DNA from: a virus
DNA length: 42,932 bases
IMG/VR virus record: IMGVR_UViG_3300017671_000007
Coordinates: 1 to 42,932 of that record
Strand: one strand, 5' to 3'
In this document: positions 1 to 42,932 of the stretch, piece after piece
Layout: the number at the start of each line of letters is the position of its first letter
Position numbering within the stretch: position 1 is the first letter of the stretch
Program-made: the position numbers and the translations under genes
Notes under the pieces: model-generated
What the model was told of the DNA's origin: nothing
Databases searched by the model: none
What the model saw: the letters and a program-made list of their open reading frames with translations, nothing else

Positions 1-279
1 TTGAGCAACTACTCTATCCTCGATCACAACATCATGGACGGCCTGTGGGCACACACGGACGACCCGGAGGTCCACGAGCGGGCCTGCTCTGCGTTCCTTC
101 GACTACGCGCGAGGTCCCTGATTGGGGCCGAGGCCGTGGCCAATCGGATTGCCCGATGCGGGACAGTCCTCGCCCCTCTCCTTAAGGCGTCCGCCCGTCT
201 GCACGACGTCGAGGTTCCGCCCGACCTGCCACGATACATCGAAGAGCGGGTCGTCCGCCTCACCTTCCCCGGAAACTAG
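1..279 (+). CDS. small hypothetical protein preceding RNA polymerase
   Basis: A 92-residue ORF beginning with TTG at base 1 and ending TAG, eight bases before the RNA polymerase ATG; its stop lies inside the AGGAGA that serves the polymerase, so the two are translationally adjacent. An internal ATG at residue 12 is an alternative start. The protein looks helical and charged, with no signal peptide, membrane segment or motif that I recognise. Because the window begins exactly here, the true start could lie upstream. If the map is circular, the preceding bases are the integrase stop. Function unknown; the position between int and RNA polymerase suggests early or lysogeny-linked expression (inference). 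Confidence 0.6.
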   Translation: MSNYSILDHNIMDGLWAHTDDPEVHERACSAFLRLRARSLIGAEAVANRIARCGTVLAPLLKASARLHDVEVPPDLPRYIEERVVRLTFPGN

Positions 280-287
280 GAGACCCA

Positions 288-2732
288 ATGAACGACCTGC
301 GCGAACGTGTCGCCCGGCAACTGGAGCTGGAGGGCGAGAGCCGTCAGCTTGGCTCCGAACGCTACCGCTCCCAACGCCCCCTGCCGTGGCGTGACAACAG
401 CTCGGCTACGAAAGATGAGGCCGACCTACCCCCTGGCCGTCATCTCATCAAGCTCGTGGTCCCGCCGGTCGCCCAAGCGGTCACTGAGTTCGTCACGCGG
501 GTTGCCGAGGGCGGTGCCGGCCGCCGTCCTTCCGCTTTCGCCATCTTGGCACGGGTGGAGCCGGAAACCTGCGCCTACCTCGCCACCCGCGTCTTGGTCA
601 CCAGTGTGGCCACCGAGCGTGGTGCGCAAGGGACAGCCTTCGCTATCGCCGAGGCGCTCGTTCACCACATCGAGATGGCTAGCCTCTCCAAGTCGAACAA
701 GAAGGGATACCAAGGTATCCTAAAGGCCCAGCAGAAGTCCGGCTTCTCGGCTAAAAAGAGGGCTTCCCTGCGGAAGATCATGGACGCCGAGGGGGTCAAG
801 TTCGTCCCCACGCGGGAGCAATCCCTCCACGCCGGGATGAAGATGATCGAGCTGATCTGTGAGGTCAGCGGGCTGTTCACGATGGAGGCCAAGACCTGTT
901 CTAAGGGGTTCTCCTATAGTGTGCGCCCGACGGAAGCCTGCCGGGACTGGCTGGAGCGTCAGCACGCCCGCTGCGAGGTCCTCGAACCGATCCACCTGCC
1001 GATGGTCGTCCGGCCCCGACGGTGGCGAACCCCGTTCTGGGGCGGCTACCTGACCAAGCGCCCCGGCTTGCGTCTCGTGAAGCAGTGGAACACCCCCTAC
1101 CACGACGAGCTACGCTGGGTAGATATGCCCAAGGTCTATGATGCCGTGAACAACGTCCAGAACACGCCATGGCGGGTCAACCGCCGGGTGCTCGAAGTCA
1201 TGCGCGAGGTCTGGGACGGCGGCGGCGCGCTCGGCGGCCTGCCCCGACGGGAGGATCATCCGATCCCACCTCGGCCCGAGGACGCCGACACCAACGAGAA
1301 CGCTCTCAAGGCGTGGAAGGCCGTGGCGGCCGATACCCACGCCCGCAACGCCCGACTCCTATCGAAGCGGCTGGCCGTCTCGCAACGCCTCTGGATCGCC
1401 CAGAAGTTCGCCGAGGAGGCCGCCATCTGGTTCCCCCACGAGCTGGACTTCCGGGGCCGCATCTACCCGGTGCCGGTCGGTGGTCCCCACCCCCAGGGTG
1501 AAGACACCGCCAAGTCCTTGCTGGAGTTCGCCGAGGGCATCCCTCTGGGGACCGACGGCGCGGGCTGGCTGGCCATCCACATCGCCAACCTGTTCGGGGT
1601 AGACAAGGTCCCCTTCGAGGAGCGAGTGGACTGGGTCATGGCGAACAGCGCCGCCATCGTGGACAGCGCCGATAACCCGCTCGACGGGCAGCGGTTCTGG
1701 ACCACGGCGGATAGCCCCTACTGCGCTCTGGCTGCCTGCATCGAGTGGGCGGGTTACTGCCGGGAGGGTGAGGCTTACGTCAGCCGCGTCCCGGTCGCAC
1801 TGGATGGTTCCAACTCGGGTCTCCAGCACTTCTCGGCCATGCTCCGGGACCCCGTCGGGGGCAAGGCGGTCTGTCTAATCCCAGCCGACCGGCCCCAGGA
1901 CATCTACAAGCAGGTCGCCGCCGCTGCCCAGGCCTTCGTAGACCGGGACCCGTCGGACGAGGCCCTGCCGTGGAAGGGCGGGAAGATCGTGCGGAAGATC
2001 GCCAAGCAGCCGTGCATGACCTACTGCTACTCGGCCACCCGGTTCGGGATGCAGGGCATGATTCTCAAGGCTCTGCGCGAGCTGGACAAGGACGCCGCCG
2101 AGGCGGGTCAACCCCCTCACCTCGGCGGTGCCGATAACTACCAATCCGCGATGTATCTGTCCCACGTCCTGTGGGAAACCATCTCAGAGGTGGTCTCGGC
2201 CGCGTCGGTGGCGATGGAGTGGCTCCGCGATGCGGCCAGGGTCGCCGGGGAGGCGGGCCTGCCTATATGGTGGACCACCCCGCAAGGCCTGCCGGTCCTC
2301 CAGAGCTACCGAACGGTGACCGGATCGCGCGTTGAAGTTCACTTCGGGGGTCAGCGACTACAGATCATGTTGGCTACCAACGGGGACGCCATCGCTCCCC
2401 GCGCTCAAGTGAACGGCATCGCGCCCAACTTCGTCCACTCACTGGATGCCGCCCACCTCATGGCCGTGGTCAACGCCGCGACCGCCGAGGGGATCACCGC
2501 CATGGCTGTGATCCATGACAGCTTCGGGACCCACGCGGCCAACGCCGGGCACCTGTCGCGCATCCTGCGGGAGACCTTCGTAGAGCAATACACGCCCAGC
2601 CGGCTGGAGATGTTCCGCGACGAACTGGCCGCCCAGCTCCCCCCCGAGCTGGCCGCCAAGCTACCCGAGCTGCCCCCGCTGGGGGACCTCGACCTGTCCC
2701 AAGTCCTGGACAGTCACTATGTCTTCGCCTAA
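288..2732 (+). CDS. phage single-subunit DNA-directed RNA polymerase (T7 gp1-like)
   Basis: 814 residues against 883 in T7. It transcribes the middle and late phage genes from phage-specific promoters. Visible landmarks: DFRGRIYPV in the palm near residue 390; catalytic motif A DGSNSGLQHFSAM with D506; motif B with K573 and Y581, spaced exactly as T7 K631 and Y639; catalytic motif C HDSFG with D744; and the C-terminal foot ending in HYVFA, like T7 FAFA. The recognition-loop region just before GIAPNFVHS is present. Motif B reads CYS where T7 has AYG, so the glycine after the substrate-selecting tyrosine is Ser. ATG start with AGGAGA six bases upstream. Its likely target promoters are at 2756 and 14328. 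Confidence 0.97.
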   Translation: MNDLRERVARQLELEGESRQLGSERYRSQRPLPWRDNSSATKDEADLPPGRHLIKLVVPPVAQAVTEFVTRVAEGGAGRRPSAFAILARVEPETCAYLATRVLVTSVATERGAQGTAFAIAEALVHHIEMASLSKSNKKGYQGILKAQQKSGFSAKKRASLRKIMDAEGVKFVPTREQSLHAGMKMIELICEVSGLFTMEAKTCSKGFSYSVRPTEACRDWLERQHARCEVLEPIHLPMVVRPRRWRTPFWGGYLTKRPGLRLVKQWNTPYHDELRWVDMPKVYDAVNNVQNTPWRVNRRVLEVMREVWDGGGALGGLPRREDHPIPPRPEDADTNENALKAWKAVAADTHARNARLLSKRLAVSQRLWIAQKFAEEAAIWFPHELDFRGRIYPVPVGGPHPQGEDTAKSLLEFAEGIPLGTDGAGWLAIHIANLFGVDKVPFEERVDWVMANSAAIVDSADNPLDGQRFWTTADSPYCALAACIEWAGYCREGEAYVSRVPVALDGSNSGLQHFSAMLRDPVGGKAVCLIPADRPQDIYKQVAAAAQAFVDRDPSDEALPWKGGKIVRKIAKQPCMTYCYSATRFGMQGMILKALRELDKDAAEAGQPPHLGGADNYQSAMYLSHVLWETISEVVSAASVAMEWLRDAARVAGEAGLPIWWTTPQGLPVLQSYRTVTGSRVEVHFGGQRLQIMLATNGDAIAPRAQVNGIAPNFVHSLDAAHLMAVVNAATAEGITAMAVIHDSFGTHAANAGHLSRILRETFVEQYTPSRLEMFRDELAAQLPPELAAKLPELPPLGDLDLSQVLDSHYVFA

Positions 2733-2755
2733 CCCCCACCACTCCCCGACCTTCC

Positions 2756-2775
2756 CATTAACACTCACCCTCGGG
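2756..2775 (+). promoter_or_regulatory. candidate phage RNA polymerase promoter, middle (class II-like) block
   Basis: CATTAACACTCACCCTCGGG matches the element at 14328 at 19 of the first 19 positions except one purine change. ACTCAC (2763-2768) lies at the same distance from GGG as in the T7 promoter (-10 to -5 with G at +1, here 2773), and T at -2 is shared. It sits in the gene-free gap immediately after the polymerase gene and before the DNA-metabolism block. The predicted transcript would start GGGC with a short GGGC/GCCC hairpin. Assignment is by position and similarity only. Confidence 0.72.
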
Positions 2776-2807
2776 CCTGACGCCCGAAACGAGAGAGAGA
2801 GAGTCAG

Positions 2808-3161
2808 ATGCACCCTACCACGAAAACCCCGCTGGGCGCTACCCTCCGCGTCATCAGGCCCCAGCCCCCACACATCTATGAGGGCCAGCTCGTCACCCTG
2901 ACGGGCCATGATGGCAAGTTCGCCCGCATCTCCGGCGGGGATCGTCCCTACTCCCTCGAACGTTTTGAGGTCGTCGATACCTCCACCCTCGCACCGGCGA
3001 CTCCCTCGGACCCCCGCTACGCCGCCCTGCGGAAAGCCGCCGCCGCCGTCTACCTCGCGGGCAAGTGGACCCTCCAAGACCAGACACCCCCGACCGAACA
3101 GGCCAAGCTCTGGGAGGACCTGAGGATCGCCCTCGGGTTCCAGCCGGGCTACTCGGCGTGA
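2808..3161 (+). CDS. hypothetical protein, first gene after the middle promoter
   Basis: 117 residues, ATG start; the upstream GAGAGAGAGAG purine run (about 2791-2803) is the only ribosome-binding candidate. The N-terminal 55 residues (GATLRVIR, EGQLVTLTGHDGKFARI) read as a small all-beta, KOW/SH3-like fold; the remainder is helical and ends in GFQPGYSA. No catalytic motif is visible. It heads the block transcribed from the candidate promoter at 2756 and overlaps the next gene by four bases (GTGA). I do not recognise the family; the fold suggestion is inference. Confidence 0.72.
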   Translation: MHPTTKTPLGATLRVIRPQPPHIYEGQLVTLTGHDGKFARISGGDRPYSLERFEVVDTSTLAPATPSDPRYAALRKAAAAVYLAGKWTLQDQTPPTEQAKLWEDLRIALGFQPGYSA

Positions 3162-3496
3162 TCGAGGTCAACAGCGAACAGTTCTTCGACCCCGAGGCCG
3201 CCATTCGTAAGATCAAGCGGCTGGAGGGTGCCCTCGATCACGCCGTGAACCGCATCCGCGAGCTGGAGGACACCCTCGCCTCCAAGCTGCCGTCGATCAT
3301 GGACCAGGCGCCCGTCATGTGTTCGGTCCACCTGGACACCGTCACCGTGCGGCCGACGGGCGGCTGGTTCTCCATCATCCCCGCCTACAAGGTCCCCAAG
3401 GGTCCCCGGCGGAACGACGTGATCCGCGACCTCGCCCTGGCGTATGCCCGAAAGCACACCGCCAACTTCGCTGCGGAAATCCTCAAGCAGCTCTGA
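3158..3496 (+). CDS. hypothetical coiled-coil protein
   Basis: 112 residues from a GTG that overlaps the previous stop (GTGA), which implies translational coupling and is why I prefer this start. Residues about 12-45 (AAIRKIKRLEGALDHAVNRI) form a clear amphipathic coiled coil; the C-terminal half is mixed, with a GGWFSIIPAYKVP strand segment. No signal peptide or known motif. Function unknown. It is followed directly by a TCCCCGCCACACGA copy of the recurrent post-stop motif. Confidence 0.65.
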   Translation: MIEVNSEQFFDPEAAIRKIKRLEGALDHAVNRIRELEDTLASKLPSIMDQAPVMCSVHLDTVTVRPTGGWFSIIPAYKVPKGPRRNDVIRDLALAYARKHTANFAAEILKQL

Positions 3497-3521
3497 TCCC
3501 CGCCACACGAAAGACAGAACC

Positions 3522-3758
3522 ATGAAGAAGCTCACCGCCGGTATCCTGCTGGCCGCCCTCGGTCTCGCCGCCATCGCCGTCTCCACCCCCGCGTTCAGCG
3601 GCGGGATGGGGAACGTGGCCAGCGACCGCTCCGGCCGCATTCGCATCTACACCGACCCCGTCACCCGCTGCCAATACCTCGCGTTCAGCGACTACAAAGC
3701 GGGCGGCGGCATCACCCCCCGGATGCGCCGGGACGGGACCCAGGTCTGCCCCCGGTGA
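3522..3758 (+). CDS. small exported DUF6440-like protein
   Basis: 78 residues. Residues 1-26 form a classic signal peptide (MKK, then a hydrophobic Leu/Ala stretch, cleavage probably after TPAFS). The mature part contains RIRIYTDPVTRCQYLAFS followed by GGGITPRMRRDGTQVCP. This 'ligand-like beta hairpin plus GGGITP' layout is what I associate with DUF6440, whose members are short and of unknown function. Two cysteines in the mature part could form a disulfide in the periplasm. ATG start after GAAAGACAG rather than a strong Shine-Dalgarno. A role in envelope modification or exclusion is possible but unproven. Confidence 0.68.
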   Translation: MKKLTAGILLAALGLAAIAVSTPAFSGGMGNVASDRSGRIRIYTDPVTRCQYLAFSDYKAGGGITPRMRRDGTQVCPR

Positions 3759-4060
3759 TCCCCTCCTCCGTCATCGACAGCCGCCTCCGCACCATCGCGG
3801 ATCGCGCCCGGCACCAGTCCTCCGTCAGTGACCTGCGTGAACCCACGTTCCGCATGGCCGTCCGCATGGCCGACCTGGAGCCTCACGTCCAGTTCAACGC
3901 CCTGATGCTCGCCGCCGTGGTGAGCGCCCAGGCCCTCGGACTGAACCCCCACGAGGAAATCGAGCGAGCCGTCCGCAAGGTCGCGTCCGCCGAAGGCCCC
4001 TTCACCACCCACGTCCAGGCCCTCCGCGACTACGTCCGGGGCGAGCTGACCAACTCCTGA
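3755..4060 (+). CDS. hypothetical helical protein
   Basis: 101 residues from GTG 3755, overlapping the preceding TGA by four bases. The sequence is almost wholly helical (SRLRTIADRARH, NALMLAAVVSAQALGL, HVQALRDYVRGEL), with no Cys cluster, signal peptide or convincing membrane span; the central Ala/Leu-rich helix is only moderately hydrophobic. Function unknown; coupling to the neighbours suggests constitutive expression with the middle operon. Confidence 0.62.
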   Translation: MIPSSVIDSRLRTIADRARHQSSVSDLREPTFRMAVRMADLEPHVQFNALMLAAVVSAQALGLNPHEEIERAVRKVASAEGPFTTHVQALRDYVRGELTNS

Positions 4061-4079
4061 AACCGAGAGACCAGACACC

Positions 4080-4475
4080 ATGAAGATCACCGTCCCCGCG
4101 CTCCGCACCGATGTCGTCGGCTTCCGCTACGACCAGCCCGCGCGCTTCTACTACAACGACCCGAACCGTCCGAACGTGGTTCCCCATGCCAGCTACAAGC
4201 TGCTGACCGAGACCAAGCTGACGACCCGCGTCGCCTTCGACCGCGACCTGCGGATCGCCGACCGCTTCGTCGCCGTCGGCCAGATCGGCGCCCTCTCGGC
4301 CTTCATGGTCGTCGCCGTCCCGCTGGCCCTGACGCACTGCGCTGGCGAACAGATCGGTAAGGGCCTTAGGAAGCTGGTCGGGCTGGGCGAAGACGCGCTG
4401 GACGCCATCGGCGTTCACCCGGCCCAGGGCATTCGCCGTGAGTTCGCTCGCCTTGGCCGCGAGGTGGTGCGTTGA
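4080..4475 (+). CDS. hypothetical protein with one possible membrane segment
   Basis: 131 residues, ATG start after GAGAGACCAGACACC, a leader resembling those of the SSB and capsid genes. The N-terminal half is beta-rich and soluble-looking (RFYYNDPNRPNVVPHASY). A hydrophobic stretch near residues 66-84 (IGALSAFMVVAVPLALTH) is the only plausible membrane helix, followed by a charged helical tail. It overlaps the next ORF by four bases (TTGA). Not recognised. Confidence 0.65.
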   Translation: MKITVPALRTDVVGFRYDQPARFYYNDPNRPNVVPHASYKLLTETKLTTRVAFDRDLRIADRFVAVGQIGALSAFMVVAVPLALTHCAGEQIGKGLRKLVGLGEDALDAIGVHPAQGIRREFARLGREVVR

Positions 4476-4639
4476 CCCGCGCCATCAAGGGTCTGCTGAC
4501 CCGCGCCACCACGGCGGCCCTCGACAACGACGGCGTGGTCCCTTCGGACATCGCGCTGGAGCTGGCCGCCGAGGGCTACGACACCACCAAGCTGGACCGC
4601 GATGTCGAGCGCATTATCGAGAGGGCTGAACTTGGCTAA
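4472..4639 (+). CDS. small hypothetical protein, TTG start
   Basis: A 55-residue reading frame starting at TTG 4472, inside the preceding gene's stop (TTGA), and ending TAA at 4637-4639. The protein is helical and charged (TRAIKGLLTRATTAALDN, then DIALELAAEGYDTTKLDRDV), with regular codon use like its neighbours. The start is chosen for coupling; there is no ATG in the frame. Evidence is the uninterrupted, tightly packed frame. Function unknown. Confidence 0.5.
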   Translation: MTRAIKGLLTRATTAALDNDGVVPSDIALELAAEGYDTTKLDRDVERIIERAELG

Positions 4640-4832
4640 CATCTTCACCTGTAGCACGGGTCAACGCACCATCTCGGTCCTGCCTTCCCTCTCGAAACGC
4701 CGCGTCCGCCTCTTCTCACGGGATCGCACTGGTCCCGGCGTCGTGATCTTCCTGGACCCCGAGGACGCCCTCCGGTTTACCAAGGCGGTCCTAGAAGTGG
4801 CCGACGAGGTCGCCCAGACCGAGACCTTCTGA
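4632..4832 (+). CDS. small hypothetical protein, TTG start
   Basis: 66 residues from TTG 4632, overlapping the previous stop by eight bases. N-terminal beta segments (IFTCSTGQRTISVL, RVRLFSRD) are followed by VVIFLDPEDALRFTKAVLEV, giving a beta-beta-beta-helix look. No recognised family. A longer version starting at 4602 would embed it in the upstream gene, so the coupled TTG is preferred. It is the last of a run of small unknowns before the ssDNA-binding gene. Confidence 0.55.
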   Translation: MANIFTCSTGQRTISVLPSLSKRRVRLFSRDRTGPGVVIFLDPEDALRFTKAVLEVADEVAQTETF

Positions 4833-4860
4833 CACCCGGAGTGCGTCTGCATCTCTCCAA

Positions 4861-4887
4861 TCCCCACCACAAGAAAGACACCACCAC
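4861..4887 (+). promoter_or_regulatory. SSB leader: CCCCACCACA motif plus AGACACCACCAC pre-start element
   Basis: TCCCCACCACAAGAAAG (4861-4877) is one copy of the recurrent intergenic motif, and AGACACCACCAC (4876-4887) abuts the ATG. The 12-mer is repeated exactly at 17823-17834 before the capsid gene. No canonical Shine-Dalgarno is present except GAAAGA. A translational or mRNA-stability role is inferred. Confidence 0.45.
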
Positions 4888-5550
4888 ATGAGAAAGAATA
4901 ACAAGGTCAAAATGACGACGCCTCGCGGCATCGCATCGTGGCCCCGACTGAACACGCCGGACACCAAGTTCGACGCCGCAGGCAAGTATTCCTGCAAGCT
5001 GGTTCTTCGCGCTGACGATCCCGAGGTCCAAGCCTTCGTGGCCGCGCTGGAGAAGATACGCGACGACTTTCTGGCCGAGACCATCGAGACCCTCAGGGCC
5101 GACAAGAAGGCCGCCCTGGCGATGGAGCTGAAAGCTGGCGACATCATCAAGGTCGAGCGCGACCAGGAGACCGGCGAAGAGACGGGCAACCTGATCTTCA
5201 TGGCCTCCATGAGGGCGACCGGCACCCGCAAGGACGGATCGTCCTGGTCCCAGAAGCCGACGATCTTCGACGCCCGAGGTAAGGTCCTGGAGCGCCCGCC
5301 AGTCATCAGCGGGGGCACCGAGATGAAACTGTCGGTAGAGATCGAACCCTTCATCAACCAGACGAGCAAGCTGGCCGTCCTGTCCACGCGCCTCAAGGCC
5401 GCGCAGGTCATCAAGCTCTCGTCCGTCAACCGCACCTTCCGCGACCACGGCTTCGAGCGCGAGGACGATGGCGACGCCCTGGAGGATGTCGCCCAGTTCA
5501 CCGATGAGACCGACGGGGACATGATCCCTGGCGGCAACGACGATCTGTAA
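4888..5550 (+). CDS. single-stranded DNA-binding protein (T7 gp2.5-like)
   Basis: 220 residues (T7 gp2.5 has 232). It coats ssDNA at the fork and recruits polymerase and helicase. The OB-fold core spans roughly residues 1-175: TPRGIASWPRLNTPDTKF, GKYSCKLVL, PTIFDARGK, EMKLSVEIEPFI. It is followed by an acidic C-terminal tail rich in Asp/Glu (EREDDGDALEDV, DGDMIPGGNDDL), the hallmark that contacts partner replication proteins. T7 gp2.5 ends in an aromatic residue; this one ends in Leu. It lies in the T7 position upstream of nuclease, amidase and primase-helicase. Its ATG is preceded by AGACACCACCAC with no GGAGG, a leader shared with the major capsid gene. Confidence 0.88.
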   Translation: MRKNNKVKMTTPRGIASWPRLNTPDTKFDAAGKYSCKLVLRADDPEVQAFVAALEKIRDDFLAETIETLRADKKAALAMELKAGDIIKVERDQETGEETGNLIFMASMRATGTRKDGSSWSQKPTIFDARGKVLERPPVISGGTEMKLSVEIEPFINQTSKLAVLSTRLKAAQVIKLSSVNRTFRDHGFEREDDGDALEDVAQFTDETDGDMIPGGNDDL

Positions 5551-5587
5551 CGAGACCGTCTACACGTTCTTCCTGCCCTGCGAACCC

Positions 5588-5953
5588 ATGCCCACCCCCC
5601 GTCCCCGAGCGACGACGAGGGGTGGGAAGTTCGCCTCCATCTACCAGCCGCGTGAATACATGGCCTGGAAGGAGGAGCTGGCGGAGGTCGTCCGGGGAGT
5701 GAACGACTTTCCCGGTTCGCCCCTGACCGGCCCGCTGACCGTCTCGGTCGTGGCCCGTGTCGAGAAGCCCCGAACCTCAAAGCTGAAGCATCCCGCCCCC
5801 GACGTTGACAACTACGTCAAGGGCGTCCTCGACGCGATCACCGACAGTGGTCGCTTCTGGGTAGACGACAAGCAGGTCTGTGACCTCCGTATCGTCAAGC
5901 GATGGGCCGACCCGGACACCGTGCCGGGCTTCGAGGTGACCATCACCACCTGA
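5588..5953 (+). CDS. RusA-type Holliday junction resolvase
   Basis: Endonuclease expected to resolve recombination and replication junctions before packaging, in the place held by T7 gp3 endonuclease I. Family marks: a PRPR entry (MPTPRPRATTRGG), YMAWKEEL helix, conserved acidic core PDVDNYVKGVLDAITDSG, then FWVDDKQVCDLRIVKRW, which supply the Asp residues of the metal site. Listed from ATG 5588 (121 aa). However, the in-frame sequence just upstream reads VYTFFLPCEP, the usual first RusA strand, so the true start is probably a non-ATG codon inside the SSB gene, e.g. CTG 5528. Followed at once by the TCCCCACCACACGACGG motif. Confidence 0.85.
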   Translation: MPTPRPRATTRGGKFASIYQPREYMAWKEELAEVVRGVNDFPGSPLTGPLTVSVVARVEKPRTSKLKHPAPDVDNYVKGVLDAITDSGRFWVDDKQVCDLRIVKRWADPDTVPGFEVTITT

Positions 5954-5970
5954 TCCCCACCACACGACGG
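5951..5970 (+). repeat. intergenic TGA-TCCCCACCACACGACGG motif, copy A
   Basis: Twenty bases, including the stop codon of the resolvase gene, are identical to 6625-6644 after the amidase gene. Divergent copies follow many other stops. Here it precedes the small gene at 5999. Function unknown. Confidence 0.6.
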
Positions 5971-5998
5971 CCTTTGGCGGCCGAGAAAGCGACCCCCC

Positions 5999-6151
5999 AT
6001 GACCCGCAAACCGTTCTCGCGCATCTCGCGGGGGACAATCACCGGCCTGCCGAACGGCAGGCTCGCCTACTCCCATCCAACCAAGGGCCTTCGTAACCGA
6101 CGCCCGACCCACAACCTGATCCTGGCTCTCGCGGCCGGGGCCTCCGCTTGA
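5999..6151 (+). CDS. small basic hypothetical protein
   Basis: A 50-residue frame from ATG 5999 to TGA 6149-6151, overlapping the amidase TTG start (TTGA). Very basic in the middle (SHPTKGLRNRRPTHN), with a short hydrophobic end (LILALAAGASA). It occupies a gap that would otherwise be empty and couples to the amidase, which is the main support. Function unknown. Confidence 0.5.
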   Translation: MTRKPFSRISRGTITGLPNGRLAYSHPTKGLRNRRPTHNLILALAAGASA

Positions 6152-6627
6152 GGATCATCGAGATGACCCCGTCCTCCGTCCGCTACCTCGTCGTCCACTG
6201 TTCGGCCACCCGCGCCAACGCCAACGTGTCCGCCGCCGACATCCGGCTCTGGCACAAACGCAAGGGCTGGCGCGACATCGGCTACCACTTCGTCATCAAG
6301 CGTGACGGAACGGTCGAGAAGGGCCGGCCCACCAACGAGCCGGGTGCCCACGTCTCGGGCTTCAACGGCCAGTCCCTCGGCATCTGTATGGTCGGCGGCG
6401 TCGGCCTCGACGGCAAGGGTGAGAACAACTTCACCCCCGCCCAGTTCACCGCCCTCGACACCCTGCTGACCGGCCTGCGCCCGATGTTCCCGAACGCGAG
6501 CGTCCTCGGTCACCGGGACCTGTCCCCCGACCGCAACCGCGACGGCCGGGTCACGCCCAACGAGTGGATGAAGGAGTGTCCCTCCTTCGACGTTCGCGCG
6601 TGGCTTGCCGCCAAGACGCGCACCTGA
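6148..6627 (+). CDS. N-acetylmuramoyl-L-alanine amidase (T7 lysozyme gp3.5-like)
   Basis: 159 residues; zinc amidase that cleaves the MurNAc-L-Ala bond of peptidoglycan and, in T7, also binds and inhibits the phage RNA polymerase. Zinc ligands H17 (VHCSAT), H122 (GHRDLSP) and C144 (KECPSFD), catalytic Y46 (GYHF) and K142 all align with T7 H17, H122, C130, Y46 and K128. FTPAQ and SLGICMVGG are conserved. A 14-residue insertion between H122 and C144 contains DRNRDGRVTPNE, a textbook 12-residue EF-hand loop (D128, N130, D132, E139). No signal peptide, so holin-dependent release is expected. TTG start overlaps the previous stop. Confidence 0.93.
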   Translation: MRIIEMTPSSVRYLVVHCSATRANANVSAADIRLWHKRKGWRDIGYHFVIKRDGTVEKGRPTNEPGAHVSGFNGQSLGICMVGGVGLDGKGENNFTPAQFTALDTLLTGLRPMFPNASVLGHRDLSPDRNRDGRVTPNEWMKECPSFDVRAWLAAKTRT

Positions 6628-6644
6628 TCCCCACCACACGACGG
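6625..6644 (+). repeat. intergenic TGA-TCCCCACCACACGACGG motif, copy B
   Basis: Identical over 20 bases to 5951-5970, again starting at the stop codon (amidase) and preceding the next gene (6659). The conserved position, directly after a stop, argues for function or for descent from a duplicated junction. Confidence 0.6.
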
Positions 6645-6658
6645 ACACGAGAGAACCC

Positions 6659-6913
6659 ATGACCCAGACACCCAGACCGACCCGCTGTCAGCAGGTCATC
6701 CACCACCTCATCGCCCACGGGCGGATCACCGACGCCACCGCCCGCCACCAGTTCGGTGCCTTCCGGCTGGCCGACGCGATCTACCGCCTGCGGGGCGACC
6801 GCGCGGACCTCGTGCCGACCGGCAAGGCCATCATCACGGTCCCCCGTGAGGACCTGAACGGAACCCCCTTTGCCGAGTATCGGCTCGTCCCGGAGACCCA
6901 AGCCAATGCGTAA
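6659..6913 (+). CDS. small helix-turn-helix protein (HTH_39-like)
   Basis: 84 residues from ATG 6659, preceded by GAGAGAACCC. The pattern QQVIHHLIAHGRITDATARHQFGAFRLADAIYRLR matches a winged-helix type common in phage accessory genes: a helix, the turn GRIT, a recognition helix with QFG-RLADAIYRLR, then a C-terminal strand ending AEYRLVP. It is probably a DNA-binding regulator or accessory protein of the replication block. Direct target unknown. Confidence 0.68.
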   Translation: MTQTPRPTRCQQVIHHLIAHGRITDATARHQFGAFRLADAIYRLRGDRADLVPTGKAIITVPREDLNGTPFAEYRLVPETQANA

Positions 6914-7115
6914 CGACGACAGCACCCGCCAGATCGTCCGGTCGAGGACGCCCATGAGCTACGCCTTCGAGGCCGCCGTCCGCCGCCTGATCCATGAGCC
7001 GAACGTCGGCCCCTCCCGCCGCGCCTTGGGCCTCGGCATCGCGTCCGCCCTCGGTAACGACAAGGGCCGCAAGACCCCCACCTGGACTGTCACCCGCAAG
7101 GAACCCCGCCGATGA
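6906..7115 (+). CDS. hypothetical protein
   Basis: 69 residues from ATG 6906, overlapping the previous gene by eight bases and the next by four (ATGA). Basic and Arg-rich (SRRALGLGIASALGN, KGRKTPTWTVTRKEP). Residues 17 onward (MSYAFEAAVRRLIHEP) could be an alternative start. No recognised motif; the charge suggests nucleic-acid contact, but this is weak inference. Confidence 0.58.
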   Translation: MRNDDSTRQIVRSRTPMSYAFEAAVRRLIHEPNVGPSRRALGLGIASALGNDKGRKTPTWTVTRKEPRR

Positions 7116-7351
7116 TCGACGCCATCCTCTACCGCCTCGGCTTCGTCCGCATTGAACGGGCCAAGACCTGGGCCATCAGGGCACACGACGCCCAGCAGCA
7201 AGCGGTTGACCGCGCCAACTACCGCGCCGCTGACGCCGTCAGAAACGAGGATGGCCACCGCCGTCGAGCCGCCCTCATGGAGCAGCAGCTCGCCCGAGCG
7301 AACCGCCGGCTCGAACGCGCCGGGATGATTTCGGTCACCACCTTCCTCTGA
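7112..7351 (+). CDS. hypothetical coiled-coil protein
   Basis: 79 residues, ATG overlapping the previous stop (ATGA). After a short hydrophobic N-terminus (MIDAILYRLGFV) nearly the whole chain is a charged helix (AIRAHDAQQQAVDRANYRAA, then RRAALMEQQLARANRRLERA), so a coiled coil is likely. It ends four bases before the primase-helicase start. Not recognised. Confidence 0.6.
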   Translation: MIDAILYRLGFVRIERAKTWAIRAHDAQQQAVDRANYRAADAVRNEDGHRRRAALMEQQLARANRRLERAGMISVTTFL

Positions 7352-7355
7352 CCTG

Positions 7356-9056
7356 ATGCACGAGCGCGGCGACACGCGCTGCATCGCCAAAGAGCCGTGC
7401 CCATCGTGTGGGTCCAGGGACAACCTTGGGCGCTACGACGATGGGCACGGCTACTGCTTTGGCTGCGGCTACCGCGAGCCGGGCGGCGGCTCGTCCCCAC
7501 CCCCTCCAACATCATCAAGAGGCCGGATGGAAAACCTCCTATCCGGGGTCGTCGAGGCGATCCCGAACCGTGGCCTCACGCGCGAGACCTGTGAGCGTTA
7601 CGGCTACCGCGTCGGCGAGTTCAAGGGCGGCAAGTGCCATATCGCCCCCTACACCGACGCCACCGGGCGCACGGTCGCCCAGAAGGTCCGCTACGCCACC
7701 GACGGCAAGAAGGACTTCACCTTCCTCGGCGCTCCCAAGGAGGCGGGCCTGTTCGGCTCGCGCCTGCTGGAGGACCGGGGCGGCAAGATGGTCGTCATCA
7801 CCGAGGGCGAGATTGACGCCCTGTCGGTCTCCCAGGCGATGGGCAACAACTGGCCTGTCCTCTCGGTGCCCAACGGCGCCCAAGGGGCCGCCCGCGATCT
7901 GCGCCCGTTCATCTCCGCGCTGGAGAAATACGAGAGCGTCGTCCTCTGCTTCGACATGGACGAACCCGGCCGCAAGGCCGTGGAGGCCTGCAAGGTCCTG
8001 TTCACCCCCGGCAAGGTCCGTGACGCCCAGCTCCCCGAGGGCTTCAAGGACGCCAACGACATGGTCAAGGCGAACAAGAGCAAGGGTCTCGTGGACGCGA
8101 TCTTCGGGGCGGCCTCATCGCGCCCTGACGGTATCCGGTCGGTGTCCGACCTCCGCGAGAAGGCCCTGCTGCCCTCCACCTGGGGTCGCCCCTGGCCGTG
8201 GCCGGGGTTGACCGCCGCGACCTACGGCATCCAGGCCCCCTACGTTTACTCCTGGGGTGCCGGTGTCGGCTCGGGCAAGACCACCACGATGAAGCAGATC
8301 ATGGTCTGCATCATGCGGCCGGACCTGATCCCGGACCACTCCCACCTTCGGGACGGCACGGGTCAACCCATCGCCATCCCGGCTCCCCGCAAGGTCGGCT
8401 GCATCTTCTTCGAGGAGAACCCGGCGAAGACCCTTCGGTCACTCGCGGGTATGATCCTCGGGCTGCGGCTGAACAAGCCGGACGTGGTCTACACGGACGA
8501 CCAGCTCAACGAGGCCATCGACAGTCTGGACGGCCTGTTCTTCCCGCTGGACACCTTCGGGGCCAAGGACTGGGCCACCATCAAGTCCAACATCCTCCAC
8601 CTGATCTTGGTCGAGGGTGTGCTGGACATCTGGGTGGACCCACTGACCGCCTTGGTCGCCAACGCGGATGATGAACGGCGCGAGCTGGACACCATCATGG
8701 CGGACATCTCGGGCATCGCCGAGACCCACGGTGCCACGATCCACCTCGTGTCCCACCTGACCACTCCTGCGGGCACCGCCCACGAGGAGGGAGGCCGAGT
8801 GCTGGAGAAGCACTTCACCGGCTCCCGCGCCATCGCTCGCTGGTCCTACGGGATGCTCGGGCTGGAGCGGGACAAGCAGACCAACAACCCCACCCTCGTG
8901 CGGGGCCTCAAGGATCGGGAGTTCGGGGAGGCCGTCGGCCCCCTCATCGCCCTCGCGTTCCACCCGGTCACCGGCCGGATGGACGAGGTCCCCCTCGACA
9001 CCCTCAACGACAACGACAACCAGTTCCAGGATGAGACCCGCTATGCAGACCTCTAA
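7356..9056 (+). CDS. primase-helicase (T7 gp4-like)
   Basis: 566 residues, the same length as T7 gp4A. It synthesises RNA primers and unwinds DNA as a ring. The zinc-binding domain uses C15, C18, C34 and C37 (CPSCGSRDNL, GYCFGCGYR). The TOPRIM region contains VVITEGEIDALS and VVLCFDMDEPGR. The RecA-type helicase has Walker A AGVGSGKTTT with K308, IWVDPLTALVA as Walker B, and HLVSHLTTP plus HEEGGRVLEKHFTGSRAI, close to the T7 equivalents. The start keeps the zinc finger at the N-terminus as in T7. The 3' end overlaps the next gene. High confidence from complete motifs. Confidence 0.96.
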   Translation: MHERGDTRCIAKEPCPSCGSRDNLGRYDDGHGYCFGCGYREPGGGSSPPPPTSSRGRMENLLSGVVEAIPNRGLTRETCERYGYRVGEFKGGKCHIAPYTDATGRTVAQKVRYATDGKKDFTFLGAPKEAGLFGSRLLEDRGGKMVVITEGEIDALSVSQAMGNNWPVLSVPNGAQGAARDLRPFISALEKYESVVLCFDMDEPGRKAVEACKVLFTPGKVRDAQLPEGFKDANDMVKANKSKGLVDAIFGAASSRPDGIRSVSDLREKALLPSTWGRPWPWPGLTAATYGIQAPYVYSWGAGVGSGKTTTMKQIMVCIMRPDLIPDHSHLRDGTGQPIAIPAPRKVGCIFFEENPAKTLRSLAGMILGLRLNKPDVVYTDDQLNEAIDSLDGLFFPLDTFGAKDWATIKSNILHLILVEGVLDIWVDPLTALVANADDERRELDTIMADISGIAETHGATIHLVSHLTTPAGTAHEEGGRVLEKHFTGSRAIARWSYGMLGLERDKQTNNPTLVRGLKDREFGEAVGPLIALAFHPVTGRMDEVPLDTLNDNDNQFQDETRYADL

Positions 9057-9690
9057 GACCTTCGTGCGCTGCACGGACGCCACCGGCACGTCACACCTTC
9101 AAAAGGATGCGACCTACGAGGGCCGCTTCGGCGTGGGCGATGACGCCGTTTGGTTCTACCCCTCCGGTCCTGACTTCGCTGGCGGCGGCTACTCCGCTGA
9201 CCGCTTCCGCCCCCTGACCCGTCAGGAGGAGGAGGAATACATCCGGTCGAGGCATGTGGCGGCCATGGCGGACGTCTTCGTCCCTATACCCCCGGTGGAC
9301 ATCTCGATCCCGAACCGACCGGACGCCCCCGATGGTAACCCCAAGACCCGTTTCGGTCTCGCCAAGCCGTCCATCTCGCTGATCCCCGGCCCCGCTCTGG
9401 TCCACATGGCCGACGCCTTCCGCGACGGCGCGGTCAAGTATGGCCCTGCCAACTGGCGCGACGACCCCGTCTCCGCCTCGACCTACACCAACGCCGCCCT
9501 CCGTCACCTCCTGTCCTACTGGGACGGCGAGGATAACGCGGAGGACAGCGGGGTCCACCACCTCGCCCACGCGGCGGCCTGCCTCGCCATCATACTCGAC
9601 GCGGAAGCGCAGGGGTCCCTGAAGGACGACCGACCCACCGCCGGCCAGACCTCGCGTCTCATCAAGGAGAAGACGAGGCCACTCGCCTAA
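9043..9690 (+). CDS. dATP/dGTP diphosphohydrolase-domain-like protein with extra N-terminal domain
   Basis: 215 residues. The C-terminal part (about 100-190) carries RFGLAKPSISLIPGPALVHM, AFRDGAVKYGPANWRDD, AALRHLLSYWDGEDN and GVHHLAHAAACLAIIL. This is the signature of the phage family named dATP/dGTP diphosphohydrolase N-terminal (MazG/HisE-like fold, E/H metal sites). About 60 residues at the N-terminus (VRCTDATGTSHL to RFRPL) look like a separate small beta domain. It probably alters the host dNTP pool beside the polymerase. Start ATG 9043 is chosen for the GGATGAG upstream; ATG 9031 is in frame. It overlaps the helicase end. Confidence 0.72.
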   Translation: MQTSKTFVRCTDATGTSHLQKDATYEGRFGVGDDAVWFYPSGPDFAGGGYSADRFRPLTRQEEEEYIRSRHVAAMADVFVPIPPVDISIPNRPDAPDGNPKTRFGLAKPSISLIPGPALVHMADAFRDGAVKYGPANWRDDPVSASTYTNAALRHLLSYWDGEDNAEDSGVHHLAHAAACLAIILDAEAQGSLKDDRPTAGQTSRLIKEKTRPLA

Positions 9691-9714
9691 CCCCCACCAC
9701 TCGGTGGTTTCCAC

Positions 9715-9745
9715 GGGTCGCCCTTCGGGGCGGCCCTTTTCTTTT
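9715..9745 (+). terminator. intrinsic terminator-like hairpin before DNA polymerase
   Basis: Arms GGGTCGCCC (9715-9723) and GGGCGGCCC (9728-9736) pair over 9 bp with one GU, closed by an ideal UUCG tetraloop and followed by TTTTCTTTT. It lies only 15-20 bases before the TTG of the polymerase gene, so read-through must be needed to express it. Confidence 0.82.
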
Positions 9746-9759
9746 CCCAAGGACCGCCA

Positions 9760-11814
9760 TTGCTCATCTTCGACTGCGAAACCGACGGTCTCCTCGACGA
9801 GCTGACCAAAATCCACTGCCTACACATCCTCGACCGGACTACCGGGTCGCGGAAGCGTTACAGCGGCGGGGTCTACAGCGACGGCTCGCCTGCCGGGCGG
9901 GACGGCTCCATCGAAGACGGGGTCCGCCTCCTTATGGAGGCCGAGGCCATCTGCGGCCACAACATCATTGGGTTCGACCTCAAGGCGATCCGCAAGGTCT
10001 ACCCGTGGTTCCAACCCAAGGGCCGGGTGATTGACACCCTCGTCTGGGCGCGTCTCATCTGGACCGACCTGATGGATCGCGACAGTCTCGCCATCAAGAA
10101 GCGCCTGCGGCCCCCGGAGTTCACCGGGAAGATGGTCGGGGCGCACTCGCTGGAAGCCTGGGGTTTCCGGCTGGGTGTCTTCAAGGGCGACTACTCGGCG
10201 GCCAAGGCCGAGGAGGCCCGCTGCCTGGGCCTCGTCACGCCCGAGGAAATCGGCCGCTACACCTGGGCCACCTTCAACCGCGAGATGGACGACTACTGCC
10301 AGCAGGACAACGAGGGTTGCCTCGCGCTGCTGGAGAAGATCGAGGAGAAGGACTACTCGCCCGAGGCCCTCCAGCTTGAGCTGGACGTGGCCCAGATCAT
10401 CACGATGCAGGAGGACTTTGGCTTCCTGTTCGACGCGGCCAAGGCCGAGAAGCTGGTCGCCGAGCTGGTGTCCATGCGGGCCGAGCTTGAGGACAAGCTC
10501 CGGGAGACCTTCAAGCCCTGGTATGGGCCGAAGCGACACAAGGGGGCGCACGACGTGCTGGTCCCCAAGGTCCGCAACGCCAAGCAGGGCTACACCCCTG
10601 GCTGCCCGCTGACCAAGGTTGAGCTGGTCGTCTTTAACCCCAGCTCGCGACACCACATCGCCAACCGGATGAAGGCCCTGTTCGGCTGGGTCCCGACCGA
10701 GTTCACCGACAGCGGTCAGCCGAAGGTGGACGAAACCACGCTCGGCGGCCTGACCTACCCGGAAGCCCGCCTCATCGTGACCTACCTCACGGTGCAGAAG
10801 CGCCTCGGCCAGATCGCCGAGGGCGAGAAGGCCTGGCTTTCGTTCGTCAAGGACGACGGCCGCATCCACGGTCGGGTCAACCCGAACGGTGCCCGCACCG
10901 GGCGCATGACCCACTTCGCCCCCAACATGGCCCAGGTCCCCGGCGTCAAGCTGGACGACCTCGACAACGTCCTGATGGGCCTGCCCGGCGGCTGGGGCTA
11001 CGAGTGTCGCGACTGCTTCATCGTCCGCAAGGGCTACAAGCTGGTCGGCTGCGACGCCGAGGGCCTAGAGCTGCGGATGCTGGCCCACTACATGGCCCGC
11101 TTCGATGATGGCGCCTACGTTGACACGGTCGTCAACGGCTCGAAGAAGAACGGCACCGACGTTCACTCCGTGAACACCCGAGCCGCTGGCCTTCGCCTGC
11201 GGGCGAACGGCAAGACCTTCATCTACGCCTACCTCTACGGAGCCGGCAACCCCAAGCTGGGGATGACGGTCTACGAGGACATGACGCCAGAGCAGCAGGC
11301 CGCGTTCAACGTCCGCGTCAAGGCGGCCGAGGAGAAGGCCCGCGCCGCCGGACAGGACGACACCGAGGTCCGCCTCAAGTTCCTCGGCGGCCTCGGCCTC
11401 AAGGCTCGCAAGCGGATCGAGGAAGGCCTGCCCGCCCTCGGCAAGCTGCAAGAGCTGGTCAAGTCCAAGGCCAAGCGCGGCTACCTGCTGGGCCTGGACG
11501 GCCGGAAGCTGGCGAACAACTACGCACACGCCGCCCTGAACACGCTGCTGCAAGGCGGCGGGGCGATCCTCATGAAGGTCGCCCTGGTCCTCGCCTACCG
11601 CGCCTATCTGGCGCTCGGATGGGTCCACGGCCGGGAGTTCGCCTTCGTGGCCAACGTCCACGACGAGGCCCAGATGGAGGTCCGCGCCGACCTCGCCGAG
11701 CAAGCTGGCCGCATCTTCGCTGATGCGATCCGCGACGCGGGGGAACACTTCAAGCTCAAGTGCCCCACGGCCGGTGCCTTCCAGGTCGGCGATAGCTGGG
11801 CCGCGTCTCACTAA
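9760..11814 (+). CDS. DNA polymerase, family A (T7 gp5-like)
   Basis: 684 residues (T7 gp5 704). The 3'-5' exonuclease domain is intact: D5 and E7 in FDCETDG, GHNIIGFDLKAIRKVYPWF, and YCQQDNEGCLALL with the third Asp. Polymerase motif A is GCDAEGLELRML (D432), motif B is NGKTFIYAYLYGAG with K485 and Y489 (equivalent to T7 K522 and Y526), and motif C is VHDEAQME (H634, D635, E636). T7 gp5 gains processivity from host thioredoxin; a clear loop of that kind was not identified here. TTG start after AAGGA, in the shadow of the terminator at 9715. The nuclease gene follows. Confidence 0.97.
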   Translation: MLIFDCETDGLLDELTKIHCLHILDRTTGSRKRYSGGVYSDGSPAGRDGSIEDGVRLLMEAEAICGHNIIGFDLKAIRKVYPWFQPKGRVIDTLVWARLIWTDLMDRDSLAIKKRLRPPEFTGKMVGAHSLEAWGFRLGVFKGDYSAAKAEEARCLGLVTPEEIGRYTWATFNREMDDYCQQDNEGCLALLEKIEEKDYSPEALQLELDVAQIITMQEDFGFLFDAAKAEKLVAELVSMRAELEDKLRETFKPWYGPKRHKGAHDVLVPKVRNAKQGYTPGCPLTKVELVVFNPSSRHHIANRMKALFGWVPTEFTDSGQPKVDETTLGGLTYPEARLIVTYLTVQKRLGQIAEGEKAWLSFVKDDGRIHGRVNPNGARTGRMTHFAPNMAQVPGVKLDDLDNVLMGLPGGWGYECRDCFIVRKGYKLVGCDAEGLELRMLAHYMARFDDGAYVDTVVNGSKKNGTDVHSVNTRAAGLRLRANGKTFIYAYLYGAGNPKLGMTVYEDMTPEQQAAFNVRVKAAEEKARAAGQDDTEVRLKFLGGLGLKARKRIEEGLPALGKLQELVKSKAKRGYLLGLDGRKLANNYAHAALNTLLQGGGAILMKVALVLAYRAYLALGWVHGREFAFVANVHDEAQMEVRADLAEQAGRIFADAIRDAGEHFKLKCPTAGAFQVGDSWAASH

Positions 11815-11829
11815 GGACCCCAACACCAA

Positions 11830-12369
11830 ATGACACCACTGACCCCCGGCTCGTCCGGAGGCGGCTCGTCCAAGACGTGCCGAAAATGTGGAGAGACCAA
11901 GCCTCTCACTGACTACCACGCAAGCGCGAAGTCTCCAGACGGACGTCGAAACCAGTGCAAGACCTGTGTGAAGGTCTCCTTTCAAGCCCGCTACCGTCGA
12001 GACCCAGCTCGGGTCAAAGCGTCCCAGGCAAAATGGCGGGACAAGAACGTGGCCCTGATCCTCTGGCACGGTGCCCGCCGCCGCGCGTTACAGAGTAACA
12101 CCCCCTTCTCCATCACCCCGGACGACATCCTCATCCCGGAGACCTGTCCAGTTTTTCGACAGACCCTCATACGCGGCCACCCCGACTTCGCCCCCTCTCT
12201 CGACCGACTAATACCAAGCCTCGGCTACACGCCAGGGAACGTCGTGGTCGTGAGCTGGCGAGCTAACCGGCTCAAGAACAACGCCTCTCTCACAGACCTC
12301 CGAGCACTGGTGGACTTCTACGAGCTGGTCCTACCCTCCCCCCGTCGCTGGCAAAGGAACCCTTCATGA
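11830..12369 (+). CDS. HNH/EndoVII-like nuclease with N-terminal zinc ribbon
   Basis: 179 residues. The N-terminal zinc motif CRKCGETKPLTDYHAS is followed by NQCKTCV (two CxxC pairs). The C-terminal module SLDRLIPSLGYTPGNVVVVS, then WRANRLKNNASLTDLRALV, is typical of freestanding phage HNH or recombination-endonuclease-VII-like proteins. Its place directly behind the DNA polymerase gene is a classic site for homing-type endonucleases, so it may be a selfish insertion; alternatively it serves recombination. The usual catalytic His cluster is not obvious to me. Overlaps the next ATG by four bases. Confidence 0.78.
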   Translation: MTPLTPGSSGGGSSKTCRKCGETKPLTDYHASAKSPDGRRNQCKTCVKVSFQARYRRDPARVKASQAKWRDKNVALILWHGARRRALQSNTPFSITPDDILIPETCPVFRQTLIRGHPDFAPSLDRLIPSLGYTPGNVVVVSWRANRLKNNASLTDLRALVDFYELVLPSPRRWQRNPS

Positions 12370-12602
12370 AACTCCCCAGCTTCCTTCTTGACCTCGTCAC
12401 CACCCGAGACGGGGTGTCGTGGGACCCTCTACGGGTTGGCGTCATCCTCTCGGGCCTCACCCTCATCTTCCTCTCGGCCTGGGACGTGATCGTCAACCGA
12501 CAGGCCTTCAACGCCCTAACCTTCGGGTCCGGCGTGGGTGCCCTGCTGGGCGGTGCTGGTCTTGGCATCGGGGCCAAGCGCAACGACGAGCCGGACGCTT
12601 GA
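12366..12602 (+). CDS. putative holin (two membrane segments)
   Basis: 78 residues with two hydrophobic segments: about 23-41 (LRVGVILSGLTLIFLSAWDV) and 50-70 (ALTFGSGVGALLGGAGLGIG), with a charged KRNDEPDA tail. This topology and size fit small phage holins. It lies upstream of an apparent inner- and outer-spanin pair, making a lysis cassette, while the amidase is 6 kb upstream. T7 keeps its holin near the tail fibre, and this genome has another candidate there (31344). ATGA overlap with the preceding gene. Functional call is inference from topology and context. Confidence 0.62.
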   Translation: MKLPSFLLDLVTTRDGVSWDPLRVGVILSGLTLIFLSAWDVIVNRQAFNALTFGSGVGALLGGAGLGIGAKRNDEPDA

Positions 12603-12805
12603 AGCAGCCGCTCGTCTTCGACCACCCCACAGGCCCCATCGCCCTCCTCTGCGACCGCATCCTTCGGGATGGGGACAAGATCATCTTCGAGGTCGTCGAG
12701 GGTGTCTGGCGAGGCTCCTATGAGCCGACCACCCGGACCCTCCGCCTGGACGCCGCCAAGCCCCAGTTCCCCGCTCTGTCGTGGACAGGCGTGACGCCCT
12801 CGTGA
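12599..12805 (+). CDS. small hypothetical protein in lysis cassette
   Basis: 68 residues from TTG 12599, overlapping the holin stop (TTGA) and ending in the GTGA of the next frame. Beta-rich (PLVFDHPTGPIALLCDRI, DKIIFEVVEGVWRGSYEP) with no membrane segment or signal. Function unknown. Its uninterrupted frame coupled at both ends supports it as a gene. Confidence 0.55.
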   Translation: MKQPLVFDHPTGPIALLCDRILRDGDKIIFEVVEGVWRGSYEPTTRTLRLDAAKPQFPALSWTGVTPS

Positions 12806-12837
12806 CCCTCACCTTCACCCTCATCCCGGAGAAGCCC

Positions 12838-13203
12838 ATGCTTCGCTACGTCCTAATGAACCCCCGGACGACCCTCGTGGTCCTCGGGGTCACCGCCGCG
12901 CTCGCCGTCACCGGCTTCACGGCGTTTGCCTTCCAAGGTGCCCAGCTCGACAGCGTTCGCGCGAAGCTGGCCGCCTGCGAGGCCACGGTCACCGCCCAGA
13001 CCACCGCCGCTCAAGCCGTCGCTGACGCCGCCACCGCCCGCGCCGAAGCCGCCGAGCGAGCTGCTGACGCCGCCCGCGAGGCCGGCAGGGCCGACCGTCT
13101 CGCCGCCCGCCGCTACCTCGACCTCCCCACCCCAGCCCCCGCCGACCGCTGCGACGCCGCCCAGGCGCTCGTGGACGAGGCCATCACGGAGAACCGCTCT
13201 TGA
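12838..13203 (+). CDS. putative inner-membrane spanin (Rz-like)
   Basis: 121 residues from ATG 12838 (GGAGAAG upstream). An N-terminal anchor, residues about 12-32 (TTLVVLGVTAALAVTGFTAF), is followed by a long Ala/Arg/Glu helix (ARAEAAERAADAAREAGRAD), a periplasmic coiled coil ending near C(DAAQALVDEAITENRS). This is the i-spanin architecture. The next gene encodes a lipoprotein and overlaps the end of this one, as Rz/Rz1 pairs do. GTG 12802, coupled to the previous stop, is an alternative start adding 12 residues. Confidence 0.68.
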   Translation: MLRYVLMNPRTTLVVLGVTAALAVTGFTAFAFQGAQLDSVRAKLAACEATVTAQTTAAQAVADAATARAEAAERAADAAREAGRADRLAARRYLDLPTPAPADRCDAAQALVDEAITENRS

Positions 13204-13502
13204 ACCACACCCCTCCACCCCCGGACAAAGACTACTTGATGTGGCTGGCCCATATCCTCATCCTCTCGGCCGCCGTTCTATCCATCGTGTTCCTCGGGGG
13301 ATGCGCCTCGCGTCCGGCGGTAACCGCCATCGCCACCCCGGTCCCCTGCCGGGTCACCCTCCCGGACGACCGCACGTTCCCCTTCGACGACCTCCAGCCG
13401 GGAGCCGACATCTTCACTCAGGTGAAGACCCTGCTGGCGGATCGCAGGGAACGCATAGATGACCGGCGGGTGACCCGCGCGGCCGCCTCCGTCTGCGAGT
13501 GA
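13200..13502 (+). CDS. putative outer-membrane lipoprotein spanin (Rz1-like)
   Basis: 100 residues from TTG 13200, overlapping the i-spanin stop. A hydrophobic signal (LAHILILSAAVLSIVFLGGC) ends in the lipobox LGGC, cysteine near residue 37. The mature part has VPCRVTLPDDRTFPFDDL and a helical C-terminus ending in a second Cys (AAASVCE), a layout common in o-spanin-type phage lipoproteins. It would span the periplasm with the preceding protein to fuse inner and outer membranes after peptidoglycan breakdown. The lipobox is seen; the partner assignment is inferred. Confidence 0.72.
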   Translation: MNHTPPPPDKDYLMWLAHILILSAAVLSIVFLGGCASRPAVTAIATPVPCRVTLPDDRTFPFDDLQPGADIFTQVKTLLADRRERIDDRRVTRAAASVCE

Positions 13503-14320
13503 CCACGCACCTCCTCATCGACGCCGACCTGATGGCCTACCGCGCTGCGGCGGGCACCCAGGACACCCACGACTGGGGTGACGGCGTGGTCTCCGTGGAG
13601 ACCGACATCGAGGCGGCCAAGCGCCAGCTCCGCGACCAGATCGACCGCTGGATGGCCGACCTCGAAGGGGACAGGTTCACGATCTGCCTGTCCGACGACT
13701 TCAACAACTTCCGCAAGGGGATCGACCCCACCTACAAGCAGTCCCGCGCAACGGTCGAGCGTCCCGAGATGCTCTACCCGCTCAAGTCCTGGCTGGCAGA
13801 ACGCTTCCCCCACGACCGGCGCCGGACGCTCGAAGCGGACGATGTCATGGGCATCCTCGCCACCGAGCCGCATCAGGAGACCCGTATCATCGTGTCCCAG
13901 GACAAGGATATGCGGACCATCCCCGGCCTGCTCTACCGCCCGTTTGAGGAGAAGCCTGAGCTGGAGGACATCACCGTCGCCAGTGCGGATCACTTCCACC
14001 TCTATCAGACCCTCATCGGGGACGCCGTGGACTGCTACCCCGGCTGCCCCGGCGTGGGGCCCAAGACGGCTGACATCGCCCTACGGACACTAACGGGTGT
14101 CGCCCCGGTCCACCGGGAAATCACCCGAGGCAAGAACAAGGGCGAAATCCGCACGACGTGGGAAAACGCCCCCTACGACACGCCGTGGGAGGTGGTCACC
14201 TCGTTCTTCGCCAAGAAGGGCCTGACCGAGCGCCACGCCCTGGTCCAGGCCCGTCTCGCCCGCATCCTCCGATACGAGGACTTTGACGGCCATCGACCGA
14301 TACTTTGGACCCCGAAGTAA
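13499..14320 (+). CDS. 5'-3' exonuclease (T7 gp6-like, FEN family)
   Basis: 273 residues (T7 gp6 300). Removes RNA primers and degrades host DNA. FEN-type acidic residues are visible: LLIDADLMAYRAA at the N-terminus, FRKGIDPTYKQSR, LEADDVMGILA, IVSQDKDMRTI, and TLIGDAVDCYPGCPGVGPKT with the helix-hairpin-helix DNA-binding element. GTG start overlapping the o-spanin stop (GTGA). It is the last gene of the middle block; the candidate late promoter begins eight bases after its stop. Confidence 0.93.
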   Translation: MTTHLLIDADLMAYRAAAGTQDTHDWGDGVVSVETDIEAAKRQLRDQIDRWMADLEGDRFTICLSDDFNNFRKGIDPTYKQSRATVERPEMLYPLKSWLAERFPHDRRRTLEADDVMGILATEPHQETRIIVSQDKDMRTIPGLLYRPFEEKPELEDITVASADHFHLYQTLIGDAVDCYPGCPGVGPKTADIALRTLTGVAPVHREITRGKNKGEIRTTWENAPYDTPWEVVTSFFAKKGLTERHALVQARLARILRYEDFDGHRPILWTPK

Positions 14321-14327
14321 ATCGGCC

Positions 14328-14347
14328 CATTAGCACTCACCCTCGGA
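14328..14347 (+). promoter_or_regulatory. candidate phage RNA polymerase promoter, late (class III-like) block
   Basis: CATTAGCACTCACCCTCGGA repeats the element at 2756 with one internal change (A to G). ACTCAC at 14335-14340 and GG at 14345-14346 are spaced as in the T7 promoter. It heads the structural gene block. Predicted +1 is G14345. Confidence 0.72.
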
Positions 14348-14392
14348 GCCGAAAGCCCCAAGTTCCTGGTTCTCTCTCAAGTCCACCCCAAG

Positions 14393-14427
14393 CGCCCCTT
14401 CGGTAACCCGGAGGGGCGTTTTCTTTT
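14393..14427 (+). terminator. terminator-like hairpin 50 bases downstream of the late promoter
   Basis: Arms CGCCCCTTCGG (14393-14403) and CCGGAGGGGCG (14408-14418) pair over 11 bp with one GU, loop TAAC, followed by TTTTCTTTT. The next Shine-Dalgarno GGAGGT starts right after. It could stop middle-block transcripts, or attenuate or cap the late transcript. Confidence 0.75.
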
Positions 14428-14438
14428 GGAGGTATCCC

Positions 14439-14618
14439 CTGGCCGCCAGACTGCTGCCTGAAACCGCCGACGGACTGCTCGATGAGCTGGACCGGCGCTT
14501 CCCCGAGCCGAGGTTCTCGGCAACCGACACGACCGAAGACATCCGCTGGGCGCTCGCCCAACGCGCCGTGGTCCTCACAATGCGCGAGGCCTACGCGGCC
14601 GCGCGACGGAGGTCCTGA
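14439..14618 (+). CDS. small hypothetical protein, probable CTG start
   Basis: The frame ends TGA 14616-14618 and encodes 59 residues if initiated at CTG 14439, five bases after a perfect GGAGGT (14428-14433). No ATG, GTG or TTG is at a suitable distance. The predicted protein is AARLLPETADGLLDELDR followed by a basic helix ending YAAARRRS. First gene of the late block. The strong RBS with no standard start codon is the oddity. Function unknown. Confidence 0.5.
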   Translation: MAARLLPETADGLLDELDRRFPEPRFSATDTTEDIRWALAQRAVVLTMREAYAAARRRS

Positions 14619-14620
14619 CG

Positions 14621-14833
14621 GTGTGCATAGTCAACACCCCCAAACCGGTCGCCACCACGTCAGCCGCTGACCGCGACAAGCCGCTTCCCGTGCTGCGGAA
14701 CCCCTACCTTGACGGTATCGACCCGCTCATCAAGGCCCAGAAGACCGGGACCCGGTCCCTGCGAATCGACCGCACCGCGCCCGCCCCCATGATCCCGACC
14801 AGCTCGGCCCGCATCCAGCGGCCAGCGGTCTAA
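14621..14833 (+). CDS. small virion-associated protein candidate (upstream of portal)
   Basis: 70 residues from GTG 14621, three bases after the previous stop. The sequence begins MCIVNTPKP, then has LPVLRNPYLDGIDPLIKAQK and TGTRSLRIDRT. Short proteins of this layout, with an MC.. start and a G-x-x-SLRI segment, commonly sit next to the portal gene in T7-like phages, and some are tail or head components like T7 gp6.7 or gp7.3. The assignment rests on position and a short motif only. Confidence 0.55.
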   Translation: MCIVNTPKPVATTSAADRDKPLPVLRNPYLDGIDPLIKAQKTGTRSLRIDRTAPAPMIPTSSARIQRPAV

Positions 14834-14881
14834 CCCCTCATCCCATAGGTCCTACCCCTGGCACAAGCCAAGAAGGGTGTC

Positions 14882-16399
14882 GTGTCCGAGGTCGGCTCTG
14901 CCGCCGGACGCTACACCGTGCTGACTGCTGCCCGTCAGACGGTCCTCGAAAGGGGACGTAAGGCGTCGCAGCTCACGATCCCTGGCCTCATCCCCGAGGA
15001 GGGCCAGAACGAACACGCGACGTTCGAGCAGCCGTATCAGGCTCTCGGCGCTCGCTGCACCTCCCACCTCGCCTCTGCCCTACTGCTGGCCCTCTTCCCC
15101 CCGAACCTGCCGTTCTTCCGACTGAACGTCGATGAACTGACGGCCAAGAGCCTCGGGGACGACCTGGGGGAAACCAACGCGCAACTGGCAATCCTCGCCC
15201 GCGTGGTCTTCTCCCTGATGGAGGGCGCCCAGCTACGCCCAGCCATGATCGAGGTGCTTCGCCACCTCATCGTCGCAGGCAACGTCCTCCTGTTCACCCC
15301 GGAGAACGCGCCGGCCCGCCTGTTCAGGCTCGACCAGTTCGTCATCCGCAGGGACACCTCGGGTGCCCTGATCGAGTGCGTCATCCACGAGAAGGTCTAC
15401 CCGTCGTCCCTGGAGGAAGCCGTCCGCAGCGCGGCCGGTCTAACCGACCAGAAGGACGACAAGATGGTGGACCTCTACACCATCATCGAACGCGACGGCG
15501 ACAACGTCGTCTGGCGTCAAGAGGTGGTGAACGTCCTGGTCCCCGACAGCGAGGGGCAAGCTCCCGCCAGCGCTTCCCCCTGGGTCGCCCTCCGGTGGCT
15601 TGCGGTTCCCGGTTCCGACTACGGCCGGTCCCACGTCACCGAATACATCGGCGACTTCCTGTCGCTGGAGGACCTCTACAAGGCGATGGTGCAGTTCGCG
15701 TCGGAAGCCGCCCGCATCATCCGCATGGTGGACCCCAACTCAAACATCGACATCGACGAGCTGGCCGAGGCCCAGACGGGCGACTTCATCCACGGCAACG
15801 CCGACAAGGTGAAGACCCTCCAGCTCGACAAGTCGCAGGACTGGCAAGTCATGGCCGCCCTGGCCGACAAGCTGGAGCAGCGCCTCAGCGCCGCCTTCCT
15901 TCTCCGCGCGGGTCTCACCCGAGACGCCGAGCGCGTCACCGCCGAGGAAGTCCGTCTCGTCGCCCAAGAGCTGGAGAACGTGCTGGGCGGGACCTACACC
16001 GTCCTATCCGCCGAGCTACAGCTTCCGCTCGTCCGCCGCTTCCTCCACGTCGGTGCCCGCCTCAACCGGGTGCCAGAGCTGCCATCCACCGTCACCCCGA
16101 CGGTCGTCACCGGCTTCGACGCCCTCGGTCGTGCCCACGGCACCAACCGGATCAGAGCCTGGGTCGCCGACCTCATGGCCGCCCAAGTCGATGTCCGCAC
16201 CGAGCTGAACCAGACGGAGCTCGCTCGCCGCCTCGGCGAGGGTCATGGCGTTGATGGTCTGGAAGACCTCCTCAAGTCTGCTGAAGCCAGAGCCGCAGAG
16301 GCCCAGGCCCAACAGCAACAGGCCGCCTTGCAAGCGGCCACCCCCGAAATCGCCAAGGTCGCCGGTCAGGCGGCCCTAGCTCAACCCCAGGAACAGTAA
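14882..16399 (+). CDS. portal / head-tail connector protein (T7 gp8-like)
   Basis: 505 residues from GTG 14882 (T7 gp8 536). Dodecameric ring at the packaging vertex. T7-type portal features: ARQTVLERGRKASQLTIPGL at the N-terminus, LGARCTSHLASALLLALFPP, then RLFRLDQFVIRRDTSG, GDFLSLEDLYKAMVQFASEA, AFLLRAGLTRDAERVTAEEV and ELENVLGGTYTVLSAELQLP. The Gln/Ala-rich C-terminus (AQAQQQQAALQAA) is also typical. An in-frame CTG at 14858, seven bases after AGGT, would add AQAKKGVV, which resembles usual portal N-termini; the true start may be there. Confidence 0.93.
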   Translation: MSEVGSAAGRYTVLTAARQTVLERGRKASQLTIPGLIPEEGQNEHATFEQPYQALGARCTSHLASALLLALFPPNLPFFRLNVDELTAKSLGDDLGETNAQLAILARVVFSLMEGAQLRPAMIEVLRHLIVAGNVLLFTPENAPARLFRLDQFVIRRDTSGALIECVIHEKVYPSSLEEAVRSAAGLTDQKDDKMVDLYTIIERDGDNVVWRQEVVNVLVPDSEGQAPASASPWVALRWLAVPGSDYGRSHVTEYIGDFLSLEDLYKAMVQFASEAARIIRMVDPNSNIDIDELAEAQTGDFIHGNADKVKTLQLDKSQDWQVMAALADKLEQRLSAAFLLRAGLTRDAERVTAEEVRLVAQELENVLGGTYTVLSAELQLPLVRRFLHVGARLNRVPELPSTVTPTVVTGFDALGRAHGTNRIRAWVADLMAAQVDVRTELNQTELARRLGEGHGVDGLEDLLKSAEARAAEAQAQQQQAALQAATPEIAKVAGQAALAQPQEQ

Positions 16400-16638
16400 T
16401 GAGCAACGCCCCCAACAAGCCGAAGGCACCCGCCTCGGGAGCCCCCACCGCGTCCGGTATCCAAGTCGAGAGCAACGACACCGTCTCCCCCTTTGACCAG
16501 GTCAGAGTGGAGAGCGTGATCGAGGATCGCGGTGGGGGCCTGACCGTCGAGACCTTCACAGGCCTCCGGCCGGACGTGGACTGGGTCGAGACATCCACCG
16601 CCCCGGTGATCCCTGCCGACGCCTTCGGTGCTGAATGA
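16399..16638 (+). CDS. hypothetical protein between portal and scaffold
   Basis: 79 residues; ATG overlaps the portal TAA (TAATG) and its own stop overlaps the scaffold start. Low complexity at first (SNAPNKPKAPASGAPTASG), then VESVIEDRGGGLTVETFTG. No membrane segment or recognised motif. T7 has no gene here; related phages often carry a small unknown. Position suggests an assembly role, unproven. Confidence 0.65.
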   Translation: MSNAPNKPKAPASGAPTASGIQVESNDTVSPFDQVRVESVIEDRGGGLTVETFTGLRPDVDWVETSTAPVIPADAFGAE

Positions 16639-17558
16639 TTGACGCGGTAGCCGCCCCCCTGGGGTCAACCGCAGAAGCCCTGCCAGGGGCCGCCGCGCCC
16701 TCGGCGGAATACATCGCCCAGATGCAGGCCAAGGTCCACGGTGACCCGACGCCTGCTCCGGCCCAACCCCTGTCGCAGAACAAGCGGCCGGACCACGTCC
16801 CGGAGAAGTTCTGGGACCCGGTCAAGGGTGAGGCCCGCTGGGACGACCTAGCGAAGTCCTACGCCGAGCTGGAGAGGACCCGCAGCGCGGCCCCTGCAGC
16901 CCCTGCAGCCCCTGCAGCCCCTGCGGCCGCCCCGAAGGCTGACGAGCAGGCCGACCCGAACGCCTCCAAGGCGGACGGCAAGCCCGCCGGCACCAAGATC
17001 GAACGACCGGCCAGCGAGGCGAACCCCCTGACCACCGCCGTCGAGACGATGGCCGCTGCCTACGCCGAGAGCGGTGAAGTCACCGAAGACCAGATCAAGG
17101 CGGTCGAGGACCTCGGCCTCCCGCGTAAGGTGATCGATACCTACGTGGCAGGCCTCCAGGCTCTCCAGCAGATCGGCCGTCAGGCTGTGCACGCTGCAGC
17201 TGGCGGCGAGCAGGCCTACAATGACGCCGTCAGCTGGGCCGCAAAGAACCTCTCGGACGCGGACCTCGCCTACTACAACGACAACGTGGACGGCCCTTCC
17301 CGCACCCAGACGGTAGAGTGGCTGATGGCCAAGTTCCACGCGGCTCGCCCGAGTGAGGGCAAGCTGGTCGGTGGCCTGGCTGTTTCGGCTGGGGCTGGTG
17401 ACGTGTTCACGTCGCAGCAGCAGCTCAAGGATGCGATGTCGTCCCGCGACTACCAGACCGACCCGGCCTTCCGCCAGAAGGTGGCCGAGAAGCTGGCCCG
17501 CTCCAAGGCGGCCGGCACCATGAACGTCGGCGCCGACTACTCCCGTCGGCAGATGTAA
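16635..17558 (+). CDS. capsid assembly / scaffolding protein (T7 gp9-like)
   Basis: 307 residues, like T7 gp9. It guides procapsid assembly and is then expelled. Diagnostic segments: RPDHVPEKFWDPVKGEARWD then LAKSYAELER, a charged and Ala-rich middle, and a helical region VAGLQALQQIGRQAVHAAAG, with the C-terminal GADYSRRQM thought to bind capsid in this family. A short Ala-Pro repeat (APAAPAAPAAPAA) near residues 87-99 is encoded by tandem 9-bp units. ATG start overlaps the upstream stop. It directly precedes the capsid gene. Confidence 0.88.
   Translation: MIDAVAAPLGSTAEALPGAAAPSAEYIAQMQAKVHGDPTPAPAQPLSQNKRPDHVPEKFWDPVKGEARWDDLAKSYAELERTRSAAPAAPAAPAAPAAAPKADEQADPNASKADGKPAGTKIERPASEANPLTTAVETMAAAYAESGEVTEDQIKAVEDLGLPRKVIDTYVAGLQALQQIGRQAVHAAAGGEQAYNDAVSWAAKNLSDADLAYYNDNVDGPSRTQTVEWLMAKFHAARPSEGKLVGGLAVSAGAGDVFTSQQQLKDAMSSRDYQTDPAFRQKVAEKLARSKAAGTMNVGADYSRRQM
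16893..16928 (+). repeat. in-gene 9-bp tandem repeat (Ala-Pro linker)
   Basis: Unit CCTGCAGCC occurs three times exactly (16893, 16902, 16911) plus a fourth with one change (16920). It encodes Pro-Ala-Ala units in the scaffold protein. Likely length-variable by slippage. Confidence 0.85.
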
Positions 17559-17837
17559 CCCTATAACCCCCGGTCGGCCTCTGACGGATACGTCACGCAT
17601 CCGGGGGCCCTTCTCACCCCCGGCATCACGCCGCGCGCCCCCTTCGGTTCACCCGGAGGGGGCTGCATTCTTTCCTGCAGGTCCCCGACGGGGGGCCTGC
17701 CCCGCGCCAAGCACACACCCTCCCACCGCTGATCCACTGGCCGCCTGCGGGCGACAACCTGTGTCCGAAGCCCACCCGAGGGTCACCGCGCGGCAATCGC
17801 CCGCCCCCTTCCCTCTTTTCAGAGACACCACCACACT
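17559..17837 (+). other. structured gene-free leader of the capsid gene
   Basis: 279 bases without a gene. It holds several hairpins: CCGGGGG/CCCCCGG (17601-17623); GCCCCCTTCGG/CCGGAGGGGGC (17637-17647 with 17653-17663), which is nearly the same as the hairpin at 14393; and GGTCCCC/GGGGGCC around 17680-17697. It ends with AGAGACACCACCACACT immediately before the capsid ATG. None of the hairpins has a clean T-run, so they may be RNA-processing or stabilising structures rather than terminators. No intact copy of the 2756/14328 promoter element is present. Confidence 0.6.
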
Positions 17838-18812
17838 ATGACTACCTCCCCCAACCCGTCACGTCCCGGTCAGAACCTGGGCGCGGGCGATCCGCTGGCC
17901 CTGAACCTGGAGCTCTTCGGCGGCGAAGTCCTGACGGCCTTCGAGACCATGACCCAGTTCCGGGACAAGCACACGGTCAAGACCCTGTCCAAGGGTAAGC
18001 TGTTCAAGTTCCCGGCGATCTGGCGCACGACCGTCGGATACCACACCCCCGGTGTGGAAATCCTGGGTAGCGCGATCCCGCACACCGAGATCAAGGTGTC
18101 GCCGGACGACAAGCTCGTCAGCTCGGTCTTCGTCGCCGACATCGACGAAATCCTGAACCACTACGAGGTTCGCGCCCCCTACGCCAAGGAGCTGGGCGAC
18201 GCCATCGCCCGCTTCTATGACAAGAACGTGGCCCGCACGCTCATCCGCGCGGCTCGCGGCGGCGCTCTGTTCTCCGGTGACACCGGCGGCTCCATCCTGA
18301 CCGACGCCGGCTTCGCTACGGACGCTGTCAAGCTGTTCGATGGTATCTCGTTGGCCAAGGAAACGATGGACACCAAGGATGTCCCCGTGAACCGAGTGCC
18401 GGTCTACGCCGCTCTCGGCACCGCCCTGTGGTATCTGATGGCCCGCTCGGATCGTAACCTGAACCGCGACCGTAACGGCGGCTCGGCTTCGGATCGCTCG
18501 CACACGCTGACCACCATCGACGACGTGCAAATCCTCAAGTCGAACAATCTGCCGTTCGGCGAGAACAGCGTCACCAACACGACCGAAAACGGCGCTACCA
18601 TCCCGTCGAAGTATCGCATCAACGCGACCAACACCCGCGCCATTGTCTGGACCCCGATGGCTGCGGCCACGGCCGAAGTCCAGGGCCTGGGCACCCAGGT
18701 TGTGGATCAGCCCGAGAAGCAGGGCACCCTGATGCTCGCCCGCCTGATGACTGGTTCGGACCCGCTCCGCACCAAGTGCGCGGTCGAGCTGCGCTCGGCG
18801 GTCAACACCTAA
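17838..18812 (+). CDS. major capsid protein (T7 gp10A-like)
   Basis: 324 residues (T7 gp10A 345); HK97-fold shell protein. Family segments: ALNLELFGGEVLTAFETM, RDKHTVKTLSKGKLFKFPAI, GYHTPGVEILGS, VFVADIDEILNHYEVRAPYA and ARFYDKNVARTLIRAARGG. ATG start with the AGACACCACCAC leader shared with SSB and no obvious Shine-Dalgarno, which is striking for the most abundant protein. A strong terminator follows at 18821, as T-phi follows gene 10 in T7. No slippery sequence for a T7-like minor-capsid frameshift is evident. Confidence 0.95.
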   Translation: MTTSPNPSRPGQNLGAGDPLALNLELFGGEVLTAFETMTQFRDKHTVKTLSKGKLFKFPAIWRTTVGYHTPGVEILGSAIPHTEIKVSPDDKLVSSVFVADIDEILNHYEVRAPYAKELGDAIARFYDKNVARTLIRAARGGALFSGDTGGSILTDAGFATDAVKLFDGISLAKETMDTKDVPVNRVPVYAALGTALWYLMARSDRNLNRDRNGGSASDRSHTLTTIDDVQILKSNNLPFGENSVTNTTENGATIPSKYRINATNTRAIVWTPMAAATAEVQGLGTQVVDQPEKQGTLMLARLMTGSDPLRTKCAVELRSAVNT

Positions 18813-18820
18813 GACGACCC

Positions 18821-18865
18821 GAGGGGGACTTTCAGCACACCGCTGGGGTCCCCCTCTATTTTTTT
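18821..18865 (+). terminator. strong terminator after major capsid gene (T-phi position)
   Basis: Perfect 9-bp arms GAGGGGGAC (18821-18829) and GTCCCCCTC (18848-18856) with an 18-base loop, followed by TATTTTTTT. Same location as the T7 late terminator. The next gene's RBS (CCAGGA) follows at once, so read-through supplies the tail genes at a reduced level. Confidence 0.87.
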
Positions 18866-18880
18866 CCCAGGACCTAACCC

Positions 18881-19486
18881 ATGCCCTCACCCCGCCTTGT
18901 CCCGATGGACGAGCTGGAGGCGGTGAACGAGATGCTTGAGAGCATCGGTCAGTTCCCGGTCTCCACCCTAGAGAACACCCTCATCGGCGACGTCACCACC
19001 GCCCGCCGGTTCCTGGCCCGTGTCACCAGCATGGTCCAGCTCTACGGCTTCGACTTCAACACCGACGACGACTACGTCCTGTCCCCGGACACCGACGGTT
19101 TCATCAAGGTCCCCGAAGGCATCCTACGCCTCGACCTGATGGACACCTCGGGCAACCTCAAGCGCCGCCGCCACCCCGACGGGTTCTGGGCGCTTTGGGA
19201 CGGAGCGAACCTTCGGTGGACCCACGAGGACCCTGCGGTCTGCCGCATCGTCTGGGGCTTCCCCTTCGAGGATATGCCAGACAGCGCCCGCAACTACGTC
19301 GCGCTGGCCGCTGCCCGCAAGTTCCAGAACAAGATCATCGGAGCGACCTCCCTCGACGGCTACGCGGCCGAGGACGAGGACAAGGCCTGGACGCTGCTGA
19401 TGCGCGATGAGCGCGCCAACCGTGACACCAACGTGTTCCGGCGGAACGCGGTGCTGGCCGGTCAAGTGGCGAACCGGCGCTACTGA
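18881..19486 (+). CDS. tail tube protein A / gatekeeper (T7 gp11-like)
   Basis: 201 residues (T7 gp11 196). Forms the dodecameric adaptor between portal and nozzle. Matches in order: LEAVNEMLESIGQFPVSTLE, ARRFLARVTSMVQLYGFDFN, YVLSPDTDGFIKVPEGILRL, and a helical C-terminus YVALAAARKFQNKIIGA. ATG start with AGGA upstream; the last base of its stop overlaps the ATG of the next gene. High confidence from length, motifs and order. Confidence 0.92.
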   Translation: MPSPRLVPMDELEAVNEMLESIGQFPVSTLENTLIGDVTTARRFLARVTSMVQLYGFDFNTDDDYVLSPDTDGFIKVPEGILRLDLMDTSGNLKRRRHPDGFWALWDGANLRWTHEDPAVCRIVWGFPFEDMPDSARNYVALAAARKFQNKIIGATSLDGYAAEDEDKAWTLLMRDERANRDTNVFRRNAVLAGQVANRRY

Positions 19487-20007
19487 TGTCCCTCCAGACC
19501 ATCTCTGTCCCAGCCCTCCACAACGGCGTCTCCCAACAGCCCGCCTCCGTCCGATCCCCGGATCAGGCCGCGCTGGTGGAGAATGCCTGGAGCTCGTTAG
19601 CTGACGGGCTACAGACGCGCCCGCCGACCGAACGAATCGCCAAGCTCCTCAATACCCCCATCGACAGCGCCTACGTCCACTCCATCAACCGCGACGCCTC
19701 CGAACGCTACACGGTCATCGCCGTGGATGGACGGCTTCGTGTCTTCTCGTCCTCAGGCGAGGAGATGGTCGTCGAGTTTCCGGCCGGGTGGGGCTATCTG
19801 GAAGGTATAGAGGACTTCGCATCCGATATCAGCATGACCACGGTCGCGGACTACACCTTCGTGGTGAATCGTAGGGTCCGCCCGGCCATGCTCGCCCCGA
19901 CTGCTCCCCCGCCGAACCCCGACGAGACCGGAGGCATCACTCCCCGTGAACCGGGAGGTGGTGGATGGGTCTACGACAACTTCGGTGAAGCTATCATAAC
20001 CCCATAG
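19486..20007 (+). CDS. tail tube protein B, N-terminal part (split T7 gp12-like)
   Basis: 173 residues matching the start of T7 gp12: SVPALHNGVSQQPASVRSPD (T7 has GGISQQPDILRYPDQ), AWSSLADGLQTRPPTERIAK, VHSINRDASERYTVIAVDG, and ISMTTVADYTFVVNRRVRP. It ends after GGGGWVYDNFGEAIITP with TAG. The frame then reads GAG TAG CCC TTG, so a second in-frame stop lies six bases on. The C-terminal partner starts at TTG 20017 in the same frame. The middle domain of about 100 residues present in many gp12 proteins appears absent. It is either a genuine two-gene nozzle or a disrupted gene. Confidence 0.83.
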   Translation: MSLQTISVPALHNGVSQQPASVRSPDQAALVENAWSSLADGLQTRPPTERIAKLLNTPIDSAYVHSINRDASERYTVIAVDGRLRVFSSSGEEMVVEFPAGWGYLEGIEDFASDISMTTVADYTFVVNRRVRPAMLAPTAPPPNPDETGGITPREPGGGGWVYDNFGEAIITP

Positions 20008-20016
20008 GAGTAGCCC

Positions 20017-21651
20017 TTGTCCCTCACCGGAACCGTCCAGCGGTTCGACCTGCTGCCAGAAAGCGCAACGCCTGGCTCCATCTACAAGATCGCTGGCGGG
20101 ACCGAGACCTCCTTCGTCCCATACTACGTCAAGCGCACCACCGACGGCGTATGGGATGAGACGGTAGCCCCCGGCCTCGCCAACTATCTCGACCCCGCCA
20201 CCATGCCCCACGCGCTGGTCCGTCTCGCTGACGGCACCTTCCGGTTCGCCCCGTTCAACTGGGGTGAGCGCAAGGTGGGCGACGAGGTTACCAACCCGGT
20301 CCCCGGCTTCGTCGGCCGAACCATCCGCAGCGTCTTCGTCAACCAGAACCGACTCGCGTTCCTCTACGATGAGAACGCGGTCCTGTCCGGTGCCGGCGAC
20401 TTCGGTCAGTTCTTCCGCCTGTCCGTCCTCGACTACCTCGACAGCGACCCCATCGACGTGGCCGCCACCTCGACCAAGGTCTCGATCCTCCAGGACGCGG
20501 TCCCCTTCAATGACGGGGTGATGCTGTTCTCGGACCAGACCCAGTTCTCGATGACCAACGGTGAGGCGGGCCTGTCCGCCTCCTCGCTCGCCATCCGCCC
20601 GGTGACCAACTACGAGACGACCCGCAGGGCCTCTCCGGTCGCCCTTGGGTCCGAAGTCTACATGGCCTCGGACAGCTCCGGTCACGCGACCATCCGGGAA
20701 TACACCCGGAACCCCGACAGCGATAACACCTCGGCCGCCGACGTGACCGCCCACGTCTCCCGCTACATCCCCGGCGGGGTCACCAAGCTGATCCCTGCGG
20801 GTGACCTCAACGCCCTGTTCGTCCTGACGGATGGTGATCCGAACGCGGTCTACGTCTACCAGTTCTACTGGGTGGATGGGCAGACCAAGGCCCAGTCCGC
20901 GTGGCACCGATGGGCGTTCCCGGAGACCGACACGATCATCTCGGGGGTCTACAACGCGGGTGACCTGACCCTGACCGTGAGTCGCGCCAGCGGTGTCTAT
21001 CAGGAGCGCATCCGCCTCACCACAGGTGCACGCAAGGGGCCCACAGACGCCTTCCCCTACATAGACCGACGAGTGACCCTGACGGGCGTATACAACCCGA
21101 CAACCAACCGGACGGTCTTCAACCTCCCCGACCCGGTCGAACACCCTGAACGGTATCAGCTCGTGCGCGGCGCGAGCTACCCAGGATCACCGGGTAACCC
21201 GATCCCACGGAGCGATTATACGTGGTCGGGCGACCGGCAGGTTTCCGTCCCCGGCAACCTCGCTCAGGGGCCAGTCCTCGGCGGCCTGCTCTACGACTTC
21301 CGCTACCGCTTCTCCCAGCCCTACCTTCGACGGCAGGACGGGACAGCGATCCTAGGTGGTCGTCTACAGCTCCGAACCCTCCGCATCTCCTACACGGACA
21401 CGACCGCGTTCACCGCGAACGTGTGGCCCTACGGGTTGAACGCGGGGATCAAGACCACGTCGTCATACTCGGGCCTCATGGTCGGGACCGCCCAGCTCAA
21501 CAGCCGCCCCTCGAAGGCGGGGGACTTCCCGATCCAGGTCTACGGCAACGCCGACGACGCCGTGGTAGAAATCACCAACAGCGGCCCCTTCGGTTGCTCC
21601 TTCCAGTCCGCCGAGTGGGAAGCCTTCTACTGGTCCCGCGCTCGGCCCTAA
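20017..21651 (+). CDS. tail tube protein B, C-terminal part (split T7 gp12-like)
   Basis: 544 residues from TTG 20017. The Shine-Dalgarno AGGAG (20006-20010) is built from the stop codon of the upstream half (TAGGAGTAG). Matches to gp12: GTVQRFDLLPESATPGSIYK, MPHALVRLADGTFRFAPFNW, VNQNRLAFLYDENAVLSGAG, DSDPIDVAATSTKVSILQDA, VPFNDGVMLFSDQTQFSMTN, then DVTAHVSRYIPGGV and WHRWAFPETD. It continues to the family C-terminus GCSFQSAEWEAFYWSRARP. It is full-length for the beta-propeller and nozzle region. Together the two ORFs (717 aa) approach the size of T7 gp12 (794). Confidence 0.88.
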   Translation: MSLTGTVQRFDLLPESATPGSIYKIAGGTETSFVPYYVKRTTDGVWDETVAPGLANYLDPATMPHALVRLADGTFRFAPFNWGERKVGDEVTNPVPGFVGRTIRSVFVNQNRLAFLYDENAVLSGAGDFGQFFRLSVLDYLDSDPIDVAATSTKVSILQDAVPFNDGVMLFSDQTQFSMTNGEAGLSASSLAIRPVTNYETTRRASPVALGSEVYMASDSSGHATIREYTRNPDSDNTSAADVTAHVSRYIPGGVTKLIPAGDLNALFVLTDGDPNAVYVYQFYWVDGQTKAQSAWHRWAFPETDTIISGVYNAGDLTLTVSRASGVYQERIRLTTGARKGPTDAFPYIDRRVTLTGVYNPTTNRTVFNLPDPVEHPERYQLVRGASYPGSPGNPIPRSDYTWSGDRQVSVPGNLAQGPVLGGLLYDFRYRFSQPYLRRQDGTAILGGRLQLRTLRISYTDTTAFTANVWPYGLNAGIKTTSSYSGLMVGTAQLNSRPSKAGDFPIQVYGNADDAVVEITNSGPFGCSFQSAEWEAFYWSRARP

Positions 21652-21669
21652 GCACCCCCGAGGTCATCC

Positions 21670-22164
21670 ATGATCCAAGTCGTCAGCCTAGCCGAGGTGT
21701 CCAACGCCCAAGCCGCTGAGTGGCTGGTGGACCTCGCCGAGGACCTCCGCCAATGCGACCTCGACGAGATATCCGCGACCACCAGGGAGGACCCTGCGGT
21801 CGCCCTGATGTCCTGCGCGATGGTCTCCGACCACGGCTGGGTGATCCTCGACGGAGATGACCCCATCGCCGCCTTCGGGTGCGCGCCCACCTCTGACCCC
21901 AGCGCCGCCTCTGTGTGGATGCTGGGGTCTCCGCGCATGGACGAGCCACGCAACGCGCTCGGCATCCTGCGCCAGTCCGAACACTACAAGTCGGTCATGC
22001 ACCGCTCCTACCCCACCCTGTTCAACTACATCGACGCTCGCAATGAGAAGTCGATGAGGTGGTTGAAGTGGTGTGGCTACGAGCTTCTGACCCTCGTCCC
22101 CGAATACGGCCTTGAGGGCCGCCCCTTCTACCTCTTTTCAAGGCACCGCCCACACAGTGTGTGA
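21670..22164 (+). CDS. internal virion protein A-like (T7 gp13 position, GNAT-like fold)
   Basis: 164 residues. The layout resembles T7 gp13, whose sequence is acetyltransferase-like: ALMSCAMVSDHGWVILDGDD, PIAAFGCAP, SVWMLGSP, then YPTLFNYIDARNEKSMRWLK followed by WCGYELLTL, matching the T7 'LWNYVWVGNTSHIRFLKTIGA' region in pattern. No canonical acetyl-CoA motif is evident, so an enzyme role is doubtful; in T7 the protein aids virion assembly. It lies between the nozzle gene and the gp14-like gene. Confidence 0.78.
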   Translation: MIQVVSLAEVSNAQAAEWLVDLAEDLRQCDLDEISATTREDPAVALMSCAMVSDHGWVILDGDDPIAAFGCAPTSDPSAASVWMLGSPRMDEPRNALGILRQSEHYKSVMHRSYPTLFNYIDARNEKSMRWLKWCGYELLTLVPEYGLEGRPFYLFSRHRPHSV

Positions 22165-22177
22165 ACCCGTAACCATC

Positions 22178-22648
22178 ATGACCTCGCTGGCGATTGCGTC
22201 AGCGGCGGCGTCGGTCGTCACGCAAGTCCAGTCCGCCAAGAGGCAGGAAGCGGCGATCCGCGACCAGCTCGCCCAGACCCAGGGCGAGATACAGGACAAG
22301 GCGACCGGCGCCGTCAACGAGCGCCTCCGCGAGGCCCGCCGCGAGCAGGCCCGCGTGAAGGTCGCAGCCGGTGAGGCCGGTCTCCAGCTCGGAGGCTCCA
22401 TCGACCTCCTCCTCCAGGACATCACCATGCAGTCCGGTCTCTCGACCGAACGCATCAAGCAGAACCGCGACAACGAGATGACCAACGCCACGGCCGAGGC
22501 CAACTCCATGCTCTCCCGCGTGGAGAAGCCGACGGTCCTCGGTGCCGGTCTCCAGATCGCCACCGCCGGGATGAACGGCTACTCGGCCGGCACCTCCATG
22601 AAGATCAATCGTCGCAACGCCGACATCCAAGCATTGAACGGAGGGTAA
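22178..22648 (+). CDS. internal virion protein B (T7 gp14-like)
   Basis: 156 residues (T7 gp14 196). In T7 it is ejected and forms the outer-membrane pore of the DNA ejection channel. The N-terminal small-residue hydrophobic helix (SLAIASAAASVVTQVQSAK) is followed by a long amphipathic helical stretch (AQTQGEIQDKATGAVNERLR, EQARVKVAAGEAGLQLGGSI) and a C-terminal Gly-rich segment ending in NADIQALNGG. ATG 22178 is chosen; GTG 22160 and an ATG 22112 overlapping the previous gene are alternatives. Call depends on order plus composition. Confidence 0.75.
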   Translation: MTSLAIASAAASVVTQVQSAKRQEAAIRDQLAQTQGEIQDKATGAVNERLREARREQARVKVAAGEAGLQLGGSIDLLLQDITMQSGLSTERIKQNRDNEMTNATAEANSMLSRVEKPTVLGAGLQIATAGMNGYSAGTSMKINRRNADIQALNGG

Positions 22649-22651
22649 CCC

Positions 22652-24364
22652 TTGGCCGACCTAGCGAACCTACGTGGCCGCGATACGGCCCAACGCCGTA
22701 TCACTAACAACCGCGACGGCGTCCTGCCCCAGCGCCGCAACACCGACCTCGACGCCGTCCAGGTCCGCGCTGATATGCGGACAGCGGGTCGGGGTGATGG
22801 TGGTGCCGACGAGCTGCGCCGCATCCTGGGCGACTTCCAGCGGGGCGTCCAAAGCGCCGACGCCGCTGGGGTCCAGAACAGCATGGACCGACGCCGCGAT
22901 GAGGCCGCTGACGGGATGGCAGACGCCGCCGCTGGAGGTGAAGCCGACCCCGAGCGTCAACGCCAGACGGCCTACCAAGAGGCCTTCTACCGCGTCCGCG
23001 CCGAGAGCCGCGCCAACGCCTTCTCCTCGACCGTGTCGCAGGAGATTGAACAGGCGATCAACGGTGGGTCCGACCCCTCCGAAATCCAGGCCCTCATGGT
23101 CGAGCGGGTCACCGCCTTCCGTCAGGACGAGATTGACGCCCTGCCTACCGCAGCCGCCCGCCGCACCGCCGCCCTCAAGGTGGCCGAGCTGGCCCGCACC
23201 TTGGAGACCACGGTCTCCCAGCGGATCATGGAGCGGACCCGCGAGGAGCTGACGACCACCCTCGACGGCAACATCGGCACTTTCCTCGCCGACTACAGCG
23301 CCACGCCCACGGCGGTCACCACGGCCACCGAAGGCGACCCCTCGGACCCCGAGGCTCTCGGCGAGGTCACCGTCACGGCCACCCGCCCGACGCCCATCCC
23401 GGTCGAGGACTGGATCGCCACCTACCGTGACGCCGGCTACACCCCAGCCGAGGCCAAGGCCCGCACGGTCAGCGCCATCTCCGCCGTCGCTCTGGATCGG
23501 AATAACCCCCGGCCCGAGCTGCTGGAGCAACTGCTCGATAGCAGGCAGGCGGACGGTCGAACCCCGAGCCTGAACGCCGCCGAGCAAATCCAAGTCCAGA
23601 ACGCCCTGTCCCAAGCCCGTCAGCTCCGCGAAAGCGTGGAGCGCGAGACCAACGAGCGGGAGGTTGAGGACCTGACCTATGACCTGTTCACCCGCGCGCT
23701 CAACGGCGAGCTGGTGGACACCACCATCCAAGAGCGCATCCTCGATACGACCCTGTCGCCGCAGGAGGGCGCAGCCATGCTGGGCCTCGTATCCGGCCTC
23801 GTCGGCAACCTTGGCGACGGGGTCGCCAATGAGGACTTCGTCCTCGACGTGACCCGCCGGTCCATCCAAGGCAACCCGCCGACCACCGCAGAAGTCCTCC
23901 AGTGGGAACGCGAGGGGCGCTTCGGGACCGGCCGCGCTGGCAAGCGAGCCGCCATGCAGTTCATCTCCGACAACGTCCAAGCCGCACGCGCGGCCCGTGT
24001 CGGTGGAGGCGGTGGTGGTGGAGGGGGTGGGACCTACCTGTCCTCCTCCGAAGCGGGCAACCGGAACATCTCGACGGCGCGCTCCTACCTTGGAGACGTT
24101 CTAGACATGGGCGAGGACGCCACCGACTACCAGCGTCAAATGTTCATCCACGCCGACCGCGAGTTCAACCGCCGGGTCCAGGCGGGTGAAGACCCCCTCC
24201 GGGTCGCCACCAGTCTCCAGCAGTCCTTCGCCCCCTACATGGAGGGCCGCCGTGGAGCCACCGCCCCCGGCGCCCGGTCGAGTGTCAGCGGTTCCCGTCC
24301 GCCCTCCACCAACCCGGTCACCGTGGCAAGGGACCCCCGCACCGGGAGGCTCTTGATCCAGTAA
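22652..24364 (+). CDS. internal virion protein C (T7 gp15-like)
   Basis: 570 residues (T7 gp15 747), TTG start after GGAGGGTAACCC. In T7 it forms the periplasmic part of the ejectosome with gp14 and gp16. Mostly helical: EAFYRVRAESRANAFSSTVS, then EIEQAINGGSDPSEIQALMV and ARRTAALKVAELARTLETTV. A run of ten glycines after RV (near residue 452) acts as a linker to a C-terminal domain (TYLSSSEAGNRNISTARSYL). Very Arg/Asp/Ala rich. Position between the gp14- and gp16-like genes is the main basis; direct sequence similarity is weak by eye. Confidence 0.78.
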   Translation: MADLANLRGRDTAQRRITNNRDGVLPQRRNTDLDAVQVRADMRTAGRGDGGADELRRILGDFQRGVQSADAAGVQNSMDRRRDEAADGMADAAAGGEADPERQRQTAYQEAFYRVRAESRANAFSSTVSQEIEQAINGGSDPSEIQALMVERVTAFRQDEIDALPTAAARRTAALKVAELARTLETTVSQRIMERTREELTTTLDGNIGTFLADYSATPTAVTTATEGDPSDPEALGEVTVTATRPTPIPVEDWIATYRDAGYTPAEAKARTVSAISAVALDRNNPRPELLEQLLDSRQADGRTPSLNAAEQIQVQNALSQARQLRESVERETNEREVEDLTYDLFTRALNGELVDTTIQERILDTTLSPQEGAAMLGLVSGLVGNLGDGVANEDFVLDVTRRSIQGNPPTTAEVLQWEREGRFGTGRAGKRAAMQFISDNVQAARAARVGGGGGGGGGGTYLSSSEAGNRNISTARSYLGDVLDMGEDATDYQRQMFIHADREFNRRVQAGEDPLRVATSLQQSFAPYMEGRRGATAPGARSSVSGSRPPSTNPVTVARDPRTGRLLIQ

Positions 24365-24385
24365 CCCCCAACACAGAGAGACCGA

Positions 24386-27300
24386 TTGTCCAAGCAAGTC
24401 ACCGGCCCGGATGGGCGCTCTTACGAGTTCCCGGACGATGTCACCGACGCCGAGCTGTTGGAGTTCTTCAACGCCCAGGAGGCGGCTGACCGGCCTCGCC
24501 GGGCTGCGGTCGCTTCCGCCGCCCGCGACCACGCGGAACGCACCGGCCGCCGGTCCCTCTGGGAGCGGTTCACCGACAACGTCGAGGACGTGTGGCAGAC
24601 GAGCTTTGTCACCGAGAGCTTCCGCACGGGTCGCCTTGAGGGTTCCCAGCAGGTCAACGATCAGGTCTCCTTCGGGGAGCTGCAGCGTCGTGACGGCCTG
24701 CTGGGCAACCCCATCCGCCAGTTCGGCCGGACCGTCGGTGCCCTGCAAGAGACCTTCGGCAACAGCGACGCCGACGACGACGTGGCCAATGAGCGCCAGC
24801 GCCGGGCCGCCTTCGCCGCCGTCAACGACCGCCAGCAGGGCAACGACAGCTTCCTGTCCTACGCCCGCGAGGGCGACATCGGCGGCACCGTGGCCCACGG
24901 CACGGTCGCCCTCCTGGGCACCCTGACCGGCGCCCTGGCCGACCCGACGAGCTACCTGTCGGCTGGCCGCTCCCTCATCGTGAGGGCCGCCTCGCAGGCC
25001 GCCCTGGCTTCCGGCTTCGACGGCCTCGCCCAATCAGCGTCCGTTGACGCAGGCATCCAGGACACCTTCGACTGGGCGCGCAACGGGATGTCGGCCCTGA
25101 CCGGCGCCGGGTTCACCATCGGCGGGGATGTCCTCGCCCGTGGGTCCCGCTACGTCACCGACAGGTTCTTCCGTCAGCCCGAGGCCGACGCCCGAGCCGA
25201 CCTGGACGTGGCCGACGAGCTGCTCCAGCCCCCGCTGACCGAGGCCGACATCGAGCCTTCGGCTCCCCTGCGCGTCCTGCCGGCCCCGGCCCAGATCGCT
25301 GACGAGGGGATCGAGGTCGAGGTCGTCGCCACTGGCGAGGTCTTCGATGTCCGGGGCACCCCCGAGGACACCTCCCTCCCCGCCCGCCGGGACCCCGAGG
25401 CTCGCTCCGGTGACCCCGAGGGTGAACCGCAGGAACCCCAGGGTGACGGCGCGGGTGGCTGGGACGACGTGGACTGGGGTCGCCGCCGGTCGCCCGAGCG
25501 CGCCAAGGCCGCCCTCGAACACCTGGAGACGCTCCGCAAGTCCATCAAGCCCGAGGCCGTCCGCGACTTCATCCGCCTGTTGGACGTGGGCATCCCCGAG
25601 GCTGACGAGGGTCGCTACATCAACCGCGACTGGGTGGACTGGGACCAGTTCAATAGCAACCCCGAGGAGATGCGCAGATTGGGCAGCACCCTGGCCTCGG
25701 TCTTCTCGGACCTCTACAGCGCCGCCGGTAACGGTCGTCAGTCCTGGGAAGTGACCCGGCGTAAGGTCCGCCAGTTCGGCCACACTCTGTCCGACTTCCA
25801 GAAGACCCATGCGGACGTGACCGGAGAGGGGGGTCTGGCGCGAAAGTCCCGGATGATGACCGAGATTATCGACGCTTCGGCCGAAGACGCCGCCGCCCGC
25901 ATCCGCGTTTTGCGTGACGAAGCCCGGAGCGGTCAGGCCCCGTCAGCCGGTAAGATACGCGAGCTTGCCGAGCTGATCCAGCGCACGGCCATTCTGTCGG
26001 CCGAGGAATCTGCGGTCTCCAGTGAGTTTGCCCGCGCCTTGAACGCCCGCAAGATGCGCCGGACGCCGACTGCGATGGTCAACGACCTCCAGGCCGCGTT
26101 CTCCGAGCTGGACGAGGCCATGAACGGATCGGGCAAGATGTCCGACCCCGAGGTCATGGACAAGGTCCTGTCGGACCTGCTGGACGGCTTCGACAAGAAG
26201 GGTCCTGCCGGGTTCAACGCCCGCATCCGCAAGATGCGGAAGATGGGGGTCACGGACTACATCGGCTACGTCGCCGTTGCGAACCTCCTGTCCGGCATCC
26301 CGACCCACTTCAAGAACCTCGTCGGCACCCCGACCCACGCCACCTTCGACCTCGCTGCCCGCTTCGTGGCCGCGACCACCGTTGCCCCCCTTCGCCGGAC
26401 CCTCCTCGGATCGGCCGCGAAGGACACGCGCTCGGTCACGGTCAGGGAGGGCGTGGCCTACATGCAGGGCGGCATCTCCGCTCTGGGCGAGGCGATGGGT
26501 CTCGGCTTTGAGGCCTTCAAGAAGGGTGCGCCGGTCGCTGACCGCGCATCGGCCGTGATGACCGATACCGACTTCGTCCCGTTCGCCTACTCCAAGGAGA
26601 GGCTGGCCAAGTGGGCCAAGGATGGCGTCGGTCCTGGTGACCTCGCCGACATGGCGGGGGTGGCCTACTTCGAGATACTCCGCACCTTCGGGTTCCGCCC
26701 GTCGGTCGCTGCGGATGAGTTCTTCAAGGCCATCGGCCGCCGTGCCGAGCTTCACGCCTTCGCCGTCCGCGAGGCGTCCTACCAGTCGGCCAAGGTCGGC
26801 CCCAAGGACGCCCAGAAGACCTTCGACGCGATCCACAAGGCGATCCTGAACGAACCGACGGACGCCGCCATGGCGGAAGCCAAGGCCATGTTCGGGTTCG
26901 GGGGCAAGGACCGCAAGGCCCGCTACGCCCTCGGGTCACCCGAGTTCGAGATGCAGAACACCCTGCGGGCCATCGACGCCCGTCAGGCCGCCATCGAACA
27001 CGCCCAGCTCGTCTCCTACCAGACGACCCTGGACGGACAGGTGATCCCGAAGCTGGAGCAGTTCCTCCGCACGGTGCCGATCTTCAAGCACTTCTCGGCC
27101 AACTTCGTTCGGACCCCGACGCAACTCTTCAAGGCCGCCTTCCGGGACTACAACCCCGTGACGGCTCCGTTCGTCGTCGCTCTGGAAGCCACCACGCCCC
27201 TCGGGCGGCAGCGCCACAAGGCGTTCTTCGATGCCCTGCGGGGTGACGAGGAGGCCATCGCGGGTGGCGGTGCGGCGGCCGAAATGGTCATCGCCCGTCA

Positions 27301-28420
27301 GGTCGTGGGCGGTGCGGTTCTCTCCGCGATCTGGGGCATCTGGGCGCAAGGCTCCATCGTCGGTGCTGACGTGCCCGAGGGTGACGAGTATGCCGGGGTC
27401 CTCCCCTACTCGGTGAAGGTGCCCGGCGTTGGCTGGGTGCAATACACCGGCTATTCGCCCATCGCCGAACACCTGGGCCTCGTGGCCGACGTGGGACAAA
27501 TCTTCCGCACCAAGGAGATGACCGACGAGGACGAGTTCAACCTCTTCGGTGCCCTCGCGGTGGCCGTCAGGGGTAACGTCTTCAACAAGTCGTTCCTCAA
27601 GGGGATGTCCGACTTCATGGACGTGATCCAGGGCGGCAAGTTCCAGTCCAACGACACGGACAACACCGCCCGTGGCATGGGTGACGGAGCCGCCTCGCTG
27701 CTGCTCGGTCGTGCCATCCCGCTGGCCAGCTTCCTGCGTCGCTGGGCCGAGGCCTCGGACACCGACCCCGATGGTCGAGCCATCACCCGCGACGCCCGCT
27801 CGTTCTTCGAGCAGGCCGCTTCCTACCTCCCCGGCCTCCGCGAGAGCCTCGCCATCAAGCGGGACTTCCTCGGTCGCCCGGTCCTCAAGGGACCAGGAGA
27901 GGTCGGCGTCCTCCAGGTCGCCAAGGTGTCCCGTGCGAAGACCGACCCGCTTGAGGTCGAGCTGGCGAACCTCGCCAACAACCCTCGGGTCAACATGGTC
28001 ATCTCCGAGACGCCCACCGTTCTGGACGGCCAGAGGCTCACCGCCGAGGAACACAACCGGCTCATCGAAATCCAGGGCCAGCTCTACCGGAACCCCCGGA
28101 ACGGCAGGAACATGGAGGAGGCGCTTAGGCACCTCATCGACACCCCGGTCTACACCGGGGCGGACCCGAGCTACCGCGAGACCCTCATCAGGCGGGTCAT
28201 CTCGGACTACCGCGAGGACGGCAAGAAGGCCGCCTTCAACCCCAACAGCGACCACTACATGAGAGACCTCGTGGAACGGACCAGCCCCCAACGGCTGGCC
28301 GGTCTCGCGCGGAGCCGTGGGTGGGACGCTTCCACGGCCGTGCGTCAGCGTGGTCGATCCTTCGGGCTAACCCCCGATGACACCGAGGCCCTCCGAGAGG
28401 CCCTCGACGAGACCCGCTAG
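24386..28420 (+). CDS. internal virion protein D (T7 gp16-like)
   Basis: 1344 residues (T7 gp16 1318), TTG start after GAGAGACC. Large ejected protein thought to form the conduit across the inner membrane. It begins VTGPDGRSYEFPDDVTDAEL, a short N-terminal motif common in phage virion proteins. A Gly/Ala hydrophobic segment follows near residues 170-220 (GTVALLGTLTGALADPTSYL), and another region around 970-990 (IARQVVGGAVLSAIWGIWA). The C-terminal part is long and helical. I do not see the N-terminal lytic transglycosylase motif (catalytic Glu in a SESS-like segment) present in T7 gp16, so muralytic activity is not supported. Confidence 0.85.
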   Translation: MSKQVTGPDGRSYEFPDDVTDAELLEFFNAQEAADRPRRAAVASAARDHAERTGRRSLWERFTDNVEDVWQTSFVTESFRTGRLEGSQQVNDQVSFGELQRRDGLLGNPIRQFGRTVGALQETFGNSDADDDVANERQRRAAFAAVNDRQQGNDSFLSYAREGDIGGTVAHGTVALLGTLTGALADPTSYLSAGRSLIVRAASQAALASGFDGLAQSASVDAGIQDTFDWARNGMSALTGAGFTIGGDVLARGSRYVTDRFFRQPEADARADLDVADELLQPPLTEADIEPSAPLRVLPAPAQIADEGIEVEVVATGEVFDVRGTPEDTSLPARRDPEARSGDPEGEPQEPQGDGAGGWDDVDWGRRRSPERAKAALEHLETLRKSIKPEAVRDFIRLLDVGIPEADEGRYINRDWVDWDQFNSNPEEMRRLGSTLASVFSDLYSAAGNGRQSWEVTRRKVRQFGHTLSDFQKTHADVTGEGGLARKSRMMTEIIDASAEDAAARIRVLRDEARSGQAPSAGKIRELAELIQRTAILSAEESAVSSEFARALNARKMRRTPTAMVNDLQAAFSELDEAMNGSGKMSDPEVMDKVLSDLLDGFDKKGPAGFNARIRKMRKMGVTDYIGYVAVANLLSGIPTHFKNLVGTPTHATFDLAARFVAATTVAPLRRTLLGSAAKDTRSVTVREGVAYMQGGISALGEAMGLGFEAFKKGAPVADRASAVMTDTDFVPFAYSKERLAKWAKDGVGPGDLADMAGVAYFEILRTFGFRPSVAADEFFKAIGRRAELHAFAVREASYQSAKVGPKDAQKTFDAIHKAILNEPTDAAMAEAKAMFGFGGKDRKARYALGSPEFEMQNTLRAIDARQAAIEHAQLVSYQTTLDGQVIPKLEQFLRTVPIFKHFSANFVRTPTQLFKAAFRDYNPVTAPFVVALEATTPLGRQRHKAFFDALRGDEEAIAGGGAAAEMVIARQVVGGAVLSAIWGIWAQGSIVGADVPEGDEYAGVLPYSVKVPGVGWVQYTGYSPIAEHLGLVADVGQIFRTKEMTDEDEFNLFGALAVAVRGNVFNKSFLKGMSDFMDVIQGGKFQSNDTDNTARGMGDGAASLLLGRAIPLASFLRRWAEASDTDPDGRAITRDARSFFEQAASYLPGLRESLAIKRDFLGRPVLKGPGEVGVLQVAKVSRAKTDPLEVELANLANNPRVNMVISETPTVLDGQRLTAEEHNRLIEIQGQLYRNPRNGRNMEEALRHLIDTPVYTGADPSYRETLIRRVISDYREDGKKAAFNPNSDHYMRDLVERTSPQRLAGLARSRGWDASTAVRQRGRSFGLTPDDTEALREALDETR

Positions 28421-28433
28421 GGTCACCCCAAGT

Positions 28434-28477
28434 CCCCCGAGGTAGCACCGCAAGGTCCCTCGGGGGCCACCTCTTTC
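28434..28477 (+). terminator. terminator-like hairpin before tail fibre
   Basis: Perfect 9-bp arms CCCCCGAGG (28434-28442) and CCTCGGGGG (28458-28466), loop of 15, followed by CCACCTCTTTCCCTT. The tail is pyrimidine-rich but not a pure T-run, so termination may be partial. Confidence 0.6.
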
Positions 28478-28527
28478 CCTTCCCATCCACTCAGAACGCG
28501 GCCACCCTCGACCGCGCACGGAGACCT

Positions 28528-31287
28528 ATGTCCCAGACTTCCGTTCGGTATGTCGCCCAAGCCGGCCAGACCGAGTTCACCGTCACGTTCCCCTACGAGA
28601 GCCGGACGCACGTCTCTGTCAACGTGGATAACGTCCAGCGCCCCTTCTCCTGGGTGACCGCAACCACCATCTCCCTAACCACCCCGGTCAACGCTGGTCA
28701 GATCGTGGAGCTGGAGCGCAACACCCCCGTTGACGCCCCTGCCGTCGTCTTCACCAACTCTTCGGTCCTGACCGAAGAAGAGATGAACCGCTCCGTCCGC
28801 CAGCTCCTCTATCGGGTTCAGGAGGTCTCCGAGCAAGTCACCGAGACCTTCGAGGCGGTGGACCCAGAGAACATCCTCAACCTGCAGGCAGCGGCCGAGG
28901 CTACGCTGGTCGCCGCCAACAACGCGGCCGCCGCTGCTGCCTCCAAGGTCCCCCTGTCCTCCGTCGGCGTCACCGGCGGCGTGGCCTCCTATGATGACCC
29001 AAGGTTCTCCGGCGGTGGGGGCGGGTCTGATGCCGGCAAGCTGAACGTCGGCCTAAACAACGTCTCTGGGGTCACCGCCGGAGCCCGCAGCGCCTTCCTG
29101 GCCGCCCTCGGGTTCACCACGGCGGGCCTTGGGGTTTCCCAGGCGTCTGACCTCTCCGCCGCCCGGACGGCCCTCGGCCTGGGTAACGCTGCGACCCGCA
29201 ACGTCGGCGTCACCGGCGGCGTGGCCGCTTACGACGACCCCCGGTTCTCCGGCGGCGGCGGCGGCGAGGACTACTACATCCGCCCCGAAGACTACGGCGC
29301 GACTGGCAACGGCATCGCCGATGACACGACGGCGGTGGCGCAGGCCATCAACGCGGCCATCGCTCAATCGCAGACCCTACTGCTTGCGCAGAAATACCGC
29401 GTCAACTCCTCACTGACGGTCAGCGGGAACGACCTTTCGATCATCGGCCAGAACCCGCGAGAAAGCACCCTGATCCTGGGGTCCAACGCTTCGTTAGTCT
29501 TCGTCGGTGGTTTGCCGGGTGATTACACCGGCTACAGCTTTGCTATTCGCGACCTGAAAATACGGACGGTCGGTAACCACCCCGCCGCCGTGGTCCGTAT
29601 GTCCTACACGGCCAACGGTCTAGGCCGAACCCAGTCTCAGGCTATGTTCGAGAACGTGGACATTTCGGGACTGACCGCCGACGACCACTTCGGCAAGGGC
29701 ATCCACCTGACCAACGTCCAGAACGTCGCCCTCTCGAAGGTGCGAGTCGACGGCGGCGACGGTGGCTTCGTCCCCTCCCCGGCGGCGTGGCTCTCGGAAC
29801 AGGGTATCGTCATCGACGGTGACGACAACCCCACCGAGATCAAGATGTGGGACACTCGTGTCTACAACGTCAACGACGCTATAACGATCAACGGCACGAC
29901 TGAGGGCATCTACCTCAACAACATCCTAGTCATCTCGGCGCGGCGGGGTATTGTTGACGTTACTGGCGGTGAGCCGCTGCTGACGATCAACAACTCGCAC
30001 ATCAACACCTACCGAGTGGGCATCGACGCGGTGAACCGCTTCCAGTCCAGCATCCTCGGGTGTCTGGTCTACGCCTTCGGCGAGGAGAACTACACCGGAA
30101 TCAAGCTCCGCAGTGGTGTCGGCCCGACCCTGTCCTGGGTCGTCACGGGCAACAAGTTCCTCAACTTCGGGGCACCTGGGGCGAAGACGGCCATCGACAT
30201 TGACGGCATCAGCGCTGGCGAGCCGGGCGGTAACAAGCACACCGTCATCGACGGTAACGTCTTCGACAAGTTCGGCACTGCCGTCCGCCTTGGGACTTAC
30301 GCCTCCTTCGTCACGGTCGGCGGGTCCAACAGCTACGTAGACGTCACGACCCGTGTCGTAGACAACGGTCCGGCCAACATGGTCCACTACCCGCTGGTTC
30401 GCCAGACGGGCGTCCCAACCTCCCTGCTCATAGGCACGGACAATACCGTTAACGATGGCTTCGTAGGGGTGAACCTCAGCCCTGATGAGACCCTGGCAAA
30501 GAACCTGGGTCAGACGAGCCTCCGCTGGGACACCATCTTCGGTCGGGCGGTCAACGCCAACGAGCTCCAGTTCGCTGGCACCTCAACCCGCTTCCTCTCG
30601 GGGAACGGGTCGCCCGAAGGTGTCGTCGCGGCTGGGCCTGGGTCTATCTACTCCCAGATCGACGGGGCCAACGGCTACACCCTCTGGGTGAAGAGGACGA
30701 CCACCACCGGGGCCACCGGTTGGGCAACCCTCGGCGGCTCCCACTTCACCGCCGTCGTCCAGCCTCTGACCGGTGTCCTGTTCCCGCAGAACATCGGTGT
30801 CACCACCAACATCGGTGGGACCGGCGTCAACCTCATCAAGCACCAGAACGACAACGGCGTCATCATCGGCCACTCGGCGTCTCCCTACACGGCAGTCGAG
30901 GGCAACCTGCTCCCCTCCTTCGACGCGACCCAAGACCTCGGCAACGCCGGTCGTAGGTGGCGCAATACCTTCCTGATGAACAACCCCACGGTCACCTCGG
31001 ACCCCGCCCTCAAGCGGGAGATGCGGGACCTGGACGCCGGGAACATTCTGGACCGCGTGACCCCCGTCACCTTCCGATGGGCCGATCCGGACCACGACGA
31101 CCGGACCTACCTGGGCTTCAACGCCGCCGAGGTCCAAGAGGTCCTGGCCTACAACGGGCTGGCCAACACCGCCGTCCAACAGGGACCCGATGGTCGCCTG
31201 ACGCTCTCCACGGGCGAGCTGACCGCCGTCCTCTGGGCGGCCGTCAAGGAGCTGCGCGCCGAAGTGGCCGCCCTCCGCTCCGCCTAA
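28528..31287 (+). CDS. tail fibre/tailspike with beta-helix and S74 intramolecular chaperone
   Basis: 919 residues. The N-terminal ~120 residues (TSVRYVAQAGQTEFTVTFPY, then SVNVDNVQRPFSWV and VLTEEEMNRSVRQLLYRVQE) match the T7 gp17 virion-anchoring domain. A linker holds two copies of VGVTGGVA[S/A]YDDPRFSGGG (near 146 and 226). From about 253 EDYGATGNGIADDTTAVAQA opens a pectate-lyase-type right-handed beta-helix, the usual polysaccharide-binding or depolymerase scaffold. The C-terminus (SDPALKREM, FRWADPDHDDRTYLGFNAAE, then LTAVLWAAVKELRAEVAALR) is an endosialidase-type peptidase S74 chaperone with the Ser824-Lys829 dyad; cleavage before S824 would release about 96 residues. Active-site residues for glycan cleavage cannot be assigned by eye. 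Confidence 0.9.
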   Translation: MSQTSVRYVAQAGQTEFTVTFPYESRTHVSVNVDNVQRPFSWVTATTISLTTPVNAGQIVELERNTPVDAPAVVFTNSSVLTEEEMNRSVRQLLYRVQEVSEQVTETFEAVDPENILNLQAAAEATLVAANNAAAAAASKVPLSSVGVTGGVASYDDPRFSGGGGGSDAGKLNVGLNNVSGVTAGARSAFLAALGFTTAGLGVSQASDLSAARTALGLGNAATRNVGVTGGVAAYDDPRFSGGGGGEDYYIRPEDYGATGNGIADDTTAVAQAINAAIAQSQTLLLAQKYRVNSSLTVSGNDLSIIGQNPRESTLILGSNASLVFVGGLPGDYTGYSFAIRDLKIRTVGNHPAAVVRMSYTANGLGRTQSQAMFENVDISGLTADDHFGKGIHLTNVQNVALSKVRVDGGDGGFVPSPAAWLSEQGIVIDGDDNPTEIKMWDTRVYNVNDAITINGTTEGIYLNNILVISARRGIVDVTGGEPLLTINNSHINTYRVGIDAVNRFQSSILGCLVYAFGEENYTGIKLRSGVGPTLSWVVTGNKFLNFGAPGAKTAIDIDGISAGEPGGNKHTVIDGNVFDKFGTAVRLGTYASFVTVGGSNSYVDVTTRVVDNGPANMVHYPLVRQTGVPTSLLIGTDNTVNDGFVGVNLSPDETLAKNLGQTSLRWDTIFGRAVNANELQFAGTSTRFLSGNGSPEGVVAAGPGSIYSQIDGANGYTLWVKRTTTTGATGWATLGGSHFTAVVQPLTGVLFPQNIGVTTNIGGTGVNLIKHQNDNGVIIGHSASPYTAVEGNLLPSFDATQDLGNAGRRWRNTFLMNNPTVTSDPALKREMRDLDAGNILDRVTPVTFRWADPDHDDRTYLGFNAAEVQEVLAYNGLANTAVQQGPDGRLTLSTGELTAVLWAAVKELRAEVAALRSA

Positions 31288-31304
31288 CTTCTCCCACCAC
31301 CAAC

Positions 31305-31330
31305 GGAAGCCGGGATAACTCCCGGTTTCC
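31305..31330 (+). terminator. hairpin between tail fibre and holin
   Basis: Arms GGAAGCCGGGA (31305-31315) and TCCCGGTTTCC (31320-31330) pair over 11 bp with one GU, loop TAAC, the same loop as at 14404. It is followed by ATTAGGAAAT, which contains the RBS of the next gene, so it may protect or regulate that mRNA rather than terminate. Confidence 0.5.
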
Positions 31331-31343
31331 ATTAGGAAATCTC

Positions 31344-31601
31344 GTGTCTCCTCACACCGAACATGAAGACCCCCGCTATCAGCTCGGTGTCATCTCGGGC
31401 AAGATCGACCTCCTCCTGATCCAGAACGCCGAAGCCGCCCGTCAGAACGACAAGCGGTTCAACAAGCTGGAAGACGGCCAGGCTGACCACGACGCAAGGA
31501 TCACCTCGCTCGAACAAGGTCGGTCCTGGGTCCTCGGCGCAGCCGCCACGATCACCGCCACTGCGGGTGCCATCGCCACCTACCTGGGTCTCAGGCAATG
31601 A
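31344..31601 (+). CDS. putative holin in the T7 gp17.5 position
   Basis: 85 residues from GTG 31344 (AGGAAAT upstream). A soluble N-terminal amphipathic helix and coiled coil (LGVISGKIDLLLIQNAEAAR, RFNKLEDGQADHDARITSLE) is followed by one C-terminal hydrophobic segment (WVLGAAATITATAGAIATYL) ending in RQ. This resembles XhlA-like or class III single-span holins. Position between tail fibre and small terminase equals T7 gene 17.5. Together with the two-span candidate at 12366 this phage may encode holin plus antiholin, or one of the calls is wrong. Confidence 0.65.
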   Translation: MSPHTEHEDPRYQLGVISGKIDLLLIQNAEAARQNDKRFNKLEDGQADHDARITSLEQGRSWVLGAAATITATAGAIATYLGLRQ

Positions 31602-31873
31602 GTGCCGGCCGCGCCCTAGAGGCCGCCCTGGACGCCATGCACGGCCTCGTGGCGGACGCCCTCACCACCGAGTTGCGCCAGCACCTCAAGCTCCTTGAAG
31701 CCTCCGAAGGCACCGAAGAGCCCTACAGCATCCCTCCACAGTTCCTCGACAAGGTCCTCAAGTTCCTCGCCCAGAACGGCATCAACGCCCCTCGCGCCAC
31801 CCCCAAGGTGGATGCTCTGGCGCTTGAGCTGGCCAACCTGGACCTGGACGCCGAGGCCCGCGTCCCTCACTAG
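31598..31873 (+). CDS. terminase small subunit (T7 gp18-like)
   Basis: 91 residues against 89 in T7 gp18, overlapping the holin stop by four bases (ATGA). Helical throughout: LEAALDAMHGLVADALTTEL, then QFLDKVLKFLAQNGINAPRA and a C-terminal LALELANLDLDAEAR. The KFL-x-x-NGI-x-AP-x-x-TP segment parallels T7 LDRHKFQISKLTPDV. It recognises the concatemer and stimulates the large subunit. Unlike T7, two further genes separate it from the large subunit. Call rests on length, position and pattern. Confidence 0.8.
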   Translation: MSAGRALEAALDAMHGLVADALTTELRQHLKLLEASEGTEEPYSIPPQFLDKVLKFLAQNGINAPRATPKVDALALELANLDLDAEARVPH

Positions 31874-31887
31874 GATACCCTCGCCCC

Positions 31888-32412
31888 ATGGCTACCGAAA
31901 CCTACGCTGGCCTCATCGGCCAGGACTTCTTCCCGACGGCCCTCGTGCCCACGGGAGTGACCCAGAACGGCGTCACTGCCCCCTTCACCCTGGTGGGCGA
32001 GGGCATCAGACTGAACACCCCGCTGGCCGCTGCGGTCCCTGTGGTCATCACAGGGGACGCCCTCGGGTCCACCGCTGGCGGTGCCTTCGCAGGCCTGACC
32101 GACACCCAGCTCCGCGCCGCTGCGGTCGCCACCATCCCCGCGATGGCGTCCGGCGGTCACCTCTCGGTCACCACGGCGACCACTGGGACCAACTTCACGG
32201 CGTTCGCCGCCCAGGCCTGCAAGCAGCTCACGATCCTGAATGACACCGGCACCAAGCTGGAGGTCCGGCAGGACGGAGCGGGCGTGGCCATCCGGGTCCC
32301 CGACGGGGCCGTGATGACCTTCTTCGGTCTGACCAACGCGAACCAGCTCGGCGTCCGCCGGGTGGACGTGAGCAACACGCAGGTCACCGCTACGGCCCGC
32401 TGGGAGGCCTGA
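31888..32412 (+). CDS. hypothetical virion-type protein between terminase genes
   Basis: 174 residues; ATG overlapped at its end by the next gene. Beta-rich with many Thr/Gly/Ala: ETYAGLIGQDFFPTALVPTG, then FTLVGEGIRLNTPLAAAVPV, ASGGHLSVTTATTGTNFTAF, and QLTILNDTGTKLEVRQDGAG. The even strand pattern without enzyme motifs suggests a structural or receptor-side protein (decoration or fibre accessory). It forms a pair with the glycine-rich protein downstream. Function not established. Confidence 0.72.
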   Translation: MATETYAGLIGQDFFPTALVPTGVTQNGVTAPFTLVGEGIRLNTPLAAAVPVVITGDALGSTAGGAFAGLTDTQLRAAAVATIPAMASGGHLSVTTATTGTNFTAFAAQACKQLTILNDTGTKLEVRQDGAGVAIRVPDGAVMTFFGLTNANQLGVRRVDVSNTQVTATARWEA

Positions 32413-32948
32413 TGAGGATGCTCCGGGGCAACAGCCCCAGCTTCCGCAACGGGTTCAAGTCGGGCGCAGGCTCAGGCCTGATTGACTACCTGCTCGTGGG
32501 CGGCGGTGGCGGTGCTTACGACCCCAGCGGTGGTGGTGGCCTAGGCGGACAAGTCGTCTCGGGGCTCAACACCCTGCTCGGCATCGGCTCCTACGCGGTC
32601 GTCGTCGGCGGCGGCGGGAACGGCGGTGGCAGCGGGGCCAACTCCACCTTCAACTCCCTGATCGCCCTCGGCGGCGCAGGGGGTGGTGGGTTCGGAGGTG
32701 GTGGGGTCACCTCATCCATTTCCGGCACATCGCAAGATTACGGCGTGAACGGCACCGCCAGCGGTAACAGCACAGGTGCTCCTCGGGGCTACGGAGGCAA
32801 CTCCGATGGCGGCCAGGGTGGCCAAGGCATCGTCATCATCCGCTACCTCACCGGCTCCATGACCGCGACCGGTGGCACCATCACCACGACCGGTGCCTAC
32901 ACCGTCCACACGTTCACTGCTTCGGGCACCTTCGCCCGCACCGCGTAA
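32412..32948 (+). CDS. glycine-rich adhesin-like protein
   Basis: 178 residues. After FKSGAGSGLIDYLLVGGGGG there are repeated glycine runs (GGGGLGGQVV, VVVGGGGNGGGSG, LGGAGGGGFGGGG), then GGQGGQGIVIIRYLTGSM and a C-terminal TITTTGAYTVHTFTASGTF. This GG-rich core plus 'YTVHTFTASGTF' tail is the phage glycine-rich domain found in tail-tip adhesins and fibre-associated proteins, where polyglycine sandwiches expose receptor-binding loops. Its location among terminase genes rather than beside the fibre is unusual. Adhesin role inferred. Confidence 0.72.
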   Translation: MRMLRGNSPSFRNGFKSGAGSGLIDYLLVGGGGGAYDPSGGGGLGGQVVSGLNTLLGIGSYAVVVGGGGNGGGSGANSTFNSLIALGGAGGGGFGGGGVTSSISGTSQDYGVNGTASGNSTGAPRGYGGNSDGGQGGQGIVIIRYLTGSMTATGGTITTTGAYTVHTFTASGTFARTA

Positions 32949-32980
32949 AATACCCCAGAACGCCCTCTGGACGCCCTTCT

Positions 32981-33014
32981 CACCCCTTCTGGTCTCTCCA
33001 TACCGGAAGGGGTG
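32981..33014 (+). promoter_or_regulatory. hairpin sequestering the terminase large-subunit RBS
   Basis: CACCCCTTCTGG (32981-32992) pairs with CCGGAAGGGGTG (33003-33014) over 12 bp with one GU and a 10-base loop. The 3' arm contains the Shine-Dalgarno GGAAGGGG, and the TTG start follows two bases after the stem. Translation should depend on opening this stem. Seen directly; regulation inferred. Confidence 0.6.
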
Positions 33015-33016
33015 CA

Positions 33017-34864
33017 TTGGCCGCCCAGGCCCCCTCCCAGCCCCAAATAGAGGCATCCATCTCCAAGACCCAACTGCTGACCTCGGCGACGTCCGCCGGG
33101 GAGAGCGGACCTGTGCTTCGCACGTCCGCCGACATCCTCAAGGATGACTTCACCAAGTTCCTCTGGTTCGTCTTCAAGGAGGTGCTGGGCCTCCCGGCCC
33201 CTACCCGCCTCCAGCGGGACATCGCCAAGTTCCTGTCCAACGGCGAGAACCGCCTCCGGTTCATCCAGGCCTTCCGGGGTATCGGCAAGTCCTTCCTGAC
33301 CTGCTGCTACGTCGTCTGGCGTCTCTGGAAGAACCCGAACCTCAAGGTCCTCATCGTCTCGGCTAACGAGACCCTGGCCACCGAGAACGCCACCCTCATC
33401 AAGCTCATCATCGAAGCCGAGGCCGGGCGTGACCTCTGGGGTTCCCTGCGGACCCCCGTGGGTGCCCGTTCGTCTACCCTGGCATTCGACGTGGGCGGCT
33501 GTGTCCCCGACAAGTCACCCTCGGTGAAGGTCGCCGGCATCACCGGCCAGATCACCGGCTCGCGCTCGGACATCCTCATCTCCGACGACGTGGAGGTCCC
33601 GAAGAACAGCCAGACCGAGGCCCAGCGCGACAAGCTCCGCGAGCTGACCAAGGAGTATGTCGCGGTCGCCAAGCCCGGCTCCGAAATCATCTACCTCGGG
33701 ACCCCGCAGTCCCAGGAGAGTATCTACAAGTCCCTGCCCGAGAAGGGCTTCTCCGTCCGGGTCTGGCCTTGCCGCTACCCCCTGGCCGAGAAGCTCGCCG
33801 GTTACCTCGGGACCCTGGCGCCGCTCCTGATCGAGGACATGAACGCGAACCCGTCCCTGATGGCGGTGAAGGGGTCGTCCCTCGGGGGTGCCCCTACGGA
33901 CCCCGGCAGGTTCAACGAGGTCCAGCTCCAGACGCAGGAGATGGTCCTGATGCCTTCGGGCTTCATGCTCCAGATGATGCTGGACACGGCTCTGTCCGAC
34001 GCCGAGAAGTATCCGCTCAAGACCCGCGACCTCCTCGTCACCGACGTGGACCCGGTCATCGCCCCTATCCGCATGGCGTGGGGTTCCGGCCCCGACCAGC
34101 TCATCAAGGACGAGGCCCTCCCCAACGTGGGGTTCGACGGCGACCGCCTCTACCGGCCGCTGTTCAGGTCCCCTGACTTCACCGAGTTCACCGGCTCGGT
34201 CATGGTCATCGACCCCTCTGGTCGAGGCAAGGACGAGACCGCCTACTGCGTGACCAAGTTCCTCAACGGCCTGGTTTACGTCCGGCGGTGGGGCGGCTTC
34301 AAGGACGGCTACTCCGAGGAGACCCTCCGCGCCCTGGCGGAAATCGCAGGGCAAGAGAAGGTCAACAAGGTCCTCTGCGAGGACACCTTCGGTGACGGGA
34401 TGTTCCGCCAGCTCCTCGAACCCATCATGCGCCGCAGGCACCCCTGCGAGATTGAGGGCTACAAGAGGTTTACCCAGAAGGAAGTCCGCATCCTGGACAT
34501 CCTGCAGCCGGCCCTGGCCCAGCACCGCGTGGTGATGGACATGGCGGTGGTCCGCGCCGACCTCGCCCAGCCGGACAACGCGAAGCGGGGCCTCTACCAG
34601 CTAACCCACCTCACCCGCCAGCGGGGCTCCCTCAAGCACGACGACAGGATCGAAGTGCTGGCCGAAGGCGTCCGTGCCTGGGCCGAGGTCCTGAACGCTG
34701 ATGCCCTCGACGCCGAGGCGGCCTACCGTCGCAAGCAGGACGCCGAGTGGGACAAGCAGTTCTTCGGCAGCACCTTCGTCGGGAAGGCCCTGGAGAAGCC
34801 CAAGGAAGCCCGTCGGGGTTCTGGCAGGCCTCCACCCCAGAAAACCCGTCGAAGGCCCTGGTGA
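33017..34864 (+). CDS. terminase large subunit (T7 gp19-like)
   Basis: 615 residues (T7 gp19 586). ATPase and nuclease motor that packages and cuts concatemers. Walker A-type FRGIGKSF (K91) and DILISDDVE (D185-E193, Walker B) are near-identical to T7. The nuclease domain has MVIDPSGRGKDETAY with D399, WGGFKDGYSEETL, LCEDTFGDGMFRQLLEPIM and LKHDDRIEVL. TTG start with GGAAGGGG lying inside the hairpin at 32981. Last gene of the late block; followed by the gene-free terminal region, as in T7. Confidence 0.96.
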   Translation: MAAQAPSQPQIEASISKTQLLTSATSAGESGPVLRTSADILKDDFTKFLWFVFKEVLGLPAPTRLQRDIAKFLSNGENRLRFIQAFRGIGKSFLTCCYVVWRLWKNPNLKVLIVSANETLATENATLIKLIIEAEAGRDLWGSLRTPVGARSSTLAFDVGGCVPDKSPSVKVAGITGQITGSRSDILISDDVEVPKNSQTEAQRDKLRELTKEYVAVAKPGSEIIYLGTPQSQESIYKSLPEKGFSVRVWPCRYPLAEKLAGYLGTLAPLLIEDMNANPSLMAVKGSSLGGAPTDPGRFNEVQLQTQEMVLMPSGFMLQMMLDTALSDAEKYPLKTRDLLVTDVDPVIAPIRMAWGSGPDQLIKDEALPNVGFDGDRLYRPLFRSPDFTEFTGSVMVIDPSGRGKDETAYCVTKFLNGLVYVRRWGGFKDGYSEETLRALAEIAGQEKVNKVLCEDTFGDGMFRQLLEPIMRRRHPCEIEGYKRFTQKEVRILDILQPALAQHRVVMDMAVVRADLAQPDNAKRGLYQLTHLTRQRGSLKHDDRIEVLAEGVRAWAEVLNADALDAEAAYRRKQDAEWDKQFFGSTFVGKALEKPKEARRGSGRPPPQKTRRRPW

Positions 34865-34994
34865 CCCCTCCAGGGCCATTCTAGGGGCATCCCTGTGGTC
34901 CCCTCCGGTTTCCCTCCAGGATCACCCCCTCTCACCGATGGTGTCCTGGGGAGACCCGAGGTTACCAGAGGGGACCCTTATGGTGTCCTTAGGT

Positions 34995-35020
34995 TACTAC
35001 TACTACTACTACTACTACTA
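34995..35020 (+). repeat. (TAC)8 trinucleotide microsatellite
   Basis: Eight uninterrupted TAC units followed by TA, within otherwise GC-rich non-coding DNA. It is a simple slippage-prone tract; unusual in a compact phage genome. Confidence 0.95.
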
Positions 35021-35022
35021 GA

Positions 35023-35061
35023 TAAACCTGTAGGGGAGACCATAGGTAAACCTGTAGGGAA
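35023..35061 (+). repeat. duplicated TAAACCTGTAGGG element
   Basis: TAAACCTGTAGGGGA (35023-35037) and TAAACCTGTAGGGAA (35047-35061), starts 24 bases apart (about two helical turns). They lie just after the TAC tract and may form part of a packaging or protein-binding array. Confidence 0.8.
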
Positions 35062-35065
35062 ACCC

Positions 35066-35093
35066 TTGGGTATACCTTAGGTCTTGATATAGC
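35066..35093 (+). promoter_or_regulatory. candidate host sigma70-type promoter 1
   Basis: TTGGGT (35066-35071), 16-base spacer, TATAGC (35088-35093). It lies in the region where host-polymerase early promoters of T7-like phages are found, reading toward the early genes. Match is moderate. Confidence 0.35.
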
Positions 35094-35190
35094 GCAGACC
35101 CTCCTCTTTTCAAGACCCCCACCACAAAAAGATGTCAGTCTATCCTGGTGGGCGTGGTCTAACTCCTCCGACCAGGGGGACTGGTCGATT

Positions 35191-35220
35191 TTGGGTCAGT
35201 CACCCGAAGGCCCATATATA
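35191..35220 (+). promoter_or_regulatory. candidate host sigma70-type promoter 2
   Basis: TTGGGT (35191-35196), 18-base spacer, TATATA (35215-35220) in GC-rich surroundings. It uses the same -35 word as candidate 1, 125 bases upstream. The overlapping CAGTCACCCGAAGG faintly resembles the phage-promoter core. Confidence 0.38.
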
Positions 35221-35286
35221 CGCGTGGTCCGACCGCCCTCCCCCCGTGGGGGGTCCTGTAGGGTCACTGGGGGGGGCCGGGGGTCA

Positions 35287-35315
35287 CCTAGAGGGCATGG
35301 GGGACACCCTCTAGG
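35287..35315. repeat. CCTAGAGGG inverted repeat
   Basis: CCTAGAGGG (35287-35295) and CCCTCTAGG (35307-35315) form a perfect 9-bp dyad with an 11-base centre. TCTAGGGGCAT at 35310-35320 also repeats at 34880-34890. It may be a protein-binding or terminase site in the presumptive genome end. Confidence 0.7.
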
Positions 35316-35530
35316 GGCATGGCAAGGCATACTAGCGCCGCTCCAATGCCCTAAGCCTAGGCAGGGCGGGGGTATCGTTGGCCCTGCTAGTGCCATTGTG
35401 TGCCAAGAGGGGGACCGGAGGGTGACCACGGGGTGACCTGGGGGCCTAGCCCTTGGCTCTGTCGCTTTCGCCCGTGCCCTTGCCCTCCCCTGCTTTTTTC
35501 GTCCCAGCCCTTGGGGTCACCTTGGGGGTC

Positions 35531-35612
35531 ACCCGGAGGATCACCACGGGGTCACCCGGAGGACCACCCGGAGGACCACCCGGAGGACCACCCGGAGGAT
35601 CACCACGGGGTC
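35531..35612 (+). repeat. tandem 12-bp array flanked by 23-bp direct repeats
   Basis: Three exact ACCCGGAGGACC units (35554, 35566, 35578) are bracketed by two identical 23-bp blocks, ACCCGGAGGATC then ACCACGGGGTC, at 35531-35553 and 35590-35612. The unit begins each flank too, so five ACCCGGAGGA copies occur in 82 bp. T7 DNA ends are likewise bordered by short repeats, so this is a plausible landmark of the terminal repeat edge. Confidence 0.88.
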
Positions 35613-36213
35613 ACCGGGGGAGACATGGCCGGGAAGGCCCCTAGGAAGCCCGCCTAGTGCCCTTGGGACACCGGGGAGTGTCAGGACACCGGAGGAGACG
35701 CGAGGGGCCTCCACGGGCACCGCAGGGGGCCTAGCGGGGGTCGCCCCTTTTCGCGGGTATATTGCTCGCGCGTGGTTCCTTTTCCGCGCGCGACCTCCAC
35801 CACACCGGGGACAGGGGTGGGGTGACCTGCCACGGCCTGCATTTTTCTTTTCGTTGCAAAACAAGGGCTTGAACGATTTCTGGCCCTGAAACCGAAAAAA
35901 CTTTCGTAGGGGGGCTTCCACCTCTCGAAAGGGCTTGCTAGGTATCAATCACCGCAGCGGGACACCGCAGCGGGGCGGCCCCCGGAAGGGGTCACCGCAA
36001 AGGCTCTAGGGACCCTTAAGGTCCCCCCGCCAAACCGTCTGGTGCCTCTAGGTGCAACCGGCCGGGAAACCGCCTCCGAGTGTGACGGGGGAAGGTCCGG
36101 GTCGCTGATAGCATAAGAGCGCGGTCTCCAGCGGGCCTCCGGCATGATCGGAGGGGGAAGCGTATGGCCCTGATACCGGGTCACTGACGAGGGCTAGGGA
36201 GGCCCGAAACGCT

Positions 36214-36444
36214 ATGCAAGCTCACTCCAAGGCGACCCTAGAGGCCGCCGCCGAATACGGTTACGCGGTGGTCCGGCGTGAGAAGGCGTGCGACGCCTTG
36301 AACCGCGCCGATGGCGACACGACGGTCATGACGTGGGAAGCCCTGAACGCTGATCTGGTCGCGGCGCAAGCGTGGGTCCGGGTCAAGATGGCGGCCCTAG
36401 AGGCGGCCCTAGACCGCGACCCTCTCGTCAAGGCTCGCGCCTAA
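36214..36444 (+). CDS. hypothetical early protein
   Basis: 76 residues; ATG with GGGAGG 13 bases upstream. Helical and Ala-rich: SKATLEAAAEYGYAVVRREK, then ALNADLVAAQAWVRVKMAAL. First gene after the presumptive genome end, the place where T7 carries anti-host genes such as 0.3. No similarity to Ocr (it is not strongly acidic). Function unknown. Confidence 0.68.
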   Translation: MQAHSKATLEAAAEYGYAVVRREKACDALNRADGDTTVMTWEALNADLVAAQAWVRVKMAALEAALDRDPLVKARA

Positions 36445-36459
36445 TCACCACCATACTAC

Positions 36460-36510
36460 GGCCTCCGCTCTAGCGGGGGCCTCCCATTAAGCCGCCGGGT
36501 CGTCCGGCGG
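36460..36510 (+). terminator. two adjacent GC-rich hairpins between early genes
   Basis: GGCCTCCGC/GCGGGGGCC (36460-36468, 36473-36481, loop TCTA, one GU) and CCGCCGG/CCGGCGG (36492-36498, 36504-36510). Neither has a T-run. They may be RNase-processing or partial termination sites; CCCATTAA between them recalls the start of the phage-promoter element but lacks CTCAC. Confidence 0.42.
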
Positions 36511-36529
36511 TTCAACCGGAGGCCTGCCT

Positions 36530-36682
36530 ATGCGAACCTACACCGTTTTCGACTGCACGACCCTCTCGACTGACAGGGACGTGACCCTTTTCGGCCCCGC
36601 CTGTTTGGCGCGAGGCCTCGCCGTGGTCCTGTCATGGGTCACCGGCCGGATGCACGACTATCACGCCGGGGTGACCGCATGA
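36530..36682 (+). CDS. small early hypothetical protein
   Basis: 50 residues from ATG 36530 with a good GGAGG (about 36517-36521), stop TGA 36680-36682 overlapping the next ATG (ATGA). Sequence MRTYTVFDCTTLS then VTLFGPACLARGLAVVLSWV, two Cys and a mildly hydrophobic centre that could be amphipathic rather than membrane-spanning. Good RBS and coupling support it. Function unknown. Confidence 0.6.
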   Translation: MRTYTVFDCTTLSTDRDVTLFGPACLARGLAVVLSWVTGRMHDYHAGVTA

Positions 36683-36882
36683 CCCGGAAGGATTTTGAGA
36701 CCATCGCCGCCGCGATCAAGGCCGCACGGCCGTCCTATTCCGGTCCGTGCCCTTCGGCGACGACGCAAGGCGAGAACGCCGCCCTAGACCGCGCGGCCGA
36801 AAACCTCGCCGTCCGGCTGGCCGCGACTAACCCGCGTTTCCAAACGCGCCTATTCCTGACGGCTTGCGGGGTCACGTCGTGA
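36679..36882 (+). CDS. small conserved-type phage protein
   Basis: 67 residues from ATG 36679, coupled to the previous stop. MTRKDFETIAAAIKAARPSY, then AALDRAAENLAVRLAATNPR and a C-terminal FLTACGV. This 'MTRKDFE-IA-A-K ... NPRF-FL-ACG' layout recurs in small proteins of actinobacterial and proteobacterial phages and has no known function. Its stop overlaps the GTG of the next ORF. Confidence 0.65.
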   Translation: MTRKDFETIAAAIKAARPSYSGPCPSATTQGENAALDRAAENLAVRLAATNPRFQTRLFLTACGVTS

Positions 36883-37013
36883 CGCATCCTGACCATGCCA
36901 GGGCGATCCACGTCGCCGACCGTCTGGCCCGCCTTGCGCGTGGCTGGGACCCGAAAGCTCGCGCCGTCGTCGTCCCGTCCGGGAACGGCTGGCGCGTGGT
37001 TCCCGCGTCCTAA
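36879..37013 (+). CDS. small early hypothetical protein, GTG start
   Basis: 44 residues from GTG 36879 (GTGA overlap with the previous stop) to TAA 37011-37013. Sequence THPDHARAIHVADRLARLAR then AVVVPSGNGWRVVPAS, helix followed by a beta hairpin. Supported by coupling and by the post-stop TCTCCACCACACC motif that follows. Function unknown. Confidence 0.52.
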   Translation: MTHPDHARAIHVADRLARLARGWDPKARAVVVPSGNGWRVVPAS

Positions 37014-37075
37014 TCTCCACCACACCCCGACATCCGCATAAACGAGAGGACGGCGCCTGACGCCGCGTTCCAACC

Positions 37076-38398
37076 ATGCTCACGTTTTTCACATATGAAG
37101 CAACCATAAACGACATTCCTGCTATCTCATGCGGCGTTCTATTCGCCACGCCCTTCCAAGCGGAAATCGCGATGAGACGCGGCGGGCCTGTCGTCGATAT
37201 GACGAAAGATTATCGGTCGCCGTCAGGGGTGTGCGTCTACCGCCGCCGCGTCCGCCCCGCGACGTGGAGGGAGCGGGAGCAAGCCTTGTTCGACACTAAG
37301 GTCCACGACCACCCCGTATGGGAGGACGAGTCGTGGTGGACGGGCCGCTCGAAAAAGCTAATCGACCACTACGCGCACGAATCGCCGGACGACCCGTCGA
37401 TGATCGAGTTCACCGCGTCGGAAGCTCACGGCGAGACCGCCCGATACACCCCCATGAAGCCGGGGAAGTATCTTAAGAAGTTCTTCGGCGATGTCCTGTC
37501 GGACAAAAAGATCGCCTTCTATGCCGAGTGGTTCGCCACGGGCTCCAAGCCGCCTATCGATTATGAAGGCACCTTCGGCCTCGCCACGACAGGGTCCGAG
37601 ATTTGCGACGTATACGCGGCTGACATCCCCTCCTGCATGGAAGGCGAGGATAGCGTCCGGGTCTACGCGGCGGGCGATCTGGCGATTGCATACTGGAGGG
37701 ACCCGGACGGGGACTATTCCGCCCGAGCCCTGTGCTGGCCTGAGCGGCGAATCTACGGTCGCATCTACCCGGAACCCCGCGACGAAAATGCCGGGGCCGC
37801 CCTTCGCCAAGCGATGCAGCGCAAGGGGTGGAAGGATGAGAACGTGTCGGATGACGGATTCAACGGCGCTCGCATCCAAAAAATCGAGACGGCCGCCGGG
37901 TGGGTTATGCCCTTCATTGACCGCAACTACGGGGTAAACTGCGGCGGCGAGTTCTGGGTGATGTCATCTTACCCGGACTATTCCTGTGATAACACCGACG
38001 GCTACCTCCGGGACAGTCGTGCCCGGTGCTCCTGCTGTAGCAGCCTCGTCCATGAGGACGAAATAGCCTCTGTTGCCACCAGCTACTGTAGCCGTAACGC
38101 TTGGGCGACCGGTGACCGCCCATATTGCGACCACTGCGTCAGGGAATACACGTTCTTATGTAATCACACGCTAGAGCGGTTCGCCTACGATTTTGTCGAG
38201 GCGGTGTGTGTTGACGGCGAGATTTGGGCCGAGCCTGTCGCCCAACGTCAGGTCACCCTCGGTAACCTGTTCTGGGATGACGTGCGCGAGATTTATACCC
38301 GCGACGAACCCCGGTCGGACCCCAGCGACTACACCCTAGGCGCGACCATCCCCGCCGTGTCCTGTCCCTACACCCTGCCACTCCCTCTGGGGTCCTGA
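37076..38398 (+). CDS. 440-aa early protein with C-terminal cysteine-rich zinc-type module
   Basis: Largest early gene. Residues 1-250 are mixed alpha/beta without a known motif (e.g. RVYAAGDLAIAYWRDPDGDY then RIYGRIYPEPRDENAG). Around 318-365 there is a Cys cluster: ARCSCCSSLVHEDEIAS, SYCSRN, RPYCDHCVREYTFLCNH. This gives CxCC, a lone C, CxxC and CNH ligands suitable for a treble-clef or RING/ribbon-like zinc site. I recall similar uncharacterised proteins in other phages, but no function. The RBS is weak (GAGAGGA, 27 bases upstream of ATG). Takeover or anti-defence role is speculation from its early position. Confidence 0.72.
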   Translation: MLTFFTYEATINDIPAISCGVLFATPFQAEIAMRRGGPVVDMTKDYRSPSGVCVYRRRVRPATWREREQALFDTKVHDHPVWEDESWWTGRSKKLIDHYAHESPDDPSMIEFTASEAHGETARYTPMKPGKYLKKFFGDVLSDKKIAFYAEWFATGSKPPIDYEGTFGLATTGSEICDVYAADIPSCMEGEDSVRVYAAGDLAIAYWRDPDGDYSARALCWPERRIYGRIYPEPRDENAGAALRQAMQRKGWKDENVSDDGFNGARIQKIETAAGWVMPFIDRNYGVNCGGEFWVMSSYPDYSCDNTDGYLRDSRARCSCCSSLVHEDEIASVATSYCSRNAWATGDRPYCDHCVREYTFLCNHTLERFAYDFVEAVCVDGEIWAEPVAQRQVTLGNLFWDDVREIYTRDEPRSDPSDYTLGATIPAVSCPYTLPLPLGS

Positions 38399-38401
38399 CC
38401 T

Positions 38402-39418
38402 ATGACCATCACACAACGGCCTCCCCTCGAACGGGGGGAGGACACCCTTCTCGCCATGCTGACCTACCGGCGGCCCGCCTTTGGCCCGACAGAGGGGGCG
38501 TTCATTGAACGGTTCCTCTGGCCCCTACCGGGTATCCAGCAGGACACCTTCGGGAACCTCTGGCTGACCATCTCGAACGACGACGGGTCGGCTTGTCCGA
38601 TCCTCTGGTCATCGCACACCGACAGCGTCCACCGTCTGGAGGGCCGCCAAGAGCTGGAGGTCTGCCCCAAGACACGACAGGTGACCGTCGCGGACCCCGG
38701 CAAGGCGTCCAAGGGTCACTCCAACTGCCTCGGCGCGGACTGCGCCGCTGGCGTCTGGATCATGCGCGAGATGATCCTCGCAGGGGTTCCGGGGACCTAC
38801 GTCTTCCACCGGGATGAAGAGAGAGGTGGCGGGGGTTCCAACTGGGTCCTGTCCAACCACCCGGACTGGCTGACGCCCTTCAAGTTCGCCATCGCGTTCG
38901 ACCGCAAGGGCTACGGCGATGTCATCACGCATCAAGGCGGACGCACCGCGTCTGACGCCTTCGCCCGCTCCGTCGCGTCGATCCTTGGCGGGGCGTATCG
39001 GCCGGACCCGACGGGCTTGTTCACAGACACCGCCATCTACTCCGGTGTCATCCCCGAGTGTTCCAACCTGTCGGTCGGATACTTCGGTCAGCATGGCCCT
39101 GCCGAGATGCAGGACGTGCCCTTCCTGCTCGCCCTTCGGGACACCGTGGTCACTGCCGACTGGTCCCGACTGGTTTGCGAGCGAGACCCTTCCGCCCCGG
39201 ACCCTGAGGACGACCCGTGGCGCGGACTCGATCTGCTCCGGGATAGCCGCTGGGATGACGACATCACCGATCTGGGCTGGACGCCCCCACATGGGGTCGC
39301 CGGTTCCATCCACCGCTTCGTGGCGGACAACCCCGACGTGGTTGCCGACTTTCTGGAGACCAACGGAATCACCCGCGACGATCTGGAGGCCCACGCGGGG
39401 GGATGCACCTTCCAATGA
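38402..39418 (+). CDS. M20/M28-type zinc metallopeptidase-like protein
   Basis: 338 residues. A complete two-metal peptidase ligand set is visible in the right order: H72 and D74 in SSHTDSVH, bridging D113 in LGADCAAGVW, catalytic/ligand E139-E140 in HRDEERGGGG, D167 in AFDRKGYGDV, and H231 in GYFGQHGPAEMQD. Family members remove N-terminal residues or hydrolyse small amide substrates. No signal peptide, so it acts in the cytoplasm. It starts three bases after the Cys-rich gene's stop, suggesting joint expression early in infection. Substrate unknown; peptidase versus deacylase cannot be decided by eye. Confidence 0.75.
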   Translation: MTITQRPPLERGEDTLLAMLTYRRPAFGPTEGAFIERFLWPLPGIQQDTFGNLWLTISNDDGSACPILWSSHTDSVHRLEGRQELEVCPKTRQVTVADPGKASKGHSNCLGADCAAGVWIMREMILAGVPGTYVFHRDEERGGGGSNWVLSNHPDWLTPFKFAIAFDRKGYGDVITHQGGRTASDAFARSVASILGGAYRPDPTGLFTDTAIYSGVIPECSNLSVGYFGQHGPAEMQDVPFLLALRDTVVTADWSRLVCERDPSAPDPEDDPWRGLDLLRDSRWDDDITDLGWTPPHGVAGSIHRFVADNPDVVADFLETNGITRDDLEAHAGGCTFQ

Positions 39419-39476
39419 CGGACACCGCCTCACGTTAAACATACTCCCAACCCCTGACACCCCGAAAGGACACCCT

Positions 39477-39989
39477 ATGGAAACCCTCTATCGCCTGAAC
39501 GACGGCCAAAAGAGCCTCGTCAACACCACCCCCGGCTTCCGGCTGATCGAGCCTGTCGTCGCCTGCACCGAGAGGTTGGCGATGACCGCCCTCTGTCTGA
39601 TGGACGCTTATGTCGAGTTCGAGACCTCCGCGCTACTGGCCCGTGCGAAGCGCGGCGGGGGCTTCGTGGAGGAGCCTCCGGTTCACGTCAGGGACCCCGA
39701 CGCGAACACCGGCGAGACCTTGATGGCCTACCGTTCGCAAGACGGGTCGTTCTCCATGCGTCAGGACATCCTCACTATGACACCACTGGTAGACCGGGCT
39801 TGGGAAGCCTGCGAGTCCGAAGCCGGCGACGGTCTGATCACCTTCGACTTCGAGTTCTGTGCTGCCGCCGTGCGCCTCTACTTCGTGGACGGCTGGCGGG
39901 ATGACGAGTTCGTCATCGCCCTTGCGAACTGGCTGACCGTCGAGGCTGCCGCCCGGAACGCCGCGATCCGTCATAAGGGAGCCGCCTGA
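39477..39989 (+). CDS. hypothetical early protein
   Basis: 170 residues from ATG 39477 with GAAAGGA upstream; longer in-frame extensions lie inside the peptidase gene and are rejected. Segments: ETLYRLNDGQKSLVNTTPGF, LAMTALCLMDAYVEFETSAL, and ITFDFEFCAAAVRLYFVDGW. No known motif or membrane span. The one-base overlap of its stop with the next ATG (TGATG) indicates coupling. Unknown function. Confidence 0.65.
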   Translation: METLYRLNDGQKSLVNTTPGFRLIEPVVACTERLAMTALCLMDAYVEFETSALLARAKRGGGFVEEPPVHVRDPDANTGETLMAYRSQDGSFSMRQDILTMTPLVDRAWEACESEAGDGLITFDFEFCAAAVRLYFVDGWRDDEFVIALANWLTVEAAARNAAIRHKGAA

Positions 39990-40309
39990 TGTCAGGACGT
40001 GAACCTACCAATGCCGAACGAGCCGACTGGGCGCGGGAAGCGGTCAACACCTTCGCTATCGACACCTACTGCGGACGGACGTTCGACCGCCTAGTGGTCG
40101 AGCAACCCGACGCGGGAGGTGACGCCTACACCGCGATCCAAGACCTCATGACCAACCTGATGCACCTCGCGCGTCGGCAGGGCTGGGACCCCGAGAAGAT
40201 CACCGCCGCCGCCGCGCTCATCTTTAACGACGAGGAGGCCGAGGAGGCCGAGGAGGCCGACGCCTTCGCCGCGAACGGCGCCCTGTACGTCGTCGAGCGG
40301 GAGGGTTGA
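39989..40309 (+). CDS. acidic early hypothetical protein
   Basis: 106 residues, ATG overlapping the previous stop. REPTNAERADWAREAVNTFA, then QDLMTNLMHLARRQGWDPEK, an LCD-LMH helical pattern seen in small uncharacterised phage and proteobacterial proteins. A DNA-level repeat (GAGGAGGCC three times near 40231-40257) encodes an EEAEEAEEA acidic run. Net charge is strongly negative. DNA mimicry is conceivable but not supported beyond charge. Confidence 0.62.
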   Translation: MSGREPTNAERADWAREAVNTFAIDTYCGRTFDRLVVEQPDAGGDAYTAIQDLMTNLMHLARRQGWDPEKITAAAALIFNDEEAEEAEEADAFAANGALYVVEREG

Positions 40310-40312
40310 GGG

Positions 40313-40696
40313 ATGGCGCGCCGTATCCCCTACACTGGACCCGTTCCCTACATGGCCGGGTCGCGCATTGAGGCAAAGGGCTATCGCCCGACCCCTGCTA
40401 GCCGTTTCGCCGTGGTTCGCGTGTCGAAAGATGCCCCGTGGCTGCTGATCCATTGCCGGACCGGCATGGCCGTTGCCTCGCTCCTCCCGTGCACGCTTAA
40501 GCCGCTAGGGCTCGCCGAAAAGCTGGCCGTTGCCGGCGCCTGGGAAACCCTCACACACTGCGACTGGACCGCTTTCGACTCTCTTCCCGAACTCGGCCCG
40601 TCGTTCAACGGTAAGGCGTCGCTCGACCCGTCCGCGCCCGGCGTCGCTAACACCGTCGCCGAGATGCGCCAGCTGGCCGCGCAAACCCTTGCCTGA
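40313..40696 (+). CDS. hypothetical early protein
   Basis: 127 residues, ATG three bases after the previous stop with GAGGG upstream. Starts ARRIPYTGPVPYMAGSRIEA; then RFAVVRVSKDAPWLLIHCRT and LAEKLAVAGAWETLTHCDWT. Mixed alpha/beta, no recognised motif. It ends upstream of the operator-like tandem repeat at 40713. Confidence 0.62.
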   Translation: MARRIPYTGPVPYMAGSRIEAKGYRPTPASRFAVVRVSKDAPWLLIHCRTGMAVASLLPCTLKPLGLAEKLAVAGAWETLTHCDWTAFDSLPELGPSFNGKASLDPSAPGVANTVAEMRQLAAQTLA

Positions 40697-40709
40697 CATC
40701 GCGCCAGAC

Positions 40710-40738
40710 TTGCGCAACGTTACGCAACGTTCCGGAAT
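40710..40738 (+). promoter_or_regulatory. tandem 9-bp operator-like repeat, possible promoter
   Basis: CGCAACGTT occurs at 40713-40721 and 40723-40731, ten bases apart (one helical turn); each contains the palindrome AACGTT, and TTGCGCAA overlaps the first. TTGCGC (40710) with a 17-base spacer to CGGAAT (40733) is a weak promoter fit that would place the repeats in the spacer. Candidate binding site for the phage regulator. Confidence 0.45.
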
Positions 40739-40765
40739 AGTCCGGGGCATTTTCGAAAGGATCGA

Positions 40766-40897
40766 ATGATGACTGACCTAGACCTTGCCGCCGATATTAT
40801 CGACGTGTGCGACATCATCACCCGCGTTGAAGACTTGATGCCGGAAACGGACGATGACGGGACGCCCGGCGATCTTGTTGAGGAGGACCCCGCGTGA
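40766..40897 (+). CDS. small acidic early protein
   Basis: 43 residues from ATG 40766 (a second ATG follows immediately), with GAAAGG upstream. MTDLDLAADIIDVCDIITRV then DLMPETDDDGTPGDL; very acidic. The stop TGA 40895-40897 overlaps the next GTG. Supported by RBS and coupling; function unknown. Confidence 0.55.
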   Translation: MMTDLDLAADIIDVCDIITRVEDLMPETDDDGTPGDLVEEDPA

Positions 40898-41022
40898 GCG
40901 AGGCCGATCTGGATTTCCTACAACGCCTTCTGGACGCGGTCCGCGAGACCTCTGGCCCCGCAACTGCGGATCGTATCCGCACCATCCAACACGACCTCAC
41001 GGTCTACGTCGAAGTGAGATAA
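40894..41022 (+). CDS. small early protein, GTG start
   Basis: 42 residues from GTG 40894 (overlap with previous stop) to TAA 41020-41022. SEADLDFLQRLLDAVRETSG then ADRIRTIQHDLTVYVEVR, a helix-strand layout. No family recognised. Five bases separate it from the next ATG. Confidence 0.52.
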   Translation: MSEADLDFLQRLLDAVRETSGPATADRIRTIQHDLTVYVEVR

Positions 41023-41027
41023 GCCTG

Positions 41028-41168
41028 ATGTTTGAGGTCTACGCTGACAACAGACCCACCGGGTTGACGTATGTCGGCCGCCGTGCCCGCCGCCTTGCGG
41101 CCCAGGCCGCGCGTGACCTGTCCCTGACAGGTGGTCGCGTTCACTACCACGTGCGCCGCGTCTACTGA
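41028..41168 (+). CDS. small basic early protein
   Basis: 46 residues from ATG 41028. FEVYADNRPTGLTYVGRRAR then RLAAQAARDLSLTGGRVHYH, ending VRRVY; strongly basic with a helix between strands. Last of the early run before the lysogeny module. Function unknown. Confidence 0.52.
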   Translation: MFEVYADNRPTGLTYVGRRARRLAAQAARDLSLTGGRVHYHVRRVY

Positions 41169-41176
41169 TGGAACCG

Positions 41177-41203
41177 TTTACAGCCGCGTGTCTAGGGTAT
41201 ATC
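41177..41203 (+). promoter_or_regulatory. candidate host promoter for the regulator-integrase unit
   Basis: TTTACA (41177-41182), 15-base spacer, TATATC (41198-41203), in a locally AT-richer gap between the early genes and the winged-helix gene. Spacer is short, so confidence is limited. CTAGGGT occurs at 41192 and again near 41271, flanking the leader. Confidence 0.35.
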
Positions 41204-41328
41204 TGCAACGAGAGCCGACACCCCACTAAAGGGGGTTTCCATAGCTCTGAAAGTTCCGTAATAAAGTGAGACTAGGGTGACGACGCATCTTGAACATCGA
41301 CAATCCGAGGTTACCGAGGAGGGGGACC

Positions 41329-41751
41329 ATGAGATACCCAAAGAAATCTTACTCGCCATTCGACGGGCGAGGATCGAGCGCCTCGTCCATCCTGCCCGCG
41401 AGGTCGGCTGCCGACTTGAAAACAGTGGTTGCGGCCTTAAGCGTCCTAGCGACGGCGGGCCACGACCGGATGACGGTTCAGCAAGCGTTGTTCTTCTTAG
41501 CGGCCGCCTACCACGGCGTGATGGGGCAGAGCGCGACCGTCACCCGGATAAGGGAAATCTACCAGCCGCTGGGTCGGTCGGTCGAAAAGTCCAGTCTCCA
41601 GTTCTTGGCGCCGGGGCGCGTGGCTCCGGACGCGCTGGGGTGGCTTGAACAGCACCATGACCCCGACGACAGGCGCGTCCGCTACCTACACCTGACCGAA
41701 GACGGCGAGGACGTGGTCGCAGCCCTAGTGGAGGCGATGCGCTCGGCCTAA
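41329..41751 (+). CDS. winged-helix (MarR-like) transcriptional regulator, candidate lysogeny regulator
   Basis: 140 residues from ATG 41329, chosen for its strong AGGAGGGGG; a TTG 13 codons upstream lacks an RBS. DNA-binding pattern: VVAALSVLATAGHDRMTVQQ, ALFFLAAAYHGVMGQSATVT then RIREIYQPLGRSVEKSSLQF, and the wing WLEQHHDPDDRRVRYLHLTE followed by DGEDVVAALVEAM. The 'D-P-x-DRRV-x-x-LxLT-x-G' wing is the MarR hallmark. Directly upstream of int and after the early genes, so it is the best candidate for repressor or integrase control; there is no cI-type HTH elsewhere. Confidence 0.75.
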   Translation: MRYPKKSYSPFDGRGSSASSILPARSAADLKTVVAALSVLATAGHDRMTVQQALFFLAAAYHGVMGQSATVTRIREIYQPLGRSVEKSSLQFLAPGRVAPDALGWLEQHHDPDDRRVRYLHLTEDGEDVVAALVEAMRSA

Positions 41752-41801
41752 CCCGCCGGACGCACCTAACCCCCTACCCTACAACGACGAAAGGACGCCC
41801 C

Positions 41802-42932
41802 ATGCGTCTCTACCAGAAGCCCTCGGGCGTCTGGGCGGTGGACTATGTCTCGCCGTCCGGTGAACGCTGTCGGGTCTCTACCGGGACCAAGGACAAGACC
41901 GAGGCCCGCCGCAAGGTCGCCTCCATCATGGCCGGGGAACGCCCCGCCGCCGAGGCTAGGGCCTACTCGCCCCCTCCGTCCGCCTCGGCACCCCTCGGGG
42001 TCACCGTCTGCGCCCTACTCCGCCGCGTCGAGAACGCCCGCGAGGGCTGGGCCTTGTCGAAGTCCCAGGCGACGATCCGGTCCAACCTCAAGATCATGCG
42101 TGAGCTGGAGATTGACCTGCCGGACGGTCGCCGTGCCCCCTTCCGGGACATTCTGGTCACCGGCGTGACCAAGGGGGTCCTGCGGGGTCTCGTCCACGAG
42201 CTGGAGGCGCGCGGTTACGCGCCCGCCACGGTCAAGCGCAAGCTGGACATGGTCTCTAAGGCCCTGTCGCTGGCCGCCGAGTGGGACATCATCCCCGGCC
42301 GCCCGACCATGCCCAAGCTGGGCGGGGCGAAGAACACCCGGACGCGCGTCGTCTCGGAACGGGAGGAGGCCGCGATCTTCGACGCCATCGCCGCCCGTCA
42401 CGCGGCCAACCCGAGCGCTGACTGGGTCCGCTTCGGTCACCTCGTTGCGTTCCTGCTCGACACCGGGTGTCGCAAGGGCGAGGCCGAGAACCTACGCCGC
42501 GAGTGGATCACCGAGGTGAACGACCGACACCGCCTGACCGTCCCCGGCTGGGCTACCAAGAACGGCAAGCCCCGGACCATCCCGCTCACACCACGGGTCG
42601 TGGGCGCCCTACCCTACCTGGCCGCCAATGGCGTCGAGGCCGCCTCGCCGGCCCCGCGCGGTCTGCTCCTGTTCCCCTACCGGGGCGGGTTCATCTGGTA
42701 TCGGTGGCAAGGGATCGTCGCTGACCTCAAGGAGAAGGGCTTCGACCTGTCGGACGTGGTCATCCACTCCTTCCGACACACCACCCTGACGCGCCTGTCC
42801 GAGCGCGGCCTGCCTATCGAGAAGCTGGCCGACTGGGCGGGTCACGGGGACATCAAGGTGACCTGGGGAACCTATCGACACGCCGAGGCATCAAGCCTAG
42901 ATGTCGGCGCGGACCTGCTCACCTCTGGGTGA
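41802..42932 (+). CDS. int: tyrosine recombinase / phage integrase
   Basis: 376 residues, ATG after GAAAGGA. Integrates and excises the phage by site-specific recombination. The catalytic set is complete: R224 (DTGCRKGEAENL), K253 (ATKNGKPRTIPL), H322 and R325 (IHSFRHTTLTRL), H348 (WAGHGDIKV) and nucleophile Y358 (WGTYRHAEA). The N-terminus has the arm-binding-type strand region (MRLYQKPSGVWAVDYVSPSG) and the core-binding helices (LVHELEARGYAPATVKRKLD). The window ends at its TGA. No tRNA-like attP was found beside it; a site could lie at the map junction. Its place upstream of RNA polymerase matches known temperate T7-like phages. Confidence 0.94.
   Translation: MRLYQKPSGVWAVDYVSPSGERCRVSTGTKDKTEARRKVASIMAGERPAAEARAYSPPPSASAPLGVTVCALLRRVENAREGWALSKSQATIRSNLKIMRELEIDLPDGRRAPFRDILVTGVTKGVLRGLVHELEARGYAPATVKRKLDMVSKALSLAAEWDIIPGRPTMPKLGGAKNTRTRVVSEREEAAIFDAIAARHAANPSADWVRFGHLVAFLLDTGCRKGEAENLRREWITEVNDRHRLTVPGWATKNGKPRTIPLTPRVVGALPYLAANGVEAASPAPRGLLLFPYRGGFIWYRWQGIVADLKEKGFDLSDVVIHSFRHTTLTRLSERGLPIEKLADWAGHGDIKVTWGTYRHAEASSLDVGADLLTSG

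Follow-up and report, generated by a model that had tools for sequence, protein, structure and literature searches.

A predicted lid-less PepT-like metallopeptidase of a T7-like phage and the partner gene that accompanies it

We report that the metallopeptidase gene of a T7-like phage belongs to a conserved gene pair, in which a partner gene is in most cases positioned directly upstream of the peptidase gene. The DNA analysed here (in the following referred to as the window) is the whole stretch of 42,932 nucleotides of the IMG/VR virus record IMGVR_UViG_3300017671_000007. The preliminary description of this DNA had treated the peptidase as a lone enzyme and overlooked the upstream partner. 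We favour, at somewhat better than even chances, the explanation that the peptidase and its partner constitute a two-protein unit with predicted amide hydrolysis, in which binding or presentation of the substrate would fall to the partner; considered separately, a joint function of the two proteins is likely, and so is the predicted hydrolysis of an amide by the peptidase. As far as we have searched the literature, the near-constant pairing has apparently not been pointed out before, and with respect to the function of the peptidase family the same searches gave annotations only and no functional paper.

The peptidase gene and its predicted catalytic domain

The peptidase gene (phrog_4191) occupies positions 38402-39418 on the plus strand, starts with ATG and encodes 338 amino acids, with a predicted PepT-like catalytic domain (approximately residues 9-260) followed by a C-terminal tail. 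The coordinates of the open reading frame had been given exactly in the preliminary description and the frame proved to be real: the protein matches phrog_4191 'peptidase' with an E-value of 2.8e-71 (residues 14-287 on profile positions 6-272 of 342), and homologues on viral contigs are 41-59 % identical to it along most of the sequence. Pfam and NCBIfam gave nothing significant for the peptidase; the Pfam M20/M28/M42 models were below the curated cut-off and the sole Pfam row up to E 1 was DUF3572 (E 0.26). Using tblastn we detected matches in 382 phage records, the best being in Rhizobium phage Pasto (43 % identity over 96 %), where the gene is annotated "zinc peptidase", and in Bradyrhizobium phage BDU-MI-1, and others in podophages of Klebsiella, Pectobacterium, Vibrio and Shigella. 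The spread among phages is wide and patchy. Some depositors name the phage peptidase M28, and in large Bacillus phages there are genes with the annotation peptidase T; moreover, an uncultured phage genome of 735,411 bp (LR756501.1) has five places matching the peptidase. The Pasto 'zinc peptidase', KP34 gp11 and PhiM1_10 (phrog_4191) belong to the same family, from whose phrog_4191 members the present peptidase differs in sequence divergence only. A chance reading frame in GC-rich DNA was ruled out by the homologues and by catalytic residues that are invariant in 128 of 128 relatives. Judged by these sequence comparisons, the peptidase is a real and intact further member of an already annotated phage family.

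The AlphaFold model of the peptidase (67 sequences; pLDDT 88.3, with low confidence for residues 274-300) was searched with Foldseek, which returned PepT, M42 and DapE structures and in total 136 PDB matches at E ≤ 0.001. PepT-type tripeptidases ranked top in VIA-align (3rza, Z 24.6, 2.6 Å, 232 residues; 3gb0, Z 24.4) with other M20 and M42 enzymes close behind, where rows no more than one Z unit apart are to be read as ties; the Z-scores against M20, M42 and M28-like chains were between 19.8 and 24.6 over 211-236 residues. The M20/M28-type metallopeptidase fold that had been proposed from the sequence is thus borne out by the model, which matches PepT, M42 and M28-like chains, and the predicted fold is of the di-zinc peptidase type. 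Searching structures with the family profile gave 3gb0 (E 1.7e-8) and 3rza (E 3.3e-7), compared with E-values of at least 0.003 for the M42/M28 entries, while the hhalign signal against the single E. coli PepT or Iap sequences was too weak for use.

Compared with PepT of MEROPS M20B (3gb0, 3rza and E. coli PepT), the phage peptidase shares the fold of the catalytic domain and the order of the metal site at approximately 20 % identity across the aligned fold; unlike PepT, it has no lid/dimerisation domain between D167 and H231, it has a C-terminal helical tail, and its gene is tied to a partner gene. Specifically, D167 and H231 are separated by 64 residues vs 183 for D196-H379 in E. coli PepT, which therefore leaves no room for an M20 lid, and the alignment of 3rza with residues 9-257 of the model takes in 232 of its 373 residues. 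Hence, as judged from this spacing and the model alignment, the peptidase lacks the M20 lid/dimerisation domain that is inserted between these two ligands in PepT. The M42 tetrahedral aminopeptidases (PhTET1, 2wyr/2cf4) share the fold (Z 22.8-23.1, approximately 21 % identity over 220 residues) with a weaker profile match than PepT (2cf4, E 0.0029 vs 1.7e-8 for 3gb0). The M28 aminopeptidases (LapA, Vibrio AAP and Iap) share the fold and the EE motif, with profile E-values of 0.007 to 0.06, and the HxD motif of the phage peptidase is M20/M42-like, unlike that of M28. On the predicted structure, the peptidase is an M20/M28/M42-type (clan MH) catalytic domain that is nearest to PepT (M20B) and lid-less.

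In every one of 128 non-redundant relatives, H72, D74, D113, E139, E140, D167 and H231 are unchanged, as are G111, G117, G142, G145, R168, G205, T208, D209, E219, N222, G226 and E235, and Q178 and S184 are kept in all relatives but one. Profile alignment to E. coli PepT places H72/D74 at H78/D80, D113 at D140 and H231 at H379, and E139/E140 align with the corresponding two glutamates of PepT from Bacillus cereus (3gb0). On the plus strand of the window, the codons of H72-T73-D74 (38615-38623; SSHTDSV motif) would accordingly specify a metal-ligand His and an orienting Asp, the D113 codon (38738-38740; CLGAD motif) the counterpart of the bridging D140, the E139-E140 codons (38816-38821; DEERGG) the counterparts of the PepT catalytic base and metal-ligand Glu, and the H231 codon (39092-39094; SVGYFGQHGPAE) the counterpart of H379. 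D167 (38900-38902; AFDRKG), which is invariant and terminates a predicted beta strand, is presumed to be the third metal-ligand acid, i.e. the counterpart of PepT D196. In M20 enzymes, PepT D80 orients the His and E173 is the catalytic base; D74 corresponds to D80 and E139 to E173, and D74 and E139 are therefore not metal ligands. The residues that had been listed as ligands (H72, D74, D113, E139/E140, D167 and H231) are all in place and invariant, with the correction that two of them have other roles. We infer that the residues of the site cluster in space. None of the 128 members lacks any site residue, which excludes a decayed or regulatory pseudo-peptidase, and the constraint on the active site, as seen in the aligned sequences, argues for predicted catalysis.

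Linkage to the partner gene

The partner gene (37076-38398, plus strand) encodes 440 amino acids and ends three bases before the ATG of the peptidase gene. Its homologues directly upstream of peptidases form one connected BLAST family comprising 68 distinct sequences. On the basis of BLAST clustering, a partner homologue is located near the peptidase gene in 113 of 129 non-redundant loci, whereas the next most common neighbour, an integrase, is present in 19 of the 129; the median intergenic distance in this set is -2 nt (IQR -28 to +13). When the family profile was used, the partner was detected in 84 of 88 distinct viral loci ascertained through the peptidase, and for three of the four exceptions there was less than 1 kb of upstream sequence (1.5 kb for the fourth, L034). 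The partner is on the opposite strand and divergently transcribed in nine of these 88 loci, yet it is still near the peptidase, i.e. the link survives inversion. Bacterial genomes gave a similar picture with the partner in 35 of 42 loci, three of the seven exceptions beginning at a contig edge. Conversely, 73 of 79 loci ascertained through the partner (the profile for the viral-contig search was built from eight sequences) have the peptidase, and two of the six exceptions are contig edges. The peptidase, bacterial and partner searches share loci, which makes their counts interdependent; the contrast is large all the same.

Real partner-only cases are L153/L154 (the same match), L155 and L181, and in L136, Lullwater, a Caulobacter phage with a complete genome, the partner is present and the peptidase absent; the partner therefore has its own role. 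Two to three copies of the partner family are present beside a single peptidase in L063, L086, L088, L166 and L201, and L090 has two peptidases and two partners. With respect to described phages, Kpn13 (a KP34-like phage) has a profile match to the partner, and KP34 apparently has this pair as gp10-gp11, gp10 being assigned by position and its Kpn13 relative by profile.

The C-terminal helical tail of the peptidase (residues 303-331; 39308-39394, plus strand) is present in most partner-bearing relatives. Specifically, of 193 peptidases for which a partner was detected, 176 are matched by the tail profile, and in seven of the other 17 the sequence is cut off by a contig end. Neither tail nor partner was detected for seven peptidases, four of which are intact and have upstream sequence (L116, L118, L121 and L127); these are short bacterial forms of 258-286 amino acids from Methylococcaceae, Leptospiraceae and Flavobacterium contigs. 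Given that these four have no partner, the catalytic domain can stand alone. The partnerless forms are also distant relatives, and the correlation between tail and partner is therefore confounded by ancestry. Moreover, in one locus (L173:1720-2733; less clearly in L172:9409-10488) the peptidase tail has a Cys cluster similar to the partner's zinc ribbon, as though a domain had been transferred from one protein to the other; in L173 this Cys-rich stretch takes the place of the usual tail. Sequence patterns of this kind, i.e. the distribution of the tail and the L173 case, fit a contact between tail and partner, subject to the confounding by ancestry; gene adjacency alone is no proof of a physical interaction.

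The short partnerless bacterial forms, PepT being a tripeptidase and the nearest family, and the peptidase T-annotated genes in large Bacillus phages could also be accounted for by an exopeptidase that acts on its own, trimming short peptides from host protein degradation and thereby feeding phage protein synthesis, with the partner as a mere neighbour that has another job. A linkage to one partner amid differing neighbourhoods (113/129 vs 19/129), which is kept even when the partner is inverted, would not be expected for such a scavenging enzyme, and we consider this explanation unlikely.

Genome context and possible counter-defence

The window encodes a T7-type RNA polymerase (288-2732), SSB, primase/helicase, DNA polymerase, exonuclease, head-tail adaptor, head assembly and major head proteins, the terminase large subunit, a MarR-like regulator and a tyrosine integrase. 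The gene order in Pasto is terminal repeat, small genes, an ArdA-like gene, partner, peptidase, regulator, integrase and RNA polymerase. Partner, peptidase, regulator and integrase are at the right end of the window and the polymerase is at its left end, and the window can therefore be read as the Pasto arrangement in circularly permuted form. Thus, the peptidase has the same early position and the same upstream partner (profile match) in Pasto, and both phages have an integrase. The placement in the early region of a T7-like phage, as suggested in the preliminary description, agrees with the RNA polymerase and the Pasto gene order, the early region being at the end of a permuted contig; in terms of sequence, this location is supported by synteny. 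Scans for promoters and terminators were at chance level. The MarR-like regulator and the tyrosine integrase (41290-42932) belong to families that recur at 13 and 19 of the 129 loci, respectively, and mark a group of T7-like phages that are probably temperate.

The framing as a T7-like takeover gene does not generalise: a T7-type RNA polymerase was present in seven of 37 peptidase-bearing records tested, many of which are fragments. The peptidase-partner pair is therefore not tied to T7-like phages, and the same count is the evidence against a T7-specific takeover gene.

Another explanation assigns the pair to counter-defence: it would break down a defence signal or a toxin, either of them aminoacylated or peptidic, or would put a defence protein out of action. 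This differs from the two-protein unit that we favour solely in the target and otherwise overlaps with it. The early location, the wide and patchy spread among phages and, in Pasto, the ArdA-like antirestriction gene directly preceding the pair are in keeping with such a function, and in 11 of the 129 loci an RIIA-like gene is located approximately 38 nt downstream of the peptidase. RIIA-like lysis-inhibition genes are present in L012, L017, L020-L024, L028 and L041 (phages or prophages), and the four tested match phrog_612 with E 2.4e-83 or better; rIIAB counters the Rex exclusion system. Most of the 129 loci, on the other hand, have no recognisable anti-defence neighbour, and neither a PADLOC match nor an experimental report in the literature searched was found, so that we assign counter-defence a low probability. 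A component of a known defence system was rejected on the grounds that PADLOC gave no match.

The partner protein and the predicted two-protein unit

Invariant columns in the partner are S186-C187-M188, Y197, P279, D282 and C318, with further Cys residues at 321, 351 and 354. The S186-C187-M188 codons (37631-37639, plus strand) are positioned within a weakly GNAT-like stretch (residues 160-256), and C318, C321, C351 and C354 constitute a putative LIM-like zinc ribbon (38027-38137, plus strand); some members of the partner family show weak matches to LIM or zinc-ribbon Pfam models. For the model of the partner (pLDDT 86, pTM 0.61) the top matches to residues 160-256 are mostly of GNAT type (Foldseek E 0.019, prob 0.99), and the alignment with Eis2 gave Z 7.2 (92 aa, 2.9 Å), where a Z below 8 can be chance according to the note of the tool. 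Past strand 4 the partner consensus reads YGDxxxL, and no Q/RxxGxG/A CoA-binding motif is visible by inspection. BFVD searches with the partner returned uncharacterised proteins of KP34-like phages and of Lullwater. Weak BFVD rows hinting at a PcfJ-like relationship were discarded, no PcfJ being among the Pfam families listed. An amidoligase pathway, considered after a weak BFVD match to an annotated amidoligase, was likewise set aside; PF12224 was silent in 42 records, and so was the control, making this result uninformative.

M20 enzymes include N-deacylases, e.g. DapE and ArgE. That the partner transfers an acyl or aminoacyl group as a GNAT-like enzyme, and that this group is then removed or edited by the peptidase, as the GNAT-type matches (E 0.019; Z 7.2 to Eis2) and the matches of DapE and ArgE to the peptidase fold might suggest, is highly improbable given a Z-score in the range where chance can operate, YGDxxxL in place of a CoA-binding motif and the 42 records without an amidoligase (with the control also silent).

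According to the two-protein explanation that we prefer, the peptidase would be a cytoplasmic two-metal exopeptidase or N-acyl/aminoacyl amidohydrolase with a lid-less PepT-like M20B domain that is predicted to be active. The two proteins may bind each other, perhaps via the C-terminal tail of the peptidase, and the partner would use its SCM domain and zinc ribbon to bind or present the substrate, thereby supplying the specificity for which M20 enzymes have the lid. The target of the pair, early in the infection, would be a host peptide or else a small molecule that is acylated or aminoacylated. More tentatively, and with a probability that we set clearly below one half, the pair might represent an undescribed two-protein phage system across unrelated phages, consisting of a lid-less M20B enzyme and a dedicated SCM/zinc-ribbon subunit that chooses the substrate, possibly for counter-defence or host takeover.

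Taken by itself, the enzyme does not stand out from the other members of its annotated phage family, and it is the pairing that is informative. Through the pairing, the anonymous "putative peptidase" known from common podophages of Klebsiella, Pectobacterium and Vibrio becomes one half of a defined unit, and it means that the two proteins should be expressed together in experiments. Finally, the substrate of the pair would explain why phages of great diversity have retained the gene and left its catalytic site unchanged.
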